A stretch of DNA of 64,000 nt from Pseudomonas coleopterorum (GTDB lineage Bacteria > Pseudomonadota > Gammaproteobacteria > Pseudomonadales > Pseudomonadaceae). The stretch covers positions 2,170,001 to 2,234,000 of the forward strand of contig NZ_FNTZ01000001.1 in NCBI RefSeq assembly GCF_900105555.1. The letters run 5' to 3'. This document shows positions 1 through 64,000 of this stretch, piece after piece. Positions within the stretch are counted from its first letter, which is position 1. The number at the start of each line of letters is the position of its first letter. Made by a program: the position numbers and the translations under genes. The notes beneath the pieces are model-generated. The model saw only the letters and a program-made list of their open reading frames with translations. It did no database searches and had not been told where the DNA came from.

Positions 1-855
1 GCCGGCATTGGCGCAGGACACCGAAGCACATGCCGCAGAGAAGGCCAGGCGCGCCTGCGCCGCTTCGATGCCCAACAGGCCCGAAGCCAGCCAGCCTGCC
101 ATGCTCGCGTCGCCGGCACCCACGGTGTCGGCCACCTCGACGGCGATGGCGGCCTGCTCGACCTTGCTGCCCAGGGTGAATAACACCATGCCATCGGCGC
201 CACGGGTGAACAGTACCTGAGCGTTCGCGTTCATCTCGCGCAGCTGCTGCAGGGCCTGTTCTTCGCTCAAACCGGGATAGATCTGACGCAAGTCTTCATC
301 CGACAGCTTGATGATGTCCGCCAGTTCCACCATGGCCGGAAAGGTTACCTCGCGGTAACGGCTGTCCATCAGGTTGCGCCAGTTGGGGTCGTAGCTGATC
401 AGCTTGCCGTGTCGCTTCACCTGCCGAGCCACTTCCACCAGCCTGTCACCCAGTGGCTGGCGCGCCAGGCTGATGCAGCTGAAATGGCAGAGTTGCGCAG
501 CTTCCAGCCAGCCCGCTGGCAAAAGCTGAACGTCAAAATGCAGATCGGCCTCGCCGGCGAAAAAATAACGGGGAGGGTGGCTGGAGGGCACGATCGCCAC
601 CAACGGATCGGCGTCGATACGCTGCAGGAAACGCATGTCCAGGCCTGCGGCTTCGGACTGCCTGAACAGCTCATCCCCCAGCGAATCGGTACTGATCGAA
701 CCGGCGAACGCCGTCGAGACCCCAAGGCGACTCATGGCCCGCGCCACGTTCCACGGCGCGCCACCCGGATAGCCCTGCCAGCGCCCGGGTGCATGTTGGA
801 CCAGGTCGGTGAGTGCTTCACCAAACACCACGACTGCGGGCAGTTGCCTGTTCAT
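1..855 (-). CDS. PfkB-family sugar kinase, likely fructokinase (3' end cut by window)
   Basis: ATP-dependent phosphorylation of a sugar, most likely fructose, in the cytoplasm. The 285 visible codons begin MNRQLPAVVVFGEALTDL, with the GE typical of the PfkB/ribokinase N-terminus. They contain the second PfkB signature DTVGAGDA near residue 249, whose last Asp is the catalytic base. The ATG at 855 is preceded by AGAGGA at good spacing. The gene reads leftward off the window, so perhaps 20-30 C-terminal residues are missing. It has its own promoter region (856-1138). Fructokinase is known family chemistry for this sequence type; the exact sugar is inferred. A polyol dehydrogenase pseudogene at 19 kb hints at former polyol/fructose metabolism but is not linked to it. 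Confidence 0.85.
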   Translation of the reverse strand, partial: MNRQLPAVVVFGEALTDLVQHAPGRWQGYPGGAPWNVARAMSRLGVSTAFAGSISTDSLGDELFRQSEAAGLDMRFLQRIDADPLVAIVPSSHPPRYFFAGEADLHFDVQLLPAGWLEAAQLCHFSCISLARQPLGDRLVEVARQVKRHGKLISYDPNWRNLMDSRYREVTFPAMVELADIIKLSDEDLRQIYPGLSEEQALQQLREMNANAQVLFTRGADGMVLFTLGSKVEQAAIAVEVADTVGAGDASMAGWLASGLLGIEAAQARLAFSAACASVSCANAG

Positions 856-1138
856 CCAGCTTCCTCTTGTTATGTGGGGCACCGCTCGAATGGATCGAAC
901 GTGGAGCCGGGCAACACCGCCGCAGGCATCCGCAAAGTTTCGGCAACATACTCTGAAAGGCCGGGGCGCTGGTAGCCTGGTTCTTGCACCGTGCTGATAC
1001 TTTTTTGCCAATCACCGCATTGCCTGCATGCTCATGCCAAAGGGCGACTGCGTTTACCGCTTTCTGCACCCACGGCAAAGAATCTACAAAAACCTATACA
1101 GTTTTCCAGTTCTGTGACGATACAGATGGCGAGATGCC

Positions 1139-2479
1139 ATGGATCAGGCCCGCCACCTGTATAGAGCTCTATTCATGCCTGTCCTGTTTCCTTTGCGCCG
1201 CGATCGGCGCGCCTTGCAACAATTGCTGTCCGCCCTCACTCAGGGTACCGAACCTCAGCTGCAAGGGTGTGCCGCCGCCCCGGCAGTCAATCGCGCCCTG
1301 GACGCTGTCAATCAATCCCGCAGCCACGCCGAAACACGGATTGCCGCCCTCGAAGCGGAACTCGAAACCGCCCGCGAACTGTTGCGCGAAACCGAACAGG
1401 CGGCCCGTGCCCACGAGGTCAGATTCGACCTGGTCAACTGCGCCTCCAGCGAAGGCTTGTGGGACATGGAGGTCGTGGCCGGCGACCCGGTCAATCCCAA
1501 CAATCGCTTCTGGTGGTCGCAGCAGTTGCGCAACCTGCTGGGTTTCAACGACGAGCGTGATTTCCCGAACGTGCTGGCCAGTTGGGCAGATCGCCTGCAT
1601 CCGCAGGACAAGCAAGCGACGCTGGATGCCTTCGCACGTCACCTCAACGACAAATCAGGCCACACGCCATACAAGGTCAAGAATCGCCTGGCGATGAAAG
1701 ACGGCAGCTACCGCTGGTTCTACGCTCAGGGCGAGACCCTGCGCGATGTCCAGGGCCAACCTGTGCGGGTCGCCGGCTCGTTGCGCGACATTCACGATGA
1801 GCTGCAACGGGACCACGAGCACGAAGTCATCATCACGCGGTTCGAACTGGCTCGCGAGATGCTGTCCGATGGCCTCTGGGACATGGAAGTGATCGCTGGG
1901 GATCCGGTCAACCCGAAGAATCCCTTCTGGTGGTCGACGCAATTTCGCAGGCTGCTGGGCTTCGAAACCGTCGAAGAGTTCCCCGATGTACTCGATAGCT
2001 GGGCCTCCAGACTGCACCCGGAGGACAAGGAACGCAGCCTGGCCGCTTTCGGCAGCCACCTGAACGATCGCTCGGGCAAGACGCCGTTCGACATCGAGTA
2101 CCGACTGAAAATGAAAACTGGCGAGTATCGCTGGTTCCGCGCTCGCGGCCAGACCCGTCGAGACGCGCAGGGCGCACCCCTGCGCGTGGTCGGCGCGCTG
2201 GTGGACGTCAATTTGCTGCACGAGCAGCAGGCGTTGCGCGAAGCGGAGGTGGAGCACCAGCGCACCCTGGAAGATAACATCGCGCAGCTGTCGCAGATCG
2301 TGTCCACCATCCAGAGCATCGCCAACCAGACCAACCTGCTGGCGCTGAACGCGGCCATCGAAGCAGCGCGCGCGGGCGAAGCCGGGCGCGGGTTCGCCGT
2401 GGTCGCGGACGAGGTGCGCAAGCTGGCGACGCGGACGACCGAGGCGACCGAGCAGGCGGCCGGGATGATTTCGCGGTAA
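1139..2479 (+). CDS. Soluble PAS-PAS methyl-accepting chemotaxis protein (BdlA-like layout)
   Basis: A cytoplasmic chemoreceptor of 446 residues with no membrane segment. A short coiled coil at about 60-95 is followed by two near-duplicate PAS domains (about 100-220 and 238-358). Both PAS domains carry [13 protein letters not shown] and FWWS. A short MCP signalling tip follows (about 375-446) with [17 protein letters not shown] and [15 protein letters not shown]. The protein stops just after the hairpin tip, so most of the usual methylation helices are absent. This PAS-PAS-MCP layout and length match Pseudomonas BdlA, a biofilm-dispersal sensor, but could equally be an Aer-type energy sensor. 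A PAS-GGDEF gene converges on it. An alternative start is the ATG at 1175; neither start has a strong ribosome site. Confidence 0.88.
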
Positions 2480-2490
2480 AACCTCGTGGC

Positions 2491-2513
2491 CGGGCGCCTA
2501 TGCAAGGCGCCCG
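2491..2513 (+). terminator. Hairpin after the chemoreceptor gene
   Basis: A perfect 8-bp inverted repeat CGGGCGCC / GGCGCCCG with a 7-base loop begins 11 bases after the chemoreceptor stop. No T-run follows, so an intrinsic terminator is possible but not certain. Confidence 0.5.
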
Positions 2514-2530
2514 AGACGAATTCAGATTGA

Positions 2531-2543
2531 TAACATCATGACA
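2531..2543 (+). repeat. Candidate Ter-like repeat, copy 1
   Basis: TAACATCATGACA, followed by GGTGG, in the short gap between two convergent genes. The same 13-mer (one R position) recurs at 4824 and 4949 in the same orientation, both close to the 3' end of the Tus-like gene. A role as a Tus-binding terminator site is inferred from that proximity. Confidence 0.5.
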
Positions 2544-2586
2544 GGTGGGCGGTTTGGCTGTCTGACCTTCCTGATTTTCTTAGTGA

Positions 2587-3522
2587 TCACTGCGCCGAAT
2601 ACACCTTGATCTGCGATCTACCCGCGCGCTTGGCCTGGTACAGCGCCTCATCCGCATGGCGCAGCAGCGTGTGCACGTCCTCGCCCGCTTCGGGGAAGAA
2701 CGCGATGCCTATCGATGAGGTGGTGTGGATTTCCTGGCCCTTCACGTTCCACCGATGGCTCAGGGATTCGCACAGGCGGCTGGCAACCTGAAGCGCCTGT
2801 TCCTGATCGGTGTGCGGTAGAAACGCAACGAACTCGTCGCCACCAATGCGCCCGAACAGATCGCCTCCGCGCAGGCAGAGGCGAGTGCGTCGGGCGAAAG
2901 CGATCAGTAACTCGTCGCCGAGTTCGTGACCCCGCTGGTCGTTGATCAGCTTGAAGCGATCCAGGTCCATGTAGATGAGTGCCGAAGGCAGTGGGGCGCT
3001 GGCAGGCGTCGTGGGTTGAGCCAATGCATGGGCGATCAGGTCGAGAATCCCCCTGCGGTTGGATATACCGGTCAAGGCATCCAGGTGGGCGAGGTTCTTG
3101 AAGCGTTCCTCGCTGGCTTGCAGGGCCTTCTCGGCAAGCTTGCGTTCGGTGATGTTGCGGCTGACGATCAGCAGCCGATAGCGCGTGCCGTCGGCATTGA
3201 AGGAGGGCGTCTTGATGACCTCCCAGGTATTGATGCGGTTATCCTGACCCATGAAGGATTTTTCGACGATCGTTGCGCGGCGGTTGCGCCAAGCCAACTC
3301 GTCCGTCTCGACGTTGCGCGCGAAACCCTCGGCAAACTTCGGCTGCAAGGTGAGCAGTTCGGCATCGGTGATACCGACGTAGTCGAAGCTGCTCATTTCG
3401 TAGGCGGCCAGGGCCGTCTTGTTGCAGAACAGCCATCGTCCGGCGCCGTCCTTGACGACGATGAACTCCTGAATGGCATTGAGGAGGGACAGAAAATCTA
3501 CGTGATCGGCATTCGGAGGCAT
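2587..3522 (-). CDS. PAS-GGDEF diguanylate cyclase
   Basis: Makes cyclic di-GMP from two GTP in the cytoplasm. A PAS sensor domain occupies about residues 10-125 of 311, with a short linker and a GGDEF domain at about 145-311. The active-site GGDEF is intact at 227-231. An inhibitory I-site RGGD sits at 218-221, exactly five residues upstream, so product feedback is expected. MDLDRFKLIND is the usual substrate/metal-binding stretch. No transmembrane segment or EAL domain is visible. The ATG at 3522 follows a GGAGG-like sequence. It converges on the PAS chemoreceptor. Functional coupling between the two is plausible, since BdlA-type proteins work with cyclases, but it is inference only. Confidence 0.93.
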   Translation of the reverse strand: MPPNADHVDFLSLLNAIQEFIVVKDGAGRWLFCNKTALAAYEMSSFDYVGITDAELLTLQPKFAEGFARNVETDELAWRNRRATIVEKSFMGQDNRINTWEVIKTPSFNADGTRYRLLIVSRNITERKLAEKALQASEERFKNLAHLDALTGISNRRGILDLIAHALAQPTTPASAPLPSALIYMDLDRFKLINDQRGHELGDELLIAFARRTRLCLRGGDLFGRIGGDEFVAFLPHTDQEQALQVASRLCESLSHRWNVKGQEIHTTSSIGIAFFPEAGEDVHTLLRHADEALYQAKRAGRSQIKVYSAQ

Positions 3523-3612
3523 GGTGGGGTGTTACCAGCGGGGCAGGGTAGCTTGATGAAAGGGTATCGGCTGCGGCTATGGGGTCTGAAGACCGGTTGT
3601 CGAGGGATAGCC

Positions 3613-3927
3613 TCAGACTTCGGCCAGCAATTGCGCCAGTCGAGCATGCTCCCAGGTGCTCAACAGTTCGATAGGATCGGTGCCGTAACGCTGGGCCGAG
3701 TCGAAAGCGTACAGTCGGCCTTCAGGACTCTGGCAACGCTCGCAGTGGAAGCGAGCATCGTCATGCTGATGGAAGGTAATGAGCCACCCATCGGCGCCGA
3801 CCGTCAGCGTTGGGTCGTGGGTATTGGCCCAGCACGCTTCGCCCAGACGGTATAACGTGCGATTCCCCAAGGCGATGTCTCGAAGCAACTGGCAGGTTTC
3901 GCGGGCGGTGAGAGGAGTTACGGACAC
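3613..3927 (-). CDS. Small conserved hypothetical protein (possibly DUF7693)
   Basis: A 104-residue protein with a GTG start. It has the N-terminal stretch LTARETCQLLRDIALG, a central GADGWLITFHQ and a CxxC (HCERC). It closes with a tryptophan-containing segment typical of small Pseudomonas proteins that measure or bind something unknown. I believe it belongs to the DUF7693 group but cannot verify that. No signal peptide or membrane segment is seen. Divergent from the DUF1275 gene. Function unknown. Confidence 0.6.
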   Translation of the reverse strand: MSVTPLTARETCQLLRDIALGNRTLYRLGEACWANTHDPTLTVGADGWLITFHQHDDARFHCERCQSPEGRLYAFDSAQRYGTDPIELLSTWEHARLAQLLAEV

Positions 3928-4009
3928 CAGAAGGCTGCCACTGGAAAAAAGAAGGGCATATTACAGGACTTTGGCGTATTGAACGGCTCATCACATCGAG
4001 AAAGACAGC

Positions 4010-4768
4010 ATGCCGATTCACTATTCAAGAAAGCTGACCGGCAGAGACCGCAGCAAGGCTGGCAACACGCAATTGGGATGTATCCTCGCGTTCGTTGCCG
4101 GAGCCATCAACGCAGGTGGCTTTCTGGCCGTGCAGCAATACACGTCGCATATGACCGGTATCGTGTCGGCGATGGCCGATCATCTCGCTCTGGGTGCTTA
4201 CGAGGTGGCCCTGGCAGGCATCGGAGCATTGTTTTCGTTTCTCGTTGGGGCGGCATGCTCAGCCATCATGGTGAACTTCGCTCGTCGCCATGACCTGCAC
4301 AGCGAATATGCGTTGCCGCTTCTGGTAGAAGCCGTATTGCTGCTGTGCTTTGGCCTGCTGGGTGCTCGGCTCGCGGGGGTCGACGGCCTGTTCGTTTCCC
4401 TGACGGTGATGCTGCTGTGTTTCATCATGGGGCTGCAAAACGCGCTCATCACCAAACTCTCTGGAGCGGAGATACGCACGACTCATATCACTGGCATCGT
4501 GACCGATATCGGTATCGAGATAGGGAAGTTGCTGTATTGGAACGGCCCCAGTCCAATCAATCCGTTGAAGGTGTCGGCAAACCTGCCGCGCCTGATGACC
4601 TTGACTTCGCTCCTGGGTTTTTTCTTTCTGGGGGGGCTGATCGGGGCGCTGGGGTTCAAGACTATTGGCTATGTTGCAACGGTTCCGCTGGCGTTGACGC
4701 TGATGTTGCTGGTTCTGGTGCCTGTTGCCGACGACCTGAATCGGTTTGCGAGAAACCGACACAAATAA
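4010..4768 (+). CDS. YoaK/DUF1275 family integral membrane protein
   Basis: A 252-residue inner-membrane protein with about six hydrophobic helices. It shows the family hallmarks early in the sequence (AFVAGAINAGGFLAV, then TSHMTGIVS). A mid-protein MGLQNALITKLSG and RTTHITGIVTDIGIEIG form the second conserved half. The family is widespread and its function unknown; a transport role is often assumed. The ATG follows GAGAAAG. The 285 bp after its stop contain two copies of the 13-bp repeat and lead into the 3' end of the Tus-like gene, so the two genes converge. Confidence 0.85.
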   Translation: MPIHYSRKLTGRDRSKAGNTQLGCILAFVAGAINAGGFLAVQQYTSHMTGIVSAMADHLALGAYEVALAGIGALFSFLVGAACSAIMVNFARRHDLHSEYALPLLVEAVLLLCFGLLGARLAGVDGLFVSLTVMLLCFIMGLQNALITKLSGAEIRTTHITGIVTDIGIEIGKLLYWNGPSPINPLKVSANLPRLMTLTSLLGFFFLGGLIGALGFKTIGYVATVPLALTLMLLVLVPVADDLNRFARNRHK

Positions 4769-4823
4769 AGCACGCCATTAAGGGATGAGCGCGGCACATG
4801 ACACGTCAATCGGTTAGCAGTAA

Positions 4824-4836
4824 TAACATCATGGCA
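4824..4836 (+). repeat. Candidate Ter-like repeat, copy 2
   Basis: TAACATCATGGCA followed by GGCGG. It shares its flank (RCAGGYGG) with copy 1 at 2531. It lies in the gap between the convergent DUF1275 and Tus-like genes. Confidence 0.5.
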
Positions 4837-4948
4837 GGCGGCCCCAGCGACTTCAATCTACTCTCCGCGTGTCGTGAACGTAGAAGGGGCCGTCATCGCG
4901 CTTGACTGAAGATCCCGCGCTGCAATGATTACCTTAGTCCAATAACAG

Positions 4949-4961
4949 TAACATCATGACA
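4949..4961 (+). repeat. Candidate Ter-like repeat, copy 3
   Basis: TAACATCATGACA, 113 bases after copy 2, same strand, about 90 bases beyond the stop of the Tus-like gene. Its reverse complement reads ATGATGTTACT, which matches 9 of 11 bases of the Escherichia coli Ter core ATGTTGTAACT. Confidence 0.5.
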
Positions 4962-5053
4962 TTGCAACCGTTTTGGATGACCCACGCACCGCGTTCACAA
5001 CCCAGTTAACAACAAAAAGCGCGCTCAAGTTCTGTTCCCAGTCCAAACCTTTT

Positions 5054-6013
5054 TCAATTCTCTTCCGACTTCTTGGGCATCGGTCCATACACACGATGCT
5101 CTTCCTTGTAGCGGAACAGGTTCATCGCTTCCACATATGGATCATCCTCCAGCAATGCCAAGCGGGTATTTTTCTTCACCAGGATCTTCGGCTCGTAACT
5201 TTGAAGCGGTTTGACCTTCGGCGCTGGCTGGCCTAGTTCGTAGACGAAGGGGACCGGGGCAATGATCGGCTTCACTTTCGCGTCTGCATTGCGAACTCGC
5301 GCGCGAATATGTGGCTGCACCAATCGACGAATCGCGACCTGTTCGCTCGGGTCGAGCTTGGCCAGCATGTCAATGCCGTAGAGTAGGGCGTTCTCCGCCG
5401 CAGCTTCCGAGGAGTGGTGCACGGCCGCTTGTTTGTCGCGGTATTGATCGAGCAACTCTTTCCATTCTTCAATCAAGTCGCCGGCCATCTTGCGTGCGCC
5501 GGAAGAGCCGGTGTCATCCCAGTAGAAGTTGATGACCTGGGGATCGGTAAGCACATGGGTCAAGCGCAAAGCCTGCTTGGGAACGATACCGTTTCCGCTG
5601 CCCTTGAAGCGGCCCCAGACATTGCGGCGATCGTTGGTCTTTTCGATGGCCCCGATCAACTTGCCCAGCTCGCTACGGGTGACGTTCGTCTGCAGGATCT
5701 TGTCGATGGCCGCGCGGGGCAGGGCGATCACACCGGGTACACGCAGCGTTTCCCGTGGGTGCTGGCCAACTTTGACCCAGATACTGGTGAGTGCTTCGAA
5801 CGCCGCTTGTACGGCCTCATCGCCGTAGAGCGTGCGAACTTCTATCGGTTCGTTGCGCACCGCATCCTCAGGCCGGAAATCCAGGCCGAACATGGCATCG
5901 ACATGGGCTCGATCCCTGACGGCCCGCAGCACTTCGCCCAACTCCATCAACTCGGACTGGAGCCGGTTGACCATGGCGATGGCCGCGCTCGTTTGGCTAA
6001 GATGCAGGTCCAT
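5054..6013 (-). CDS. tus: Tus-like DNA replication terminus site-binding protein
   Basis: Predicted to bind Ter DNA and stop replication forks coming from one side. At 319 residues it is close to E. coli Tus (309). I recognise it by collinear blocks. A central IEV...YGDEAVQAAF then LRVPGVIALP corresponds to Tus IEVKQHLGNDAQ...VRLPGV. RLTHVLTDPQVINFYW corresponds to RTLTVLHDPATLRFGW. A C-terminal VKPIIAPVPFVYE, then a conserved NLFRYKEEHRVYGP, corresponds to the end of Tus. Chromosomal Tus is classically an enterobacterial protein, so a pseudomonad copy is notable. Context supports the role: dif is about 50 kb to the right and a repeated 13-mer flanks the gene. A LexA-type box lies 45 bases upstream of its ATG, suggesting SOS control. 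Ter binding itself is inference. Confidence 0.82.
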   Translation of the reverse strand: MDLHLSQTSAAIAMVNRLQSELMELGEVLRAVRDRAHVDAMFGLDFRPEDAVRNEPIEVRTLYGDEAVQAAFEALTSIWVKVGQHPRETLRVPGVIALPRAAIDKILQTNVTRSELGKLIGAIEKTNDRRNVWGRFKGSGNGIVPKQALRLTHVLTDPQVINFYWDDTGSSGARKMAGDLIEEWKELLDQYRDKQAAVHHSSEAAAENALLYGIDMLAKLDPSEQVAIRRLVQPHIRARVRNADAKVKPIIAPVPFVYELGQPAPKVKPLQSYEPKILVKKNTRLALLEDDPYVEAMNLFRYKEEHRVYGPMPKKSEEN

Positions 6014-6057
6014 ACGTTTGTCCAGGTGATGGGCGGATGGCGCATTCTAGCGAGGTA

Positions 6058-6073
6058 CTGTGGTTTTATACAG
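6058..6073. promoter_or_regulatory. LexA (SOS) box between tus-like and DUF2256 genes
   Basis: On the - strand it reads CTGTATAAAACCACAG, i.e. CTG-N10-CAG, and matches 13 of 16 positions of the Pseudomonas LexA consensus CTGTATAAATATACAG. It sits 45 bases upstream of the Tus-like ATG and 56 bases upstream of the DUF2256 start, so it could repress both divergent genes. A TAGAAT -10-like element lies between it and the Tus-like gene. Confidence 0.65.
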
Positions 6074-6128
6074 CCTCTGATGATTTTCGTATCGGAATGA
6101 TTTAGGTGCTGGTCGATGGAGACAGTGT

Positions 6129-6281
6129 TTGAAGAAGAGTGAACTACCGGTAAAGCACTGCGCCACATGCGGTCTGCCCTTCACCTGGCGGAAGAAATGG
6201 GAAAGATGCTGGGATGAAGTTCGTTATTGCTCGGAGCGGTGTCGACGGCAGAAAAAATCCGCGCCTGCATCGAATCAATAA
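6129..6281 (+). CDS. DUF2256 small zinc-ribbon-like protein (TTG start)
   Basis: A 50-residue protein that starts with TTG behind GGAGA (6118-6122), the only start with a good ribosome site in this frame. It has two CxxC-type pairs (CATCG and CSERC) around the family core [17 protein letters not shown], which is highly characteristic of DUF2256. The C-terminus is basic. The family is short and often found near cryptochrome/photolyase-related genes; its function is unknown. Here it diverges from the Tus-like gene across a LexA-type box and converges on the LacI-family gene. Zinc binding is inferred from the four cysteines. Confidence 0.85.
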
Positions 6282-6290
6282 CGGGCATCA

Positions 6291-7298
6291 TCAGCCTGCT
6301 ACCCGAGCGGTGCTCTGCCGGATCGTCAGCTGATAGGGCAATGTCACATGCCGTGCCGCCAGCGGGCGTTTCTCGATCAGGCTGATCAACATTTCTATCG
6401 CCTGCTGGCCGAACTGTTCGGCCGGCTGGGCGATGGTCGTCAGCGGCGGATCGCAGTAGGCGGCCAGTTCGATGTCGTCGAAGCCGGCCAGTGAAACGTC
6501 TTGAGGTACGCGCAAGCCCATTTCCCTGATCCGCTTCAAGGCGCCGATGGCCATTTCATCGCTTTCACAGAACAGTGCGGTGGGGCGCTCGGGCCCAGCC
6601 AGCAACTGCAGCACACCGTCATAGCCGGCTTTTAGACTGAAATCCCCTGGGCAGATCATTGCCGGGTCGGGTGCGATGTCGGCTTCGCGCAGCGCCGCTT
6701 CGTAGCCCGCGCGGCGGTCGTGAGTCAGCGGGCTGTCGGCCGGTCCGTTGATCAAGCCGATGCGTCGGTGGCCCAGGTCGAGCAGGTGCTGGGTGACGGC
6801 TTTGGCAGCCGCTCGGTTATCCAGGCTGACGGTTGGATGACGACCGCTCTGCAGCACTTCGCAGGCGTTGACGATGGGCGGCACGTCCGAGAGGTCGCTG
6901 GTTGAGGCGAACGGATCGTAGGCGCGCAACTGCAGAACCCCGTCGGCCTGATGGGCGTGTACCAGCTCGGCAAATTCGCGCTCGGTGGCTTCGCAACCCA
7001 GGGTGTCGCACAGCAACACGCGATAGCCGGCGGCCTGGGCGGCTTTCTGGGCGCCGCTGATGACGCGGGCAAAAAAGCCGTTGGCAATGTTCGGCACCAG
7101 AACGACCAGGTTGAACGTGCGCCGCGAGCGAAACTGCACGGCCATCAGGTTGGGTCGGTAGCCGGCCTGTTCCACAGCGACGTTGACCCGGTCACGGGTC
7201 TCGGGCAGCACTCGCTCCGGGGACTTCAAGGTGCGCGATACCGTCGCTACCGAAACCCCGGCCAGGCGCGCCACTTCACGAATGTTCGACAAGTCCAC
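6291..7298 (-). CDS. LacI-family transcriptional repressor
   Basis: Sugar-responsive DNA-binding regulator of 335 residues when started at GTG 7298 (VDLSNIREVARLAGVSVATVS), the normal LacI start. Longer in-frame extensions reach 7541 but precede the helix-turn-helix with unrelated sequence. The hinge region PNLMAVQFRSRRTFNLVVLVPN leads into the periplasmic-binding-like effector domain. CESDEMAIGALKRIREMG and DVSLAGFDDIELAAYCDPPLTTIAQP are typical of this domain. Divergent from an oxidoreductase/isomerase/MFS operon, with an 18-bp palindromic operator between them, so autoregulation and repression of that operon are likely. The effector is unknown. Confidence 0.92.
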   Translation of the reverse strand: MDLSNIREVARLAGVSVATVSRTLKSPERVLPETRDRVNVAVEQAGYRPNLMAVQFRSRRTFNLVVLVPNIANGFFARVISGAQKAAQAAGYRVLLCDTLGCEATEREFAELVHAHQADGVLQLRAYDPFASTSDLSDVPPIVNACEVLQSGRHPTVSLDNRAAAKAVTQHLLDLGHRRIGLINGPADSPLTHDRRAGYEAALREADIAPDPAMICPGDFSLKAGYDGVLQLLAGPERPTALFCESDEMAIGALKRIREMGLRVPQDVSLAGFDDIELAAYCDPPLTTIAQPAEQFGQQAIEMLISLIEKRPLAARHVTLPYQLTIRQSTARVAG

Positions 7299-7415
7299 CT
7301 CGTTTCTCGGGAATACCAAAGCGAAGCTTACCGCAGTTCGCGGCAGGGTCCGGGACCGATTTTCAGTGGCTGTCCGTTTGACAGAGCCCGGTTTGGCGCC
7401 TAGATTCGTGGGATG

Positions 7416-7433
7416 GATGTAACCGGTTACATC
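7416..7433. promoter_or_regulatory. LacI-type operator palindrome
   Basis: Perfect 18-bp palindrome GATGTAACCGGTTACATC with the central CCGG seen in many LacI-family operators (TGTAANCG/CGNTTACA type). It lies 118 bases upstream of the repressor GTG and 53 bases upstream of the divergent oxidoreductase ATG. Confidence 0.8.
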
Positions 7434-7485
7434 AACTGGTTGCGTATCGTACGTCAGACAGGTACCTGCTTTGAGGCTGGGTTTC

Positions 7486-8658
7486 ATGCACAAGACAGGA
7501 ATGGGGTTCGTCGGTGGTGGAGAGGGGTCTTTCATCGCCAAGGCACACCGTCAGGCCGCCGCGCTGGACGGACGTTTCGAACTGGTGTGCGGCGCCTTCA
7601 GCCGTGATCCCTCGAATAACCGGCGGACGGGCAATGCCTTGGGGCTTCAGCCGGCGCGTACCTACGCGGACTGGCAACAGATGATCGAGGCCGAATCACG
7701 CCTGCCCAGTGACCAGCGCATGCAACTGGTGGTGAACGTCACACCCAATCATCTTCATGCCCCGGTCGCTCGGCAGGCCATTCAGGCAGGCTTTCACGTG
7801 TTCAGCGAAAAACCCGCCGCCTTGAACCTGGCCGAGTTGCAGGGCCTCGATCGCGTGTTGCTCGGCAGCGATCGCCTGTACGGTCTGGCCCACGTTTACC
7901 TGGGTTACCCCATGGTGTGGGAAGCCCGCGAGTTGGTGCGCAACGGCGTGATTGGCAAGGTGCGCAAAGTCATCGTCGAATACCCCCAAGGTTGGCTGAG
8001 CCAAGACATCGCCCGCGATGGCAACAAACAGGCCGACTGGCGTGACAACCCGGAACAGTCCGGTATCGGCGGCTGCATCGGCGACATCGGCACCCATGCG
8101 TTCAGTCTTGCCGAGTTCGTCGCCGATCAGCAGGTGCACGCCCTCAGCGCCATGCTCGGCTCCCACATCGAGGGCCGCCGGCTGGACGACGATGCCAGCA
8201 TGCTGTTCAAGATGAGCGGCGGCGCGAGCGGCGTGCTCATTGCCAGCCAGGTCTGCGCTGGGGAAGAAAATCCGCTGAAGATCCGCGTCTACGGTGAGCG
8301 CGGCGCACTGGAATGGCGTCAGGAAGAGCCGTCCAGCCTGATTCACCGTTCGCTGGATCAGCCCATGCGTGTCCTGCGCTCGGGCCTCGGGCAGCCGTGG
8401 CTCAGCGCGGCTGCCACACGACGGATGCGTCTGCCCGCCGGTCATCCCGAGGGTTACCTGGAGGCGATGGCCAATCTCTACGTGGATTTCGCCGATGCCA
8501 TCCAGGCTGGTGGCGGCGGCAACCAGGCACCGGGTGTGCCGGGCATGGAGGTGGGTCTGCGTGGAATGGCCTTCATCGAAACCGCCATCGCCAGCCACCG
8601 CAGCGATGCCAAGTGGACCGAGTTGGTCTGTCCTCTGCACTCACGGAGCCTTTCATGA
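7486..8658 (+). CDS. Gfo/Idh/MocA-family NAD(P)-dependent oxidoreductase
   Basis: Sugar or cyclitol dehydrogenase of 390 residues. The N-terminal Rossmann motif GFVGGGEGSFIAKAHRQA is followed by NVTPNHLHAPVA and FSEKPAALN. EKP carries the conserved catalytic lysine. GGCIGDIGTHAFSLAEFV supplies the Asp/His of the active site. The ATG at 7486 is preferred over a TTG at 7471 because GAGG lies nine bases before it. Its TGA overlaps the ATG of the next gene (ATGA), so the two are translationally coupled. Pairing with a TIM-barrel isomerase and a transporter suggests a 3-keto-glycoside or inositol-type route, as in YcjS/YcjR operons. The substrate is unknown. Confidence 0.88.
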   Translation: MHKTGMGFVGGGEGSFIAKAHRQAAALDGRFELVCGAFSRDPSNNRRTGNALGLQPARTYADWQQMIEAESRLPSDQRMQLVVNVTPNHLHAPVARQAIQAGFHVFSEKPAALNLAELQGLDRVLLGSDRLYGLAHVYLGYPMVWEARELVRNGVIGKVRKVIVEYPQGWLSQDIARDGNKQADWRDNPEQSGIGGCIGDIGTHAFSLAEFVADQQVHALSAMLGSHIEGRRLDDDASMLFKMSGGASGVLIASQVCAGEENPLKIRVYGERGALEWRQEEPSSLIHRSLDQPMRVLRSGLGQPWLSAAATRRMRLPAGHPEGYLEAMANLYVDFADAIQAGGGGNQAPGVPGMEVGLRGMAFIETAIASHRSDAKWTELVCPLHSRSLS

Positions 8659-9734
8659 TGAGCGTTGCAACCGAACACGGCCTGCGTGGGCCGGGCATAT
8701 TTCTGGCCCAGTTCATGTCCGACCAAGCGCCTTTCGACAGCCTGGCCAACATCGCCAGCTGGGCCGCATCCCAGGGGTACAAGGCCATTCAATTGCCCAC
8801 GCTGGGCACTCGCTACATCGATCTGGAACGAGCCGCGCACAGTCAGACGTACTGCGACGAACTCAACGCCATTTGCGCAAACGCCGGCGTCCAGATCAGC
8901 GAGCTGTCCACCCATCTGCAAGGTCAACTGGTGGCGGTGCATCCGGCTTTCGATGCGGTGTTCGACGAGTTTGCGCCGGTCCACGTGCGCGGTCGGCCCC
9001 AGGCCCGAACGCAATGGGCCAGCGACCAGCTCAAGCTTGCTGCCCGTGCCAGCCAGCGGCTGGGTCTGAAAGCCCACGCGCCCTTTTCCGGTGCGCTGCT
9101 GTGGCCCTATGTCTACCCGTGGCCGCAGCGGCCAAAGGGTCTGGTCGAACAAGGGTTCGCCGAACTCGCCAGGCGCTGGCTGCCCATCCTCGATTGCTTC
9201 GAAGACGCTGGCGTCGACCTGTGCTACGAGATCCACCCCGGCGAAGATCTGCACGATGGTGCTTCGTTCGAGCGTTTTCTGCAGGCGGTCGACCACCATC
9301 GGCGGGCCGCAATTCTCTACGACCCCAGCCACCTGCTGCTGCAGCAGATGGACTATCTGGGCTTCATCGACCGCTATCACGCGCGCATCCGCATGTTCCA
9401 TGTCAAGGATGCCGAGTTTCGTCCCGATGCGCGCGCGGGTGTCTACGGGGGTTATCAGGATTGGGTCGATCGGCCTGGACGCTTCCGCTCCCTGGGCGAC
9501 GGTCAGGTGGATTTCAAATCGATCTTCAGCAAGTTGACCCAATACGGATTCGATGGCTGGGCCGTGCTGGAGTGGGAATGCTGCCTGAAGGATTCGGCGC
9601 AAGGCGCAGGTGAGGGGGCCGCGTTCATCGAGCGCCATATGATCACACGCACCCAACGGGCCTTCGACGATTTCGCCGGGGTGTCTGCCGATGTTCATTC
9701 CAACCGGCGATTACTGGGCCTGCCTGAAGACTGA
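8655..9734 (+). CDS. Sugar phosphate isomerase/epimerase family TIM-barrel protein
   Basis: Xylose-isomerase-like TIM barrel of 359 residues. Metal and substrate ligands are visible in CYEIHPGEDLHDG (Glu, His), ILYDPSHLLLQQMDY (Asp, His), MFHVKDAEF (His, Asp) and WAVLEWEC (Glu). These correspond to the ligand set of the AP-endonuclease-2/IolE/YcjR superfamily. No signal peptide. The ATG overlaps the stop of the dehydrogenase, with CGGAG six bases upstream. With its neighbour it probably isomerises or epimerises a keto-sugar produced by that oxidoreductase; the precise reaction is not readable from sequence. Confidence 0.87.
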   Translation: MMSVATEHGLRGPGIFLAQFMSDQAPFDSLANIASWAASQGYKAIQLPTLGTRYIDLERAAHSQTYCDELNAICANAGVQISELSTHLQGQLVAVHPAFDAVFDEFAPVHVRGRPQARTQWASDQLKLAARASQRLGLKAHAPFSGALLWPYVYPWPQRPKGLVEQGFAELARRWLPILDCFEDAGVDLCYEIHPGEDLHDGASFERFLQAVDHHRRAAILYDPSHLLLQQMDYLGFIDRYHARIRMFHVKDAEFRPDARAGVYGGYQDWVDRPGRFRSLGDGQVDFKSIFSKLTQYGFDGWAVLEWECCLKDSAQGAGEGAAFIERHMITRTQRAFDDFAGVSADVHSNRRLLGLPED

Positions 9735-9786
9735 AACCTGCGAGCCTTCGACCGACATCTGCCATAACAATAAAACGGTGAGCGCA

Positions 9787-11010
9787 ATGAAAACCATGAA
9801 CGCGCGATTGAGCGTGATGATGTTCCTGCAGTTCTTCATCTGGGGTGGCTGGTTCGTCACCCTGGGCACCTTTCTGGCGACGGGACTGGGGGCGAGCGGC
9901 GGCCAGATCGGCCTGGCGTTCTCCACGCAATCGTGGGGAGCGATCATTGCCCCGTTCGTCATTGGTCTGATCGCCGACCGCTGGTTCAACGCCGAGCGCA
10001 TCCTGGCCGTGCTTCACCTGCTGGGCGCGGTGCTGTTGTATCAGCTGTATCGAGCAGCGGATTTCGCCACGTTCTATCCCTATGTCCTGGCCTACATGAT
10101 TGCCTACATGCCCACCCTGGCCCTGGTGAACTCGGTCGCCTTCCGGCAGATGCAGGATCCGGCGCGGGAATTTTCCCGTATCCGAGTATGGGGCACGATC
10201 GGCTGGATCGTGGCCGGTCTGGTCATCAGCATGGTGTTCGCGTGGGATTCGGCGCCAGGCATTGCGGGCGGAGCACTGCGCAATACCTTCCTGATGTCGG
10301 CCATCGCCTCTCTGCTGCTCGGTTTCTACAGCTTCACGTTGCCCGCCACCGTGCCCCTGCAAACCAGCGGCGAGCGCCGGGGACTGCGCCAGGTGTTGGG
10401 CCTGGATGCACTCGGGTTGCTGAAGGATCGCAGCTATCTGATCTTCTTCCTGGCCTCGATCCTGATCTGCATACCGTTGGCGTTCTATTACCAGAACGCC
10501 AACCCGTTCCTGGCCGAGATCGGTGTCGCCAATCCCACGGCAAAAATGGCGATCGGGCAGGTGTCCGAAGTGCTGTTCATGCTACTGCTGCCGTTGTTCA
10601 TTGCCCGTTTCGGGATCAAGATCGCGCTGCTGGTGGGCATGCTCGCCTGGGTGCTGCGCTACGTGTTGTTCGCCTACGGCAGCGGCGGTGAAGCGGTCGC
10701 GCTGCTGCTGATCGGTATCGCGCTGCATGGCGTGTGCTACGACTTTTTCTTCGTCTGCGGGCAGATCTACACCGACGCCAAAACCCCCGAGCGCTTTCGC
10801 AGCTCGGCACAGGGGTTGATCACGCTGGCCACCTATGGGCTGGGCATGCTGATCGGGTTCTGGGTAGCAGGGAAGGTGACCGACCACTACGCATCGGGAA
10901 TGCTGCATGACTGGCGGAGTATCTGGCTGTTTCCGGCCGGGTTCGCAGCCGTGGTGCTTGTAGGGTTTTGCCTGATGTTCCGGCCCGAGCGGCGCGTGCA
11001 GGGGTTATGA
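9787..11010 (+). CDS. MFS transporter, nucleoside:H+ symporter (NupG/XapB-like) type
   Basis: A 407-residue inner-membrane protein with about 12 helices. It begins MKTMNARLSVMMFLQFFIWGGWFVTLGTF, the signature opening of the nucleoside:H+ symporter group. FSRIRVWGTIGWIVAGLVI is a second family hallmark. It follows the oxidoreductase and isomerase genes by about 50 bases and is probably in the same operon under the LacI-type repressor. It likely imports the carbohydrate or glycoside those enzymes process rather than a nucleoside, but that is inference. The start at 9787 was chosen because upstream in-frame sequence overlaps the isomerase in another frame and lacks hydrophobic character. Confidence 0.85.
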   Translation: MKTMNARLSVMMFLQFFIWGGWFVTLGTFLATGLGASGGQIGLAFSTQSWGAIIAPFVIGLIADRWFNAERILAVLHLLGAVLLYQLYRAADFATFYPYVLAYMIAYMPTLALVNSVAFRQMQDPAREFSRIRVWGTIGWIVAGLVISMVFAWDSAPGIAGGALRNTFLMSAIASLLLGFYSFTLPATVPLQTSGERRGLRQVLGLDALGLLKDRSYLIFFLASILICIPLAFYYQNANPFLAEIGVANPTAKMAIGQVSEVLFMLLLPLFIARFGIKIALLVGMLAWVLRYVLFAYGSGGEAVALLLIGIALHGVCYDFFFVCGQIYTDAKTPERFRSSAQGLITLATYGLGMLIGFWVAGKVTDHYASGMLHDWRSIWLFPAGFAAVVLVGFCLMFRPERRVQGL

Positions 11011-11024
11011 ACGTCAGGGAACAG

Positions 11025-12638
11025 TCACCCGGCCATTTGCATCAACCAGTCCTGCCGCATCTGCGGCACGGCTTCGACCAGGCGCCGGGTGTAGTCGTCC
11101 AGCGGTGCGCTGAGCGCCTCGGCCGTACGGCCGTGCTGAACAATGCGTCCGTCGTGCAGCACGGCGACCTCGTGGGCAATTTCCCTGGCGACGTGCAGGT
11201 CATGGGTGATGAACAGATAGGACACGCCTGTTTCACTTTGCAGCCGTCGCAGCAATGCCAACACGTCCAGGGCAACCAGTGGGTCGAGGGCCGAGGTCGG
11301 TTCATCGCAGATGATCAGGGCGGGTTCTGCAGCCAGGGCACGGGCGATGCAGACGCGTTGTTTCTGCCCACCGGAAAGGGTGTGCGGAAGTCGCTTCGCA
11401 GTGTCCGCAGGCAGGCCGACCTGTTCGAGCAATTCGGCCACGCGCCGTTGCCGTAGCGGTCGGCTCAGCCTGGTGAATGTCTGCACGGCGCGCTCCAGTT
11501 GATCGCCGATGCAGAGTCTGGGGTTGAGTGCGTTGTCCGGAATCTGATGGACCATCTGGATCTGTTGCAGATGCTCACGGGTCCGCCGACTCAGGCTTGG
11601 GGGCAACGGCTGGCCGTTGAGCGTCATCGACCCGCCCACGTCGCCGAGCAGGCCGCAGATGGCTCTGCCCAAGGTCGACTTGCCTGATCCGGATTCACCG
11701 ATCAGCGCCAGCGTGCGTCCTTGGCAAAGGCTCAATGAGAGGTCGTCGAGCACCGGTCGCTGCCGGTAACTTGCGGTCAGCGAGCGGATGACCAGCAGCT
11801 CAGCTGCTGCGGCATCTGTGCTACCCAAGGTGCGACCCGCGCGCCCGGCGCTGAGCAGATCCTGGGTGTAGCCCTGCGCCGGACGCTGGAGGATCTGCTC
11901 GGTGGTGCCATGCTCCACACATCGCCCATGACGCAGCACCATGATCTGGTCAGCCAGTTGTGCGACCACTGCCAGATCGTGGCTGATATAGATCGCCGCA
12001 ACACCTGCCTGGCGAATCACCTGAGCGATCGCTTGCAGAATCCCCAGTTGGGTGACGACGTCCAGTGCCGTGGTCGGTTCGTCGAAAACGATCAACTGCG
12101 GCGAACTGCACAGGGCCATGGCGATCATCGCCCGCTGCAGTTGCCCGCCCGAGACCTGATGAGGGTAGCGTGAAAAGAACGCTTCAGGCTGTGGCAGCGA
12201 GAACTGGGCGAACAGCTCCAGTGCCCGCGCCTTGGCGGTTTGTGCGTCCATCAGCCCGTGCAGTTGCGCGGCCTCGATCACCTGGGCTCCGATGGTAAGG
12301 GCTGGATTGAACGCCGATCCGGCGGATTGAGCGACGTAGGCAATGCGCTTGCCGCGAATCCGGCGCAACTCGGGCTCCGACAGGTGCAGAAGGTCGCGCC
12401 CTTCGAACAGGATACGTCCGCCGGCAACCGCCATGCCTTCGCGCAGATGACCGAGCAGGGCCTGCCCGATGGTCGACTTGCCTGCCCCCGATTCGCCAAT
12501 CAAGCCCAGTACTTCGCCTGCCTCGAGGCTGAAGCAGACGTCGTCGACCAACAGCCGTCCAGGCTCGCCCTTGGCAGCGATTCGCAGCTGCTCGACACGC
12601 AACAGCGGCGCCGTTGCAACCGGAGTGAAATCAACCAT
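11025..12638 (-). CDS. Dipeptide-type ABC transporter, two fused ATPase domains
   Basis: A 537-residue fusion of the two ATPases (DppD-like then DppF-like) of a peptide-family importer. Walker A motifs are GESGAGKST and GESGSGKST. ABC signatures are VSGGQLQRAM and LSGGQKQRVC. Walker B motifs are LIVFDEPTTALD and LIICDEPTSALD. Its ATG overlaps the end of the upstream permease gene by eight bases, so it is the last gene of the operon running left from 16920. It energises uptake of the substrate captured by the binding protein at 14457-16001. Confidence 0.94.
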   Translation of the reverse strand: MVDFTPVATAPLLRVEQLRIAAKGEPGRLLVDDVCFSLEAGEVLGLIGESGAGKSTIGQALLGHLREGMAVAGGRILFEGRDLLHLSEPELRRIRGKRIAYVAQSAGSAFNPALTIGAQVIEAAQLHGLMDAQTAKARALELFAQFSLPQPEAFFSRYPHQVSGGQLQRAMIAMALCSSPQLIVFDEPTTALDVVTQLGILQAIAQVIRQAGVAAIYISHDLAVVAQLADQIMVLRHGRCVEHGTTEQILQRPAQGYTQDLLSAGRAGRTLGSTDAAAAELLVIRSLTASYRQRPVLDDLSLSLCQGRTLALIGESGSGKSTLGRAICGLLGDVGGSMTLNGQPLPPSLSRRTREHLQQIQMVHQIPDNALNPRLCIGDQLERAVQTFTRLSRPLRQRRVAELLEQVGLPADTAKRLPHTLSGGQKQRVCIARALAAEPALIICDEPTSALDPLVALDVLALLRRLQSETGVSYLFITHDLHVAREIAHEVAVLHDGRIVQHGRTAEALSAPLDDYTRRLVEAVPQMRQDWLMQMAG

Positions 12639-13452
12639 GGTTGCGCGCTCCCCATTGGCGGGTGTTGGTCCCCAGCAGCCAGTCGGCCAGGCTATTGATG
12701 CACAGCGCCAACGCGGCGATCGCCGCGCCGGGTACCAGCGCTGCCCAGACCCCGAACAGGACACCGTCCTTGTTGTCCCTGGCCAGTCCGCCCCAGTCGG
12801 CGGTGGGTGGCTGGATACCGAGACCCAGGAACGACAGCGCGGAAAGAAACAGCAGAATGAACACGAACCGCAGAGCGAACTCGGCAATCAGGATCGGCAA
12901 CGCATTGGGCAGGATCTCCCGCAACAGAATCCAGCCCAGGCGCTCGCCGCGCATGCGCGCCACATCGATGAACTCCATGGCGGCGATGTCCACGGCCACG
13001 GCGCGGGCCACGCGCAGGATACGGGTGGCCTCCAGCACCCCGAGCACCAGAATGATCACACCCAGGGTCTTGGGCAGCGTTGCCAGAATGACCAACGCCA
13101 GAATCAGCGTCGGTATGGCCATGAGCACATCGTTGACCCGCGAGATCAGTTGGTCGATCCACCCCCCTGCAGCACCGGCGATGAAACCCAGCGTCGTGCC
13201 ACACACGAAGGCCACCACCGCCGCAGCGGCGGTCACCGACAATGACGTGCGCGTACCCCAGATCAACCGTGACAGCAGGTCGCGACCCAGGTTGTCGGTG
13301 CCCAGGGGGGCCAGCGCCGACGGCAGGTCCCATGCGGAGCCGATCACCTGATCGGGGGAGTGAGGCGCCAGCCAGGGCGCGAGGAGGGCGACGACCACGA
13401 ACAGGATCAGGCCGACGATGCCGGGCAGGTGAACGATTCTTGGAGCGGGCAT
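12631..13452 (-). CDS. Peptide-type ABC transporter permease (DppC-like)
   Basis: Inner-membrane permease of 273 residues with about five to six helices. An N-terminal anchor is followed by the DppC-type APLGTDNLGRDLLSRLIWGTR. The coupling-helix EAA motif region is EFIDVARMRGERLGWILLREILPN. A C-terminal FLSALSFLGLGIQPPTADWG is diagnostic of the DppC family. It pairs with the DppB-like permease immediately upstream (three bases between genes) and overlaps the ATPase gene downstream. Confidence 0.94.
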   Translation of the reverse strand: MPAPRIVHLPGIVGLILFVVVALLAPWLAPHSPDQVIGSAWDLPSALAPLGTDNLGRDLLSRLIWGTRTSLSVTAAAAVVAFVCGTTLGFIAGAAGGWIDQLISRVNDVLMAIPTLILALVILATLPKTLGVIILVLGVLEATRILRVARAVAVDIAAMEFIDVARMRGERLGWILLREILPNALPILIAEFALRFVFILLFLSALSFLGLGIQPPTADWGGLARDNKDGVLFGVWAALVPGAAIAALALCINSLADWLLGTNTRQWGARNHG

Positions 13453-13455
13453 GGA

Positions 13456-14451
13456 CTAGTTTCCGTGGCGTAGACGGGGATTGGTCAACAGCGCAATCAC
13501 ATCGGCGAACAGATTGAGCAGGATGTAGATGGCTGCCAGGACCAACGCACAGCCCTGCACGACAGGCACGTCGCGCTTGGCGATGCTGTCGACCAGGTAT
13601 TGGCCCAGGCCGGGATACACGAAAACGTTCTCCACGATCACCACACCCACCATCAAATAGGCCAGGTTCAACACGATGACATTGATGATCGGTCCCCAGG
13701 CGTTGGGCAGCACATGGCGCCACAACACCCGCATCGGCGAGAGGCCCTTGAGCACGGCGGTGTCGACATAGCTGCTGCGCTGGGCGCTGAGCAATGCTGC
13801 GCGGGTCATGTTGCTCATGTGACCGAGCACGGCCAGCACCAGCGTGGCACCGGGAAGCACGATCGCCAGCAACCGCTCCGACAACGGCATGCCCAGTTGC
13901 ACGCTGCTGTTGCTGGGCAGCCAGGCAAGGGTCATGGAGAAGACGAAGATCAGCAGATAACCCGAGAAAAACTCCGGCAAGGCCACGGTCATACGACTGA
14001 ACAGGTTCAGCAGTCCGTCGATCCAGCCACCGTGAAAACGGACTGAAACCAGACCCATGAGCAGCGCCAGGGGCACCGCCACCAGCGCCGTGCTGCCGGC
14101 CAGGAACACGGTGTTCTGCAGCCGTTCCGAGAGCGCGACGGAAATGTTTTCCCGTGAAGTCAGGCTGATGCCGAAATCGCCCTGCAGGATTCCGCCCAGC
14201 CAGTGCAGATACCGCCAGCCCGCCGGCTGATCCAGCCCCAGTTGCAGCTTCAGCGTCTGAATGGCCGCAGGGGTCGCGGATTGACCGAGGATCGCGGTGG
14301 CGGTATCGCCGGGCAGCAGGTTCAGGCCGATGAAGATCAACAGCGAAGTGGCCAGCAGCATCGCCAGGCCGACCGCCAACCGTCGCACGATCAGGCTTGT
14401 TAAGAGGCTTTGCCCTTCTGCGCCTACGCTAACCGGCAATGTCGCAGGCAT
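13456..14451 (-). CDS. Peptide-type ABC transporter permease (DppB-like)
   Basis: Inner-membrane permease of 331 residues. An N-terminal helix is followed by LLPGDTATAILG and LKLQLGLDQP, typical of DppB. The EAA region is YVDTAVLKGLSPMRVLWRHVLPN and the C-terminal conserved helix is VIVENVFVYPGLGQYLVDSI. It starts six bases before the end of the binding-protein gene region, so translation is probably coupled. It forms the channel with the DppC-like protein. Confidence 0.94.
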   Translation of the reverse strand: MPATLPVSVGAEGQSLLTSLIVRRLAVGLAMLLATSLLIFIGLNLLPGDTATAILGQSATPAAIQTLKLQLGLDQPAGWRYLHWLGGILQGDFGISLTSRENISVALSERLQNTVFLAGSTALVAVPLALLMGLVSVRFHGGWIDGLLNLFSRMTVALPEFFSGYLLIFVFSMTLAWLPSNSSVQLGMPLSERLLAIVLPGATLVLAVLGHMSNMTRAALLSAQRSSYVDTAVLKGLSPMRVLWRHVLPNAWGPIINVIVLNLAYLMVGVVIVENVFVYPGLGQYLVDSIAKRDVPVVQGCALVLAAIYILLNLFADVIALLTNPRLRHGN

Positions 14452-14456
14452 GATGG

Positions 14457-16001
14457 CTATCCTTCCAGCCAGACTTTTTCGGCGGCGCGGTTGCCGCTCA
14501 GCGGCACCCCAGGCACCGACTTGAAGCCCTTCACATTGCTGCGCGTGGCCGCCAGCGCGTCGGCGTACAGCGGGATGACTTCACTGCTCTGATCCACCAG
14601 CATCAGCTGGATGTCATGGTAGATCTGGCGGCGCTTGTCTTCATCGGTTTCGCCGCGCGCAGCCTTGACCAGTTGATCGAACGCCGGGACCCGCCAGGCC
14701 GATTCGTTCCACGGCGCATTGCTGGTGAACACCATGGACAGCAGGGCATCGGCAGTGGGCCGCGCGCCCCAGTTGGAGGTGCAGAATGGCTTCTTCAGCC
14801 AGGTATCGGTCCAGAAGGCGTCGTTCGGTACGCGCTCGATGGCCAGGGGAATGCCGGCTTTTTGCGCCGACTGCTGATACAACTGAGCGGCATCCACCGC
14901 CCCCGGAAAGCCGGCGTCTGCCGCGTGCAGCGTGAGCGGTCCGGCGAAGCCCGCCTTTTGCCAGTGGAAGCGCGCGCGATCGGGATCGTAGGGACGCTGC
15001 GGAATGTCCTTGGCGAAATACCGGTTCGAGGGGAAGACCGGGTTGTCGTTGCCCACCGAGCCATAGCCGCCCAGCACCGTGTCGATCAGCTGTTGCCGAT
15101 CCACGGCGTACTTGAGCGCCAGTCGCCCATCAAGGGAATCGAACGGCGCGACATTGGCCAGGCCCGGCAGCGTGAAGATCTGGCTGTCCTTGTCGCGGAT
15201 CAGCTGGATCGACGGCATCTTTTCGATGCGACCGACAATGCGTGGGTTGACCCGATTGATGATCTGCACCGAACCGCTGACCAGCGCCGCCACCCTTGCG
15301 GTCGAATCATTCATGGCCAGGGTTTCGACCGAATCGACGTGGCCGCGGGAAGGGTTCCAGTGATTGGGATTGCGCCTGACCAACATGCGCACCCCCGGCT
15401 GGAAGTTTTCCAGGATGAAGGCCCCGGTACCGATGGCTTTTTCGAAAGGTTCGTTTTCGGCAGTGATCACGAAATGGACCGCCGAAAGCAATGCGATGAA
15501 CTCGACGTTCGGATCTGCCAGCGTGATGGTGACTTCGTGCTCGGCGCTGGCCCGCAGGTCCGTGACCGGCTCCAGATACACCTTGACGGGCGACGACGAT
15601 TTCTCGTCGCGGTGGTGATTGAGCGACCACACGACGTCCTTTGCGCTCAACGACCGGCCGTCATGGAATTGCACGCCTTTACGGATGTTCAACACCCATT
15701 TGCGGCCACCGTCGGCGCTGGACCAGGATTCGGCGAGTGAGGGAACTATGGCTCCGGTGTCATCGACTTCCACCAGCGCGTTGAACAGCTGGCTGCCGGT
15801 GACGTACATCCAGCTTTCGAACCAGAAGGCAGGGTCGAGGCGGTCGGTGGTGGAGGCGTTGTCCAACCCGACCACCAGATGCCCGCCTTTTTTCGGTTCC
15901 AGGCTGTCCTGTGCGAAGCCTCGCAAAGGCCAGGCAGAGGCCATCGCCGCCGTCATGGCCGCCGCACCGGTGCCCTTGATGAAAGAACGACGATCAAACA
16001 T
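14457..16001 (-). CDS. ABC transporter substrate-binding protein, family 5 (DppA/OppA-like), Tat signal
   Basis: Periplasmic binding protein of 514 residues. The N-terminus MFDRRSFIKG carries a twin-arginine motif, then a hydrophobic stretch ending near AWPLRGFAQ, so Tat export is predicted. GGHLVVGLDNASTTDRLDPA begins the mature SBP-5 domain and WVLNIRKGVQFHDGRSLSAKDVVWS is the family signature. The gene overlaps the stop of the homocysteine S-methyltransferase gene by eight bases and is followed by both permeases and the fused ATPase. That enzyme neighbour suggests a methylated sulfur compound or peptide as substrate, but this is a guess from context. Confidence 0.92.
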   Translation of the reverse strand: MFDRRSFIKGTGAAAMTAAMASAWPLRGFAQDSLEPKKGGHLVVGLDNASTTDRLDPAFWFESWMYVTGSQLFNALVEVDDTGAIVPSLAESWSSADGGRKWVLNIRKGVQFHDGRSLSAKDVVWSLNHHRDEKSSSPVKVYLEPVTDLRASAEHEVTITLADPNVEFIALLSAVHFVITAENEPFEKAIGTGAFILENFQPGVRMLVRRNPNHWNPSRGHVDSVETLAMNDSTARVAALVSGSVQIINRVNPRIVGRIEKMPSIQLIRDKDSQIFTLPGLANVAPFDSLDGRLALKYAVDRQQLIDTVLGGYGSVGNDNPVFPSNRYFAKDIPQRPYDPDRARFHWQKAGFAGPLTLHAADAGFPGAVDAAQLYQQSAQKAGIPLAIERVPNDAFWTDTWLKKPFCTSNWGARPTADALLSMVFTSNAPWNESAWRVPAFDQLVKAARGETDEDKRRQIYHDIQLMLVDQSSEVIPLYADALAATRSNVKGFKSVPGVPLSGNRAAEKVWLEG

Positions 16002-16920
16002 GCAAGGCATCCTGTGCAGCGGGGGCAAGGTCAGCGTCGACCAGGGCGCTCGACAGCGCGTGAATGTGTTCCGGGCCGATGCCACAGCAACCGCCGACGA
16101 TACTTGCCCCTTGGGCGACCCACTCCTGAGCCCAACGCAGATAGTTGCCTGGCTCGGTGTCCCGCCGCATCGCACTGAGGCCGACGTTGGCCCCACGTTT
16201 CTGATCCGAAGGTTCGAAGGCGTTGGCATAGATGCCCAGCGCGGAATTGCTCTGGGTGCCCGCTTCGAGCAGGGCCGCACTCATGACTTCAGGCGGGCTG
16301 CAGTTGAACAGAATGGCCGCCGCGTTCAGCTGCGTCGCAGCCGCGACGGCTGCAGTGATGCTTTCCCCGGAGCGCAGTTGAGCTTTGCCCTGAGTATTGA
16401 GTGCATCATCCAGGGTGAAGGAAAACCAGCGCGGACGTGGGTCGTCCTTGAGCAGATCGGCGACCAGCCGCACCTCGGCAATGGAACTCTGGGTCTCGGC
16501 CAGCCACAGATCGACCTGATCACTCAAGGCATCGATCAGCACCTGAAGAATCCTGGCCGCCTGCACCGGCTCGAACAGATCCGGACGATACGAGCCCAGC
16601 GCAGGAGGTAACGACCCCGCAACCCGAACGCTCTGCGCGCTGGCATCGGCCGCATCGCGAGCGATGGCACCCGCCAGGCGCGCCAGGGCCGCCCCATCGC
16701 GTTCGAAGCGCGCATCGCCGATGTGAAAAGGCACCACGGCGTAGCTGTTGGTCGTGATGATCTGCGCACCGGCCTCGATGAAAGCGTCGTGGGCCTGCCG
16801 CACATATTCAGGTGCCTCGATCAACGCCAGTGCCGACCATTCCGGCTGCCGAAACGGTGCGCCATTGCGCGACAACTCACGGCCCATGCCGCCGTCAAGA
16901 ATTTGAAGCTGTTTGGCCAT
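15994..16920 (-). CDS. Homocysteine S-methyltransferase family protein
   Basis: Zinc-dependent methyltransferase of 308 residues that would transfer a methyl group, e.g. from S-methylmethionine, to homocysteine to give methionine. The start MAKQLQILDGGMGREL matches the family opening. Zinc ligands are visible: one Cys in LFNCSPPEV and the Cys pair in GGCCGIGPEHI. The ATG at 16920 is preferred; upstream in-frame residues are unrelated. It is the first gene of a five-gene leftward operon with a complete peptide-type ABC importer. The link of methyltransferase and importer suggests scavenging of S-methylated compounds, which plants make. A betaine-type methyl donor cannot be excluded. Confidence 0.9.
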   Translation of the reverse strand: MAKQLQILDGGMGRELSRNGAPFRQPEWSALALIEAPEYVRQAHDAFIEAGAQIITTNSYAVVPFHIGDARFERDGAALARLAGAIARDAADASAQSVRVAGSLPPALGSYRPDLFEPVQAARILQVLIDALSDQVDLWLAETQSSIAEVRLVADLLKDDPRPRWFSFTLDDALNTQGKAQLRSGESITAAVAAATQLNAAAILFNCSPPEVMSAALLEAGTQSNSALGIYANAFEPSDQKRGANVGLSAMRRDTEPGNYLRWAQEWVAQGASIVGGCCGIGPEHIHALSSALVDADLAPAAQDALHV

Positions 16921-17178
16921 TGTTGGTATCCGAGATCCAGATAAGAAGTAGGTCGGTCCTGCAGCACTGGAAGATAAGTGCTGTATTAACGCGTAGGGCT
17001 CCGACACAAAGAGCAGCGATAGTGTGTTGAAGCCGCCGGCATTCAAGGCGTGCTTAGATTGAATAGAAATATAAATGCTGCTGCAACTTCCGTGGTGGAA
17101 TAGCGAGCTGGGTTTTAGCTATATATTGAAGTACTGTTTGCTGAGCAACAGTGATTCAACACGTTGTGATTTAGCGGA

Positions 17179-18114
17179 TCATATTTTCGCTATTAAGGAT
17201 TGGGGTCCGACCACTGCGCTATCCCACGCAGGCTCTTCCGGAAACCGTACGACCAGAAAGTCCAGCATCGCGCGCAATACCGCCGATACATGCCGACGAG
17301 ACGCATAAACGGCATGGATGCTCAACGTCATGGGCTGGTAGTCGGGCAGCAGGGCGACCAACTCTCCTGTGCGAACAAGGGGCGCTGCCAGGTAGGTCGG
17401 CAACAGCGCGACGCCTGACCCACACAAGGCGGCCTGCAAGGTCGTGACGGAGTCGTTGGTGCTGACATTGCCACTGACCGCAACACTGCTGGGCTCCCCG
17501 TCGCGAGTGAAGTGCCACAGGCTGCTACCGTGATAGGAATGCGTCAGGCAGTTATGCAGTGAAAGGTCTTCGATCGTTTTAGGCTCCATGTGGGTTTTCA
17601 GATAGCTGGGCGCGGCACAGACCACCGAGCGGCAGGTGGTCAGCCGCCGGGCGATGAGGTTGGGGTCGAGCTCGTTGGTGATGCGAATCGCCAGATCCAC
17701 GCGCTCGTCGACCAGATTGACCGTGCGATCGAGCAGTTGCATGTCGATCCGTACCTTGGGGTAGCGTGCGACGAATTCGGTGATGGCCTGGGTAAGCTGG
17801 GCCTGTCCGAACGAGGTGCTGGCCGTGATGCGCAGCAGTCCTTCGGGCTCGTCTTCGGGATGAGTCGCGATCGCCTGCATGTCCTCGGCCAGGTCAAGCA
17901 TTCGTCGGCACAGTGGCAGCATTTGCGCCCCCACCGCGGTCAGGGTCAGGCGCCGCGTCGTGCGGTGCATGAGCCTGGCCCCTGTCCAGTCCTCGAGCTC
18001 GGCCAGAAACCTGGAAATCACCGGCCGGGAGAGCCCGAGCTTATCGGCGGCAGCCGTCTGACTGCCGCAGTCCACGACCGTGACGAAGGCTTGCATCGCC
18101 AACAACTTATCCAT
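17179..18114 (-). CDS. LysR-family transcriptional regulator
   Basis: A 311-residue LysR protein of the AaeR/CrgA-like type. It has an N-terminal helix-turn-helix (MDKLLAMQAFVTVVDCGSQTAAADKLGLSRPVISR...LEDWTGARLMHRTTRR) and a C-terminal effector domain (LLRITASTSFGQAQLTQAI to the end). The ATG at 18114 is the standard LysR start; upstream in-frame sequence is dissimilar. It is divergent from the MBL-fold gene and lies upstream of, and in the same direction as, the methyltransferase/ABC operon across an AT-rich 258-bp gap. It could control either. Target and effector are unknown. Confidence 0.92.
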   Translation of the reverse strand: MDKLLAMQAFVTVVDCGSQTAAADKLGLSRPVISRFLAELEDWTGARLMHRTTRRLTLTAVGAQMLPLCRRMLDLAEDMQAIATHPEDEPEGLLRITASTSFGQAQLTQAITEFVARYPKVRIDMQLLDRTVNLVDERVDLAIRITNELDPNLIARRLTTCRSVVCAAPSYLKTHMEPKTIEDLSLHNCLTHSYHGSSLWHFTRDGEPSSVAVSGNVSTNDSVTTLQAALCGSGVALLPTYLAAPLVRTGELVALLPDYQPMTLSIHAVYASRRHVSAVLRAMLDFLVVRFPEEPAWDSAVVGPQSLIAKI

Positions 18115-18213
18115 GATTAGGTCTATTTCCCGAAACAAATATGCAGCAAATCTACTGTTTTTCGAGCGATGAATCTCATCTAACCTCCATCCCCCCTTAA
18201 CCTTCGAGATGGA

Positions 18214-19110
18214 ATGTCCATGATCCACTTCATCGCACGACGTGTGTTTGCCAGCCTGATCCTGCTGGGAGGCGCAGGCGCAGGCGCAGGCGCGGTCCTG
18301 GCCGCAGAACCTCTGCGCGTAGAGGTCTACAATCCGGGCCCGGAGGCGATTTTTCCAGTGTCCTCGGTAATCGTCACCGGCGAGAAAGAAGCCGTTTTGG
18401 TTGACGCACAATTTGCCCGGCCGCAGGCCGAAGAACTGGTCAAACGCATCCGCCAGAGCGGGAAAACACTGACTGCCATCTACATCAGTCACGGCGATCC
18501 CGATTACTACTTTGGCCTGCAAACCATCACCGAGGCCTTTCCCAAGGCAAAAGTGCTAGCGACTGCGCAGACCGTCGCGCACATCAAGCAAACCAAGGAC
18601 AGCAAGCTGGCCTATTGGGGGCCTCAAATGGGGGACGGCGCTCCAGGCAAAGTCATCGTGCCGCACGTGCTGGAAGGCAACCGTCTCGAACTGGAAGGTC
18701 GACAGCTGCAAGTCATCGGCCTGGACGGCCCGCAACCCGAGCGTACCTTCGTCTGGATACCGTCAACCAGAACGGTACTCGGCGGTGTCGTGCTTTCCAA
18801 CAACATCCACGTCTGGATGGCCGACACACAAAGTGCGAAATCCCACGCCGACTGGCTGGCCACGCTAACCCATATCGAGAAACTCCAGCCTGTGACCGTC
18901 ATCCCTGGCCACTTTCTGCCCGGTGAACGCAAGGCAATCGACGCGGCACGCTTCACGGCGGGCTACATAAAAACCTTCGATGCCGAGACAGTCAAAGCCA
19001 AGGACTCCAGCGCATTGGTCGCCGCGATGAAGGCGCATTACCCGGCGTTGGGCGATGAGTCGTCACTGGAACTCGGCGCCAAGGTCGCCAAGGGGGAGAT
19101 GAAGTGGTAG
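18214..19110 (+). CDS. Exported metallo-beta-lactamase-fold protein with altered metal motif
   Basis: A 298-residue protein with an N-terminal signal peptide (hydrophobic run with an AGAGAGA repeat, likely cleavage after AVLAA near residue 31), so periplasmic. The MBL fold is seen in VLVDAQF (residues 62-68), IYISHGDPDYYFG (89-101) and VTVIPGHFLPGE near the C-terminus. The usual HxHxDH is here H-G-D-P-D-Y: the first His and the Asp are kept, the second and last His are replaced. Metal binding may therefore be altered or lost. An ATG at 18220 has a better-spaced GGA than the one at 18214. Divergent from the LysR gene. Substrate unknown. Confidence 0.78.
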   Translation: MSMIHFIARRVFASLILLGGAGAGAGAVLAAEPLRVEVYNPGPEAIFPVSSVIVTGEKEAVLVDAQFARPQAEELVKRIRQSGKTLTAIYISHGDPDYYFGLQTITEAFPKAKVLATAQTVAHIKQTKDSKLAYWGPQMGDGAPGKVIVPHVLEGNRLELEGRQLQVIGLDGPQPERTFVWIPSTRTVLGGVVLSNNIHVWMADTQSAKSHADWLATLTHIEKLQPVTVIPGHFLPGERKAIDAARFTAGYIKTFDAETVKAKDSSALVAAMKAHYPALGDESSLELGAKVAKGEMKW

Positions 19111-19470
19111 TTGGCCTGCAGGCAGTATGCGGTTGAAATGGATGTCACCGACCAGGCATCCATCGACGCCGCCATGGCAGCGGTGGTCACGCAGGTCGGC
19201 AAGCTGGACATCAAAGACAAGATCAACGTCAATGCCATCGCCCCCGGAGTCGTGGACGGCGAGCACTGGGATGGTGTCGATGCCTTGTTCGCCAAGCACG
19301 AGAACCGTCCTCTGGGCGAAAAGAAACGCCTGGTTGGCCTCGAAGTTCCCTTCGGCCGAATGGGCACGGCCGAAGACCTGGTCGGGATGGCGGTATTCCT
19401 GGCCGGCCCGGAGAGCGATTACATCGTTGCGCAAACTTACAACGTCGACGGTGGCAACTGGATGAGTTGA
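19111..19470 (+). pseudogene. Remnant of a polyol (sorbitol-type) short-chain dehydrogenase
   Basis: Fragments of an SDR remain in one frame: YAVEMDVTDQASIDAAMA, VGKLDIKDKINVNAIAPG, then PFGRMGTAEDLVGMAVFLA and YNVDGGNWMS at the C-terminus. The GxxxGxG cofactor motif (about the first 45 residues) is missing. So is the middle with the catalytic Ser-Tyr-Lys (roughly 90 residues): sequence jumps from the GKLDI strand straight to INVNAIAPG. No proper start codon or ribosome site exists. This looks like two deletions in a D-sorbitol/polyol dehydrogenase gene. It directly follows the MBL-fold gene. Confidence 0.8.
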
Positions 19471-19543
19471 CCGTCCCGCGGACGGCAGCGTCTGCCTGGG
19501 GCTGAGCCTGCCCGCCGAACATCCGGTGCGCATGATCTTCGGG

Positions 19544-20644
19544 TTATTCGCGGCTGTCCGTATCCACCCTTATCTCCACCGACATACCCGGCCGCAGGCG
19601 CTCGAACAGCGGCTGATCACGATCGATGGCGATGCGTACACCCAGGCGCTGGGGCACCTTGACGAAATTACCGGTGCCGTTGTCGGCGGTCATTGCCGAG
19701 AATTCCAGGCCGGTGGCCGGTGCCATCCGCTCAACGATGCCGCTGAACGTCGTGCCGGGAAGGGCATCGACCTCGAAATGCGCGGTCTGACCGGGGGTGA
19801 TGCCATGAGTCTGCGCTTCCTTGTAGTCGGCAATCACCCAGCGGTCCGTCTCCACCAGACTGAACAATGCAGTGCCGGCGCCGACGTAGCGGCCGACATG
19901 GGATTCGACACGGCCGAGCTGACCGTCGGCCGGCGCCACGATTCGTGTCCTGGAGAGCTGTATCCGGGCCGAGTCCAGCGCCGCTTTGGCCTGCTGCACT
20001 TTGGCACTCAACCCCTGTGCCGCCACCTCTTGGGTACGCACGTCGGCGCGCGCCACCTTGATATTGGCCTGCGCTTCGGCAAGCGCGCCTTTGGCACTGC
20101 GCAACGCCGCCAGCGCGGTGTCCCTCTCCTGGATGGACACCCCACCTTCCTTGACCAGCGCTTCGCTACGGGCGTAATCCCCCTGGGCGCGAAGCAATTC
20201 TGCATTGGCGGTGCCGAGTGCCGCCTGCCGTGCGCTCAAGGTCGCCACGGCAGACGCTTGAGACTGGGCGTTGTTGGCTAGGTCGCTCTTGGCGGCGTCG
20301 AGGTCGGCGACCGCCTGCTCGACACTGGCGGCGTAACTGGCAGGGTCGATCTGCGCCAGCAACTGGCCTTCGTGGACAGTTTCATAGTCCTTGACCAGCA
20401 CGTTGGTGAGGTGCCCGGAGACCTCCGGTGCCAGAGTCGTGACATAGCCACGCACGTAAGCGTTATCGGTGTAGGGACCGTCATCGCTGAAGGGAAAGAA
20501 ACGCCATATGTAGAGCACCAACGTCACCGCCAGCAACGCAACCAGGGCAATTGCACCGAGCTGGATCAGGCTGGGCTTGGCAGGCTTCCAGGTACCGTCG
20601 GACGACTCGGACGGTGACGATTCGGAAGGAGAGTCCTTGCTCAC
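19544..20644 (-). CDS. HlyD/EmrA-family efflux periplasmic adaptor
   Basis: Membrane-fusion protein of 366 residues. A short cytoplasmic Ser-rich tail is followed by one transmembrane helix (about 27-47) and the biotinyl-lipoyl-like YTDNAYVRGYVTTLAPEVSGHL with VHEGQLLAQIDP. A long alpha-helical hairpin at about 110-220 and a beta-barrel (RIVAPADGQLGRV) complete it. The GTG at 20644 is used because it overlaps the stop of the MFS gene (GTGA), a strong sign of coupling. It links the inner-membrane pump to an outer-membrane channel; no TolC-like gene is in the window. Likely exports an aromatic or drug-like compound. Confidence 0.9.
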   Translation of the reverse strand: MSKDSPSESSPSESSDGTWKPAKPSLIQLGAIALVALLAVTLVLYIWRFFPFSDDGPYTDNAYVRGYVTTLAPEVSGHLTNVLVKDYETVHEGQLLAQIDPASYAASVEQAVADLDAAKSDLANNAQSQASAVATLSARQAALGTANAELLRAQGDYARSEALVKEGGVSIQERDTALAALRSAKGALAEAQANIKVARADVRTQEVAAQGLSAKVQQAKAALDSARIQLSRTRIVAPADGQLGRVESHVGRYVGAGTALFSLVETDRWVIADYKEAQTHGITPGQTAHFEVDALPGTTFSGIVERMAPATGLEFSAMTADNGTGNFVKVPQRLGVRIAIDRDQPLFERLRPGMSVEIRVDTDSRE

Positions 20645-22209
20645 GTGGGTTTCCTCTTTTGATGGCGATCGGAGTAGCTGGAATAAGCGGCGGCGGCTAG
20701 CACCACCAGTGTGGCGGCCAGTGCAATCACCAATACCAGGCGAAAGCTGTTCAGGTAGCCGATCACACTGGCCTGTCGGCTCACCTCGCTGGTCAGTGTG
20801 GAAAGCGCTGACGGATCGACGCGCGGATCGGTTGCGCTCAGGCGATTGGCATAACCGGAGATCGCATAACGTTGCGTTGCGTACTGGACGCTGTTCAGCA
20901 GGGCCGAGCCAATCACACTGCCCAGGTTCTGCGTCGCGGCGAAAATCAACACGGTCGGCACCAGTACCTGCGGACCCTGTTTCAGCACCTGCGAGACGCT
21001 GTAGAGCAGCGCCGGGCCGACGAACAGCGTGGCACCGAAGCCGATCAGGCACTGGGACACGATCAGATCCTGCGGGCGAACCGAACCGTTGCTGAAGCAC
21101 GCCAGCAGCGCGCCCATGGCAATGCAGCCCAGCGCGGCGACCATCTGATACAGCAACGAACGCGGATTCAACGTCGCCAGCATGATCACGATGCCTGCCA
21201 GCATCGCCACGGACACCCAGCCAAACAGGGCATGGTACTGATCGTTGTTGAGGCTGCGCAGGGCGAACAGGCCAGGCACGCTAGTGGTCTGCACGGCCAG
21301 CGAAACACGTTCCAGCAGCGCGATACCCATGAACGTGCAGATATGGCGATTGCTCAACCAGCCGATGTCGATCTCGGGACGCTTGCGGCACGCCTCGACC
21401 AGCAAGGCTGTACCGATAGTCAACACAGCGCCCAGCATCAGCTCGCCAACGAACGGAGCATCGTTCCACCAATAGGTGGACGCGGTAGCCAGCGCGCATC
21501 CCAACATGACGGCGCCACACGCCACGAACACGCCCGTGATCAGGTCTACCCACTCGAAGGTCCTGATGCGGTAGGTAGGTGGTAACGGATTCAGGGCCAG
21601 GATCACGATCTGCAGGACAGGTATCAGCAGCACCAACAGACGCAGAGTGGTGTTGCCGTCGGCAATGAGAAAGTCGACCGGCACCAAGCGCGCCAGTGGC
21701 TGAGCCAACTGGACACAGGCGATGGGCGTCGCCACCGCCAGAATCCGTTTGCTCTGGGGCAGCGCCGACATCAGGTAATAGACACTTGAAGCCACCGCCG
21801 TCGAGGTGGCCAGCCCGTTCGCAGCGCGGGACAGTATGGCGGTGGTCAGATTGGCGAACAGCACATCCGCCGCCGCGGCCAGCGCGTAGAGCCCCAGGGC
21901 GCCGAACAGCATGAGCGGCAAACCGAACTGCTGCCGCCCCTTGATCACGAACAGGTTGCTGCAGGCACCCACACCGACGAACACCCCGGTGAGCCAGACC
22001 ATCTCGGCCGAATACGCCGAATAGCCGCCGGCCAGCTGCGCCAGGTTTTCGGTGATCAAGCTGTTGCCGAACGTGCCTGACAGGCTCATCAGCAGCGCAA
22101 CGATCACATAGGCCACCCGACGGCCAAGGGTGTGCGGCGGAAGATAGGGCGCACCGGCAACGTTCGGGCGCTGGTCCTCGGTGAAATGATAAGCGTGGTC
22201 AGTGGACAT
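20641..22209 (-). CDS. MFS efflux permease, DHA2/EmrB-like (14 helices)
   Basis: A 522-residue inner-membrane drug/H+ antiporter-like protein with about 14 hydrophobic helices. It forms a two-gene operon with the EmrA-like adaptor downstream (four-base overlap). The sequence is divergent from classical EmrB, resembling the FusE/aromatic-acid efflux branch found in Pseudomonas. A perfect inverted repeat CTGAAC-N4-GTTCAG lies 29 bases upstream of the ATG and is a candidate operator. No regulator gene is adjacent. The substrate cannot be read from sequence. Confidence 0.87.
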   Translation of the reverse strand: MSTDHAYHFTEDQRPNVAGAPYLPPHTLGRRVAYVIVALLMSLSGTFGNSLITENLAQLAGGYSAYSAEMVWLTGVFVGVGACSNLFVIKGRQQFGLPLMLFGALGLYALAAAADVLFANLTTAILSRAANGLATSTAVASSVYYLMSALPQSKRILAVATPIACVQLAQPLARLVPVDFLIADGNTTLRLLVLLIPVLQIVILALNPLPPTYRIRTFEWVDLITGVFVACGAVMLGCALATASTYWWNDAPFVGELMLGAVLTIGTALLVEACRKRPEIDIGWLSNRHICTFMGIALLERVSLAVQTTSVPGLFALRSLNNDQYHALFGWVSVAMLAGIVIMLATLNPRSLLYQMVAALGCIAMGALLACFSNGSVRPQDLIVSQCLIGFGATLFVGPALLYSVSQVLKQGPQVLVPTVLIFAATQNLGSVIGSALLNSVQYATQRYAISGYANRLSATDPRVDPSALSTLTSEVSRQASVIGYLNSFRLVLVIALAATLVVLAAAAYSSYSDRHQKRKPT

Positions 22210-22237
22210 GCAGGTGGGCTTCGGGAACTTGAACGAT

Positions 22238-22253
22238 CTGAACTTTGGTTCAG
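22238..22253. promoter_or_regulatory. Inverted repeat in the efflux/GH3 divergent promoter
   Basis: CTGAAC-TTTG-GTTCAG, a perfect 6-bp inverted repeat with a 4-base centre. It lies between the divergent MFS efflux gene (start 22209) and the GH3 gene (start 22381). An operator is more likely than a terminator here; the binding protein is unknown. Confidence 0.45.
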
Positions 22254-22380
22254 CTGAAGCGATTTAGTTCGGGGCGGTGTGGCTGCCGGTGCGCGGCGGA
22301 ACGTCGCGTGCCTTGAAATAGCTGAAACGGTTCTTCCTGGCAGGGGTCACTTTGATACACGGCAATTCGGAATCCGACTC

Positions 22381-24567
22381 ATGAACAGTACACCGCAGAA
22401 CAGTTTGCACCCTGCCATCTTTGTCGATGCTCAAACCCTGCGTGCGCAGGCTCAGCTTCTGGTCGCCGAAATGAGCGAAGACGAGAAGTTTTCCTGGTTG
22501 TCCGGCCCGATGGCCATTCCCGTGGGCGATACGCAGAAGCCTGCGGGTGCGATTGGCTCCGCCGCTTATTACCCAGCCATCCCTCGCTTGGGCATTCCGG
22601 CCATGCAGCAGGCTGACGCGAGCCTTGGCATCAGTAACATCGGTAACGTGCGTCCAGGCGATCACGCCACCGGCCTGCCCAGTTCACTGGCCCTGGGTGC
22701 GTCTTTCAACACCCAGTTGGCCTATGAAAGCGGCGCTCTGGTCGGCCGCGAAGCGCGCGCGAAAGGATTCAACGTGCAATTGGCGGGCGGCATCAATCTG
22801 ATCCGTGAGCCACGCTGCGGCCGAAACTTCGAATACGTTTCCGAGGATCCACTGCTCTCCGGTGTAATCGGGGGCCATTCGGTCGCCGGCATCCAGGCGC
22901 AGGGTGTGGTGTCCACGGTGAAGCATTTCATCGCCAACGGGCAGGAGACTGGGCGAGTGATGGTCAGCTCCAATCTGTCGGAGCCTGCCATGCGCGAATC
23001 GGACCTCCTTGCGTTCCAGATCGCCATCGAGTTGGGTAGCCCTGGCGCGGTGATGCCGGGATATAACCTGATCAACGGCGACTACGCGTCGGAGAACGAG
23101 TTTCTTCTGAACCATGTACTCAAGGGGCAGTGGCATTACCCAGGTTGGGTGATGTCTGACTGGGGCGCGACCCATTCCACCGTCAAGGCCGCGCTGGCCG
23201 GGCTCGATGTGCAGTCGGGTGCCAACCTGGACGACCAGGAGTATTTCGGCCAGGCTCTGCGCGACGCAGTCACAGACGGCCGGGTGCCGCAGTCGCGTAT
23301 CGACGACATGGTCACCCGGATCCTCACCAGCCTGCTGGCAGTGGGAATCCTCGATCAGGACGAGACCAAGCCGAAACCTCAGCCGATCGATTTCAGCGCT
23401 CACAAGCTGATCGCACAACGTCAGGCCGAAGAAGGCATCGTACTACTGAAGAACGATGCCGGGTGGTTGCCGATCCCGCTGAAGCGCAAACGGATACTGG
23501 TCATCGGTGAGCACGCTGACCACGGTGTGCTCTGTGGCGGCGGATCTTCGGCCGTCACGCCGCTGGGCAGCCTGAAGAAGGAAGGCACTACGATCATGGG
23601 TGTGGGTGTGGACAAGGTCTATCAACCTGCTCCTTTGGTCGCCGCTATTGCCGAGGAGAGTTCAGCCGAGGAGGTGACCTTCCTCGACGGCAGCGACATT
23701 GATCTGGCGGTGTTCGAGGCCGGCCGCAGCGACGTGGTGATCGTATTCGCTCAGGAGTGGCGTTCCGAAGGCCTGGATGCCGTAGGGCTCGGTCTGCCGG
23801 GTCACCAGGACGCACTGATTGGCGCGGTCGCAGCGGCAAACAGAGCTACCGTCGTGGTCATTCAGTCCGGCGGGCCGGTGCTCATGCCCTGGAAAGATGA
23901 GGTGGGTGCGATTCTGGCGGCGTGGTACCCAGGTTCAGGCGCCGCGGCTGCCATTGCCAGGGTGCTGTTCGGCAGGGTCAATCCCTCTGGCCGTCTGCCG
24001 CTGACCTTCCCAGCCAGCGAAGCCCAATTGCCCAGACCCGAGCAGATAGACCCCGAAACCACCACCTCCAACCCAGGTATGCCGCGCAAGGGCGGCATCA
24101 TTCCGATCGATTACGACATTGAAGGTTCGGATGTCGGCTATCGCTGGTTCGCGCGCGAGGGGCTCAAGCCATTGTTCCCATTCGGGTTCGGGTTGTCCTA
24201 TACCCAGTATGAGATTTCCGGCCTGAACGTGGCGTACGGGGAGCACATCAAGGCGTCTGTGCAGGTCATGAACAGCGGCAAGCGGGCGGGCAAGTTGGTC
24301 GTCCAGTGCTACGTGGCCAAGCTGGGCGAAGAAGGCTTCGTCCACAGGCTGGCGGGGTTCGCCAAAGTCGACCTGGCTGCCGGGCAGCACAGTATTGTCG
24401 AGCTGGAACTGGAGCCTCGGGTGTTCGCCAGGTACGAGGAAGGACCTGATGGAGGTTGCTTCAAGATAGGCAAAGGCACTTATCGGGTATGGGCTGCACA
24501 GCATGCCGAGGCAGAGGATGCCTATCAGGATATTGTAGTGGACGAGGACCGTTTCATCGCGCCTTGA
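22381..24567 (+). CDS. Glycoside hydrolase family 3 (beta-glucosidase type), cytoplasmic
   Basis: A 728-residue GH3 enzyme that would release terminal sugars from beta-glycosides. The (alpha/beta)8 domain includes NVQLAGGINLIREPRCGRNFE, STVKHFIANGQE (Lys-His pair) and the nucleophile motif GWVMSDWGATHS. The Asp in SDW is the nucleophile. The C-terminal sandwich domain follows (EEGIVLLKNDAGWLPI, IVVIQSGGPVLMPW-like region). A fibronectin-III-like end follows YRWFAREGLKPLFPFGFGLSYT. No signal peptide is seen at MNSTPQNSLHP, so it acts on imported glycosides. The ATG at 22381 is preferred to in-frame upstream starts that overlap the promoter region. A strong terminator follows. Confidence 0.92.
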   Translation: MNSTPQNSLHPAIFVDAQTLRAQAQLLVAEMSEDEKFSWLSGPMAIPVGDTQKPAGAIGSAAYYPAIPRLGIPAMQQADASLGISNIGNVRPGDHATGLPSSLALGASFNTQLAYESGALVGREARAKGFNVQLAGGINLIREPRCGRNFEYVSEDPLLSGVIGGHSVAGIQAQGVVSTVKHFIANGQETGRVMVSSNLSEPAMRESDLLAFQIAIELGSPGAVMPGYNLINGDYASENEFLLNHVLKGQWHYPGWVMSDWGATHSTVKAALAGLDVQSGANLDDQEYFGQALRDAVTDGRVPQSRIDDMVTRILTSLLAVGILDQDETKPKPQPIDFSAHKLIAQRQAEEGIVLLKNDAGWLPIPLKRKRILVIGEHADHGVLCGGGSSAVTPLGSLKKEGTTIMGVGVDKVYQPAPLVAAIAEESSAEEVTFLDGSDIDLAVFEAGRSDVVIVFAQEWRSEGLDAVGLGLPGHQDALIGAVAAANRATVVVIQSGGPVLMPWKDEVGAILAAWYPGSGAAAAIARVLFGRVNPSGRLPLTFPASEAQLPRPEQIDPETTTSNPGMPRKGGIIPIDYDIEGSDVGYRWFAREGLKPLFPFGFGLSYTQYEISGLNVAYGEHIKASVQVMNSGKRAGKLVVQCYVAKLGEEGFVHRLAGFAKVDLAAGQHSIVELELEPRVFARYEEGPDGGCFKIGKGTYRVWAAQHAEAEDAYQDIVVDEDRFIAP

Positions 24568-24584
24568 GGCGCGGCAGGACTGAG

Positions 24585-24611
24585 AAGAACCGCCTTGAAC
24601 AGGCGGTTCTT
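24585..24611. terminator. Bidirectional terminator between GH3 and aldehyde dehydrogenase genes
   Basis: Perfect 11-bp stem AAGAACCGCCT / AGGCGGTTCTT with a 5-base loop, between convergent genes. The A/T-bearing ends give a short T stretch on either strand, fitting use from both sides. Confidence 0.85.
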
Positions 24612-24632
24612 ATTGCCGGCTCGACCTGATTG

Positions 24633-26213
24633 TCAAAGTGCTACGTCGGTATGTTTCCCATCGATCAACCGTTGAATGCCCAACGGGTTGGCGTTTTGCA
24701 GCGCCGGTGGCAGCAGGGCGTCCGGGTAATTCTGAAAGCAGATCGGGCGCAGGAACCGATCAATGGCCAATGTCCCCACCGACGTCCCGCGCGCGTCCGA
24801 CGTCGCTGGGTAGGGTCCGCCATGCACCATGGTGTCAGTCACTTCAACCCCGGTGGGGTAGCCATTCAATAGAATCCGGCCAACTTTCTCCTGCAAAAGC
24901 TCGGTCAGCCATCGGTATCTCAACAGTTCATCGGCCTCACCGATAACGGTGGCGGTCAATTGCCCACGCAGACCATCGAGCGCAGCACCGAGTTGCGCAT
25001 CATCGGCGGCTTCGATGACGATCGTGGCGGGCCCGAATACTTCTTCTTGAAGCAGTTCATCACGCTCCAGCAGCAGGCTAACGTCCGCTTTGAACAAGTG
25101 TGGCTGGGCCTGTCTACCCTGTTGCGGACTGCCCGCCAGCTGTTTTACGCCTGAGTGGGCCAGCAAGTGTTGCAGTCCCTTGCCGTAGCTTGCCAAAGCA
25201 CCGACATTGAGCATGGTCTGAGCCGGTTGCCTCTTCATTTGCGCCGTGAAGCACTCAAGGAAGGCGGTGAAACCGGCTGATTGCACACCGATGATCAATC
25301 CCGGATTCGTGCAAAATTGCCCGCACCCCAAGGTGACCGAACCCGCAAGTTCGCTGGCGATGGTCTCGCCACGGGCATTTAGCGCCTCGGGAAGAATGAT
25401 CACCGGGTTGATGCTCGACATTTCCGCAAAGACCGGAATCGGCTGGGAACGCTCCGCAGCCATCTTGCACAAGGCATTGCCACCTTTGAGAGAGCCGGTA
25501 AACCCCACAGCTTTGATGGACGGGTGCTTGACCAGCCATTCACCAACGCCTCCGCCATAGATCATATTGAACACTCCGGCAGGCATATCGGTGCGCTGCG
25601 CGGCACGCATGATCGCGTCCGCGACCCATTCGGCGGTGGCCATGTGGCCGCTGTGGGCCTTGACCACCACCGGGCAGCCCGCCGCCAGCGCAGAAGCGGT
25701 GTCCCCGCCAGCCGTGGAGAAGGCCAACGGAAAGTTGCTCGCGCCGAACACGGCAACCGGCCCCACAGCGATTCGGAACTGGCGCAGTTCTGGACGGGGC
25801 AATGGTTTTCGATCCGGGAGGGCGCGGTCTATGCGCGCCCCGTAAAAGTCCCCTCGTCGCAGCACGTTGGCGAACAGCCGCATTTGCCCGCTGGTGCGGC
25901 CACGCTCACCTTGTATACGCCCGGTGGGTAACGCCGTCTCCCGGCACACGGTGGCGATGAAATCCTCACCCAAGGCGTCCAGTTCGTCGGCGATTGCATC
26001 CAGGAAGTCGGCGCGCCGGGAGGCGGGCAGATTACGATAGCGCAGGTAGGCATCGGCGGCGGCTTTGGCAGCCGCGTCGACTTCCCCTTGCGTGGCCTGT
26101 GTGAAATGGCCTGGCAGCGCCTCGTCCGTGGTCGCATCGAAACTTTGCAGCTGCACGCCGCCGGCGCCCAGTCGCTGTCCGCCGATGTAGTTCAGACCGA
26201 TAATCCGGGTCAT
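24633..26213 (-). CDS. Aldehyde dehydrogenase (NADP+), alpha-ketoglutaric semialdehyde dehydrogenase type
   Basis: A 526-residue ALDH, probably oxidising 2-oxoglutarate semialdehyde to 2-oxoglutarate as the last step of sugar-acid breakdown. The cofactor region is FGASNFPLAFSTAGGDTASALAAG and AVGFTGSLKGG. The catalytic Glu is in FAEMSSINPVI and the catalytic Cys in GCGQFCTNPGL. These variants (EMSSINPV, GQFCTNPG) typify the KGSADH branch. The ATG at 26213 follows CAGGAG. It is the last gene of a leftward operon with a GarD-type dehydratase, a sugar-acid transporter and a GguC/AraD1-like protein, which supports the assignment. Confidence 0.9.
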   Translation of the reverse strand: MTRIIGLNYIGGQRLGAGGVQLQSFDATTDEALPGHFTQATQGEVDAAAKAAADAYLRYRNLPASRRADFLDAIADELDALGEDFIATVCRETALPTGRIQGERGRTSGQMRLFANVLRRGDFYGARIDRALPDRKPLPRPELRQFRIAVGPVAVFGASNFPLAFSTAGGDTASALAAGCPVVVKAHSGHMATAEWVADAIMRAAQRTDMPAGVFNMIYGGGVGEWLVKHPSIKAVGFTGSLKGGNALCKMAAERSQPIPVFAEMSSINPVIILPEALNARGETIASELAGSVTLGCGQFCTNPGLIIGVQSAGFTAFLECFTAQMKRQPAQTMLNVGALASYGKGLQHLLAHSGVKQLAGSPQQGRQAQPHLFKADVSLLLERDELLQEEVFGPATIVIEAADDAQLGAALDGLRGQLTATVIGEADELLRYRWLTELLQEKVGRILLNGYPTGVEVTDTMVHGGPYPATSDARGTSVGTLAIDRFLRPICFQNYPDALLPPALQNANPLGIQRLIDGKHTDVAL

Positions 26214-26322
26214 GTCAGGGCTCCTGATTTGATGATTGGGGACGTGTCGAAAACCGCTTCGGAACGCGGCACCGTGCCCTGCCGAGCGGTGGTGGCCGGA
26301 TTGTCGAAGCGCACTCGAAGTC

Positions 26323-27876
26323 TCAAGTGATCGCACCGATCTGCCATGGCACAAACTCGTTCTGGCCGTAGCCATGCTGTTCGCTTTTGCTTTTGTCACC
26401 CGAGGCGATCCGCAGCATCATCCGGAAGATGTACTCGCCACGTTCTTCGATGGTCATGGAACCGTCGGCAATCCCGCCGCAGTTGACGTCCATGTCTTCT
26501 TCCTGGGTTTCCCAAAGACGACTGTTGGTGGCCAGCTTGATCGAGGGCGAGGGGGCACAGCCATACGCCGAACCGCGCCCGGTGGTAAAGGCAATCAGGT
26601 TGGCCCCGCCTGCGACCTGGCCGGTGGCCGAGATAGGGTCATAGCCGGGCGTGTCCATGAACACCAAGCCGTGTGCCTTGACCGTTTCCGCGTATTCGTA
26701 GACATCCACCAGGTCGGTGGAGCCTGCCTTGGCCACCGCTCCCAGGGACTTTTCCAGAATCGTGGTCAAACCACCGGCCTTGTTGCCTGCTGAAGGATTG
26801 TTGTTCAGCTCGGCATCCATACGCTTGCAATAGGCTTCCCACCACTGAATCCGTGCGATGAGCTTTTCTCCGACGCTTCGACTTACGGCACGGCGGGTCA
26901 GCAGGTGCTCGGCGCCATACACCTCTGGTGTCTCCGACAGAATGGCGGTGCCTCCTGCGGCCACCAGACGATCGACTGCATTGCCCAATGCGGGGTTGGC
27001 CGTGATACCGGAGTATCCATCCGATCCACCGCACTGCAGGCCGACGACCAAGTGCTTGGCGCTGACTGGCTCGCGGTTGACCTGGTTGGCTTCGGCCAAC
27101 AGCGACTTGACCTGGGCGATGCCGCTGGCAATGGTTTTGGACGTGCCGCCTGTGCCCTGAATGGTGAATGTACGCAGCGAATCGCTGCTGGTCAGGCCCT
27201 GGGCCGCCAGCAGATCCGGAATCTGGTTGGTCTCGCAACCCAGGCCTATCATCAGCACCGAGGCGAAGTTGGGGTGAACGGCATACCCGCCCAGCGTCCT
27301 GCGCAACATGGCCAAGGCCTCGCCACCGGGGTCCACCGCGCAGCCCACACCGTGGGTCAGTGCGACGACGCCGTCGACATTGGGGTACTCGATCAATGCT
27401 TCCGGGTGGATGTCGCGGCGGAAATAGTCGGCAATGGCCCGTGCCACGGTCGCCGAGCAGTTGACGGATGTCAGGATGCCGATGTAGTTGCGTGTCGCCA
27501 CGCGGCCATCGGCGCGTACGATTCCCATGAACGTTGCTTCTGTAGGCAAGGGTCTGCCTTTGGCGTCGACACCGAAGGCATAATCCCGAGAGAAATCGCC
27601 CATGACCACGTTGTGGACGTGCACGTGTTGTCCGGCGGAGATTGGCTGACTCGCGAAACCGATGATCTGCCCGTAACGGCGCACTGGCTGACCCACGGCT
27701 ATAGGCCGAGCCGCCACTTTGTGTCCAGAAGGCACAGGCTCCAACACCTCGATACCTTCGTTGAGCACCAGACCTTTGACCAGCGGTTGCCGCGCAATCA
27801 ACACATCGTCCAGCGTGTTAAGTCTTATCACGGCATTGGCAGCAGTTTCGCTGCCTGTTGTAGTTATGAGTTGCAT
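26323..27876 (-). CDS. garD: Galactarate/altronate-type dehydratase (GarD/UxaA family)
   Basis: A 517-residue dehydratase that removes water from a hexaric acid such as galactarate, close in length to E. coli GarD (523). It has the N-terminal SAF-type domain (about 10-100) and the conserved core FMGIVRADGRVATRNYIGI and VNCSATVA. Further conserved stretches are HGVGCAVDPGG, LGLQCGGSDGYSGITANPALG (written in pieces, LQCGGSDGYSG) and FTTGRGSAYG. UxaA-type altronate dehydratase is a related alternative. The neighbouring GudP-like transporter and KGSADH favour a hexaric acid. The ATG at 27876 follows GAGG. No separate 5-keto-4-deoxyglucarate dehydratase gene is seen here, so that step is supplied elsewhere or by the GguC-like protein. 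Confidence 0.88.
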   Translation of the reverse strand: MQLITTTGSETAANAVIRLNTLDDVLIARQPLVKGLVLNEGIEVLEPVPSGHKVAARPIAVGQPVRRYGQIIGFASQPISAGQHVHVHNVVMGDFSRDYAFGVDAKGRPLPTEATFMGIVRADGRVATRNYIGILTSVNCSATVARAIADYFRRDIHPEALIEYPNVDGVVALTHGVGCAVDPGGEALAMLRRTLGGYAVHPNFASVLMIGLGCETNQIPDLLAAQGLTSSDSLRTFTIQGTGGTSKTIASGIAQVKSLLAEANQVNREPVSAKHLVVGLQCGGSDGYSGITANPALGNAVDRLVAAGGTAILSETPEVYGAEHLLTRRAVSRSVGEKLIARIQWWEAYCKRMDAELNNNPSAGNKAGGLTTILEKSLGAVAKAGSTDLVDVYEYAETVKAHGLVFMDTPGYDPISATGQVAGGANLIAFTTGRGSAYGCAPSPSIKLATNSRLWETQEEDMDVNCGGIADGSMTIEERGEYIFRMMLRIASGDKSKSEQHGYGQNEFVPWQIGAIT

Positions 27877-27931
27877 CACGGTTGCCTCGCTTTTGCAATG
27901 GGCGCAATGGGAATGGAGCCTGCAGGGCAGC

Positions 27932-29257
27932 TCACGCCAATCCACGCTCGCGATAATCGATAAGGCTGGAGAAAAGCATTAATCCCGACGCCATGACCAC
28001 GAAGAAAATCAGTGCCAGGAAGTACGAGCCGGTGTATTGCACGATCAAGCCGATCAAAATGGGTACGATCACGCCGACCATGTTCCCGCAGAAGTTCATG
28101 CTTCCGCCAAGCACGCCGGCTTTGGACTGGCCGCCGAGGATGGCTGGCAGGCACCAGTACATGCCGCACCAGCGAATGAAGAACAGCGCCACGCACAGCA
28201 GCGAAATCACGGTCAGCGCGTCGCTGCTGTAAGCCACGGCGAGAATGCAGATGGCGGCAATCGCTGCAGAACCTGCGAACATGCTGCGCATGACGGTATT
28301 AGGTTGGCCGCCGGCCGCTTTCCATTTGTCGGAGATCCAGCCGCCGAACAATTCGCCGATGAAACCGCACATGAAGATCAGAAAGGTCGCACCGCCCATG
28401 GCCTTGATGTCTAGGTTATGAGCTTTGTGCAAGTAGCTCGGCATCCAGGTGAGCAGCCCGTAGAACACGCTGTTGTAGCAGGCATACCCGGCAAACATGG
28501 CCAGCACCGAACGGCTTTTGAGCAGTTCCTTGAGGACCGCTTTGCGCCCACCCGTGGCTTCTCGGGCCGCTTCATTGGCCTCGGTAATGTAAGCCAGCTC
28601 TGCGGCGTTTACCTTGGGGTGTTCACTTGGATGGTTTCTGATGTACCACCAGGCCCATATCCCGGCGACCATGGTGCCAACGCCGGCAATGACGAACGCG
28701 ATGCGCCACGAGTCGAGCCAGGTGATCAATCCTGCGATCAGAATGGCGCCGAACGCAGTACCCAGTGGTGCGCCGCCATCGACCAGGGTTGCGCCGCGCC
28801 CACGCTCGTTGGGCGTAAGCCAGGCACCGTTGAGCTTGGCTCCGGCGGGCATGATCGGCGACTCGGCGACGCCCAGCCCGATACGCGTGATCAGCAAGGT
28901 GACCCAATTGTGTGCGGCGCCTGCAAGGGCCTGGAAAAGTCCCCAGCCAACGGTTGCGATGCCGACGATGTTGCGGGTCTGAAAGCGGTCGAGCAGCATA
29001 CCGCCAGGAATCTGCATCAATGCATACGACCAGAAAAACGCACTGAGCATCAATCCCTCAAGCGCCGGCGTCATGTTGAAATCAGCGGAGATCAGCGGCA
29101 GCGCCACCGACAGCGAGGCGCGGTCGATGTAGTTGATCGCCGAGAGGAGTAGTAGCAGCAGGAATATCCGCCAGCGCACCGTGGTTGGACGTGCACTCGC
29201 CGCATTCGTCGATGCAGCAGCCGTAGCGACCTGTACATTGCCAGTGGTCATATTCAT
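27932..29257 (-). CDS. MFS sugar-acid transporter (GudP/GarP-like, anion:cation symporter family)
   Basis: A 441-residue inner-membrane symporter with 12 predicted helices. Family hallmarks: INYIDRASLSVALPLI at helix 1, FFWSYALMQIPGGMLLDRF at helix 2, and RIGLGVAESPIMPAGAKL. WLTPNERGRGATLVDGGAPLGTAFG is typical of glucarate/galactarate importers. The ATG follows GAGTGAG. It lies between the dehydratase and the GguC-like gene in the same direction, so it likely imports the sugar acid degraded by the operon. Confidence 0.9.
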   Translation of the reverse strand: MNMTTGNVQVATAAASTNAASARPTTVRWRIFLLLLLLSAINYIDRASLSVALPLISADFNMTPALEGLMLSAFFWSYALMQIPGGMLLDRFQTRNIVGIATVGWGLFQALAGAAHNWVTLLITRIGLGVAESPIMPAGAKLNGAWLTPNERGRGATLVDGGAPLGTAFGAILIAGLITWLDSWRIAFVIAGVGTMVAGIWAWWYIRNHPSEHPKVNAAELAYITEANEAAREATGGRKAVLKELLKSRSVLAMFAGYACYNSVFYGLLTWMPSYLHKAHNLDIKAMGGATFLIFMCGFIGELFGGWISDKWKAAGGQPNTVMRSMFAGSAAIAAICILAVAYSSDALTVISLLCVALFFIRWCGMYWCLPAILGGQSKAGVLGGSMNFCGNMVGVIVPILIGLIVQYTGSYFLALIFFVVMASGLMLFSSLIDYRERGLA

Positions 29258-29321
29258 CTCACTCTTATGTTTATTATGAAATGCGTTATTTGCAGGTGGC
29301 CCCCTCAGGGACTTCTACCCG

Positions 29322-30320
29322 TCACAGTGATTTCACGTCGCCAACGCTGAACGCCGAGGCGGCAACGTCGATGGTATTAACCAGAGGTTTGCCGAACTCG
29401 TTCATGCTGACTTCGAAGCGATCGCCCGGCTGGGTTTTCACATTGTCCGCTACGGACAGGGTAGCCGTGCCGAAGAAGTGCACATGCACATCCCCCGGAC
29501 GCAGGAACTGGTTGTACTTGAAATGGTGATACTCAAGGTTCGTCAGGCTGTGGCACATGTTGTCCTCGCCACTGAGGAATTCTTTTTCCCATAACACCTT
29601 GCCATCGCGCCAGATCCGGCTGGTACCGACCAAGTCGCGGGGTAATTCACCTACACGCAGCTCGGGCCCATAGGCGCAGTTACGCAACTTCGAATGCGCC
29701 AGATACAGGTAGTTGCGACGCTCCATGACGTGGTCCGAGAACTCGTTGCCCAATGCGAAACCCAACCGGTATGGCTTGCCGTCTTCACCGATCACGTAGA
29801 GGCCGGTCAGCTCAGGTTCCTCGCCCGCATCCTCGGCGAAGGGAGGTGACTGGAAGGCCTGGCCTGGACGTACCACGATCGAGCCGTCGCCCTTGTAGAA
29901 CCATTCAGGCTGAGCGCCGACGGTACCGGCTGCCGGGCGGCCACCGTCGATACCCCATTGGAACATCCGTGCCGTGTCAGTCAGTGCGGCCTGATCGTCA
30001 AGCTTGTTCTGGTGCATCTTGTCGCGAGTCGAAGCGCTACCCAAATGCGTGAGGCCAGTGCCACTGATCAGGCAGTGAGCCGGGTCTTCATGGTCCAGTG
30101 GCGGCAGCACACGGCAGGCCTCCAGCAGCTGGGTATAACTTTCTGCACCCAGCGCGGTGCCCACGCTCTGTATTTCCTGCTGCAGGCTACGGCCGTTGGC
30201 GATCGCGGCCAGAGCCAGGGTGCGAGTACTGGCAGTACCTTTGATGACTTGGATCGAGTCACCTTCGACCGCGCCCACGCGGCGTTCGCCGGAGGCATCT
30301 TCAAACTGGATCAAGCGCAT
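29322..30320 (-). CDS. GguC/AraD1-like fumarylacetoacetate hydrolase-fold protein
   Basis: A 332-residue protein with the FAH fold, first gene of the sugar-acid operon. MRLIQFEDASGERRVGAVEG is the family opening. Metal-site and core features include CLISGTGLTHLGSASTRDKMH, EPELTGLYVIGEDGKPYRLGF and HFFGTATLSVADNVK. The AraD1/GguC group includes 2-keto-3-deoxy-L-arabonate dehydratases, which feed 2-oxoglutarate semialdehyde to KGSADH. Such activity on a 2-keto-3-deoxy sugar acid would complete the pathway here. This is inference from family and context. The ATG at 30320 faces the LysR gene across a 103-bp promoter region. Confidence 0.83.
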   Translation of the reverse strand: MRLIQFEDASGERRVGAVEGDSIQVIKGTASTRTLALAAIANGRSLQQEIQSVGTALGAESYTQLLEACRVLPPLDHEDPAHCLISGTGLTHLGSASTRDKMHQNKLDDQAALTDTARMFQWGIDGGRPAAGTVGAQPEWFYKGDGSIVVRPGQAFQSPPFAEDAGEEPELTGLYVIGEDGKPYRLGFALGNEFSDHVMERRNYLYLAHSKLRNCAYGPELRVGELPRDLVGTSRIWRDGKVLWEKEFLSGEDNMCHSLTNLEYHHFKYNQFLRPGDVHVHFFGTATLSVADNVKTQPGDRFEVSMNEFGKPLVNTIDVAASAFSVGDVKSL

Positions 30321-30404
30321 GGTGAGTCCTTGATTTGTTGTTATCGTTGGGCCCACTTTAAATTTCCATGACCTTGTTGCCTAATGAGAGTTACGACCCT
30401 AGCG

Positions 30405-30419
30405 ATAACTTTTAGGTAT
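30405..30419. promoter_or_regulatory. Probable LysR-regulator binding box
   Basis: ATAACTTTTAGGTAT: an AT-N11-AT interrupted dyad with 4 of 5 arm positions paired (ATAAC / GGTAT), ending five bases before the LysR ATG at 30424. It sits in the divergent promoter shared with the sugar-acid operon, the usual place for a LysR T-N11-A site. Confidence 0.55.
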
Positions 30420-30423
30420 ACCC

Positions 30424-31353
30424 ATGCTCCCGTCCGTTTCAACGATCGTCTCTCGCCTGCGGCTCAAACAACTGAGACTGTTGATTGCTCTCGACGAGCA
30501 TGGCTCTGTGCGCAAAGCTTCCGAAATCATGGCGTTGTCGCAACCGGGCGCCACCAAAGCATTGCAGGAAATCGAGGCCGTCTTCGGCTCTAGCCTCTTC
30601 GAACGCACCAGCAAAGGTCTGGAGGCCAACGATCTGGGGCGCTGCGTCATTCGCTATGCGCGTTTGATCCACACCGATCTGGAGCATCTTCGCGAAGAAA
30701 TGGTCGGGATCCTAAAAGGGCAAGGCGGCCGCCTGGCCATCGGCACGATCATGGGGGCTGTGCCGGCGCTGGTAGATAGCCTGGGACGATTGCGTGAAAA
30801 ACAACCGGAGCTGTCGATCAGCATCGTCGAGGACACCAGTTCGCGACTATTGAGCTTGCTGGATCAGGGGAGGTTAGACGTCGCGATCTGCCGAACCAGC
30901 GTGAGCCCACGCCCTGGTGCCTATACGACGCGCTTCCGCGCCCAGGAATCTCTGGTAGTAGTCACCAGCCCTGCCCATCGCCTGGCGCATGCGCAGGATC
31001 TGCAATTGGCCGACCTGATGGACAGCCGCTGGGTCGTCTTCCCGGTGAACATGCCCATGCGCTTGACACTGGAGCGAGAGTTTCGTCAGGTAGGCCTGAG
31101 TTTCCCGCTCTACGCGATCGAAACCTCTTCGACGTTCACGACGTTATCTTTGTTGCTCAAAGACCCCAACCTGGTGGCCGTGATGCCAAACGACGTCGCC
31201 CAAACAGCGCTGGACCACGGCATGTTGGTCAAGCTGGCGCTGACCATCGAATCAACTAGCGAGCCTTATGAGATCGTCACCCGGGCCAACGTTGAATACA
31301 CGGCCTCGATGGTCTTGCTGATTGAGGAGATGACCGGGGCGGGTTTGCGCTGA
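30424..31353 (+). CDS. LysR-family regulator of the sugar-acid operon (GguR-like)
   Basis: A 309-residue LysR protein. The winged helix-turn-helix lies in about residues 10-70 (LKQLRLLIALDEHGSVRKAS, LSQPGATKALQEIE, LFERTSKGLEAND), with an effector-binding domain at about 95-300 (RLAIGTIMGAVPALVDSLG). It resembles the GbpR/GguR branch that controls sugar and sugar-acid catabolism. It is divergent from the GguC-like/MFS/GarD/KGSADH operon and most likely activates it in response to a pathway intermediate. It would also control its own synthesis through the box overlapping its leader. Confidence 0.88.
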   Translation: MLPSVSTIVSRLRLKQLRLLIALDEHGSVRKASEIMALSQPGATKALQEIEAVFGSSLFERTSKGLEANDLGRCVIRYARLIHTDLEHLREEMVGILKGQGGRLAIGTIMGAVPALVDSLGRLREKQPELSISIVEDTSSRLLSLLDQGRLDVAICRTSVSPRPGAYTTRFRAQESLVVVTSPAHRLAHAQDLQLADLMDSRWVVFPVNMPMRLTLEREFRQVGLSFPLYAIETSSTFTTLSLLLKDPNLVAVMPNDVAQTALDHGMLVKLALTIESTSEPYEIVTRANVEYTASMVLLIEEMTGAGLR

Positions 31354-31452
31354 CCCTTCAGGAAGGTTCGCCGGGCGTGATCCAGAACATTGCTAGAAAT
31401 GATCTTGCCGGTGACTTGCGACTGCCTCATATACGGAGCATGATGCCTCCAA

Positions 31453-31475
31453 TATAGGGTAGGGGGGTAGGGTAT
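31453..31475 (+). promoter_or_regulatory. DmeR/RcnR-type operator overlapping the start codon
   Basis: TATAGGGTAGGGGGGTAGGG leads directly into the ATG at 31474: a G6 tract flanked by GTA/TA elements, the arrangement bound by RcnR/DmeR-type CsoR-family repressors. The same G-rich stretch is the only possible ribosome-binding sequence, so the repressor would cover both transcription and the leader. Confidence 0.7.
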
Positions 31476-31749
31476 GGCACACACCAAAGCGGCGAAAGAA
31501 CAGTTGCTCAAACGGGTCAAACGTATCGCCGGCCAGGTCCAGGCCATCGAACGGGCACTCGAGGACGACGCCGACTGTGCAAAGACCCTTCATTTGGTGG
31601 CAGCCACCCGCGGCGCCATGAACGGTTTACTTGACGAGATCCTCGAGGACCATGCCTGGGAGCACGTTGCCAAGCCTGGCTTGAGCGATGAAGAACGAGC
31701 CAAAGGCACAGAGGAACTGCTCGAAGCCGTTCGCCGCTATGGAAAATGA
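31474..31749 (+). CDS. dmeR: Nickel/cobalt-sensing repressor, RcnR/DmeR type (CsoR/FrmR family)
   Basis: A 91-residue all-helical repressor. It carries the complete RcnR metal-site set: His3, Cys35, His60 and His64. That set separates Ni/Co sensors from the formaldehyde sensor FrmR and the copper sensor CsoR. RVKRIAGQVQAIERALE is the family signature. It precedes, and overlaps by 11 bases, a cation-diffusion-facilitator gene. A G-tract operator covers its start. On metal binding it should release DNA and allow export of Co/Ni. Confidence 0.9.
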   Translation: MAHTKAAKEQLLKRVKRIAGQVQAIERALEDDADCAKTLHLVAATRGAMNGLLDEILEDHAWEHVAKPGLSDEERAKGTEELLEAVRRYGK

Positions 31750-32680
31750 CATCGCCATGACCAATGCCTCGCTCCAGCACAGCCACAGTCATGACTTCCT
31801 CGGCGTTGACCATGATCACAACGCTCGGCGTACGCTGTGGGTTGTAGCCCTCACCGTGGTGATGATGATCGGCGAAATCGCGGCCGGTTACTTCACCGGT
31901 TCGATGGCATTGCTTGCCGACGGTTTCCATATGGCCACCCATGCAGCTGCATTGGGAATATCCGCGGCAGCCTACGAATTTGCACGCAAACACGCGGCCA
32001 ACGATGCCTTCAGTTTCGGCACGGGCAAGGTAGGGGATCTGGGTGGGTTCGCCTCAGCGCTCGTTCTGGGTCTGGTTTCAGCGGGTATCGGCGTCGAGTC
32101 GGTCATGCGCTTGTTCCAACCGACGTCGGTTCAGTTTGGCACCGCGACGCTTATTGCGGTTGTCGGCTTGATCGTCAATATCATCAGTGCGCTACTGCTA
32201 TCGGCCAGCGGTCACAGCCATGGTCATGGTCACGATGATCATCATCACCACGAACCGGCCCATGGTACGGACAACAACCTGCGCTCGGCTTACGTGCACG
32301 TCATGGCTGATGCAGTCACGTCGGTGCTGGCCATCGCTGCATTGCTGGCCGGCAAGTTCCTGGGTTGGGTGTGGCTCGACCCATTGATCGGCCTGGTAGG
32401 CGCCGTGGTCATCGCCCGCTGGGCGTATTCATTGATGAGGGACACCGCGGCTGTCCTGCTCGACAGAACAGACGAGCATGTGGCGCAGGAAATTCGCGAA
32501 CTGCTGCAGGGCGAAGGTATTGAAATCACCGACCTGCACGTCTGGCGGGTCGGTCCGCAAGCGCGAGCGGCGATTGTCAGCGTGCATGGCGATTCTGGAC
32601 GCTCTGCAGATGACGTTCGGGCCGCACTGAAATCTGTGCATGAGATCAGTCACCTGACAGTTGAATATCGACTGGCATGA
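31739..32680 (+). CDS. dmeF: Cation diffusion facilitator, DmeF-like Co/Ni efflux
   Basis: A 313-residue inner-membrane metal/H+ antiporter with six helices. HSHSHDF near the N-terminus and a His-rich loop (SGHSHGHGHDDHHHHEPAHG) between helices 4 and 5 bind metal. Transport-site residues are in LLADGFHMATHAAAL (helix 2) and HVMADAVTSVLAIAAL (helix 5). The C-terminal cytoplasmic domain (VAQEIRELLQGEGIEITDLHVWRVG) is typical. HMATH in helix 2 fits the DmeF group. An alternative start is ATG 31757. Cotranscribed with the DmeR-like sensor. Confidence 0.9.
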   Translation: MENDIAMTNASLQHSHSHDFLGVDHDHNARRTLWVVALTVVMMIGEIAAGYFTGSMALLADGFHMATHAAALGISAAAYEFARKHAANDAFSFGTGKVGDLGGFASALVLGLVSAGIGVESVMRLFQPTSVQFGTATLIAVVGLIVNIISALLLSASGHSHGHGHDDHHHHEPAHGTDNNLRSAYVHVMADAVTSVLAIAALLAGKFLGWVWLDPLIGLVGAVVIARWAYSLMRDTAAVLLDRTDEHVAQEIRELLQGEGIEITDLHVWRVGPQARAAIVSVHGDSGRSADDVRAALKSVHEISHLTVEYRLA

Positions 32681-32716
32681 CACCTGCGCGGCGCAGATTT
32701 CATCTACTTGAATTCA

Positions 32717-32735
32717 TAGCCCGCATGGCGGGCTA
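32717..32735. terminator. Hairpin between the CDF and SDR genes
   Basis: Perfect 8-bp stem TAGCCCGC / GCGGGCTA with an ATG loop. The stem can be extended by TTCA / TGAA with a one-base bulge. It lies between two convergent genes and probably terminates both. Confidence 0.7.
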
Positions 32736-32776
32736 CTGAATCCGGTCCTGAACTGAAACCAGCGATCCATCCTCGA

Positions 32777-33574
32777 TCAGTTCTGCAGCGCCTGCACCGA
32801 ACCGCCGTCGACGCGGAGGTTGCTGCCGTTGATGAAGGACGCGCGTTCAGACACCAGCAGCGCGATGGCGGCAGCCACTTCTTCTGGCTTGCCCCGACGT
32901 TTCTGGACGATGCCAGGACGCTCTTCTTCAAGGAAGCTTTCAATGGCTTCTTCGAAGGACACACCCAGCTCTTCGGCGCGCTTCTTCATCATCCCGTCGG
33001 TCATGGGTGTCTCGATGAACGCTGGAGCCACGGTATTGCACAGCACGCCGTGAGCAGCTTCCTTGTACGACAGGTTCTTGATGAACGCACCCAGCGAGGC
33101 CTTGGCGGTGTTGTAGACCGCTTCTTCCCAGTACGGCTGCACGGCGTTTTCGGAGGTGATGCAGACGAAGCGGCCCCAGTTGCGGGTGCGCATATCAGGG
33201 ATGGTTGCCCGAGCGACGCGGACGGCAGAGAAGAAGTCCGTGTTCCAGGCTTCCAGGTAGTCCTCGTCCGAGAGCTCCAGCGGATCGCCCTTGGCACCCG
33301 TGACGCCCGCAGTGTGAACGACGATGTCGATCTTGCCGAACTTGTCCCGACCGGCCTCGACGACGCGCGCGACCTGGTCCTGCTGGGTCATGTCGGCGGC
33401 CACGAACACGCTGTCGGCTTTCAACCAGGTGTAAGCCTCTTCCAGCTTCTTCTGGTCCATGTCACTCAACACCAGTTGCACGCCTTCTTCGTGCAGCTGT
33501 CTGGCAGTCGCCAAGCCAACGCCGCCGCTGGCACCGGTAATGAGTGCAACGCGGCCTTTGATTCCCAGATCCAT
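32777..33574 (-). CDS. Short-chain dehydrogenase/reductase
   Basis: A 265-residue classical SDR. Cofactor motif TGASGGVGLATA near residue 14, VVHTAGVTGAKG (NAG-equivalent), catalytic Ser in ITSENAVQ, and Tyr/Lys in YNTAKAS. The C-terminal NGSNLRVDGGS is standard. The ATG at 33574 has an excellent GAGGTGAAT leader, so it is preferred over the TTG at 33589. Same strand as the alpha/beta hydrolase, 77 bases downstream of it, possibly cotranscribed. Substrate unknown. Confidence 0.9.
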   Translation of the reverse strand: MDLGIKGRVALITGASGGVGLATARQLHEEGVQLVLSDMDQKKLEEAYTWLKADSVFVAADMTQQDQVARVVEAGRDKFGKIDIVVHTAGVTGAKGDPLELSDEDYLEAWNTDFFSAVRVARATIPDMRTRNWGRFVCITSENAVQPYWEEAVYNTAKASLGAFIKNLSYKEAAHGVLCNTVAPAFIETPMTDGMMKKRAEELGVSFEEAIESFLEEERPGIVQKRRGKPEEVAAAIALLVSERASFINGSNLRVDGGSVQALQN

Positions 33575-33651
33575 ATTCACCTCGCTCAACGATTATGCCG
33601 ACATGGCGGCGTTCAAATGCATGTTTCAAACCGGGTGTAGCTAGAAGATGG

Positions 33652-34410
33652 TCATTTGCTGCACTGTTCCCTCGCGAACGTCAGCATCAACTTCGCCAGC
33701 GCCTGAGGCGTCTGCATCGGCATCAGATGACCTGCGTTCGGAATGACTTCCAACGTACTGTGCGTAAAGGCCGCTAGCGTGGTCCGGCGCTGCTCTTCGG
33801 GCCCCGGTACCTGCTCATCGAGCTCGCCACAGACCAGTAGCACCGGGTAATCGATCGTGCCCAATCGGGCAGTCCAGTCTTCACGACTGCCGTGATCGAC
33901 CCAAGCGCGCCAGGCATCGAGGTTCAGCCGTTGGGCATCGGCAATGGCGACTTCGCGAACGTCGTCAGGCAGGCGCAATGTGCTGGATTCATCGACGAAG
34001 GCTTCAGCCTCGGGACGCGTCTTGGCATAAGCGCGTTGCTGGTCTCGGTCGGCATCGCTCATCGGCTGTGGGCCGGGGGGCGAGGGCGCGACCAGTACAA
34101 GCCCAGTCAGGTAGTCGGGCCGGCGTGACGCCAGCACCACGGCGACCTTGCCTGTCATCGAATGACCCACCAACACGCAGTTCGTCAGGCCCAGTTCCCG
34201 GATGCAGTGATCCACGTGCTCGACCATCGCTTCGACGGTATAGCCCTCGACCTGCGCCGCATCGCCGAATCCCGGCGTGTTGATCGCTATGCACTCATGT
34301 TCGCCGTCGAGATAGGGAAGGGTAGGAAACCAGGTGCGGTGGGACCCGCCCAGGTAATGCATCAGCACGAAGGTGGGTGCCCCGTGGCCTTGTCTGCTGT
34401 GTGGAAGCAT
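33652..34410 (-). CDS. Alpha/beta hydrolase
   Basis: A 252-residue alpha/beta-hydrolase-fold enzyme. The oxyanion region is MHYLGGSHRTWFPT and the nucleophile elbow VGHSMTGK (Ser in G-x-S-x-T). The acid is in VCGELDEQVPGPEEQ and the His in PNAGHLMPMQTP. No signal peptide is seen from the ATG at 34410, so it is cytoplasmic. Likely an esterase or carbon-carbon bond hydrolase; the family name cannot be narrowed. It precedes the SDR gene on the same strand. Confidence 0.87.
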   Translation of the reverse strand: MLPHSRQGHGAPTFVLMHYLGGSHRTWFPTLPYLDGEHECIAINTPGFGDAAQVEGYTVEAMVEHVDHCIRELGLTNCVLVGHSMTGKVAVVLASRRPDYLTGLVLVAPSPPGPQPMSDADRDQQRAYAKTRPEAEAFVDESSTLRLPDDVREVAIADAQRLNLDAWRAWVDHGSREDWTARLGTIDYPVLLVCGELDEQVPGPEEQRRTTLAAFTHSTLEVIPNAGHLMPMQTPQALAKLMLTFAREQCSK

Positions 34411-34610
34411 GGATATGACTCGTGAGGGTTTGCCAATTGAGCGGGGCGACGAAAGCAAAGTTCAGTCGGATTGCGACGGGCAAGCGGGGCGTAGCGGGCA
34501 CGCGATGGAGGTAAGGAAGTGGCGTCGAAGCGGTAGATGTTCGACACCGCCCGAATGCATGGGCGTTACTGGCGGCATGGCTGATATGTCCAGCCTCGCC
34601 GCCGGCTACT

Positions 34611-36116
34611 TCAGCGAATTCGCGTGAGCTTGCGAATGTCCGTTGTTCCCTCGATCAGGGCGCCCGATATCGCGACAAACGACTGAAAGTGAGTCGACGC
34701 CATATGCTCGTCCAAAGCGGCTTGGTTCTGCCAGGCTTCATAGAAAACGAAAACACCTGGCCGCTCTGGTTCGACATGCAATGCATACTGCAGACACCCT
34801 GCTTCTGCTATCGACGCATCGACCAGTTCTGCCAGTGCGTCAAGCAACTCGGTTTCCTTGCCCGGTTTGGCCTGGACGGTGGCGATGAGGTGAACGGAGG
34901 TGTCGCGAGGGTTGACGGGTTTCATGACTGGGCTCTCGTGAAGGATGTAATGAATGGAGCTGAAGGTAGTTAAGCGCGCAGCGTGCGGCAGCGTGGTTGA
35001 AGCCGCACGGTCCTTCCCCATTCGGGCCGACCAGTTCTGCAACCAGAATGCATAGGGCGTGGGCAGTACCGCGTCGGGTTTCTCTATCCCCAGCTCCCGA
35101 GCAGCATGGAAGGGCCAATGTGGGTTGGCCAGTAGCGTACGAGCGAAGAACACCAGGTCCAGCTTGTGCTCACGGACGAAAGCGTCAGCCTCTTTCGGGT
35201 CCGTGATCATCCAGCTCGTCGCAACCAGCAGGCCTGTCTCCAGCCGCACGCGTTCAGCGTAGGGAACCATGAAGTTGGGGCCCCAAGGTACCGGATCATT
35301 GGCGCTGGTGAGCGCCAGCCCTACGTCGACCAGGTCCAACCCCGCTTCCTTGGCCCACTTCAGAAGCTGCAGGGATTCGGAGAACGACTGATGTGTGTCT
35401 TCGCCGAATTCGGTCACGCCCAGGCGCATGGTCAACGGCAGATGTTCCGGCCACACCTCCCGCACCGCCTTCAGGGTTTCGAGCAGAAATCGGGCACGGT
35501 TTTCCAGAGGACCGCCGTACTGATCCTCACGGACGTTCGATTGCGGTGACAGGAACGTTTGCCCGAGAAAGCCGTGTGCGAAGTGCAGTTCAAGCCACTC
35601 GAAACCGGCTTGTCGTGCACGAACGGCCGCGTCGACGAAGTCTTGTTGAGTCACCAGGATCTGTTCCTGAGTCAGTTCCGCCGGTACGTAATCCGAGCCA
35701 GGCACATAGGGCTGGGGGCTGGGGGCTACCGGTGTCCACGCTTGCGGATCGGAGCGTTCCAGCGGCGCGCCCCCTTCCCAGGGGGGTGTGCAGCCTGCCT
35801 TGCGGCCTGCATGCCCGATCTGAATCCCGGGAACGCTACCAGCCGCCTTGATCGACGCGGCGACGGCTGCGAAACCCGGTACGTGCTCGTTGCTCCACAA
35901 GCCCGCATCGCCCAGCGTGATTCGACCTTCGGGGGCTACGGCGGTGGCTTCGACGATCACCAGCCCCGCACCGCCACGTGCCAGCATGGTGTAGTGGGCT
36001 TGGTGCCATTGGTTGAGCAGTCCATCCCGTGCCTGGTACTGGCACATGGGCGAGGCGACGATACGGTTACGCAGCGTGACGCCTTTTACGGCGAGCGGAT
36101 CGAAAAGTGCGGCCAT
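34611..36116 (-). CDS. Old Yellow Enzyme-family oxidoreductase fused to an ABM monooxygenase domain
   Basis: A 501-residue fusion. Residues 1-360 form an FMN-dependent ene-reductase of the YqjM/XenA type: VASPMCQYQ (Cys25 tunes flavin), GHAGRKAGC, LHFAHGFLGQTFLSPQSN (active-site His pair region), FFARTLLANPHWP. After the normal OYE end (PYAFWLQNW) come about 37 residues of linker. Met398 onward is a complete antibiotic-biosynthesis-monooxygenase fold domain (VHLIATVQAKPGKETEL, PGVFVFYEAWQNQAALDEHM). The linker looks like translated intergenic DNA, and a TAA lies one base out of frame near 34972. Loss of a stop or a frameshift may have joined two genes. Internal start 34925 could still give a separate 104-residue protein. 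Confidence 0.82.
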   Translation of the reverse strand: MAALFDPLAVKGVTLRNRIVASPMCQYQARDGLLNQWHQAHYTMLARGGAGLVIVEATAVAPEGRITLGDAGLWSNEHVPGFAAVAASIKAAGSVPGIQIGHAGRKAGCTPPWEGGAPLERSDPQAWTPVAPSPQPYVPGSDYVPAELTQEQILVTQQDFVDAAVRARQAGFEWLELHFAHGFLGQTFLSPQSNVREDQYGGPLENRARFLLETLKAVREVWPEHLPLTMRLGVTEFGEDTHQSFSESLQLLKWAKEAGLDLVDVGLALTSANDPVPWGPNFMVPYAERVRLETGLLVATSWMITDPKEADAFVREHKLDLVFFARTLLANPHWPFHAARELGIEKPDAVLPTPYAFWLQNWSARMGKDRAASTTLPHAARLTTFSSIHYILHESPVMKPVNPRDTSVHLIATVQAKPGKETELLDALAELVDASIAEAGCLQYALHVEPERPGVFVFYEAWQNQAALDEHMASTHFQSFVAISGALIEGTTDIRKLTRIR

Positions 36117-36418
36117 GACAGGGGCTCCGATAAAGGGGTGGCCCACGTTAAAAGGAAACACGAAATCGGGCTTGCCCTATTCAGGGTCATGATTGCCTAA
36201 AACGATTTTTATTGGTTCTGCAGGGCTGGTGTGGCGCGTTCCTCATGGCGTCTCGGCAAACGTCGTCAGTATGGGCAATCATCAGCTTCGATCCGACAAC
36301 CCAACGCGTTGCTGCAAGAGGACACTGGCAATGGGGTCTGCACTGCAGGTCACCCTCCAAACCAAGTCCCGCGTCTTCAGGAATCACGAAGGCGGCGGCC
36401 TCAAAGGAGCAGGATCAC
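36117..36418. other. Divergent promoter region, OYE fusion / aldo-keto reductase
   Basis: 302 bases between two divergent genes. No coding frame looks genuine. A TGATTGCCTAAAACGATTT stretch near 36190 is AT-rich and may hold the promoters. I see no clear operator. Confidence 0.5.
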
Positions 36419-37471
36419 ATGAACTATCGAAAGTTGGGTCATTCCGGATTGTCCGTATCGAGCCTCATTCTGGGCACCATGGGGTTGGGTACTGAAACGA
36501 ATGAAAAAGAGGCGTTTGCCATACTCGATGCGTACCTCGAAGCCGGTGGCAACACCCTTGATACAGCCGACGTCTATGGCCAGGGTGCCTCCGAAGAGCT
36601 GATCGGTCGGTGGCGAAAGAGCCGGTCCGGCGAAATTGTCGACCGCACCGTCATTGCTACCAAGGTTCGCTTCGGCACCGGGCCGGACGTCAACGATGTA
36701 GGGCTGTCACGCCGCCACCTGCAGCGTTCACTCGACACCTCACTTGCCCGGCTCAGCGCACAAAGCATCGATCTGTACCAACTGCATGGTTGGGATCCGC
36801 TGACCCCCGTCGAGGAAACGCTGTCCTTCCTGGATGCGGCATTGCGTGCAGGCAAGATTCAGTACGTGGGCGTCTCCAACTTCACCGGCTGGCAAATGCA
36901 ACTTTTCATCTCTACCGCCAAAGCCATGGGCGTGCCTTTGCCTGTAACGATGCAGCAGCAGTACAGCCTCGCTTATCGCGAACTCGAATACGAAGTCATC
37001 CCGGCCGCCCTTCATAACAACGTCGGTTTGCTACCCTGGTCGCCACTGGCTGCGGGATTCCTGACCGGCAAATACATCCGCGATAGTGAATCCGGGCGCG
37101 GCGGCCGGCTGACTTCCGACAACCCCATGAATCAACACATCGCCAGGCAACTCCATATGAGCGATCGGAACTGGGCGACTCTCGACGTGGTGAAAGACAT
37201 TGCTCAACAACTCGGCGCTACGCCCAGTCAGGTGGCACTTAGTTGGCTGACTTCGCAACCTTCGGTCACCGCTCCCATCATCGGCGCCCGCACCATGGAG
37301 CAGTTGCAGGACAACCTCGGCGCAGTGGATGTCGTGCTCGATGAGTCAGCGCTGCAGCGCCTGACCGAAGTCAGCGCGCCAACGCCTGATGATTACCCCT
37401 ATGGGCGTTTCGGCGCACTGCAGCGCAAGCGCTATATCGACTCCAGCGAACAAGCGTTGCGCGAGCTGTAG
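36419..37471 (+). CDS. Aldo/keto reductase
   Basis: A 350-residue NADPH-dependent aldo/keto reductase of the YajO/Tas-like class. The catalytic tetrad is visible: Asp and Tyr in NTLDTADVYGQGASEE, Lys in VIATKVRFGTG, His in LYQLHGWDPLT. QQQYSLAYRELEYEVIP and the C-terminal PIIGARTMEQLQDNLGAVD bind NADPH. The ATG at 36419 has AAAGGAG upstream. It converges on an AraC-family gene of the type often paired with such reductases. Substrate unknown. Confidence 0.92.
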   Translation: MNYRKLGHSGLSVSSLILGTMGLGTETNEKEAFAILDAYLEAGGNTLDTADVYGQGASEELIGRWRKSRSGEIVDRTVIATKVRFGTGPDVNDVGLSRRHLQRSLDTSLARLSAQSIDLYQLHGWDPLTPVEETLSFLDAALRAGKIQYVGVSNFTGWQMQLFISTAKAMGVPLPVTMQQQYSLAYRELEYEVIPAALHNNVGLLPWSPLAAGFLTGKYIRDSESGRGGRLTSDNPMNQHIARQLHMSDRNWATLDVVKDIAQQLGATPSQVALSWLTSQPSVTAPIIGARTMEQLQDNLGAVDVVLDESALQRLTEVSAPTPDDYPYGRFGALQRKRYIDSSEQALREL

Positions 37472-37480
37472 AGTAGCAGG

Positions 37481-37527
37481 AGCCCTGGAAGTCCGCGCCG
37501 GCATGATCGGAGTGGACTTCCAGGGTT
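37481..37527. terminator. Bidirectional terminator between AKR and AraC genes
   Basis: Perfect 12-bp inverted repeat CCCTGGAAGTCC (37483-37494) and GGACTTCCAGGG (37514-37525) around a 19-base loop. It is extended by one G-T and one A-T pair and lies in the 55 bases between two convergent genes. Confidence 0.75.
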
Positions 37528-38498
37528 CATTGAACCCGCATGCGCTTAATATCGCGCTGCGGTGGATGGCCGAACAGGCGGCTGTATTCGCGACTGAATT
37601 GGGAAGAACTTTCATAGCCCACGAGACCGCCTGCGCTACTGGCATCGATGTTTTCGCTGTACATCAACTGGCGTGCGGCCTGCAGGCGCAGTTGTTTCTG
37701 ATACTGCAAGGGGCTCATTCCCGTGACGGTACGAAAGTGCTGTCGGAAAGTGGAAGGGCTCATATGGGCAATGGTCGCCAGATCATCCATGCGCAGCGCC
37801 TCGCTGTAATGAAGTTTGAGCCAGGCGACGGCTTTGGCGATGTTCTGGCTGGGCGACCCTGCGCTGACGACATGAAGCAAATGAGGCCCATGAGCGCCAT
37901 TCATCAGCCTGATAATGATCTCTTCCTTGATCAATGGCCCCAGTGATTCAAGCAGTTCGGGCTGATCGAACAGTGCAATCAGGCGTTCGAGCGCATCCAG
38001 CACCCCGCTGTCCAGGTCATTCACGGACAAGGGTTTGAAGGCTTCGTCCTTGAGCCTCTGCGACAACTGCAGCCGCTCGGCGATTTCGACGACCAGCGCA
38101 TTCTCGAAGGTCAGCATCATGCCCAGAAAGGGCTGTGCAACGCTCGCCTGGATGACATTGGAAATCACCGGCATATCGATGCTGGTGACCATCGATTGCC
38201 CCGGCCCATAGGTCATCAGCTCTTCGCCCACGATCACCTGTTTGCGCCCTTGCACGGTCAGGCCCAGGCCCAGACCGTAGATACAGTGCAGGGGCATGGT
38301 GAGTTTATGGCGGCGGTGCAGCGTGAGGCCAGGTACGGGCGTTTCGTGATCACCGTCGCTGCGTGCCCACCGGCTCAGGGCCTGGGCCAGCCTGCGGGTA
38401 TCGTTGGCCACGAGTGGCTCGGCATTGCCGGAGGAGCTGCTTTGCAGCTCGATAGAATCGGTGGGGTGTTCACGGTGAGCCACAAGCTCTTCCTCCAT
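37527..38498 (-). CDS. AraC-family regulator (PF06719-type N-terminus)
   Basis: A 323-residue AraC protein. The N-terminal effector domain carries the pattern IYGLGLGLTVQGRKQVIVGEE and YGPGQSMVTSIDMPV, typical of AraC_N regulators. The two helix-turn-helix units are in the last 100 residues (MDDLATIAHMSPSTFRQHF and ASSAGGLVGYESSSQFSREY). The ATG at 38498 is chosen because upstream in-frame residues are not family-like. These regulators are commonly next to aldo/keto reductase or SDR genes, as here, and probably control them. Confidence 0.9.
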   Translation of the reverse strand: MEEELVAHREHPTDSIELQSSSSGNAEPLVANDTRRLAQALSRWARSDGDHETPVPGLTLHRRHKLTMPLHCIYGLGLGLTVQGRKQVIVGEELMTYGPGQSMVTSIDMPVISNVIQASVAQPFLGMMLTFENALVVEIAERLQLSQRLKDEAFKPLSVNDLDSGVLDALERLIALFDQPELLESLGPLIKEEIIIRLMNGAHGPHLLHVVSAGSPSQNIAKAVAWLKLHYSEALRMDDLATIAHMSPSTFRQHFRTVTGMSPLQYQKQLRLQAARQLMYSENIDASSAGGLVGYESSSQFSREYSRLFGHPPQRDIKRMRVQ

Positions 38499-38855
38499 GC
38501 TTGGTCTGGAAAGAGGCTGAAGAAAGCGCCAGAACGCCCTGATTAACGCAGCGGGTTCAAGAGCATCTAAACGTATCAGGCCCACGCTGCACGACTGGGT
38601 TTCATCGACGCCAGTATTGCAGGGCAATCGAGGAGCAAATTGCCTGAACAAACGTCTTTATTGCCTATTCCGAGCATAGACCGCAATAGTAAAGCCCGAC
38701 CCAAAGAGGTGTCCGCTCAGACCCCAGGTCCCAAGGAATAGGCAAGAACCCGCGCAGATCAGGCAATTCTGCGAGGCGACTCGCCTGCATACTAAACCGG
38801 GTAATTACGCCCCATTCGCCAGGGAATTTTGCCAACACAGCGGACCGTAACCCCC
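38499..38855. other. Divergent promoter region, AraC / XdhC
   Basis: 357 bases between divergent genes with no convincing coding sequence on either strand and no strong palindrome that I can see. Confidence 0.45.
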
Positions 38856-39824
38856 ATGAACAGTCTCGACCTCCAAGTCGTCCAGCAAGCACAGCAATGG
38901 CTTGAGCAGGGACAATCCGTGTGCCTGTGTACCGTTCTGTCGACCTATGGCTCCGCGCCGCGCGGGCCGGGTGCGATGCTGGTTGCCTTGGCAGATGGGC
39001 GTTTCTGCGGATCGCTGTCGGGCGGGTGCGTAGAAGATGATTTCCTGGAACGTCTCGGCCGTAACGAATTCGGGCCTGAAAACCAGGTCGTGCGCTACGG
39101 GGAGGGGGGCTTGGCGCCATCTTTGAAGCTACCTTGCGGTGGCGTCCTGGACGTCCTGGTTGAGCAGTTCGTCCCCGGCTGCGAGGCGCTCGAACATTTT
39201 TCCCTGATGTTGCAGGCGCTCCAAGGTCAGCAGCGGATCATCCGCGCGGTTTCTCTGGACACCCTTAACCGGACGCTCGACATCTGCTTTGCACAGGGTT
39301 CAACGGTCGAAGTGTCCAAGCGGCAAATCACGATTCGCATCGGCGCGGCGCGGCGGCTATTGATCGCGGGGCTCTCGCCCGTCGCAGAGTTCTGCGCAAG
39401 CTTTGCCGTGTCTCTGGGTTATGAAGTGATCGTCTGTGACCCTCGTACCGAGCTGCTTGCTGGCTTTGCCCTTGAAGGGGTCAAGGTTATCGAGCAACTT
39501 CCGGCGACTTTCATCGCCAATGGTGGCTGCCACGCCAGTACCGCCGTCGTCGCGCTGACCCACGATCCCCGCCTGGACGACCTGACTCTACTTGAGGCGG
39601 TGAGAACGCCGGCGTTCTACATCGGCGCCATGGGCTCGCAGCGCACCAGCGAGAAACGCCTGGAACGCGTGCGCCGCATCGGCGGCCTGGATGATGAGGC
39701 GATCGAGCGGATCAGCGCGCCGGTGGGCTTGCGGCTGGGCAGCAAAACCCCGGCGGAGATTGCCTTGGCCGTCATGGCTGACATTATTCGGGTGGGTAAT
39801 AGGGTGGGTCGAGGCGCGCTGTGA
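38856..39824 (+). CDS. XdhC family protein (molybdoenzyme maturation)
   Basis: A 322-residue XdhC/CoxI-type chaperone that inserts sulfurated molybdenum cofactor into xanthine dehydrogenase-like enzymes. The N-terminal domain has CTVLSTYGSAPRGPGAMLV and GSLSGGCVEDDFLERL. The C-terminal Rossmann domain has LLIAGLSPVAEFCASFAVSLGYEVIVCDPR and IGAMGSQRTSEKRLERV, ending in PVGLRLGSKTPAEIALAVMADI. No molybdoenzyme gene lies in the window, so its client is elsewhere. The ATG at 38856 is preferred over an upstream one in frame. It stands alone as a transcription unit. Confidence 0.9.
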   Translation: MNSLDLQVVQQAQQWLEQGQSVCLCTVLSTYGSAPRGPGAMLVALADGRFCGSLSGGCVEDDFLERLGRNEFGPENQVVRYGEGGLAPSLKLPCGGVLDVLVEQFVPGCEALEHFSLMLQALQGQQRIIRAVSLDTLNRTLDICFAQGSTVEVSKRQITIRIGAARRLLIAGLSPVAEFCASFAVSLGYEVIVCDPRTELLAGFALEGVKVIEQLPATFIANGGCHASTAVVALTHDPRLDDLTLLEAVRTPAFYIGAMGSQRTSEKRLERVRRIGGLDDEAIERISAPVGLRLGSKTPAEIALAVMADIIRVGNRVGRGAL

Positions 39825-39974
39825 GTGTGGAGTGCGGCGCGTGGTCACGGAGTGAACGCGCCTGGGGCCCCAGCGCCAGCTCAAGTCGCGCCAGGGAATA
39901 TTTTCCTGGGCTATCCTGTTTGTAGAAGCATGGATATCAGTGGTCAGGATTTGACGATTGGGATGGGGCTGCAA

Positions 39975-41144
39975 CTAATATTCCGGCGATGGCTGCAATT
40001 GGCCAAATTCTGCGGTTTGTTGAATGCTCGGCTTGCGTACTTTGATGAACGGTTTCTCTACCCCATTGAATGTGACGTAGGACACCAGCGCTACGGCGAG
40101 CAATATCGCAGGCAAGCAGACGACGAAGTCCGTCAGCTGGGTGTTTTCGAACGAAAACAGATGCAGTGTTGAAAACGCGATGTACAGCACTGCGCCATGG
40201 GTCAGGTACAGGCTGTAGCTCACTTCGCCCAGGGATTTCAAGCCCCGGCTGGCCAGTAGGCCGAACACATCGTTGCCTAGCGCCAGGATCAGGAAAGGCG
40301 CGGCCAACGTGGCGATTTGAAGTACCGAATAGGCTTCCAGCGTCATCGCATAGGCCAACAACAAGAGAGCGGCGACTGAGACCAACGGGTGAGCCAGGTA
40401 GGCGATGCCCTGGGGGAAATGACGCTTGATGAGTACTGGGATAAAACCAGCCACGAAAAGCAGCAACAAGGCAGGTTTGACGACGCCAAACATCATGCCG
40501 ACAGCGATCACGACGCATACCAACAGCGAGGCCAACGAATACTGGCCGTACCAGACCTTGTTCACCAGCGCGGCGATAATCGGTAGCGTCAGATAGAACA
40601 GCCACTCGTAGCGCAATGTCCAGTGGACCCCTGCGGTCATGATGTTGCTATGAATGAAACCATTGAACGAACCGCCAGAAAACACCAGCCACTTGAACAC
40701 TTCCTTACCCAGTTCTTTCAGCGTAATGAAGGCAAAACCCGTTTCGAACAGGCTCAATAGAACCACGAATATCAGCACGAACACGTAAAGCGGCATGATC
40801 CGCAGCACTCGCGATATGAAGATGTCCAGAAAGTCTGGATGGCGCTGATATATTTTTCCGAAAAACAGAAAACCGGTAATCATGAAGAACAGCGATACCG
40901 GCACAGCCCCGAGATTGTTGAGCACGGCACTCTCAGGAGGAATCCAGCTACCCGTTGTTTTCCAGAAGTAAGTGACTACGAAGTGATGGCAGATAACCGC
41001 CGTCGCCAGGATGCCACGCAAGGCATCAAGCGGCGAAGAACGGGCCGCAGTTACCGCAGTGAGTACCGGCAAGCGAGAGAACAGCAGGCTTAGAATAAAT
41101 AGAGAAGCGCAGTAGACAAGCAAGATGACCGTAGTGGCATCCAT
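39975..41144 (-). CDS. Acyltransferase 3 (OafA-like) membrane protein
   Basis: A 389-residue inner-membrane protein with about ten helices. It has the family motif SSPLDALRGILATAVICHHFVV (conserved R and catalytic His) and ISRVLRIMPLYVFV. HWTLRYEWLFYLTLPII is the conserved mid-motif. Likely O-acylates a surface sugar or similar. Base composition is AT-richer than its neighbours, hinting at later acquisition. It is monocistronic and followed upstream by a 526-bp intergenic stretch. The acceptor is unknown. Confidence 0.9.
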   Translation of the reverse strand: MDATTVILLVYCASLFILSLLFSRLPVLTAVTAARSSPLDALRGILATAVICHHFVVTYFWKTTGSWIPPESAVLNNLGAVPVSLFFMITGFLFFGKIYQRHPDFLDIFISRVLRIMPLYVFVLIFVVLLSLFETGFAFITLKELGKEVFKWLVFSGGSFNGFIHSNIMTAGVHWTLRYEWLFYLTLPIIAALVNKVWYGQYSLASLLVCVVIAVGMMFGVVKPALLLLFVAGFIPVLIKRHFPQGIAYLAHPLVSVAALLLLAYAMTLEAYSVLQIATLAAPFLILALGNDVFGLLASRGLKSLGEVSYSLYLTHGAVLYIAFSTLHLFSFENTQLTDFVVCLPAILLAVALVSYVTFNGVEKPFIKVRKPSIQQTAEFGQLQPSPEY

Positions 41145-41670
41145 TCGATAATCCTTTCGTCGATGATCGTAGCATCCATGCGTCAGCAGCTGAACTCAAA
41201 GCAGGAGAGTGGGGGGCATGCAGCCGGATAATTGAGAATGCAGGTGTAGTGCAATACAGACAGACTTGTAACGGATGCAGGTCCATACGTCAACATAATG
41301 GCGATTACTGGTAGATATCTTTACAACTCAATCGATTGGACGTATTTCTGACGCGTGTGAATGCGGCTGCTCTAACCTGCGGATATAGACGAATAGGCAA
41401 CGCCGTCGAAGTGAGGCAATCTTCGAATGCATCAGGCGCGAAGCGGATGAAACTTGAAACAGCGCTTAATGCGCAAAACGCATCTTTGGTAATAGGATTA
41501 TGCGCATTGGGTATTTCACCTCTCGCCCGTGCGTCTCTATCTTGTCGCGGCGTCCATAGGAATTATCCTCTCGAAGCACTGGCGGCCTCGCTGCTGACCA
41601 CACCCTAAATTCCCCGAGACCGTACCCGCGGATCGATCCTCACCGTCCTGAATGGGCTTTGGAGACAACC
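41145..41670. other. 526-bp intergenic region before the sulfonate-type binding protein
   Basis: AT-richer than flanks and probably holding divergent promoters. A 19-codon frame at 41500-41559 (ATG behind AATAGGAT) could be a leader peptide, with one Cys at its centre. A short dyad ATGCG-N5-CGCAT lies at 41469-41483. Neither is convincing alone. No larger gene is seen. Confidence 0.4.
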
Positions 41671-42627
41671 GTGCGTTACCTGAAGAAACTGGCGATCGGA
41701 GTGGCCACGTCCTTGCTCTGCCTCTCGGCGAGCGCGCAGACGCTGGTAGTGGGGGACCAGAGCTATAACGCACAAGCTGTCATGGAAGCGGCAGGCGTGT
41801 TGAATGACCTGCCTTACACCCTTGAGTGGAAACAATTCACTGCAGGGTCGCCCGTTGCAGAGGCCCTGAACGTCGGCAGTCTGGATATCGGCTTGCTCGG
41901 TGACGCGCCTGCTCTGTTTCTGGGCGCCCTGGGTGCGCCGATCAAGGTGATTGCGGTAGGTCGGCAGAGCCTTGATGGCGTTGCCATCCTGGTAAGCAAG
42001 GACTCACCGATACGCAGTATCGAAGATCTCAAAGGCAAGCGCGCCGCGATCTGGAAAGGCTCCTGGAGCCAGCAGTTGTTATTCACTGCGCTGGATAAAG
42101 CGGGCGTTCCGAGAGACTCGCTTGACCTTCGCTATCTGAGCGCCCTGGACGCCTCTCATGCCTTGGAAGGTCGTTCAGTGGACGTGATCGCCACCTGGGA
42201 ACCTTACGTCACCCAGCAGGAAAGGCAGGGCGCGCGCATCCTGGCGACGGCAGACGGGCTGATTCCTGCGCAAAGTTTCATTGCCGCCAACGCCAAGGCC
42301 ATTGATCCCAAGCGTGCGCTGATCAGCGATTTCCTGCAGCGATTGAAGAAAGCTCGCGACTGGACACTGCAAAATCCCGCCAACACGGACGCCTATGCCG
42401 ACGCCTGGTCAAAGCGCACCCGCGCGGACGCCGACATCTCACGAGCCTGGTTTGCCCGTGCGCGAACCACCGTCGAGCCGCTGAGCCCACAAGCCCCCAT
42501 CCAGGCCCAGAAGACCGTGGACTTCTTCGCCAGCCTGGGCCTGGTCAAGGCCTACCCGGCGGCGAGTCTGTTCGACGACTCCTTCGCAGCGTCGCTCCAG
42601 CCCGCTGTGGCAAAAGCTCAGCCCTGA
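41671..42627 (+). CDS. Aliphatic sulfonate-type ABC substrate-binding protein (SsuA-like)
   Basis: A 318-residue periplasmic protein with a Sec signal peptide (VRYLKKLAIGVATSLLCLSASAQT, here in pieces: KKLAIGVATSLLCLSASA). The NMT1/SsuA-like domain has FTAGSPVAEALNVGSLDIGLLGDAPALF, IEDLKGKRAAIWKGSW and SVDVIATWEPYVTQQE. The GTG at 41671 has TTTGGAG just upstream. It is followed by a flavin monooxygenase but no permease or ATPase genes. It must therefore share a membrane complex encoded elsewhere. Likely binds a sulfonate or other organosulfur compound. Confidence 0.86.
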   Translation: MRYLKKLAIGVATSLLCLSASAQTLVVGDQSYNAQAVMEAAGVLNDLPYTLEWKQFTAGSPVAEALNVGSLDIGLLGDAPALFLGALGAPIKVIAVGRQSLDGVAILVSKDSPIRSIEDLKGKRAAIWKGSWSQQLLFTALDKAGVPRDSLDLRYLSALDASHALEGRSVDVIATWEPYVTQQERQGARILATADGLIPAQSFIAANAKAIDPKRALISDFLQRLKKARDWTLQNPANTDAYADAWSKRTRADADISRAWFARARTTVEPLSPQAPIQAQKTVDFFASLGLVKAYPAASLFDDSFAASLQPAVAKAQP

Positions 42628-42679
42628 ATCGGCTGGCAGCACTCAAGGCTTTTACCTACTTGCAAGGAACACGATCAAT

Positions 42680-44023
42680 ATGACGTCACGAAAGCTCAAA
42701 CTCGGTGCTCTGACAATGGGCTGCGGCGGCCCGGGTCGGCACAACCTCTGGCTCGACCCTGAGTTGCCGGCTGACGCCAGTGTGAACGTCGATTGGTACA
42801 TCGACATCGCGCAACAGGCAGAGGCCGCGCTGTTTGACCTGATGTTCATCGTCGACAGCCAGTTCATCACGCCAGGCTCTCCCTCACACTATCTCAATCG
42901 GCTGGAACCCCTGACGCTGCTATCCGCGCTCGCGGTCACCACCCGACATCTGGGGTTGGTGGGCACGCTCACCACTTCCTACAACTCGCCTTACAACGTC
43001 GCGCGTCGACTCGCGTCGCTCGATCTGATCAGCAAAGGGCGGGCGGGGTGGAACGTGGTCACCAGTGGCGACGCAGGCACCGCAGGAAATTACAGCCGGG
43101 ACGAACATTTTGACTACGACACCCGGTACAGCCGGGCTGCAGAACATGTGCAGGTCGTCCAGGGCCTGTGGAATTCCTACGAGGAAGATGCCTTCGTACG
43201 GGATCGGGAGACTGGGCAGTTTCTCGACGCAAGCAAACTGCATGCGCTCAACCATACGGGTGAACATTTTTCCGTGGTCGGCCCGTTGAACATCCAGCGC
43301 TCCCCGCAGGGGCAGCCCGTCATATTCCAGGCGGGTGATTCCGAACAGGGCCGTGACCTCGGTGCCGCCACCGCCGATGTCGTGTTCACCCACGCAGCCA
43401 GCATCGAGCAGGGCCAGGCGTTCTACCGCGATATCAAGGGGAGGGCAGAGCGCCTGGGGCGAGATCCCGAGCAGCTGTTGGTCATGCCGGGCGCTGAAAT
43501 CCATGTCGGCGACACCGACGACCACGCGCGTGAAATCGAGCGGCACTACCATGAGGTCGACCACAGCTTCGAGCTTGCACTCAAGGAGTTCGGTCGCAAC
43601 TTCGGTTGGCACGACTTCAGCCAATACCATCTTGACGCGCCTTTCCCACAGCAAAGCCTCGAAGCCGCGCGCAGCAGCTTTTTCACGGCCGCCAAGCGAA
43701 TCGCCGATCAAGCCCGGGAAAAAGGATTCACGCTGCGCCAGGCCGTGGAATTCGGCCGGCAGTTGCGGCCGGGTGCATTCGTGGGATCAGCGGAAACGGT
43801 CGCTCGAAAGATGGCGGACTGGTTCGAGGCGCGGGCGGTGGATGGGTTCAATATCTACATTGGGCACCCGTCGCAGTTCAAGCGATTCACTCAGGAGGTT
43901 GTTCCGTTGCTGCAAGAGCGCGGGGTGTACCGCACGGCTTACGAGGGGACGACGTTGCGGGAGAGTTTGGGGTTGGGGATTCCGGGGTTTGTGCGTGCCC
44001 GTTCGGCTAAGTCATCTGCCTGA
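42680..44023 (+). CDS. FMN-dependent monooxygenase, NtaA/SnaA/DszA (LLM class) family
   Basis: A 447-residue bacterial-luciferase-like monooxygenase using FMNH2 and O2. The family start is RKLKLGALTMGCGGPGRHNLW, with the GWNVVTSGD motif (LISKGRAGWNVVTSGDAGTA, shortened) and NYSRDEHFDYDTRYSRAAE. QPVIFQAGDSEQGRDLGAATADVVF and FVGSAETVARKMADWFEARAVDGFN are typical of DszA/NtaA. It probably cleaves the organosulfur or related compound brought in by the adjacent binding protein. It needs a flavin reductase encoded elsewhere. Confidence 0.9.
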   Translation: MTSRKLKLGALTMGCGGPGRHNLWLDPELPADASVNVDWYIDIAQQAEAALFDLMFIVDSQFITPGSPSHYLNRLEPLTLLSALAVTTRHLGLVGTLTTSYNSPYNVARRLASLDLISKGRAGWNVVTSGDAGTAGNYSRDEHFDYDTRYSRAAEHVQVVQGLWNSYEEDAFVRDRETGQFLDASKLHALNHTGEHFSVVGPLNIQRSPQGQPVIFQAGDSEQGRDLGAATADVVFTHAASIEQGQAFYRDIKGRAERLGRDPEQLLVMPGAEIHVGDTDDHAREIERHYHEVDHSFELALKEFGRNFGWHDFSQYHLDAPFPQQSLEAARSSFFTAAKRIADQAREKGFTLRQAVEFGRQLRPGAFVGSAETVARKMADWFEARAVDGFNIYIGHPSQFKRFTQEVVPLLQERGVYRTAYEGTTLRESLGLGIPGFVRARSAKSSA

Positions 44024-44044
44024 GTATCCGTCTTTCTCGGCAGA

Positions 44045-45085
44045 TTACCCTGGTGCCATTCCCACCAGTATCCGTTGAGCATCGGCATCACTTAGCGGGT
44101 AATCGAAGAACTCCCGGTAAAAATCCTGGGTCGTGCGCGCCATATCGACATCGCTGAACTGCGTCGGGTGCAGTTGCTGCGCAGCCCATTTGATCTGCAG
44201 GGCGACTTCGGTGCCATAGCGATCCCAGGGAAACACCCCGGCCGGGTTGCGCAAGACACGCTGATGCTTCACGGCTGTGAGCTGTTGCAGTAAAGACGCC
44301 TGTGCCGCCTGATCCAGGCTGCCGGCGCCTGCGGCCAGTATCAGCACATCGGGTTGCCAGGCCAGTACCTGTTCCGCCGACACGATCTGCATGTTCCCCT
44401 TAAGGCCCGTCGCAGCATTGCGCCCACCGGCGATGCGTATCCAGTCATCGATCAACGTGTCACTGCCATCGACCTTCAACGGGTTGACCGAGGCGATGTG
44501 CAGCACCTTTGGGCGCTGCGCTACCGGGATCGCCGAGACCTTGTCGCTGACAAGCTTCAATTGCCGATCCAGGTACGCGTTGTAAGCCTGCGCGCGACGC
44601 TTGGGTTCTTCACCGCCCAGCGCCTGGGCGGTGGCAACCATGGAACGCTGCAAGCCGGGCAGGTCGGTGTACCCCATGCGCATCACGGGCAGGCCGACCT
44701 GCTCGTAGGCTGCGGATTGGCGGTCACCGATTGAGGTGAAAACCAGATCGACCCGCTGCCCCAGCAGGCCTTCGACATTGAATGTTGTGCCCTCGATGCT
44801 CGTGGCGTCGTTCAGGCTGGGCAAGACTTTGAACATCCATGGCTGGCTACGTGGGTGGTTGACCGTCGAGACGATCCGCGAGCCTGCTCCCAGGGTCATC
44901 AGCAGCACATGATGGGCGTACCAGGCGTCGGCGATACGCCGCGGCTCGGGAGGAATGCTGACGGCTTTGCCGCTGTCATCGATCACTTGGATGGCCGCAG
45001 CCTCGCTCACGTAGGCGCTGAGGCTGCCGAGCAACAAGCAACTCGCAACAGTGCTCCCCCAACGTCCGGCCAATCTGCGACCCAT
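44045..45085 (-). CDS. Periplasmic metal/siderophore-type ABC binding protein (FecB/HemV-2/MolA-like)
   Basis: A 346-residue protein with a signal peptide (hydrophobic run ending near SEAAA, residue 31). It has the class III binding-protein fold: VIDDSGKAVSIPPEPRRIADAW, LLMTLGAGSRIVSTV and FNVEGLLGQRVDLVF. RIAGGRNAATGLKGNMQIVSAEQVLAWQPDVLIL is the conserved C-lobe. PRRIADAWYAHHVLLMTLGAG resembles the HemV-2/MolA branch, which includes molybdate, haem and metal-chelate binders. Its ATG overlaps the TAA of the TonB receptor gene by one base. Last gene of the uptake operon. Confidence 0.85.
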   Translation of the reverse strand: MGRRLAGRWGSTVASCLLLGSLSAYVSEAAAIQVIDDSGKAVSIPPEPRRIADAWYAHHVLLMTLGAGSRIVSTVNHPRSQPWMFKVLPSLNDATSIEGTTFNVEGLLGQRVDLVFTSIGDRQSAAYEQVGLPVMRMGYTDLPGLQRSMVATAQALGGEEPKRRAQAYNAYLDRQLKLVSDKVSAIPVAQRPKVLHIASVNPLKVDGSDTLIDDWIRIAGGRNAATGLKGNMQIVSAEQVLAWQPDVLILAAGAGSLDQAAQASLLQQLTAVKHQRVLRNPAGVFPWDRYGTEVALQIKWAAQQLHPTQFSDVDMARTTQDFYREFFDYPLSDADAQRILVGMAPG

Positions 45086-47196
45086 TAGAGATCCACCTGA
45101 ATCGAGGCCTGCAACATGCGCGGTGCACCCGCGCTCGCGCTGGCCTGACCGGCGCCAGTGTACCCGTTCAGGCCGCCGGGGACGATATTCGTCCAGTAAT
45201 GCTCGTTGCCGACGTTGGTCATCTCCAGGCGATACACCGTGTCGCGGTTCATCAGCCGGGTGGTGTAGCTGGCGCCGATGTCGACGGTCTGGTAGCTGCC
45301 GACCCAGTGATCGTTGCTGTCATCCACCGGACGCGGACCGACGTACCGGGCATTGAGATTGACGGCAAGGCCTGGCACCTGATCGATGCGGTACTCGGTG
45401 AGCAGGCTGGCAGTGACGCGCGAAAGGCCGACGATGCGGGTGTCCTCGGTGCTGGCATTGCCGGTTGAGAGCAGCTTGGGATCAAGCCAGGTGATGCCGC
45501 CATACATCCTCAGATTCTGCGTGACGTTGCCGTCGGCGAGCAATTCAAGGCCACGGTTACGTTGCTCGCCCGCGATGGCGTAGACGTTGTCGGCTTGGGT
45601 GTAGGCGAACGGACGCTTGATCTGAAAGGCGGCCAGTGACAGGTTGACGCCACCAACCACCCACTTGCTGCCCAGCTCCCACATGCGGCTGCGGTAGGGC
45701 GAGAGAATACTCCCGGCGTTGCTGCTGCCAGCCGTGGCGCTGTCGCCTTGCTGCAGGCTGTCGGCGTAGGTGAAGTAGAGCGTCAGGTCATCGAGCGGCT
45801 TGTAGATCAGACTGCTGGCAGTGCTGATGCCCGAGTCTTCAGAGGAGGTATGGACGCCTGCCAGCGTGTAGTTATCGGCGGTCAGGCGGCTCTGGCTGCC
45901 GCTGAGCATCAGGCTCCATTGCGGGGTGAAGGTGAGGGTATCGCCGACGATGAACGAGCTCTGTTTGGCGTTGGCCGAGTGATACCGGTCGGTGAAATCG
46001 GGGTAGTTCGGCTCGGCGAAATTGGCAGGGTTGCTCAGGCTGGCAGTGCCCAGCGTCTGGGTGCTGCCAGCTGCGGGGTTGTAGTTGTCCCAGTCGAAGC
46101 CGGTGAGGCCGAAGGTCAAATCATGGCGTACCGGCCCGGTGTAGAGGGCACCGTTGAGGTTGGCGAGGTAGCTGTTGATGGTGAAACGGCTGGCCGTCGC
46201 GCTCGAAACCGACGTGCGGTAGGTGCCGGCGTTGTTGATCAGGGTGTTGGTCACGCCGGTGGATTCCCGGTCGGCGATCTGCCGCAAGGCGCCGACGTCG
46301 AGCTTCCAGTTGCCGTCGAAATCATGTTTGAAGTGCGCGCTGGCGGTGTCGGTGGTGTTGTTGTCGCCCGCGTAGTTCTGGCCCAGATTGCTTTTGGTTG
46401 GATCCGGCGCGTGGGGCAGGGTGACGCCGGAGGCGACCGCGAACTTGCCGGGCAGCCCTTTGGCCAGGTAGTTGTAGTGGCTGAAGTTGGTCTCGATGAC
46501 GCTGTCGTCGCTGATCTGAAAGTCTGTCGCCAGGCTCACCAATTGACGGCGCAACGTGCTGCCCGGCGCGTAGCTGTGCCCCTGTTCGTCGACCAGATTG
46601 AGACGGTATCTGATCTTGCCTTCAGCATCGAACGGGCCACTGAGGTCGGCGGTCTTGAGCCAGCTCAGGCCAGTGCCGACGCCCAGGGTCACGCGGTTGC
46701 GGGTGAAGTCAGTCGGCCGCTTGGACAGCAGGTTGAAGGTGCCTGCGGGGTTGGCCGGACCGTAGAGGGATCCCGACAACCCGCTGAGCACTTCAACGCC
46801 CTCCAGTTGTTCGGCGGGGTAATCGGTTGTCGAGACCACATTGAGCCCGTCCAGACGACTGTTCTGCACCACGCTGCCTTGCAGACCACGGGTCTGCGGT
46901 CGGGCACCGTCGGCCTGCACCGAGGGGAGGTAACGGATGATGTCCTTGAAGCTCTTGAGTTGTTGGCTGTCGATCAGATCGCGGGACATGACGCTGATGG
47001 AGTAGGGCGTGTCCTGCAGGCGCCGCTGGCCCATCGGCCCGAGGGTCGCGGACTTTTCCCGTGCCTGCTGGGCGATGGATTCATTGGCATCGACATCGAT
47101 AGGCGCCAGCGTGATGTCCTCGGCGTGGGCCAGGTGGATCGCGCTGCCCAGCAACAGCGGCGCAAACGCAAAGCGGGACGAGCGGGACTGTCTCAT
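45085..47196 (-). CDS. TonB-dependent outer-membrane receptor
   Basis: A 703-residue receptor from ATG 47196, which overlaps the ATPase gene stop (ATGA). A TTG at 47214 would add six residues. Signal peptide, then plug domain: TPYSISVMSRDLIDSQQLKSF, YLPSVQADGARPQTRG, EVLSGLSGSLYGPANPAGTFNLLSKRP. The 22-strand barrel closes with a terminal aromatic-poor VDL, ending LQASIQVDL. It is siderophore-receptor-like, without an N-terminal signalling extension. It brings the ligand of this operon across the outer membrane. The ligand may be a ferric siderophore or another metal complex. Confidence 0.92.
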   Translation of the reverse strand: MRQSRSSRFAFAPLLLGSAIHLAHAEDITLAPIDVDANESIAQQAREKSATLGPMGQRRLQDTPYSISVMSRDLIDSQQLKSFKDIIRYLPSVQADGARPQTRGLQGSVVQNSRLDGLNVVSTTDYPAEQLEGVEVLSGLSGSLYGPANPAGTFNLLSKRPTDFTRNRVTLGVGTGLSWLKTADLSGPFDAEGKIRYRLNLVDEQGHSYAPGSTLRRQLVSLATDFQISDDSVIETNFSHYNYLAKGLPGKFAVASGVTLPHAPDPTKSNLGQNYAGDNNTTDTASAHFKHDFDGNWKLDVGALRQIADRESTGVTNTLINNAGTYRTSVSSATASRFTINSYLANLNGALYTGPVRHDLTFGLTGFDWDNYNPAAGSTQTLGTASLSNPANFAEPNYPDFTDRYHSANAKQSSFIVGDTLTFTPQWSLMLSGSQSRLTADNYTLAGVHTSSEDSGISTASSLIYKPLDDLTLYFTYADSLQQGDSATAGSSNAGSILSPYRSRMWELGSKWVVGGVNLSLAAFQIKRPFAYTQADNVYAIAGEQRNRGLELLADGNVTQNLRMYGGITWLDPKLLSTGNASTEDTRIVGLSRVTASLLTEYRIDQVPGLAVNLNARYVGPRPVDDSNDHWVGSYQTVDIGASYTTRLMNRDTVYRLEMTNVGNEHYWTNIVPGGLNGYTGAGQASASAGAPRMLQASIQVDL

Positions 47197-47972
47197 TGAT
47201 GAGGGACTCGGCAAGGGATAAAAAAGCGATGACCGTCAGCGTCGATCTGTCTGACGCTGGCGTTGTAGAGGCGCTGCATGAGCGCGCTGTCGACCACTTG
47301 CGCAGGCGCACCATCGGCAATCAAACGGCCTTCGTGCAGCACCCAGACGCGATTGGCCGAAGCCTGCGCCTGTTCGGGGCGATGGGTGCTGGAAACAATG
47401 GCAAGGCCTTGTTCGGCGAGGCGTTCGAGCAGCGCAAGCAGGCGCAGTTGATGGCCGTAATCCAGGCCCGTGATCGGCTCATCCAGTACGATCAGCCGGG
47501 CGCGCTGCACCAGCGCCCGAGCGATCAGCACCAACTGTCGTTCGCCGCCGGACAGTTCGGTGTAGGTGCGCGCTGATAAATGGGCGATGCCCAGATCGGC
47601 CAGGGCCTGCTCGACGTACTCCTCATCGGTGCGGCTCGGGGCGCTCATCAGACCGGTACTGGGCAGCCGGCCTTGGGCGACGATGTGGGAAACGCTGAAG
47701 GGAAAACCCGGTGTATGGCTTTGCGGCACGTAGGCCAGCTGCCGGGCGATGGTCCGCCGGCTCAGCGCCTTCAACGGTTGCCCTTGTAAACAGACCTGCC
47801 CGGATGCAGGCGCCAAGAGACCCAGCAGGATACGCAGCAAGGTGCTTTTGCCCGCTCCATTGGCGCCCAGCAACGCGATGTTATCGCCGGAGTTCACGTT
47901 GACCGAGATGTCTTCGAGAATCAGCCGCTCACCAATGCGATAACCCAGCCCTTCAGCCCGCAACAACGTCAT
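47193..47972 (-). CDS. FecE/BtuD-type ABC transporter ATPase
   Basis: A 259-residue ATPase of the iron-siderophore/cobalamin importer class. Walker A GANGAGKST, Q-loop AYVPQSHTPGFPFSV, signature LSGGERQLVLIARAL, Walker B LIVLDEPITGLD, H-loop STHRPEQA. It overlaps the permease gene by four bases and the receptor gene by four bases, so all are translationally coupled. It powers the importer made with the FecCD-like permease. Confidence 0.94.
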   Translation of the reverse strand: MTLLRAEGLGYRIGERLILEDISVNVNSGDNIALLGANGAGKSTLLRILLGLLAPASGQVCLQGQPLKALSRRTIARQLAYVPQSHTPGFPFSVSHIVAQGRLPSTGLMSAPSRTDEEYVEQALADLGIAHLSARTYTELSGGERQLVLIARALVQRARLIVLDEPITGLDYGHQLRLLALLERLAEQGLAIVSSTHRPEQAQASANRVWVLHEGRLIADGAPAQVVDSALMQRLYNASVRQIDADGHRFFIPCRVPHQ

Positions 47973-48988
47973 AGCCAGCCCCTGCGCACGCGATGCAGCA
48001 CCAGCGCGAAGGCAATGGCACCGAACAGTTCGGTGATGATTCCCAGCGGAATTTCACCCGCCGACAGGCTGCGCGCGACGCCATCCGCCACCAGCAGAAA
48101 GGCACCTCCCAGACAGGCGCTGACCGGTAGCAGTCGTGCGTTGCCCGGACCCACCAGCAGGCGCGCAAGATGCGGCACCAGCAGGCCGATCCAGCCGACC
48201 ATGCCGGCCAGGCTCACCGTCAGAGCACAAATCAACGTGGCCAGCACGATCACGCCGTAGCGAATGCGCTGCACCGGCACGCCGAGGCTCAGGGCCTCGT
48301 CATCACTCAGGGACAGAGCATCGATCGCGCGCCCCGCCAGACACAGCAGGACAATCGCTACCGTCAGCATGGGCCCGATGATCAGCAGTGTGCTGCGGTC
48401 CACTGCGCTGAGACTGCCAAGCAGCCAGTAGACGATGCTTGGCAGTTGATCGACTGGGTCAGCCAGGTATTGGGTGATCGACAGCAATGACGTGAACAGC
48501 GCATTGGCGACGATCCCGCCCAGCACCAACAGCAGGATCGACGTCGTCTGAAACTGGTGGGCAATGCCGACCCCGACCGCGACGGCAATCAAGCCGGTGA
48601 CACACGACAGCACGGCGATCGGCAGCGCCTGCCAATGACAGATGATCCCCAGCGCCGCGCCGAACGCACAGCCGCTGAGCACCCCCAGCAACCCCGGCGA
48701 TACCAGTGGATTGCGGAACACCGCCTGGTAGGCCGCGCCGGAAACCGAAAGCCCGGCTCCTACCAGCATCCCGGCAAACATGCGCGGTGCGCGAGCATCG
48801 ATTAGCAGGCTGTGGATCAACTGATAACGATCGGCTGGCATGTCGCCCACGCCGCATAGCGTCGTCAGAAAATGGAGCAGTTCAAGGGGTGAAATCGCAT
48901 AACGGCCGAGCAGCAAAGACAGCAGGGCGGTGACTATCAGCAAAAGGAAACTGAGCAGGGGAAGCGGAAGGCGCGCTGGAACGGGCAT
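47969..48988 (-). CDS. FecCD-family ABC transporter permease
   Basis: A 339-residue inner-membrane permease with about ten helices. Family marks are RAPRMFAGMLVGAGLSVSGAAYQAVFRNPLVSP (given in part: LVGAGLSVSGAAYQAVFRNP) and LSLGVPVQRIRYG. AGMVGWIGLLVPHLARLLVGPGN marks the C-terminal part. It is the single permease of the system, presumably a homodimer as in BtuC or MolB, and the first gene of the four-gene operon. A ModE-like palindrome lies 18 bases upstream of its ATG. Confidence 0.93.
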   Translation of the reverse strand: MPVPARLPLPLLSFLLLIVTALLSLLLGRYAISPLELLHFLTTLCGVGDMPADRYQLIHSLLIDARAPRMFAGMLVGAGLSVSGAAYQAVFRNPLVSPGLLGVLSGCAFGAALGIICHWQALPIAVLSCVTGLIAVAVGVGIAHQFQTTSILLLVLGGIVANALFTSLLSITQYLADPVDQLPSIVYWLLGSLSAVDRSTLLIIGPMLTVAIVLLCLAGRAIDALSLSDDEALSLGVPVQRIRYGVIVLATLICALTVSLAGMVGWIGLLVPHLARLLVGPGNARLLPVSACLGGAFLLVADGVARSLSAGEIPLGIITELFGAIAFALVLHRVRRGWL

Positions 48989-49391
48989 CGGGGGCTCGGA
49001 TTTGGGTATATAGGTAACTATACAGCGGTATGGTGAGCTGCTCTACGCGGCGGGTTGCCACGTGGAGATCTTGATGGTTGACCTCGAATGAAGGGCGACA
49101 CCGACTTGCCGGTTGTTCATTGAGGCGAAGAAAGCTATGTCCGCTCGTGGGGGGCCAAGCAGGGATTCTGTGCTGAACTGCGGGAGTCCGAAGCGAGATC
49201 ATAGGTAGGCGAGGGCGCGCCTCAAACGCAGCTGCGCCCGCTCGCAAAAGCGCGGCCTCTCAACTTTAATAATGCATCAACCCGTCTGGTTAACTGATAA
49301 ACAAATTCCCAACCGTCGATTACTAATGGACTATAGGCGCCATTTGCGGCCTTTTCAGGAGGCCAGCGCTTGCAGCAGCAGGAGCCCGTGA
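48989..49391. other. Divergent intergenic region, metal-uptake operon / helicase-nuclease
   Basis: 403 bases without a convincing gene. The left end carries the ModE-like palindrome at 49006. The right part (from about 49260) is clearly AT-richer, matching the start of the AT-richer helicase gene, and may mark the edge of an acquired segment. Confidence 0.5.
49006..49024. promoter_or_regulatory. ModE-like palindrome upstream of the FecCD-type operon
   Basis: GTATATAGGTAACTATACA: TATATA-N6-TATACA, close to the TATATA-N6/7-TATATA core of ModE molybdate-repressor sites, with a TATAG-GTAA-CTATA dyad at its centre. No Fur box (GATAATGATAATCATTATC type) is visible. The assignment is tentative. Confidence 0.4.
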
Positions 49392-52300
49392 ATGAACATC
49401 AAGATTGAGGCGCTGATTGCCCGTAAAATCGGCTTCGCCTCACACCAGAATGCGGTACCGCTCGTACGCGAGTTAAGCATCTGGAACCAAGAAGAGACGA
49501 CCCTAGAAAACCTCACCCTGACTTTGAGTACCGACCCGGACTTCGTCGAAAGCCGAACTTGGAATATTGACCGTATCCATGCGGGTGACCGCCTCAGCAT
49601 TTCCGAACGCGACATCAAGCTCAATGCAGGCTACCTATCTGGGCTTAGCGAAAGCCTGACCGCTGATGTCGTAATGCGTCTGGTTCAAGGTGAGAGCCTA
49701 CCCCTCGAACAGCGCTTCCCAACAGAATTGCTGGCTCGAACAGAGTGGGGCGGTTTGAGCGCCATGCCTGAGCTGCTGGCTGCTTTCTGCATGCCCAATG
49801 ACCCAGCGGTAGACCGTGTGCTCAAAGCCGCTTCGCAAGTGTTGCGCCGGGCAGGCAAGAAAGATGGCATTGACGGCTATGAAAGCAAATCACGCACCCG
49901 TACTTGGGAACTGGCCTCTGCCATCTGGTCAGGGGTTTGCAGCTTTCAATTGAGCTACGCATTGCCTCCGGCCAGCTTCGAGCATCAGGGCCAGAAGATC
50001 AGGCCCCCGAGTGTCGTGCTGGAAAACGGTGTTGCAACGTGTCTCGACACCGCCTTGTTGTTCGCAGCGGCGCTAGAGCAGGCCGGACTAAACGCTTTGC
50101 TTCTGATGACAAAAGGGCATGCATTCGCTGGCGTCTGGTTACAGCCTCAAGAGTTTTCGCAACTGCTGACCGACGAGGCCTCGGCAGTGCGCAAGCGTCT
50201 TGATTTGAAGGAGATGGTGGTTTTCGAGACCACCTTGGCGACACAAGCGCATCCGCCTGGCTTCAGCCAGGCAGTCGCAGCGGCCGAACGGCAGCTCGAT
50301 GATGAGCAGTTCATTATGGCCATCGACGTGCATCGTGCCCGCATGCAGAAGATACGCCCAATGGCGCTAGTGTCTGCGGTCGAGGTGGTCGACTCGACCT
50401 CCGACGCGTTGCCCGCTGCTCAAGGGCTAGAAGATGCTCCGCAGCTCCCAGGGTTCGATATCGAAATCAACGAGGGAAGCGACGGTCCAGCCGGCAAGCT
50501 TACGCTTTGGCAGCGCAAACTACTTGATCTCACCACTCGCAACCGCCTGCTGCACCTACCAGATAGCGCCAAGGGTGTACGTCTTCTTTGCCCGGACCCA
50601 GCCGCTCTTGAGGATCTTCTCTCCAGTGGCGGGCGCATTCGCGTGGTGCCAGTACCTGACCTGAAAAGCAGTGGCCGTGATGTCGCTCTCTATGAGCAGC
50701 GAAACAACGAAAGCCTGGTTGATGAAGTCGCTCGTCAGGCACTTGCGCGTGGCGAAGTCCTAGCGAATCTGGAAAAGGTCAAGCTTGAAGCGACGCTCAT
50801 CGATCTGTTTCGCAAAGCGCGCAGCGATTTGGAGGAGGGCGGAGCAAACACCCTGTTCTTGGCCATCGGTTTCCTCAAGTGGAAGAAAAGCGCAGACGAC
50901 GTAAAAGCGTACTCAGCCCCACTGATCTTGCTACCGGTAAAGCTTGAGCGCAAAAGCGCTTTGTCCGGGGTGACACTGAGCCTGCTCGATGAAGAGCCAC
51001 GTTTTAACCTCACGCTGCTTGAACTGCTACGTCATGATTTTGAGCTGATGATCCCTGGGCTCGATGGCGAACTACCGAATGATGAAAGCGGCATCGATGT
51101 GACCGGCATCTGGAACATGGTGCGGCGAGCAGTACGCGATGTGCCCGGGTTTGAGGTGAGCACCGAGCTGGTACTAGGCACATTCTCCTTTGCCAAATAC
51201 TTGATGTGGAAAGACCTAAACGCCAACGCGGCGCAGTTGCTGCAAAGCCCTCTGGTCAAGCACCTCTTGGAGCCAAATGAAGCAGGGCAGAGCTTTTCCT
51301 GTTCAGACGACTTCCCACGGCCCGAGCGACTGGATTCATCTGTTACTCCCGCACAACTGTTCGCACCACTGCCTGCCGACTCGTCGCAGCTATCAGCCGT
51401 AGTTGCTTCTGCCAGTACTCATAGCTTTGTAATGGATGGTCCACCTGGCACCGGGAAATCGCAGACCATTGCCAATATGATTGCGCACAACCTAGCCTTG
51501 GGTCGTCGCGTGCTCTTCGTTGCCGAAAAGCGTGCGGCCCTGGATGTGGTTTATCGCCGACTGGCTGAAAAAGAACTGGGCGAGTTCTGCTTGGAGCTGC
51601 ATTCAAGCAAGGCGTCGAAGGTTGAGGTGCTCAAACAGCTGGATCGTGCGTGGGACGTGAGCGACGCATTGAGCCCCCAAGAGTGGGAGCATGAAGCTGC
51701 GCGGTTGCAAACCCTTCGTTCACGACTGAACCAGTTGGTTGACGTCCTGCACCGCCGTTGGGATAACGGCCTTTCCCTGCACCAAGCGATTGGTCGTGTA
51801 ATCCGCGACCACAGCCTACAGACACCGAAACTGAGCTGGGCCCCGACCACACGGCACGATACTGCCGAGTATGGAAATTTACTCGATATCTCCCGGCGGC
51901 TTGGCTTAAACGGCAACGCCGCTCGTGATCTGTCAGGCAGATTTGGTGCTCTGTCGCAGACCCAATGGTCGAACGCCTGGCAGTCAGAGATCGCCAAGGC
52001 CTCACGTGAATTGCCGCAGGCGCTTGATGCGTTGAACGCCGCAAGCGAGAAGCTCCTTGGGCTGACGCACCTGTCGTTGCCTGTAGCCGAGGTGGTTCAG
52101 ATCCAGCAGTTATGTGATTTGGTCACTCTGGTCGTGGAGTCCCATGGGCAGAACCTTTCCTTCGCATTTGCGCCCGATGCTGTGACGCGTATCAAATCCG
52201 CGAGACGGGCGTGTCAGTTGATCGAGAGCTACAGGGAGCTTGAGGAACGGCTCTCACTGGATTACGCCGATGAAGCGTGCCGCCGTGTTCCGTTCGAACA

Positions 52301-55232
52301 ATTGCGCAGTGACTGGCAATCGGCTGAGGGTAAGTTCTGGTTCCTGGCAACGTTCGCCCAGAAAAAGGTTGCGAAGAAGTTAGCCACATTGGGTGGTGCA
52401 GCGGGTCTTCCAGATACCCTGGCCGATCTCGCTACTTTCGAGCGCCTTCATGCTCAGCTAACCGAGTTGGATGGGTTGGCAGGCGATATGCAGTCGATTC
52501 CAGGCTGGCAAGGTCTGACGAGCGACAGCGCCCGCACACTGCGCGCTGTCATATTAGCTGAAAATCTGCGCGGGCTGCTGAGTGCTCACGCCGAATCACC
52601 CGACCACCTGGTTTCCTTGCGCGGCTCAGTCGCGCGTCTTGTCATCGATGCGAATGAAATGCTGGCGCCAACTGGGCAAATCGCTGCTGCGCTGACGGTC
52701 TTGCAACAAGCCTTATCGCGATATGACGATGCAGCACGACTATTTGCGGGACTGGCTGGAAACAGCACCGGTACGCATCCGTCCGTTGCTGCACTGCGGG
52801 CTACCACGCTCTCCATTCAGCAACAGGAAGAACAGCTAAAAGCATGGTGCGATTGGTGCCGAGTCCGCGAGCAGGCTACCGAGGCTGGACTCATCAGTCT
52901 GGCTCACGCTCTGGAAGCAGGACGTCTGTTGCCAACCGCAACTGAAGACACATTCGTCACTGCCTACGCCCATTGGTTTGCGACCCATGGCATCGACAGT
53001 GAACCGCTTCTCAGAAACTTCGTCGCTGCCGAACACATGAGTGATATCGGGGCATTCGTTCGTCTGGACGATGAACTGGCGAAATTAACCGTGCGATACA
53101 TCCGGGCGAAGCTCTGCGGGCTTATCCCATCCAAGAACGACATCCCCAAGAGCAGCGGCTTCGCGATTCTCAAACACGAATTGCAAAAGTCTCGTCGGCA
53201 CAAACCGGTCCGGCAGTTGGCGATTGAGATGGGCGATGCGTTGAACCGGCTGGCTCCGTGCATGCTCATGAGCCCGCTGTCCATTGCGCAGTTCCTACCT
53301 GCCGATCAGCCTCCATTTGACTTGGTCATCTTCGACGAGGCTTCGCAGATCGCTCCATGGGACGCCATTGGCTCCATTGCTCGAGGCAAGCAAGTGGTAA
53401 TCGCAGGTGACCCGCGTCAGATGCCACCGACCAACTTCTTCAGCCGTGGTCCAAACGCGGGGGACGATGATACCGCCGAAGACATGGAAAGCATCCTGGA
53501 TGAATGCTTGGGGGCAGGGGTGCCAAGCCACAGCCTGAGCTGGCACTACCGAAGCCGTCATGAAAGCCTGATCGCGTTCTCCAACCATCGTTACTACGAT
53601 AGCAACCTGATTACCTTCCCTGCGGCGGAGACCCGTGCAAGCGCTGTCGAGTGGCGCAAGGTTGAAGGTGTCTATGCGAAAGGGAAAGGCCGCTACAACC
53701 AAGCTGAGGCTGAAGCCATCGTCATGGAGACGGTAAAGCGTCTGACCGATCCTGCGTTCGTCGCTGCCGGCCACTCAATCGGGATCATCACGCTTAACTC
53801 TGACCAGCAAAAGCTGGTCAACGATTTGCTGGATACCGCACGCAAGCAGTACCCAGAAATCGAGCCGTTTTTCCAAGATACACAGACCGAACCTGTAGTC
53901 GTGAAGAACCTGGAAACGGTCCAGGGCGATGAGCGCGATTTGATCATGCTCGGGATAGGTTATGGACCTACGGAGCCGGGCGCGCCGGTCATGTCCATGA
54001 ACTTCGGCCCGCTCAACAAGGACGGTGGATGGCGCAGGTTGAACGTCGCCATCACCCGGTCTCGGCGAGAGATGCTCGTTTTCACATCCTTCGATCCGTC
54101 GATGATCGATCTGAACCGGACCAACGCTCGCGCCGTCCGCGACTTGAAGCACTTCATCGAATTCGCTCAGCGCGGCCCGAGGGTACTGGCCGAGGCGATA
54201 CAAGGCTCGGTAGGCGGCTACGACTCGCCGTTCGAGGAGGCTGTCGCCCAGGGTCTCCGACGTCTTGGCTGGCAGGTAGTGCCACAAATTGGCGTATCGC
54301 GTTTCCGCATCGATCTGGGAATTGTTCACCCTGATAGGCCGGGTGATTACTTGGCAGGCGTTGAATGCGATGGCGCCACATATCACAGCGCTGCCACTGC
54401 TCGGGACCGAGACAAAGTTCGCGCGGCGATTCTCAAAGGCTTGGGATGGAATCTACTGCGCTTGTGGTCGACGGAATGGTGGGTGAACAAGGAAGGCGCT
54501 CTACAGAAGCTGCACGCAGCCCTCAATGACCTACTGGATCAATCCCGGCTGGCAGTTGCGCCAATTCAGGCGGATGACGTGGTAGCTCCAACGGTCGTGA
54601 TCGACTTCGCCGTGGAGCCCGAGATGGACGAGGTTGTAGAAGTCTCCATTGAATCCCCGGTCGCTCTCAGTAATGAGCAATCATTAGAGGTCGGAGAGGC
54701 TCGAATCGCTCGCGTCTGTAGCGCCCAAGCTGCTGCCGGACGACAGGGTGAATATCGAGTGGCTGATCTTTCGGCACTCGCCTCATTGATCGAAGCCGAG
54801 CGGTTTCACGTACCTGAATACACCCCCGTGCTACAACAGATCATCGAAGAGGTGCTTCGCCAGGAGGCGCCAATCCTCGACACGCTATTGGTTCAACGTG
54901 TCGCACGTGCACATGGCTTCCAACGATCGGGTCGACTGATTAGAGATCGCGTGTTGGAGCTGGCTGATCAGCATTATCACGTCCAGCAGGCGGGCTTTGG
55001 AGAGGTATTTATCTGGCAAGCTTACGGCGATGTGATGGCGTGGTCGACATACCGTGTTCCCGTATCGGCCAACGATGCACGTTCGATTGAAGAAATTGCC
55101 GCAGAGGAGCTGCGCATCGCTGCGAGCATCATTGATGCGGCAGACCCTGCATTAGAAGTTGCGCGGCTGCTTGGGGTCAAACGGCTCACTGGGGCTGCGC
55201 GTCAGCGTATAGAGCGAATTCTGAATGCGTGA
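49392..55232 (+). CDS. Large DUF4011-SF1 helicase-Vsr/REase-DUF3320 protein, candidate defence factor
   Basis: A 1946-residue multidomain protein. A transglutaminase-like segment lies near 205-250 (Cys217 in GVATCLDTALL, His243 in KGHAFAGVW). A DUF4011 region begins around LTLWQRKLLDLTTRNRLLHL. The SF1 helicase spans about 665-1600: Walker A DGPPGTGKSQT near 683, Walker B VIFDEAS near 1314, VVIAGDPRQMPPT, VQGDERD, NVAITRSRRE. A PD-(D/E)XK/Vsr-like nuclease follows at about 1620-1720 (FRIDLGIV, GVECDGATYH). DUF3320 closes the chain (about 1795-1945). The ATG has AGGAG eight bases upstream. Such helicase-nuclease giants occur in anti-phage islands; defence is inferred. It is AT-richer than neighbours and ends 195 bp from dif. 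Confidence 0.85.
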   Translation: MNIKIEALIARKIGFASHQNAVPLVRELSIWNQEETTLENLTLTLSTDPDFVESRTWNIDRIHAGDRLSISERDIKLNAGYLSGLSESLTADVVMRLVQGESLPLEQRFPTELLARTEWGGLSAMPELLAAFCMPNDPAVDRVLKAASQVLRRAGKKDGIDGYESKSRTRTWELASAIWSGVCSFQLSYALPPASFEHQGQKIRPPSVVLENGVATCLDTALLFAAALEQAGLNALLLMTKGHAFAGVWLQPQEFSQLLTDEASAVRKRLDLKEMVVFETTLATQAHPPGFSQAVAAAERQLDDEQFIMAIDVHRARMQKIRPMALVSAVEVVDSTSDALPAAQGLEDAPQLPGFDIEINEGSDGPAGKLTLWQRKLLDLTTRNRLLHLPDSAKGVRLLCPDPAALEDLLSSGGRIRVVPVPDLKSSGRDVALYEQRNNESLVDEVARQALARGEVLANLEKVKLEATLIDLFRKARSDLEEGGANTLFLAIGFLKWKKSADDVKAYSAPLILLPVKLERKSALSGVTLSLLDEEPRFNLTLLELLRHDFELMIPGLDGELPNDESGIDVTGIWNMVRRAVRDVPGFEVSTELVLGTFSFAKYLMWKDLNANAAQLLQSPLVKHLLEPNEAGQSFSCSDDFPRPERLDSSVTPAQLFAPLPADSSQLSAVVASASTHSFVMDGPPGTGKSQTIANMIAHNLALGRRVLFVAEKRAALDVVYRRLAEKELGEFCLELHSSKASKVEVLKQLDRAWDVSDALSPQEWEHEAARLQTLRSRLNQLVDVLHRRWDNGLSLHQAIGRVIRDHSLQTPKLSWAPTTRHDTAEYGNLLDISRRLGLNGNAARDLSGRFGALSQTQWSNAWQSEIAKASRELPQALDALNAASEKLLGLTHLSLPVAEVVQIQQLCDLVTLVVESHGQNLSFAFAPDAVTRIKSARRACQLIESYRELEERLSLDYADEACRRVPFEQLRSDWQSAEGKFWFLATFAQKKVAKKLATLGGAAGLPDTLADLATFERLHAQLTELDGLAGDMQSIPGWQGLTSDSARTLRAVILAENLRGLLSAHAESPDHLVSLRGSVARLVIDANEMLAPTGQIAAALTVLQQALSRYDDAARLFAGLAGNSTGTHPSVAALRATTLSIQQQEEQLKAWCDWCRVREQATEAGLISLAHALEAGRLLPTATEDTFVTAYAHWFATHGIDSEPLLRNFVAAEHMSDIGAFVRLDDELAKLTVRYIRAKLCGLIPSKNDIPKSSGFAILKHELQKSRRHKPVRQLAIEMGDALNRLAPCMLMSPLSIAQFLPADQPPFDLVIFDEASQIAPWDAIGSIARGKQVVIAGDPRQMPPTNFFSRGPNAGDDDTAEDMESILDECLGAGVPSHSLSWHYRSRHESLIAFSNHRYYDSNLITFPAAETRASAVEWRKVEGVYAKGKGRYNQAEAEAIVMETVKRLTDPAFVAAGHSIGIITLNSDQQKLVNDLLDTARKQYPEIEPFFQDTQTEPVVVKNLETVQGDERDLIMLGIGYGPTEPGAPVMSMNFGPLNKDGGWRRLNVAITRSRREMLVFTSFDPSMIDLNRTNARAVRDLKHFIEFAQRGPRVLAEAIQGSVGGYDSPFEEAVAQGLRRLGWQVVPQIGVSRFRIDLGIVHPDRPGDYLAGVECDGATYHSAATARDRDKVRAAILKGLGWNLLRLWSTEWWVNKEGALQKLHAALNDLLDQSRLAVAPIQADDVVAPTVVIDFAVEPEMDEVVEVSIESPVALSNEQSLEVGEARIARVCSAQAAAGRQGEYRVADLSALASLIEAERFHVPEYTPVLQQIIEEVLRQEAPILDTLLVQRVARAHGFQRSGRLIRDRVLELADQHYHVQQAGFGEVFIWQAYGDVMAWSTYRVPVSANDARSIEEIAAEELRIAASIIDAADPALEVARLLGVKRLTGAARQRIERILNA

Positions 55233-55974
55233 CCAGAGGCGCTCCATGAGCAACACCACAGTGCCGGGCGAAAATCAGAGGCGCGATCAACCTAGACCAT
55301 GACGCTCATGTCCTCGGGAGTGATGTAACTGAACCAACCGAGGGCGCCGAGCGGACTAACGAAGATAGCCATCGTGGTTCTTGTGGAGGGGGTGTGGCCT
55401 GAGCTGGGCAAGGATGGTTAATACCTGATTTAACATAATATACATTATGCGTAACGCCATGTCGTGCGTTCCGGACAAGCAGGGTTGCCTTGGTTTCCAA
55501 GCCTGTCTGCTTAATCATGCTGTTACCGTTCACAAATAAATGGAAAGACAGCCTCCACGGTGACCCGTTGTTCTGATTGGTTTTTCCATGTGCTGCGGAA
55601 GATCTTTAGCTTCGTTCGGTCGTAATTTGCCGGAGCTCACCACTTCGTGCCACTCGGTACCGTCAGGATCTCGCTAGGATCTCGTTTCCGCTAAGGAATG
55701 ATTGTTTACAGACCGTCATTCTGATTCCCGGGCGACTACTCAACACACCAGACATTGAGCAACAAATATGGAGCCATGCGGCGCGTTGCCGAGCTCCGGC
55801 CACAACTCTGCTAGCAAGATCATGAGGCAGCTGTGAGCGTCAGGCTACTGTGTCAGTGAAGAAAGACAGCCAGTGGCCGCGGCGCTCCAGGCTCATCAAT
55901 AGCATTGGGTTGGCTTCTCAGGAATCTGAACAGAGGCGGTACAGGCACGCTGCACAATCGTGATCCGAAGGGTC
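55233..55974. other. Mostly non-coding stretch carrying dif
   Basis: About 740 bases between the helicase-nuclease and a dehydrogenase pseudogene. Besides dif, I see only a short tandem duplication AGGATCTCGCT at 55665-55675 repeated at 55676, and a 26-codon frame on the - strand (55292-55372). That frame lacks a ribosome site and is probably chance. Confidence 0.6.
55428..55455 (-). other. dif site (XerC/XerD chromosome dimer resolution site)
   Basis: Read on the - strand, 26 of 28 bases match E. coli dif. The outer end begins GTTACGCATAA where E. coli has GGTGCGCATAA. The central TGTATA and the XerD arm TTATGTTAAAT are identical. XerCD recombine here and FtsK loads toward it, so this marks the replication terminus. 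The first of the two differing positions is in the part known to vary among gammaproteobacteria. Confidence 0.95.
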
Positions 55975-56634
55975 AAGCTTAGGTAACATCCGAGCAAATG
56001 GCGTGCTCGACCAAATGCCTCAGGGCTCGATCCACGTCAACATGGCGACCGTCTCCGTTGCCATGGCTAAAAAACTGACACAGCTGCATGCCGATCGCGG
56101 CGTGGGATATGTCGCAGCCCCCGTGCTGGCGCGCATTGACGTTGCCGCTGCCGGCAACCTCAACATTCTCGCCGCGGGCAAAGGGCAGGATCTGGACCGC
56201 ATTCAGCACCTGCTGGACCTTATGGGCCAGAAAACCTGGCGCTATGGCGAAGATCCCGCGCAAGCCAACGTGGTCAAGATCGCCGCTAATTTCTCAATTG
56301 CCTGCGCGATCGAAACCATGGCCGAAACTTCGGCACTGGTGCGCGCCTACGGCATTGAATCCCAAGCATTCATCGACCTGCTCACTCAGACGCTCTATCC
56401 GTCTCCCGTCTACAAAGGCTACGGCACGATGATCGCCCAGGAGCGCTACTCGCCGGCCGGGTTCAAGCTATCGCTGGGCCTCAAGGATGTCGGGCTCGCG
56501 TTGGAAGCCGGGGAAGCGCAACACCTGTCACTCCCCCTCGGAAGCACACTGCGTGACTGCCATCTTGAAGCTATTGCACAAGGCGATGGGCCGCGCTCGG
56601 GAAAGCGGCAGCGTGTCGCGGCAACATCGACTAA
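55975..56634 (+). pseudogene. Degraded NAD(P)-dependent oxidoreductase of the 3-hydroxyisobutyrate dehydrogenase family
   Basis: Residues equivalent to the second half of a beta-hydroxyacid dehydrogenase remain: VLDQMPQGSIHVNMATVSVA (substrate motif region), ILAAGKGQDLDRI, YGEDPAQANVVKIAANFSIACAIE with the catalytic Lys region, KLSLGLKDVGLALE. The N-terminal GxGxMG Rossmann part (about 85 residues) is absent. At about 56588 the frame breaks; shifting frame restores WAALGKAAACRGNID and a TAA at 56632, a normal family end. It is therefore both 5'-truncated and frameshifted. It lies between dif and the GntR gene, suggesting local deletions at the terminus. Confidence 0.82.
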
Positions 56635-56767
56635 ACACGACCTTTTTTACGGATCCATGTTTTCAGCGTCTGATTCGCTCATTGAACATCCCACAGTCGA
56701 ATACTTCTACAGCCACTAAACAGCACAGGAGAGCCCTCTTCGCACGCTAAATTCGTCGAAAACACGA

Positions 56768-56799
56768 TAACTCTACTAAATAGGCATTTAGTAGAGTTA
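56768..56799. repeat. Perfect 14-bp inverted repeat
   Basis: Arms TAACTCTACTAAAT (56768-56781) and ATTTAGTAGAGTTA (56786-56799) with an AGGC centre, between the dehydrogenase pseudogene and the GntR stop. The length is unusual. It could act as a terminator for the - strand gene, or be a site or scar of a mobile element; the arms are AT-rich and lack a T-run. Confidence 0.75.
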
Positions 56800-56875
56800 C
56801 TAATGAGGCCCATCCACGAACACCACCCGTCTGCCCCAAATCACATGCACGGCACGCTTTCCTTCAACGCCTTGA

Positions 56876-57646
56876 TCACCGAATCTCGTTCACATACATG
56901 AAGTGCTCCGTACTTGCGCGCTGGTGCGTGATCATCACCGGCGTTGCCGTCTGGTCGAACGATATGGCGTCGATGATCATCACGGCATGGGGCGCCTCCA
57001 GCTGCAGCAGCTTGCAGTCCTCTGCCGTGGCCAGGCCAGCGGTCAGCTGTTCGCGCACCGCCGCTACGCGTATGCCGTAGTGTTCGAGCAAGTGGCGATA
57101 CAAGAGTTCGGGAAAGGCTTCCGGCCCGGGGAAGTCCGGGACTTTGCTTGCCACTACCGTGAAATGTTCGTGCATGGCGGCAACGCCGGCGATGGTGCGC
57201 AGTCGATGCAGACGGTAAACGGGGCTGGCGGGTTCGATAAGCAGTTTGTCGGCCTCCTCCGCCGTGGCCTTGCCCATCTGGTAGTCGAGCAAGGAGGTGC
57301 TGGATTTCAGCAGTGCGCCTTCCTTGTTGTGCAGCCGGAAGTACTGGAAGAAATAGCGCAGGTTGTGCAACGGCGCCCAGCCTGTGACGACGGTGCCGGT
57401 CTTGCGGCGGCGCATCAGCATGCCTTCTGTCACCAATTCGGCCAGTGCGCGACGCACGGTGCCTACGGATACGCCGAAGTCTGCGGCCAACGCGTTTTCG
57501 CTGGGGATCACCGTGCCACTGGCCCACTCCCCTAGCAGGATCGCCTCTGAGACGCGCCGCTTCACCACTTCATAAAGCGGTGCGCTGTCCTGTTCGCTCA
57601 GTCGGGCAAAGCTGGCGTCGGCAGCCGGTGCGTTGCTGTTGGTCAT
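56876..57646 (-). CDS. GntR-family regulator with UTRA domain (HutC type)
   Basis: A 256-residue regulator. The winged helix-turn-helix lies in about 25-95 (APLYEVVKRRVSEAILLGEW, IPSENALAADFGVSVGTVRRALAEL) and a UTRA effector domain at about 110-250 (VYRLHRLRTIAGVAAMHEHF, YGIRVAAVREQLTAGLATAED). The ATG at 57646 follows AAGGAAAAACG. It is divergent from the M20 peptidase and ABC operon and probably represses it until the imported compound or its product binds the UTRA domain. A candidate operator lies midway. Confidence 0.92.
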   Translation of the reverse strand: MTNSNAPAADASFARLSEQDSAPLYEVVKRRVSEAILLGEWASGTVIPSENALAADFGVSVGTVRRALAELVTEGMLMRRRKTGTVVTGWAPLHNLRYFFQYFRLHNKEGALLKSSTSLLDYQMGKATAEEADKLLIEPASPVYRLHRLRTIAGVAAMHEHFTVVASKVPDFPGPEAFPELLYRHLLEHYGIRVAAVREQLTAGLATAEDCKLLQLEAPHAVMIIDAISFDQTATPVMITHQRASTEHFMYVNEIR

Positions 57647-57679
57647 CGTTTTTCCTTGACGTGCCATGCGGTGGTGTTT

Positions 57680-57696
57680 AACTATAAACTATATAG
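57680..57696. promoter_or_regulatory. Candidate GntR operator in the divergent promoter
   Basis: Tandem AACTATA-AACTATA (57680-57693) overlapping a CTATA-N5-TATAG dyad (57682-57696). It lies midway between the GntR ATG (57646) and the peptidase ATG (57716). The AT-rich core may also be a -10 element. Confidence 0.5.
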
Positions 57697-57715
57697 AAAT
57701 ACGGCGAGACTCAAA

Positions 57716-58999
57716 ATGACGATGAATGCGGCACTTGAGCAGGCACTCGAATCGATCGATACGGATCATGATGGGCTGATCGACGATCTGCAACGCATGA
57801 TCGCGGTCGATACCTGCTTCCCGCCGGGCGCGGGCTACGGCGCCTTCGCCGACTTGATGGAAACTCTGACCGCGCCGCTTGGCTTGCAGGCGACCCGGGT
57901 TTCGGTGCCCGAAGCACTGTGGCAGACCCGCAGCGGCGAAGCCCATGGCGAACGCATTAATCTGGTTGCCCGACATCCTGGAGACCAAGAGGTCTGCAGC
58001 CTGTATTTCCATGTCGACACAGTGCCGGCCGGTGACGGCTGGAACCACCCTCCTCTGCAGCTGACCGAAGCTGACGGCAAGCTGATCGGGCGCGGCACGG
58101 CCGATATGAAAGGCAGCATTGCCGCCACCTTGAGTGCCTTGCGTGCGGCGGCACGTTTCGACCTGCCGCTGCGCTACTGCCCTTCCCTGCTGCTGTGCAC
58201 CGATGAGGAAGGCGGTCTTTATCCGGGTATCCGCTATTTGGCCGAACAACGCCTGGTCGAGGGCCATATCCTGAGTTTTAACGGCGGTGCCGCGCCGAGG
58301 ATCTGGGCTGGGTGCTTTGGCAGTATCGACCTGAAGATCACGGTCAAGGGCCGCTCTTCGCACTCCGGTGAACCGGTCGATGCCATCAATGCCATCGAGG
58401 AAAGCCTGCCGCTGCTAAACGCTTTGTACGCACTCAAGCAGCAGGTAGAACAGCGTGCATGGCCGATGCCGGCGCCGCCCCACTACAACGGTGCACCTCT
58501 GATCTCGCGCATGACCTTGGCCGCGGCCCATGGCGGTAGCAAAGGCTCTACCGTTCCAGCGCAGTTCGAGGTGCTGATCAACCGTCGCTACGCACCGCAA
58601 GAACCCTTCGATCAGGTGCTGGCAGAACTGCACCATTGCATCGACACCGCCATGGCCGCAAGCGCGGCACGTGCGGTGCAAGCTGAAGTGATCGGCCATC
58701 TTGCCCCGGTTGCGGACCCGACCGGTCCCCATTGGCCGCGCTGGCAAGCCGCACTGGGCGTGGGTTTCGGTTTCACCGCCGAGCAGTTTCAGTGCTATGG
58801 CTCCAGCAGCAGCTCGGATATGGGCTGGGTGCAACAGGCCGGTATCCAGGAGATTTTGTTGGGTGGCCTGATTCGCCCGCACAGTCGCATTCATGCCAGC
58901 GACGAGTACACGACCCGCGAAGATCTGGTCGCCCTGGCCAAGTCGATCCTGGTCTACCTGGCTGCAGACTTCACCCTTGGGACCGCCGCAACAGGCTAA
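57716..58999 (+). CDS. M20-family metallopeptidase/deacylase (ArgE/DapE-like)
   Basis: A 427-residue zinc aminoacylase or peptidase. Metal and catalytic motifs are YFHVDTVPAGDGW (His, catalytic Asp), GRGTADMKGS (bridging Asp), CTDEEGGLYPG (catalytic Glu and ligand Glu) and RIHASDEYTTREDL (last His). The dimerisation domain includes KITVKGRSSHSGEPVDAINAIE. The ATG at 57716 follows GGCGAG. It is the first gene of an operon with a complete Dpp-type importer, so it likely hydrolyses the imported peptide or N-acyl amino acid in the cytoplasm. Confidence 0.92.
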   Translation: MTMNAALEQALESIDTDHDGLIDDLQRMIAVDTCFPPGAGYGAFADLMETLTAPLGLQATRVSVPEALWQTRSGEAHGERINLVARHPGDQEVCSLYFHVDTVPAGDGWNHPPLQLTEADGKLIGRGTADMKGSIAATLSALRAAARFDLPLRYCPSLLLCTDEEGGLYPGIRYLAEQRLVEGHILSFNGGAAPRIWAGCFGSIDLKITVKGRSSHSGEPVDAINAIEESLPLLNALYALKQQVEQRAWPMPAPPHYNGAPLISRMTLAAAHGGSKGSTVPAQFEVLINRRYAPQEPFDQVLAELHHCIDTAMAASAARAVQAEVIGHLAPVADPTGPHWPRWQAALGVGFGFTAEQFQCYGSSSSSDMGWVQQAGIQEILLGGLIRPHSRIHASDEYTTREDLVALAKSILVYLAADFTLGTAATG

Positions 59000-59092
59000 C
59001 CCCAAGCGACCACCGAAGACTGGCATCAAGATCGGTCATCGGCACTTTTTACCTAGCTGCCCCACAATCTCTTTGCTAAGTGAAGTATCGCC

Positions 59093-60664
59093 ATGACTAC
59101 CGTTTTCCGGCTCAACCGTCGCCGCTTTCTTGCAACCACGGCCATCGTCACCGGCGCTGCCATGCTGCCGTTCTCCAGCACATTGTGGGCCGCTGGCGCC
59201 GCGCGCAAAGGCGGCACGCTGCGCATCAGCGTCGACCAGGCGGTGGGCATGCTCAATCCGCTGCTGGCTCGGGTCAATCCCGAGTACCTGCTCAGCGAAC
59301 TTCTGTACAACGGGCTTACACGCCTGAGTCACGACATGCAGGCCGAGCCCGATCTGGCCACGTCCTGGAGCCATAACGAAGCGCTGACCGAGTGGACCTT
59401 CAGCCTGCGCGACAACCTGCTTTTCCACGACGGCAGCCGCTGCACATCCAGGGATGTCGTGGCCAGCCTGCTGGCGATCCTCGATCCCAAGACCGCGTCG
59501 CCCGGCCTGCGCAACATCGGCCCGATCAAGTCCGTGGAAGCGATCGACGAGCTGCACGTCAAGCTGACCACCACCATGCCCTACGCAGACCTGCCCATCA
59601 GCTTGGCCTACCCGGACGCCAAGATCGTGCCCGCGGCGATCGTCCAGGGGGATATGGCCCGCCTGACGCGCGAAGCCGTGGGCACAGGGCCGTTCAAGCT
59701 GACCTCGTTCGAGCCCGAGCGTCTGGTCGTGGTCACTCGCAACGAACGGTTTCATGACCCCGAGCGGCCGTTTCTGGATAGCGTCGAAATCCGTGTCTAT
59801 CCCGATCCGACTGCGGAGAGTTCTGCGCTGATGTCCGGCGACATCGATCTCATGCTGTCAGCCCAGGCCACCGAGTTCAGCCGCCTTGGCCAAGCCAGCG
59901 GCGTGACCGGACTGCGTGCACCTTCCGGGCAGTTCCTCAACATCAACATGGCCTGCGACCAGAAGCCGTTCAACGACGTGCGGGTGCGCCAGGCACTGTC
60001 GCTCTGTGTCGATCGAGCGGCACTGGTAGACTTCGTGGCGGAAGGCTTCGGCACGCCGGGCAACGATACACCGCTCAATGCCGCTTACCGTTACCACGCC
60101 GATATCGAACTGCGTCAGGCCGATATCGCCAAGGCCAGGCAGCTGTTGGCCGACGCCGGCTATCCCGATGGCCTGGACATCACCTTGGTTGCCTCCGACA
60201 AGCCCTCCACGCGCACCCAGTTGGGCATTGCCGTACGGGAAATGGCCAAGCCCGCCGGGTTCAATATCAAGGTCGAGACCATGGCCAACAGTACCTACCT
60301 GGACCAGGTCTGGAAGAAAGGCAATTTCTACGTCGGTTTCTACAACATGCAACCTTCGGCCGACGCGGTGTTTTCCCTGCTCTACACCTCGGACGCCGCC
60401 TGGAACGAAACGCGCTGGAACAACAGCGAATTCGATGCCGCCGTGGCCGCTGCGCGGGGCACGGACGATCCGGTCAAGCGTGCGGCGTTGTACGGCACGG
60501 CCCAGCGCCTGATGCACGAGCAGGTCCCATCGCTGATCCCGACCTTCTTCGATGTGCTGGCGGCCCAGCGTAACTATGTTCAAGGCTATCGATTGCACCC
60601 TCGCGGCGCGGTGTTTCGCCTGGATCAGGCCTGGTTGGATGAAGGCGCCCCGAAGCGCGGATGA
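59093..60664 (+). CDS. ABC transporter substrate-binding protein, family 5, Tat signal
   Basis: A 523-residue periplasmic binding protein. The N-terminus LNRRRFLATTAIVTGAAML has a twin-arginine motif, with cleavage likely after STLWAAGA. The mature part begins KGGTLRISVDQAVGMLNPL. The SBP-5 signature is FSLRDNLLFHDGSRCTSRDVVAS, with GTGPFKLTSFEPERLVV and QFLNINMACDQKPFNDVRVRQALS. It delivers the substrate to the permeases encoded next. It is related to, but not a duplicate of, the binding protein at 14457-16001. Confidence 0.93.
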   Translation: MTTVFRLNRRRFLATTAIVTGAAMLPFSSTLWAAGAARKGGTLRISVDQAVGMLNPLLARVNPEYLLSELLYNGLTRLSHDMQAEPDLATSWSHNEALTEWTFSLRDNLLFHDGSRCTSRDVVASLLAILDPKTASPGLRNIGPIKSVEAIDELHVKLTTTMPYADLPISLAYPDAKIVPAAIVQGDMARLTREAVGTGPFKLTSFEPERLVVVTRNERFHDPERPFLDSVEIRVYPDPTAESSALMSGDIDLMLSAQATEFSRLGQASGVTGLRAPSGQFLNINMACDQKPFNDVRVRQALSLCVDRAALVDFVAEGFGTPGNDTPLNAAYRYHADIELRQADIAKARQLLADAGYPDGLDITLVASDKPSTRTQLGIAVREMAKPAGFNIKVETMANSTYLDQVWKKGNFYVGFYNMQPSADAVFSLLYTSDAAWNETRWNNSEFDAAVAAARGTDDPVKRAALYGTAQRLMHEQVPSLIPTFFDVLAAQRNYVQGYRLHPRGAVFRLDQAWLDEGAPKRG

Positions 60665-60679
60665 ATCGAGGGTAATCCT

Positions 60680-61627
60680 GTGACTGCTGCCTACCTGACC
60701 AAGCGTTTGCTTCTGGTCGTCTATACCCTGCTGATCGTTTCGTTGCTGGTGTTCGCCATCACCCAATTGCTGCCGGCCGATGCCGCCGTGACGCTGCTGG
60801 GCCAGAACGCCACGCCCGAAGCGCTCGCCGCCCTGCGCGCCAAGCTCGGGCTGGACCAACCGGCGTGGCTGCAATTCGGCCACTGGCTGATGGCCGTGCT
60901 GCAAGGCGATCTCGGCCTGTCGATGCGCAACGGCCAACCGGTGCTGGGTTCATTGCTGGACGCGCTGGGCCGCTCCCTGTTGCTCGCAGGCTGTTCCCTG
61001 CTGCTGATGCTGGCCGTGGCCATTCCGCTGGGCATTCTCGCCGCGGTACGGCGCGGGCGACCGGTGGACCTGATCATTGCCCTGTTCTCCTACATCGGCG
61101 TGTCGCTGCCCGAGTTCGTCACGGCAACCCTGTTGGTGCTGCTGTTCGCCGATATCTGGCAGCTGCTGCCGGCCACCGGTTACGTGCCGCTTTCGGAAAA
61201 CTTCGGCGAAGGCCTGCGGCACCTGATCCTGCCGACGCTCACGGTGTCGATGATCATGGTCGCTCACGTGTCGCGGATGGTGCGCTCCGAGATGATCGAC
61301 GTGCTCGAGACCGACTACATCCGTGCGGCGCGGCTCAAGGGACTGTCGCGGCGCCGTGTGCTGTTGCGTCATGCGCTGCGCAACGGCCTGCTGCCGACCA
61401 TCACCATCGTCGCGCTGGACGTGGGCTATCTGCTGGGCGGCATCGTCGTGGTGGAAGAAATCTTCAACATTCCAGGCATCGGCCGGGAGCTGCTGGTGGC
61501 AGTCGCGGCCCGCGATCTGCCGGCCATTCAGGGCGGTGTGCTGATCCTCGCCGCGACCTATTGCGTGGTCAACTTCATCGCTGACCTGACCTATGCCTAC
61601 CTTGATCGGCGGATTCAATATGCGTGA
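60680..61627 (+). CDS. Peptide-type ABC transporter permease (DppB-like)
   Basis: A 315-residue permease with a GTG start behind GAGGG. FAITQLLPADAAVTLLGQNAT and LRAKLGLDQPAWLQFGHW open the protein. The coupling helix is YIRAARLKGLSRRRVLLRHALRN, and VVVEEIFNIPGIGRELLVAV is the conserved C-terminal helix. It overlaps the DppC-like gene by eight bases. Confidence 0.94.
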   Translation: MTAAYLTKRLLLVVYTLLIVSLLVFAITQLLPADAAVTLLGQNATPEALAALRAKLGLDQPAWLQFGHWLMAVLQGDLGLSMRNGQPVLGSLLDALGRSLLLAGCSLLLMLAVAIPLGILAAVRRGRPVDLIIALFSYIGVSLPEFVTATLLVLLFADIWQLLPATGYVPLSENFGEGLRHLILPTLTVSMIMVAHVSRMVRSEMIDVLETDYIRAARLKGLSRRRVLLRHALRNGLLPTITIVALDVGYLLGGIVVVEEIFNIPGIGRELLVAVAARDLPAIQGGVLILAATYCVVNFIADLTYAYLDRRIQYA

Positions 61628-62453
61628 CATCATCTACCGACTGCTGAGCTCGCCGCAGGGTCTGGTGGGCAGCATCATTCTGCTGCTGGCGATCGTGCTG
61701 GTCTGCGCCGGGCCGGCGCTGGCCCCTTACGACCCGGAGGCGATTTCCATCCTGGCCCGGTACAAGGCACCCAGCCTGGTGCATTGGCTGGGCACCGACC
61801 AACTGGGACGCGACATTTTCAGCCGCCTGCTCATCGGAGCCCGCGCGACCATTTCGCTGTCGGTGCTGGCCACCGCGATGGCGATGCTGCTGGGCGCATT
61901 GCTCGGCACGGCAAGCGGCTATCTGGGCGGGCGTATCGATGAAGCGCTGATGCGCACGCTGGACGCCGTAATGTCGATCCCCAGCCTGCTGTTCGCGCTG
62001 TTGATCGTCAGCACGTTGGGCAAAAGCGACCTCAACGCCGTGCTGGCGATCACCATCGCCTTTGTTCCCGGCATGGCGCGGATCGCGCGCAGCGTTGCCC
62101 TCGCCGCTCGCCGTCAGGACTACGTCAGCGCTGCCATTGCCCGCGGCGAATCCACTGCCTACATCGTGGTGCGGGAAATGCTGCCCAACATCGTTGCGCC
62201 GATCATTGTCGAGGCCACCATCCGCGTCGCGTTCGCCATCATGCTGTTCGCCACCCTCAGCTTCCTCGGCCTGGGTGCGCAACCGCCGCAGCCGGAATGG
62301 GGCCTGATGGTGGCCGAGGCCAGACGTTATTTCTTTCAGGCACCGTGGATGATGCTCATGCCCGGCCTGGCCATCGCCATCATCGCGATCGGTTTCAATC
62401 TGCTGGGCGATGGCTTGCGCGATGCCCTCAATCCCAAGGGGCACCGCCAATGA
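61620..62453 (+). CDS. Peptide-type ABC transporter permease (DppC-like)
   Basis: A 277-residue permease starting at ATG 61620 inside the end of the DppB-like gene. Family marks are HWLGTDQLGRDIFSRLLIGAR, YVSAAIARGESTAYIVVREMLPN and FATLSFLGLGAQPPQPEWG. Its TGA overlaps the ATPase ATG (ATGA). Confidence 0.94.
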   Translation: MRDIIYRLLSSPQGLVGSIILLLAIVLVCAGPALAPYDPEAISILARYKAPSLVHWLGTDQLGRDIFSRLLIGARATISLSVLATAMAMLLGALLGTASGYLGGRIDEALMRTLDAVMSIPSLLFALLIVSTLGKSDLNAVLAITIAFVPGMARIARSVALAARRQDYVSAAIARGESTAYIVVREMLPNIVAPIIVEATIRVAFAIMLFATLSFLGLGAQPPQPEWGLMVAEARRYFFQAPWMMLMPGLAIAIIAIGFNLLGDGLRDALNPKGHRQ

Positions 62454-64000
62454 CTGCCGTGTTGCAAGTGACTGACTACAGCCTGGACTATCAGCTGCCG
62501 GGCGGCCCGCTCCACGTCTTGCAGAACATCGACTTCCAGGTCGGTGCCGGTGAAGTCGTGGGGCTGGTCGGCGAATCCGGTTCGGGCAAGACCACCCTGG
62601 GCTTTGCCATCATGCGCTACCTGGCGAGCAACGCTCGCGACGTGGGTGGCAGCATCATTCTGCAAGGTGAAGACCTGCTGCAGATGCCGCAACGCCAGGT
62701 CGAGCAGCTACGCGGCGGACGCCTGGGAATGATCTTCCAGGACCCGAGCGCTTCGCTCAACCCGACCCTGAGCCTGGGCGAACAAGTGGTGGAAGTGCTG
62801 ACCCGCCATCGCGACCTCAGCTATCGCGACGCTTGGGCCCTGGGTGAGCAACTGCTCGCCGATGTCGATCTCAAAGACCCGGCGGCAGTGATGAAGCGCT
62901 TTCCCCACGAAGCCTCCGGCGGTGAAAAACAACGCGTGCTCATCGCCACGGCGTTCGCCTGTCGCCCGCAATGCCTGATCTTCGACGAGCCAACCACCGC
63001 GCTGGACGTGATCAGCTCTGCGCAGATCCTGCAACTGTTCCGGCGTCTGCGCGAGGAAACCGGCGTGGCCTCGCTGTACATTTCCCACGACCTGGCCCTG
63101 GTCTCGCGGGTGGCGGATCGGGTCTGCGTCCTGAATCAGGGGCGCATCGTTGAACAGGCGGCCGGTGCGCGGATCTTCAGCGCGCCCAGCGATGCGTACA
63201 CGCAACGACTGGTAGCCGCCGTGCCGGCTGCGGATAAGCGTCTGCTAAGCGAAACCGTTGCGCCGAGTCAGCCGCTGCTGCACGTCAACGGACTCAGCGT
63301 GCGTTACGGTCGTCCCGGTTTGCTCGACGGTCTGCTGCGAGGTCCCGCCAAGCCTTCCCTGGCGGCGCGAGACATGACCCTGAGCATGGCGCGTGGCGAG
63401 ATCCTCGGCATCATCGGCGAATCCGGGTCGGGCAAGTCGACCCTGGCCAAGGCGTTGACCGGCCTCACCCCGTTCACCGGGCAGGTGCAGTTCGAGGGCG
63501 TCGACATTCGTGGCGCCGCCGACATGAGCCGTGACTACCGGCGCAAGGTGCAGATCATCTTTCAGCACCCGGATGCCTCGCTCAATCCGCGTCAGACCAT
63601 CGGCCAGATTCTCGCTCGCCCGCTTCGGCTCTATGGCCTGCCCGAGGGAGAAACCGAGCGCCAGGCCGTCGCCCGACTGCTGCGCGAGGTGCGCCTGCCC
63701 GAGGATTTCGCCGATCGCTTTCCACACGCCCTGTCCGGCGGCCAGAAACAGCGGGTGGCGATCGCTCGCGCCTTCGCGGCGCGACCGGAGCTGGTGATCT
63801 GCGACGAGATCACCGCCGCGCTGGACGTGTCGGTGCAGGCCACGGTGATCGAGCTGTTGCTGGAGCTGCGCCGCAAGCATGGCACCGCCTACCTGTTCAT
63901 CACCCATGACCTGAACCTGATCCGCCAGATCGCTCACCGCATCGCCGTGATGTACCGCGGCGATCTGTTGGAAATCCTGCCCGCGCAAGACATGGCCGAA
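62450..64000 (+). CDS. Dipeptide-type ABC transporter, fused ATPases (3' end cut by window)
   Basis: 517 codons are visible. The two ATPase domains are fused as in the operon at 11-17 kb. Walker A GESGSGKTT and GESGSGKST, signatures ASGGEKQRVL and LSGGQKQRVA, Walker B LIFDEPTTALD and VICDEITAALD. The second Walker B has EITAALD, a slight variant. The reading frame continues past the window edge; only the last few residues are likely missing. It completes the importer of the M20/GntR-controlled operon. Confidence 0.94.
   Translation, partial: MTAVLQVTDYSLDYQLPGGPLHVLQNIDFQVGAGEVVGLVGESGSGKTTLGFAIMRYLASNARDVGGSIILQGEDLLQMPQRQVEQLRGGRLGMIFQDPSASLNPTLSLGEQVVEVLTRHRDLSYRDAWALGEQLLADVDLKDPAAVMKRFPHEASGGEKQRVLIATAFACRPQCLIFDEPTTALDVISSAQILQLFRRLREETGVASLYISHDLALVSRVADRVCVLNQGRIVEQAAGARIFSAPSDAYTQRLVAAVPAADKRLLSETVAPSQPLLHVNGLSVRYGRPGLLDGLLRGPAKPSLAARDMTLSMARGEILGIIGESGSGKSTLAKALTGLTPFTGQVQFEGVDIRGAADMSRDYRRKVQIIFQHPDASLNPRQTIGQILARPLRLYGLPEGETERQAVARLLREVRLPEDFADRFPHALSGGQKQRVAIARAFAARPELVICDEITAALDVSVQATVIELLLELRRKHGTAYLFITHDLNLIRQIAHRIAVMYRGDLLEILPAQDMAE

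Follow-up and report, generated by a model that had tools for sequence, protein, structure and literature searches.

The window analysed here is the whole 64,000-nucleotide stretch at positions 2170001-2234000 of a contig of 4,857,115 bases of Pseudomonas coleopterorum (the window species). It carries a tus-family gene, short asymmetric sites behind this gene and a dif site, which are listed below by their coordinates within the window.

5054..6013, minus strand: tus-family gene of 319 aa, a Ter-binding protein by family (open reading frame and Pfam match).
6291..7295, minus strand: gene for a LacI-family regulator, marker of the syntenic locus (LacI, Gfo/Idh) adjoining tus (neighbour scan, genus search).
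4949..4959, minus strand: candidate Ter site L1, TCATGATGTTA, which continues CTGTTATTGG (exact motif, intergenic, 3' of tus).
4824..4834, minus strand: candidate Ter site L2, CCATGATGTTA (exact motif in the intergenic stretch 4768-5054, on the strand of L1).
2531..2541, minus strand: candidate Ter site L3, TCATGATGTTA (between the open reading frames ending at 2479 and starting at 2587; window species only).
40637..40649, plus strand: weaker candidate, TCATGATGTTGCT, with polarity opposite to L1-L3 (14.8 kb left of dif; may be a chance occurrence).
55428..55455, minus strand: dif, with 2 mismatches to the query, which we take to be the P. aeruginosa dif sequence (mean of 0 matches in 100 shuffles).

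The initial annotation had read the gene product as a Tus-like replication-termination protein. Its 319-residue open reading frame proved real and lies on the minus strand, which the annotation had left unstated; the plus-strand reading of the same interval contains stops and was rejected. The HMM and fold checks that had been proposed both came out in favour of Tus. Against the Pfam family PF05472 (Ter) the product scores 45.2 bits (E 8.5e-12), above the curated cut-off of 22, and the P. baltica copy scores 42.1 bits, while the predicted structure follows the two-domain Tus fold along residues 3-303. A search of PDB chains with the single window sequence did not find Tus; a 33-sequence profile (the window protein and 32 homologues) matched three distinct Tus sequences among the PDB chains (E 2.8e-14 to 4.4e-14), the match covering positions 15-281 of the 314 in the profile. 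Two of the sequence blocks that had been named as shared with E. coli Tus, IEV...RVPGV and LTHVLTDP...W, do align, but the FRYKEEH block falls outside the profile match, which ends at 281. We regard membership of the Tus family as practically certain. The match to NCBIfam NF002810, the enterobacterial Tus equivalog, is weak (37.9 bits, below the cut-off of 323), and judged by its sequence the window protein is related to this equivalog without being one. Homologues at 71-80% identity are present in the protein database.

Identity between the window protein and E. coli Tus is 18%. The alignment places the basic residues K89, R93, R232 and R241 of E. coli Tus opposite R87, R91, R230 and R239, respectively. 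The E. coli residues I79, F140 and H144, which we take to form the C(6) pocket, stand opposite V80, V132 and R135 in one alignment and partly opposite others in another. In contrast to E. coli Tus, the pocket residues thus assumed are not clearly conserved in the Pseudomonas protein, and a lock step may therefore be absent or take another form.

The gene is chromosomal and lies 49.4 kb from dif, in agreement with the distance of about 50 kb given initially. Cumulative GC skew reaches its maximum in the 2-kb bin spanning dif, and the position of dnaA (C1:4672904) puts the opposite point of the chromosome near 2.244 Mb, 19 kb from dif; both dif and this opposite point fall within the trap interval proposed below. 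Orthologues of tus occur in P. baltica (85% identity; on a 2.1-Mb contig) and Pseudomonas sp. 286 (84%; on a 0.81-Mb contig), where dif was also found; with dif orientation matched, tus lies on the same side as in the window species, at about 21 kb in P. baltica and about 32 kb in sp. 286. The genome labels G398 and G043 were taken as one P. baltica genome, and G399 and G249 as one sp. 286 genome, on the basis of identical or adjoining coordinates. Among the three species, tus is under purifying selection (dN/dS 0.05-0.09). It adjoins the same LacI-family and Gfo/Idh genes in all three carriers, a conserved context as found for 'resident' tus genes, and neither integrase nor transposase was present among the seven neighbour genes scanned in the window. 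The LacI gene was found at E 1e-60 or better in 58 of the 298 genomes of a genus sample; among the best 30 of these 58 loci, tus lay within the 1.5-kb flank in three and was absent from 27.

An asymmetric repeated site accompanies the gene, with CATGATGTTA present two or three times in the roughly 340 bp that follow tus in the three species. The 3' intergenic regions of the three loci can barely be aligned except for islands reading GTCATGATGTTA, and L1 lies within an island shared by the window species, P. baltica and sp. 286. There are three copies of CATGATGTTA in the tus 3' region of each relative and two in the window species, compared with shuffle means of 0.0004-0.002 across the three regions; for L1 and L2, two copies in 285 bp compare with a shuffle mean of 0.0004. 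L3 is also intergenic, 2.3 kb from the other tus-side copies. The tus promoter and upstream region contain no exact motif in the three species, the sites being downstream. In P. baltica and sp. 286, a plus-strand copy about 60 bp behind the tus stop codon faces the other two (near 6019-6030 of the P. baltica locus, and at the matching place in sp. 286); this copy, which the window species lacks, may be weak, without function or regulatory. A search of the 64-kb window for GNATGTTGTAACTA, presumably the core of the E. coli Ter, returned 0 matches at up to 2 mismatches. Two weaker plus-strand candidates in the window, one at 40637 and the other 88 bases past dif, were not relied on, as neither relative showed them in the 100 kb around dif that were scanned on each side.

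Genome-wide, the motif YCATGATGTTA occurs six times in the window species and five times each in P. baltica and sp. 286 (against 0, 2 and 1 hits, respectively, for the reversed pattern as control), and in all three genomes the copies are confined to two regions, one at tus and one right of dif. Polarity is consistent in the window genome, where the three copies at tus, left of dif, are all on the minus strand and the three right of dif are all on the plus strand; in each of the two relatives, a single tus-side site out of three has opposite polarity to the others. The right-hand sites of the window genome (C1:2559532, 2559593 and 2574072) have homologous places in both relatives, that of sp. 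286 being on a separate contig and placed by synteny. The best of them, TCATGATGTTACAT, lies 334 kb right of dif and overlaps the stop codon of what we take, from its sequence, to be ligA (NAD-dependent ligase). The motif occurs twice within 61 bp at this gene end in the window species and once in each relative, and the adjoining intergenic DNA is unalignable. The outer (third) right-hand site is weaker, as it sits within a wholly conserved 5' region and is followed by different bases, and it may be a chance occurrence.

Other Pseudomonas genomes provide a background for these counts. A ligA 3'-end query matched 198 of 199 genomes; among the best 30 of these 198 loci, the motif was present in two, those of the window species and P. 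baltica, and missing from the other 28; sp. 286, outside this set of 30, also has a plus-strand copy at its ligA end. A sample of 59 genomes provided 57 others from Pseudomonas, many of them drafts and a few with other, diverged tus genes, and these 57 contained 45 copies of YCATGATGTTA in total (mean 0.8, maximum 3); 29 of the 57 had at least one copy, and the closest pair on one contig was 144 kb apart. The simulated chance that every non-tus site would lie to the right of dif, no more than 350 kb away and in plus orientation, was 3.8e-5 for three sites and 1.3e-3 for two independent ones, values that are post hoc, as the motif was chosen by eye from the tus flank before counting, and that concern close relatives rather than independent species. 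Near-consensus matches to NYCATGATGTTRYTN with up to one mismatch numbered 49, 42 and 46 in the three genomes and had no obvious pattern, and exact sites alone were therefore used. Scans for CATGATGTT at four plasmid tus loci, and for the motif at 12 other Pseudomonas tus loci with 1.5-kb flanks, found none.

We propose, with a probability of about 0.7, that the tus-family gene and the TGTCATGATGTTAYT-type sites form a chromosomal fork trap around dif. The gene would have been taken over from the Pseudomonas megaplasmid pool and fixed on the chromosome in the lineage to which the window species, P. baltica and sp. 286 belong. The gene product would most likely bind the asymmetric TGTCATGATGTTAYT, which would represent a diverged Ter. 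Left-moving forks that have gone beyond dif would be halted by the copies just 3' of tus, on the left, and right-moving ones that have gone beyond it by those at the ligA 3' end. The outcome would be a wide trap of about 385 kb (2174959 to 2559532) that forks could enter and in which they would be stopped when leaving; as its innermost site is the one at tus, the layout would be of type I. Forks would often reach the barrier at tus, 50 kb from dif, and rarely that at ligA.

The blocking face is deduced by comparison with E. coli, where TerB is on the plus strand beside tus. The GC(6) end of Ter is the non-permissive face according to the available part of PMC8707476, and if the shared ATGTT is taken to align the Pseudomonas motif with TerB, this face would be turned towards dif on both sides. 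The G of ATGTT, the counterpart of C(6), belongs to the searched motif and is thus present in all sites by construction. The reverse polarity is unlikely because both forks would then stop before the terminus, which would be hardly bearable for the cell. Several observations speak against the trap. The turning point of GC skew is dif itself rather than the middle of the trap, which makes it probable that forks mostly meet near dif. In a simple trap, the plus-strand tus-side site in P. baltica and sp. 286 would halt the left fork 21-33 kb before dif. The right-hand sites lie far (334 kb) from dif, the assumed C(6) pocket residues are not clearly kept, and the tus promoter, unlike that of E. coli, has no copy of the motif. 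A further idea is a separate chromosomal domestication of Tus, outside the three clades with resident tus genes, in which Ter would have been re-coded as TGTCATGATGTTAYT 3' of the gene and the C(6) pocket altered, with polar arrest that proceeds without the enterobacterial lock or uses another flipped base; we put this forward tentatively and consider it rather doubtful.

The plasmid-derived Tus could instead be a leftover or selfish gene, with local, regulatory sites beside tus, no working trap and a merely coincidental set of ligA-side sites. The wide occurrence of tus on plasmids of Pseudomonas (the window protein matched 135 of 72,556 plasmid records, all below 60% identity, and 133 of the 135 are from Pseudomonas) and a diverged chromosomal tus about 1 Mb from dif in another Pseudomonas would fit such a view, and autoregulation could by itself explain the tus-side cluster. 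We nevertheless consider it unlikely, given the shared locus in three species with dN/dS of 0.05-0.09, the position of tus near dif rather than at a random place, and a plus-strand ligA-side site that is present in all three species (sp. 286 by synteny) and in 0 of the 28 other relatives fetched. The tus-side sites are moreover 3' of the gene and not at its promoter, and therefore autoregulation of the promoter by the same site is improbable.

The inverted pair of sites in both P. baltica and sp. 286 suggests another arrangement, in which sites 135-139 bp apart at tus would stop both forks as a single-locus terminator and the distant sites would play no part. This arrangement overlaps partly with the fork trap, but the plus-strand member is absent in the window species and the shared ligA-side sites would be left unexplained, and we judge it quite improbable. 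Even less probable, in our estimate, is that the motif is the site of another protein (e.g. a regulator or a terminus-organizing protein) unrelated to the Tus homologue. The link between motif and protein is drawn from sequence, and E. coli Ter is absent from the window, both of which would allow for such a protein; against it, the motif clusters at tus and, among the genomes counted, is commonest in those with the window-type tus. An RNA hairpin terminator at the tus-side sites is disfavoured as well, as folding was no better than in shuffles (z 1.02) and no intrinsic terminator was seen.

The candidate fork trap resembles the Tus-Ter system (types I and II) of E. coli and other Enterobacterales in its homologous protein and fold, its gene near dif, its asymmetric sites of opposite polarity on either side of dif (in the window species) and its type I layout with the tus-side site innermost (PMC8707476). 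Its width of about 385 kb falls inside the 18-564 kb given in the available part of Toft et al. (2021, PMC8707476). Unlike in E. coli, the Pseudomonas site has little in common with Ter beyond ATGTT and lies 3' of tus rather than in the tus promoter, and the host belongs to a different order. RTP-Ter of Bacillus subtilis likewise sets polar fork barriers around the terminus, with an unrelated protein (PMC10331603, as far as available).

Unplaced database proteins aside, the nearest named relatives outside the three species are the Tus proteins of Pseudomonas megaplasmids (pQBR103, pNY11382-IMP and others), with 37-53% identity among the 40 listed of the 135 matches. These genes differ in being plasmid-borne, and the four loci inspected have no CATGATGTT and a neighbour set that is common to them and unlike that of the window. 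No match to the window protein was found in 50,697 phage records. The available part of Galli et al. (2019, PMC6549158) regards resident tus genes as domesticated from plasmids in three clades, namely Enterobacteriales, Pseudoalteromonas (second chromosome) and Aeromonadales, and also mentions mobile tus copies on chromosomes. In line with that account, as far as it was available, the Pseudomonas plasmid pool is the likely source of the chromosomal tus. The Pseudomonas gene resembles the resident tus of Pseudoalteromonas chromosome 2 and Aeromonadales in being fixed in a conserved context outside Enterobacterales, but it lies near dif of the main chromosome, whereas the Pseudoalteromonas gene adjoins the origin of the second chromosome (PMC6549158, available part).

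Pseudomonas does not appear in the main text, as far as available, of PMC6549158, PMC8707476 and PMC10331603. A plasmid tus has been reported in P. nitroreducens (literature search including PMC7858055, PMC6199493 and PMC7466150, in their available parts), and the literature searched, consisting of open-licence papers available in part, yielded no chromosomal tus/Ter trap in Pseudomonas. Within this literature, the novelty is a known family with a diverged site and a different layout, in a lineage for which no fixed chromosomal trap is described. The suggestion in the initial annotation of a Tus-type trap outside the classical group thus gains support, with candidate Ter sites in trap geometry in the window species and binding and arrest that we infer. 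One amendment is needed: tus genes in themselves are not rare in Pseudomonas (133 plasmid records), the unusual feature being a conserved chromosomal copy near the terminus.

Why few bacteria keep a fork trap while most manage without one is an open question. A candidate trap in three close Pseudomonas species, with other relatives fetched that have no tus at the locus, could be used to approach it, as tus and the end of ligA, the two key places, are open to manipulation and comparison, and relatives that keep the LacI and Gfo/Idh genes but lack tus are available. A site so unlike E. coli Ter also offers a test of how far the Tus-Ter code and its lock can drift and still stop forks one-way. 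If the idea of a separate domestication holds, sister species that differ in the presence of the inverted tus-side site would form a natural series from a single-locus terminator to a wide trap.

Further tus genes are scattered among the relatives. Of 392 relatives searched with the window protein, 19 matched, a number that counts the window genome itself, and a genus-wide PF05472 search gave at least 12 of 398, a lower bound that missed at least P. baltica and the genome G149 though their proteins pass the cut-off. The single-contig Pseudomonas genome G149 carries a diverged chromosomal tus (C1:5965885; PF05472 68.3 bits) about 1 Mb from dif (4950391), and hence not near the terminus. In another genome, the tus gene of a 135-kb second replicon (G197:C2) lies 9.3 kb from a sequence resembling dif (94801-94824, 2 mismatches), which suggests a plasmid terminus with both dif and tus. 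Two different tus genes, on contigs C118 and C154, are found in one Pseudomonas genome (G105).

A remote Tus-like protein is encoded in another Pseudomonadales family, on a 3.7-Mb single-contig chromosome (G446:C1:1722246-1722962). Neither Pfam nor PDB gave a match to this protein, and the Pfam search of its genus returned 0 of 6; the gene is supported despite these results by profile comparison (hhalign probability 97.7%, E 2e-12, 222 columns). In the 280 kb fetched around the gene, no Pseudomonas-type dif was found, and nothing clear in the way of Ter-like repeats was seen beside it. It lies about 107 kb from the GC-skew maximum within these 280 kb, and a relative of the gene in G507 has a stop inside. 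Judged by their sequences, the genes of G446 and G507 possibly represent a second chromosomal Tus line.
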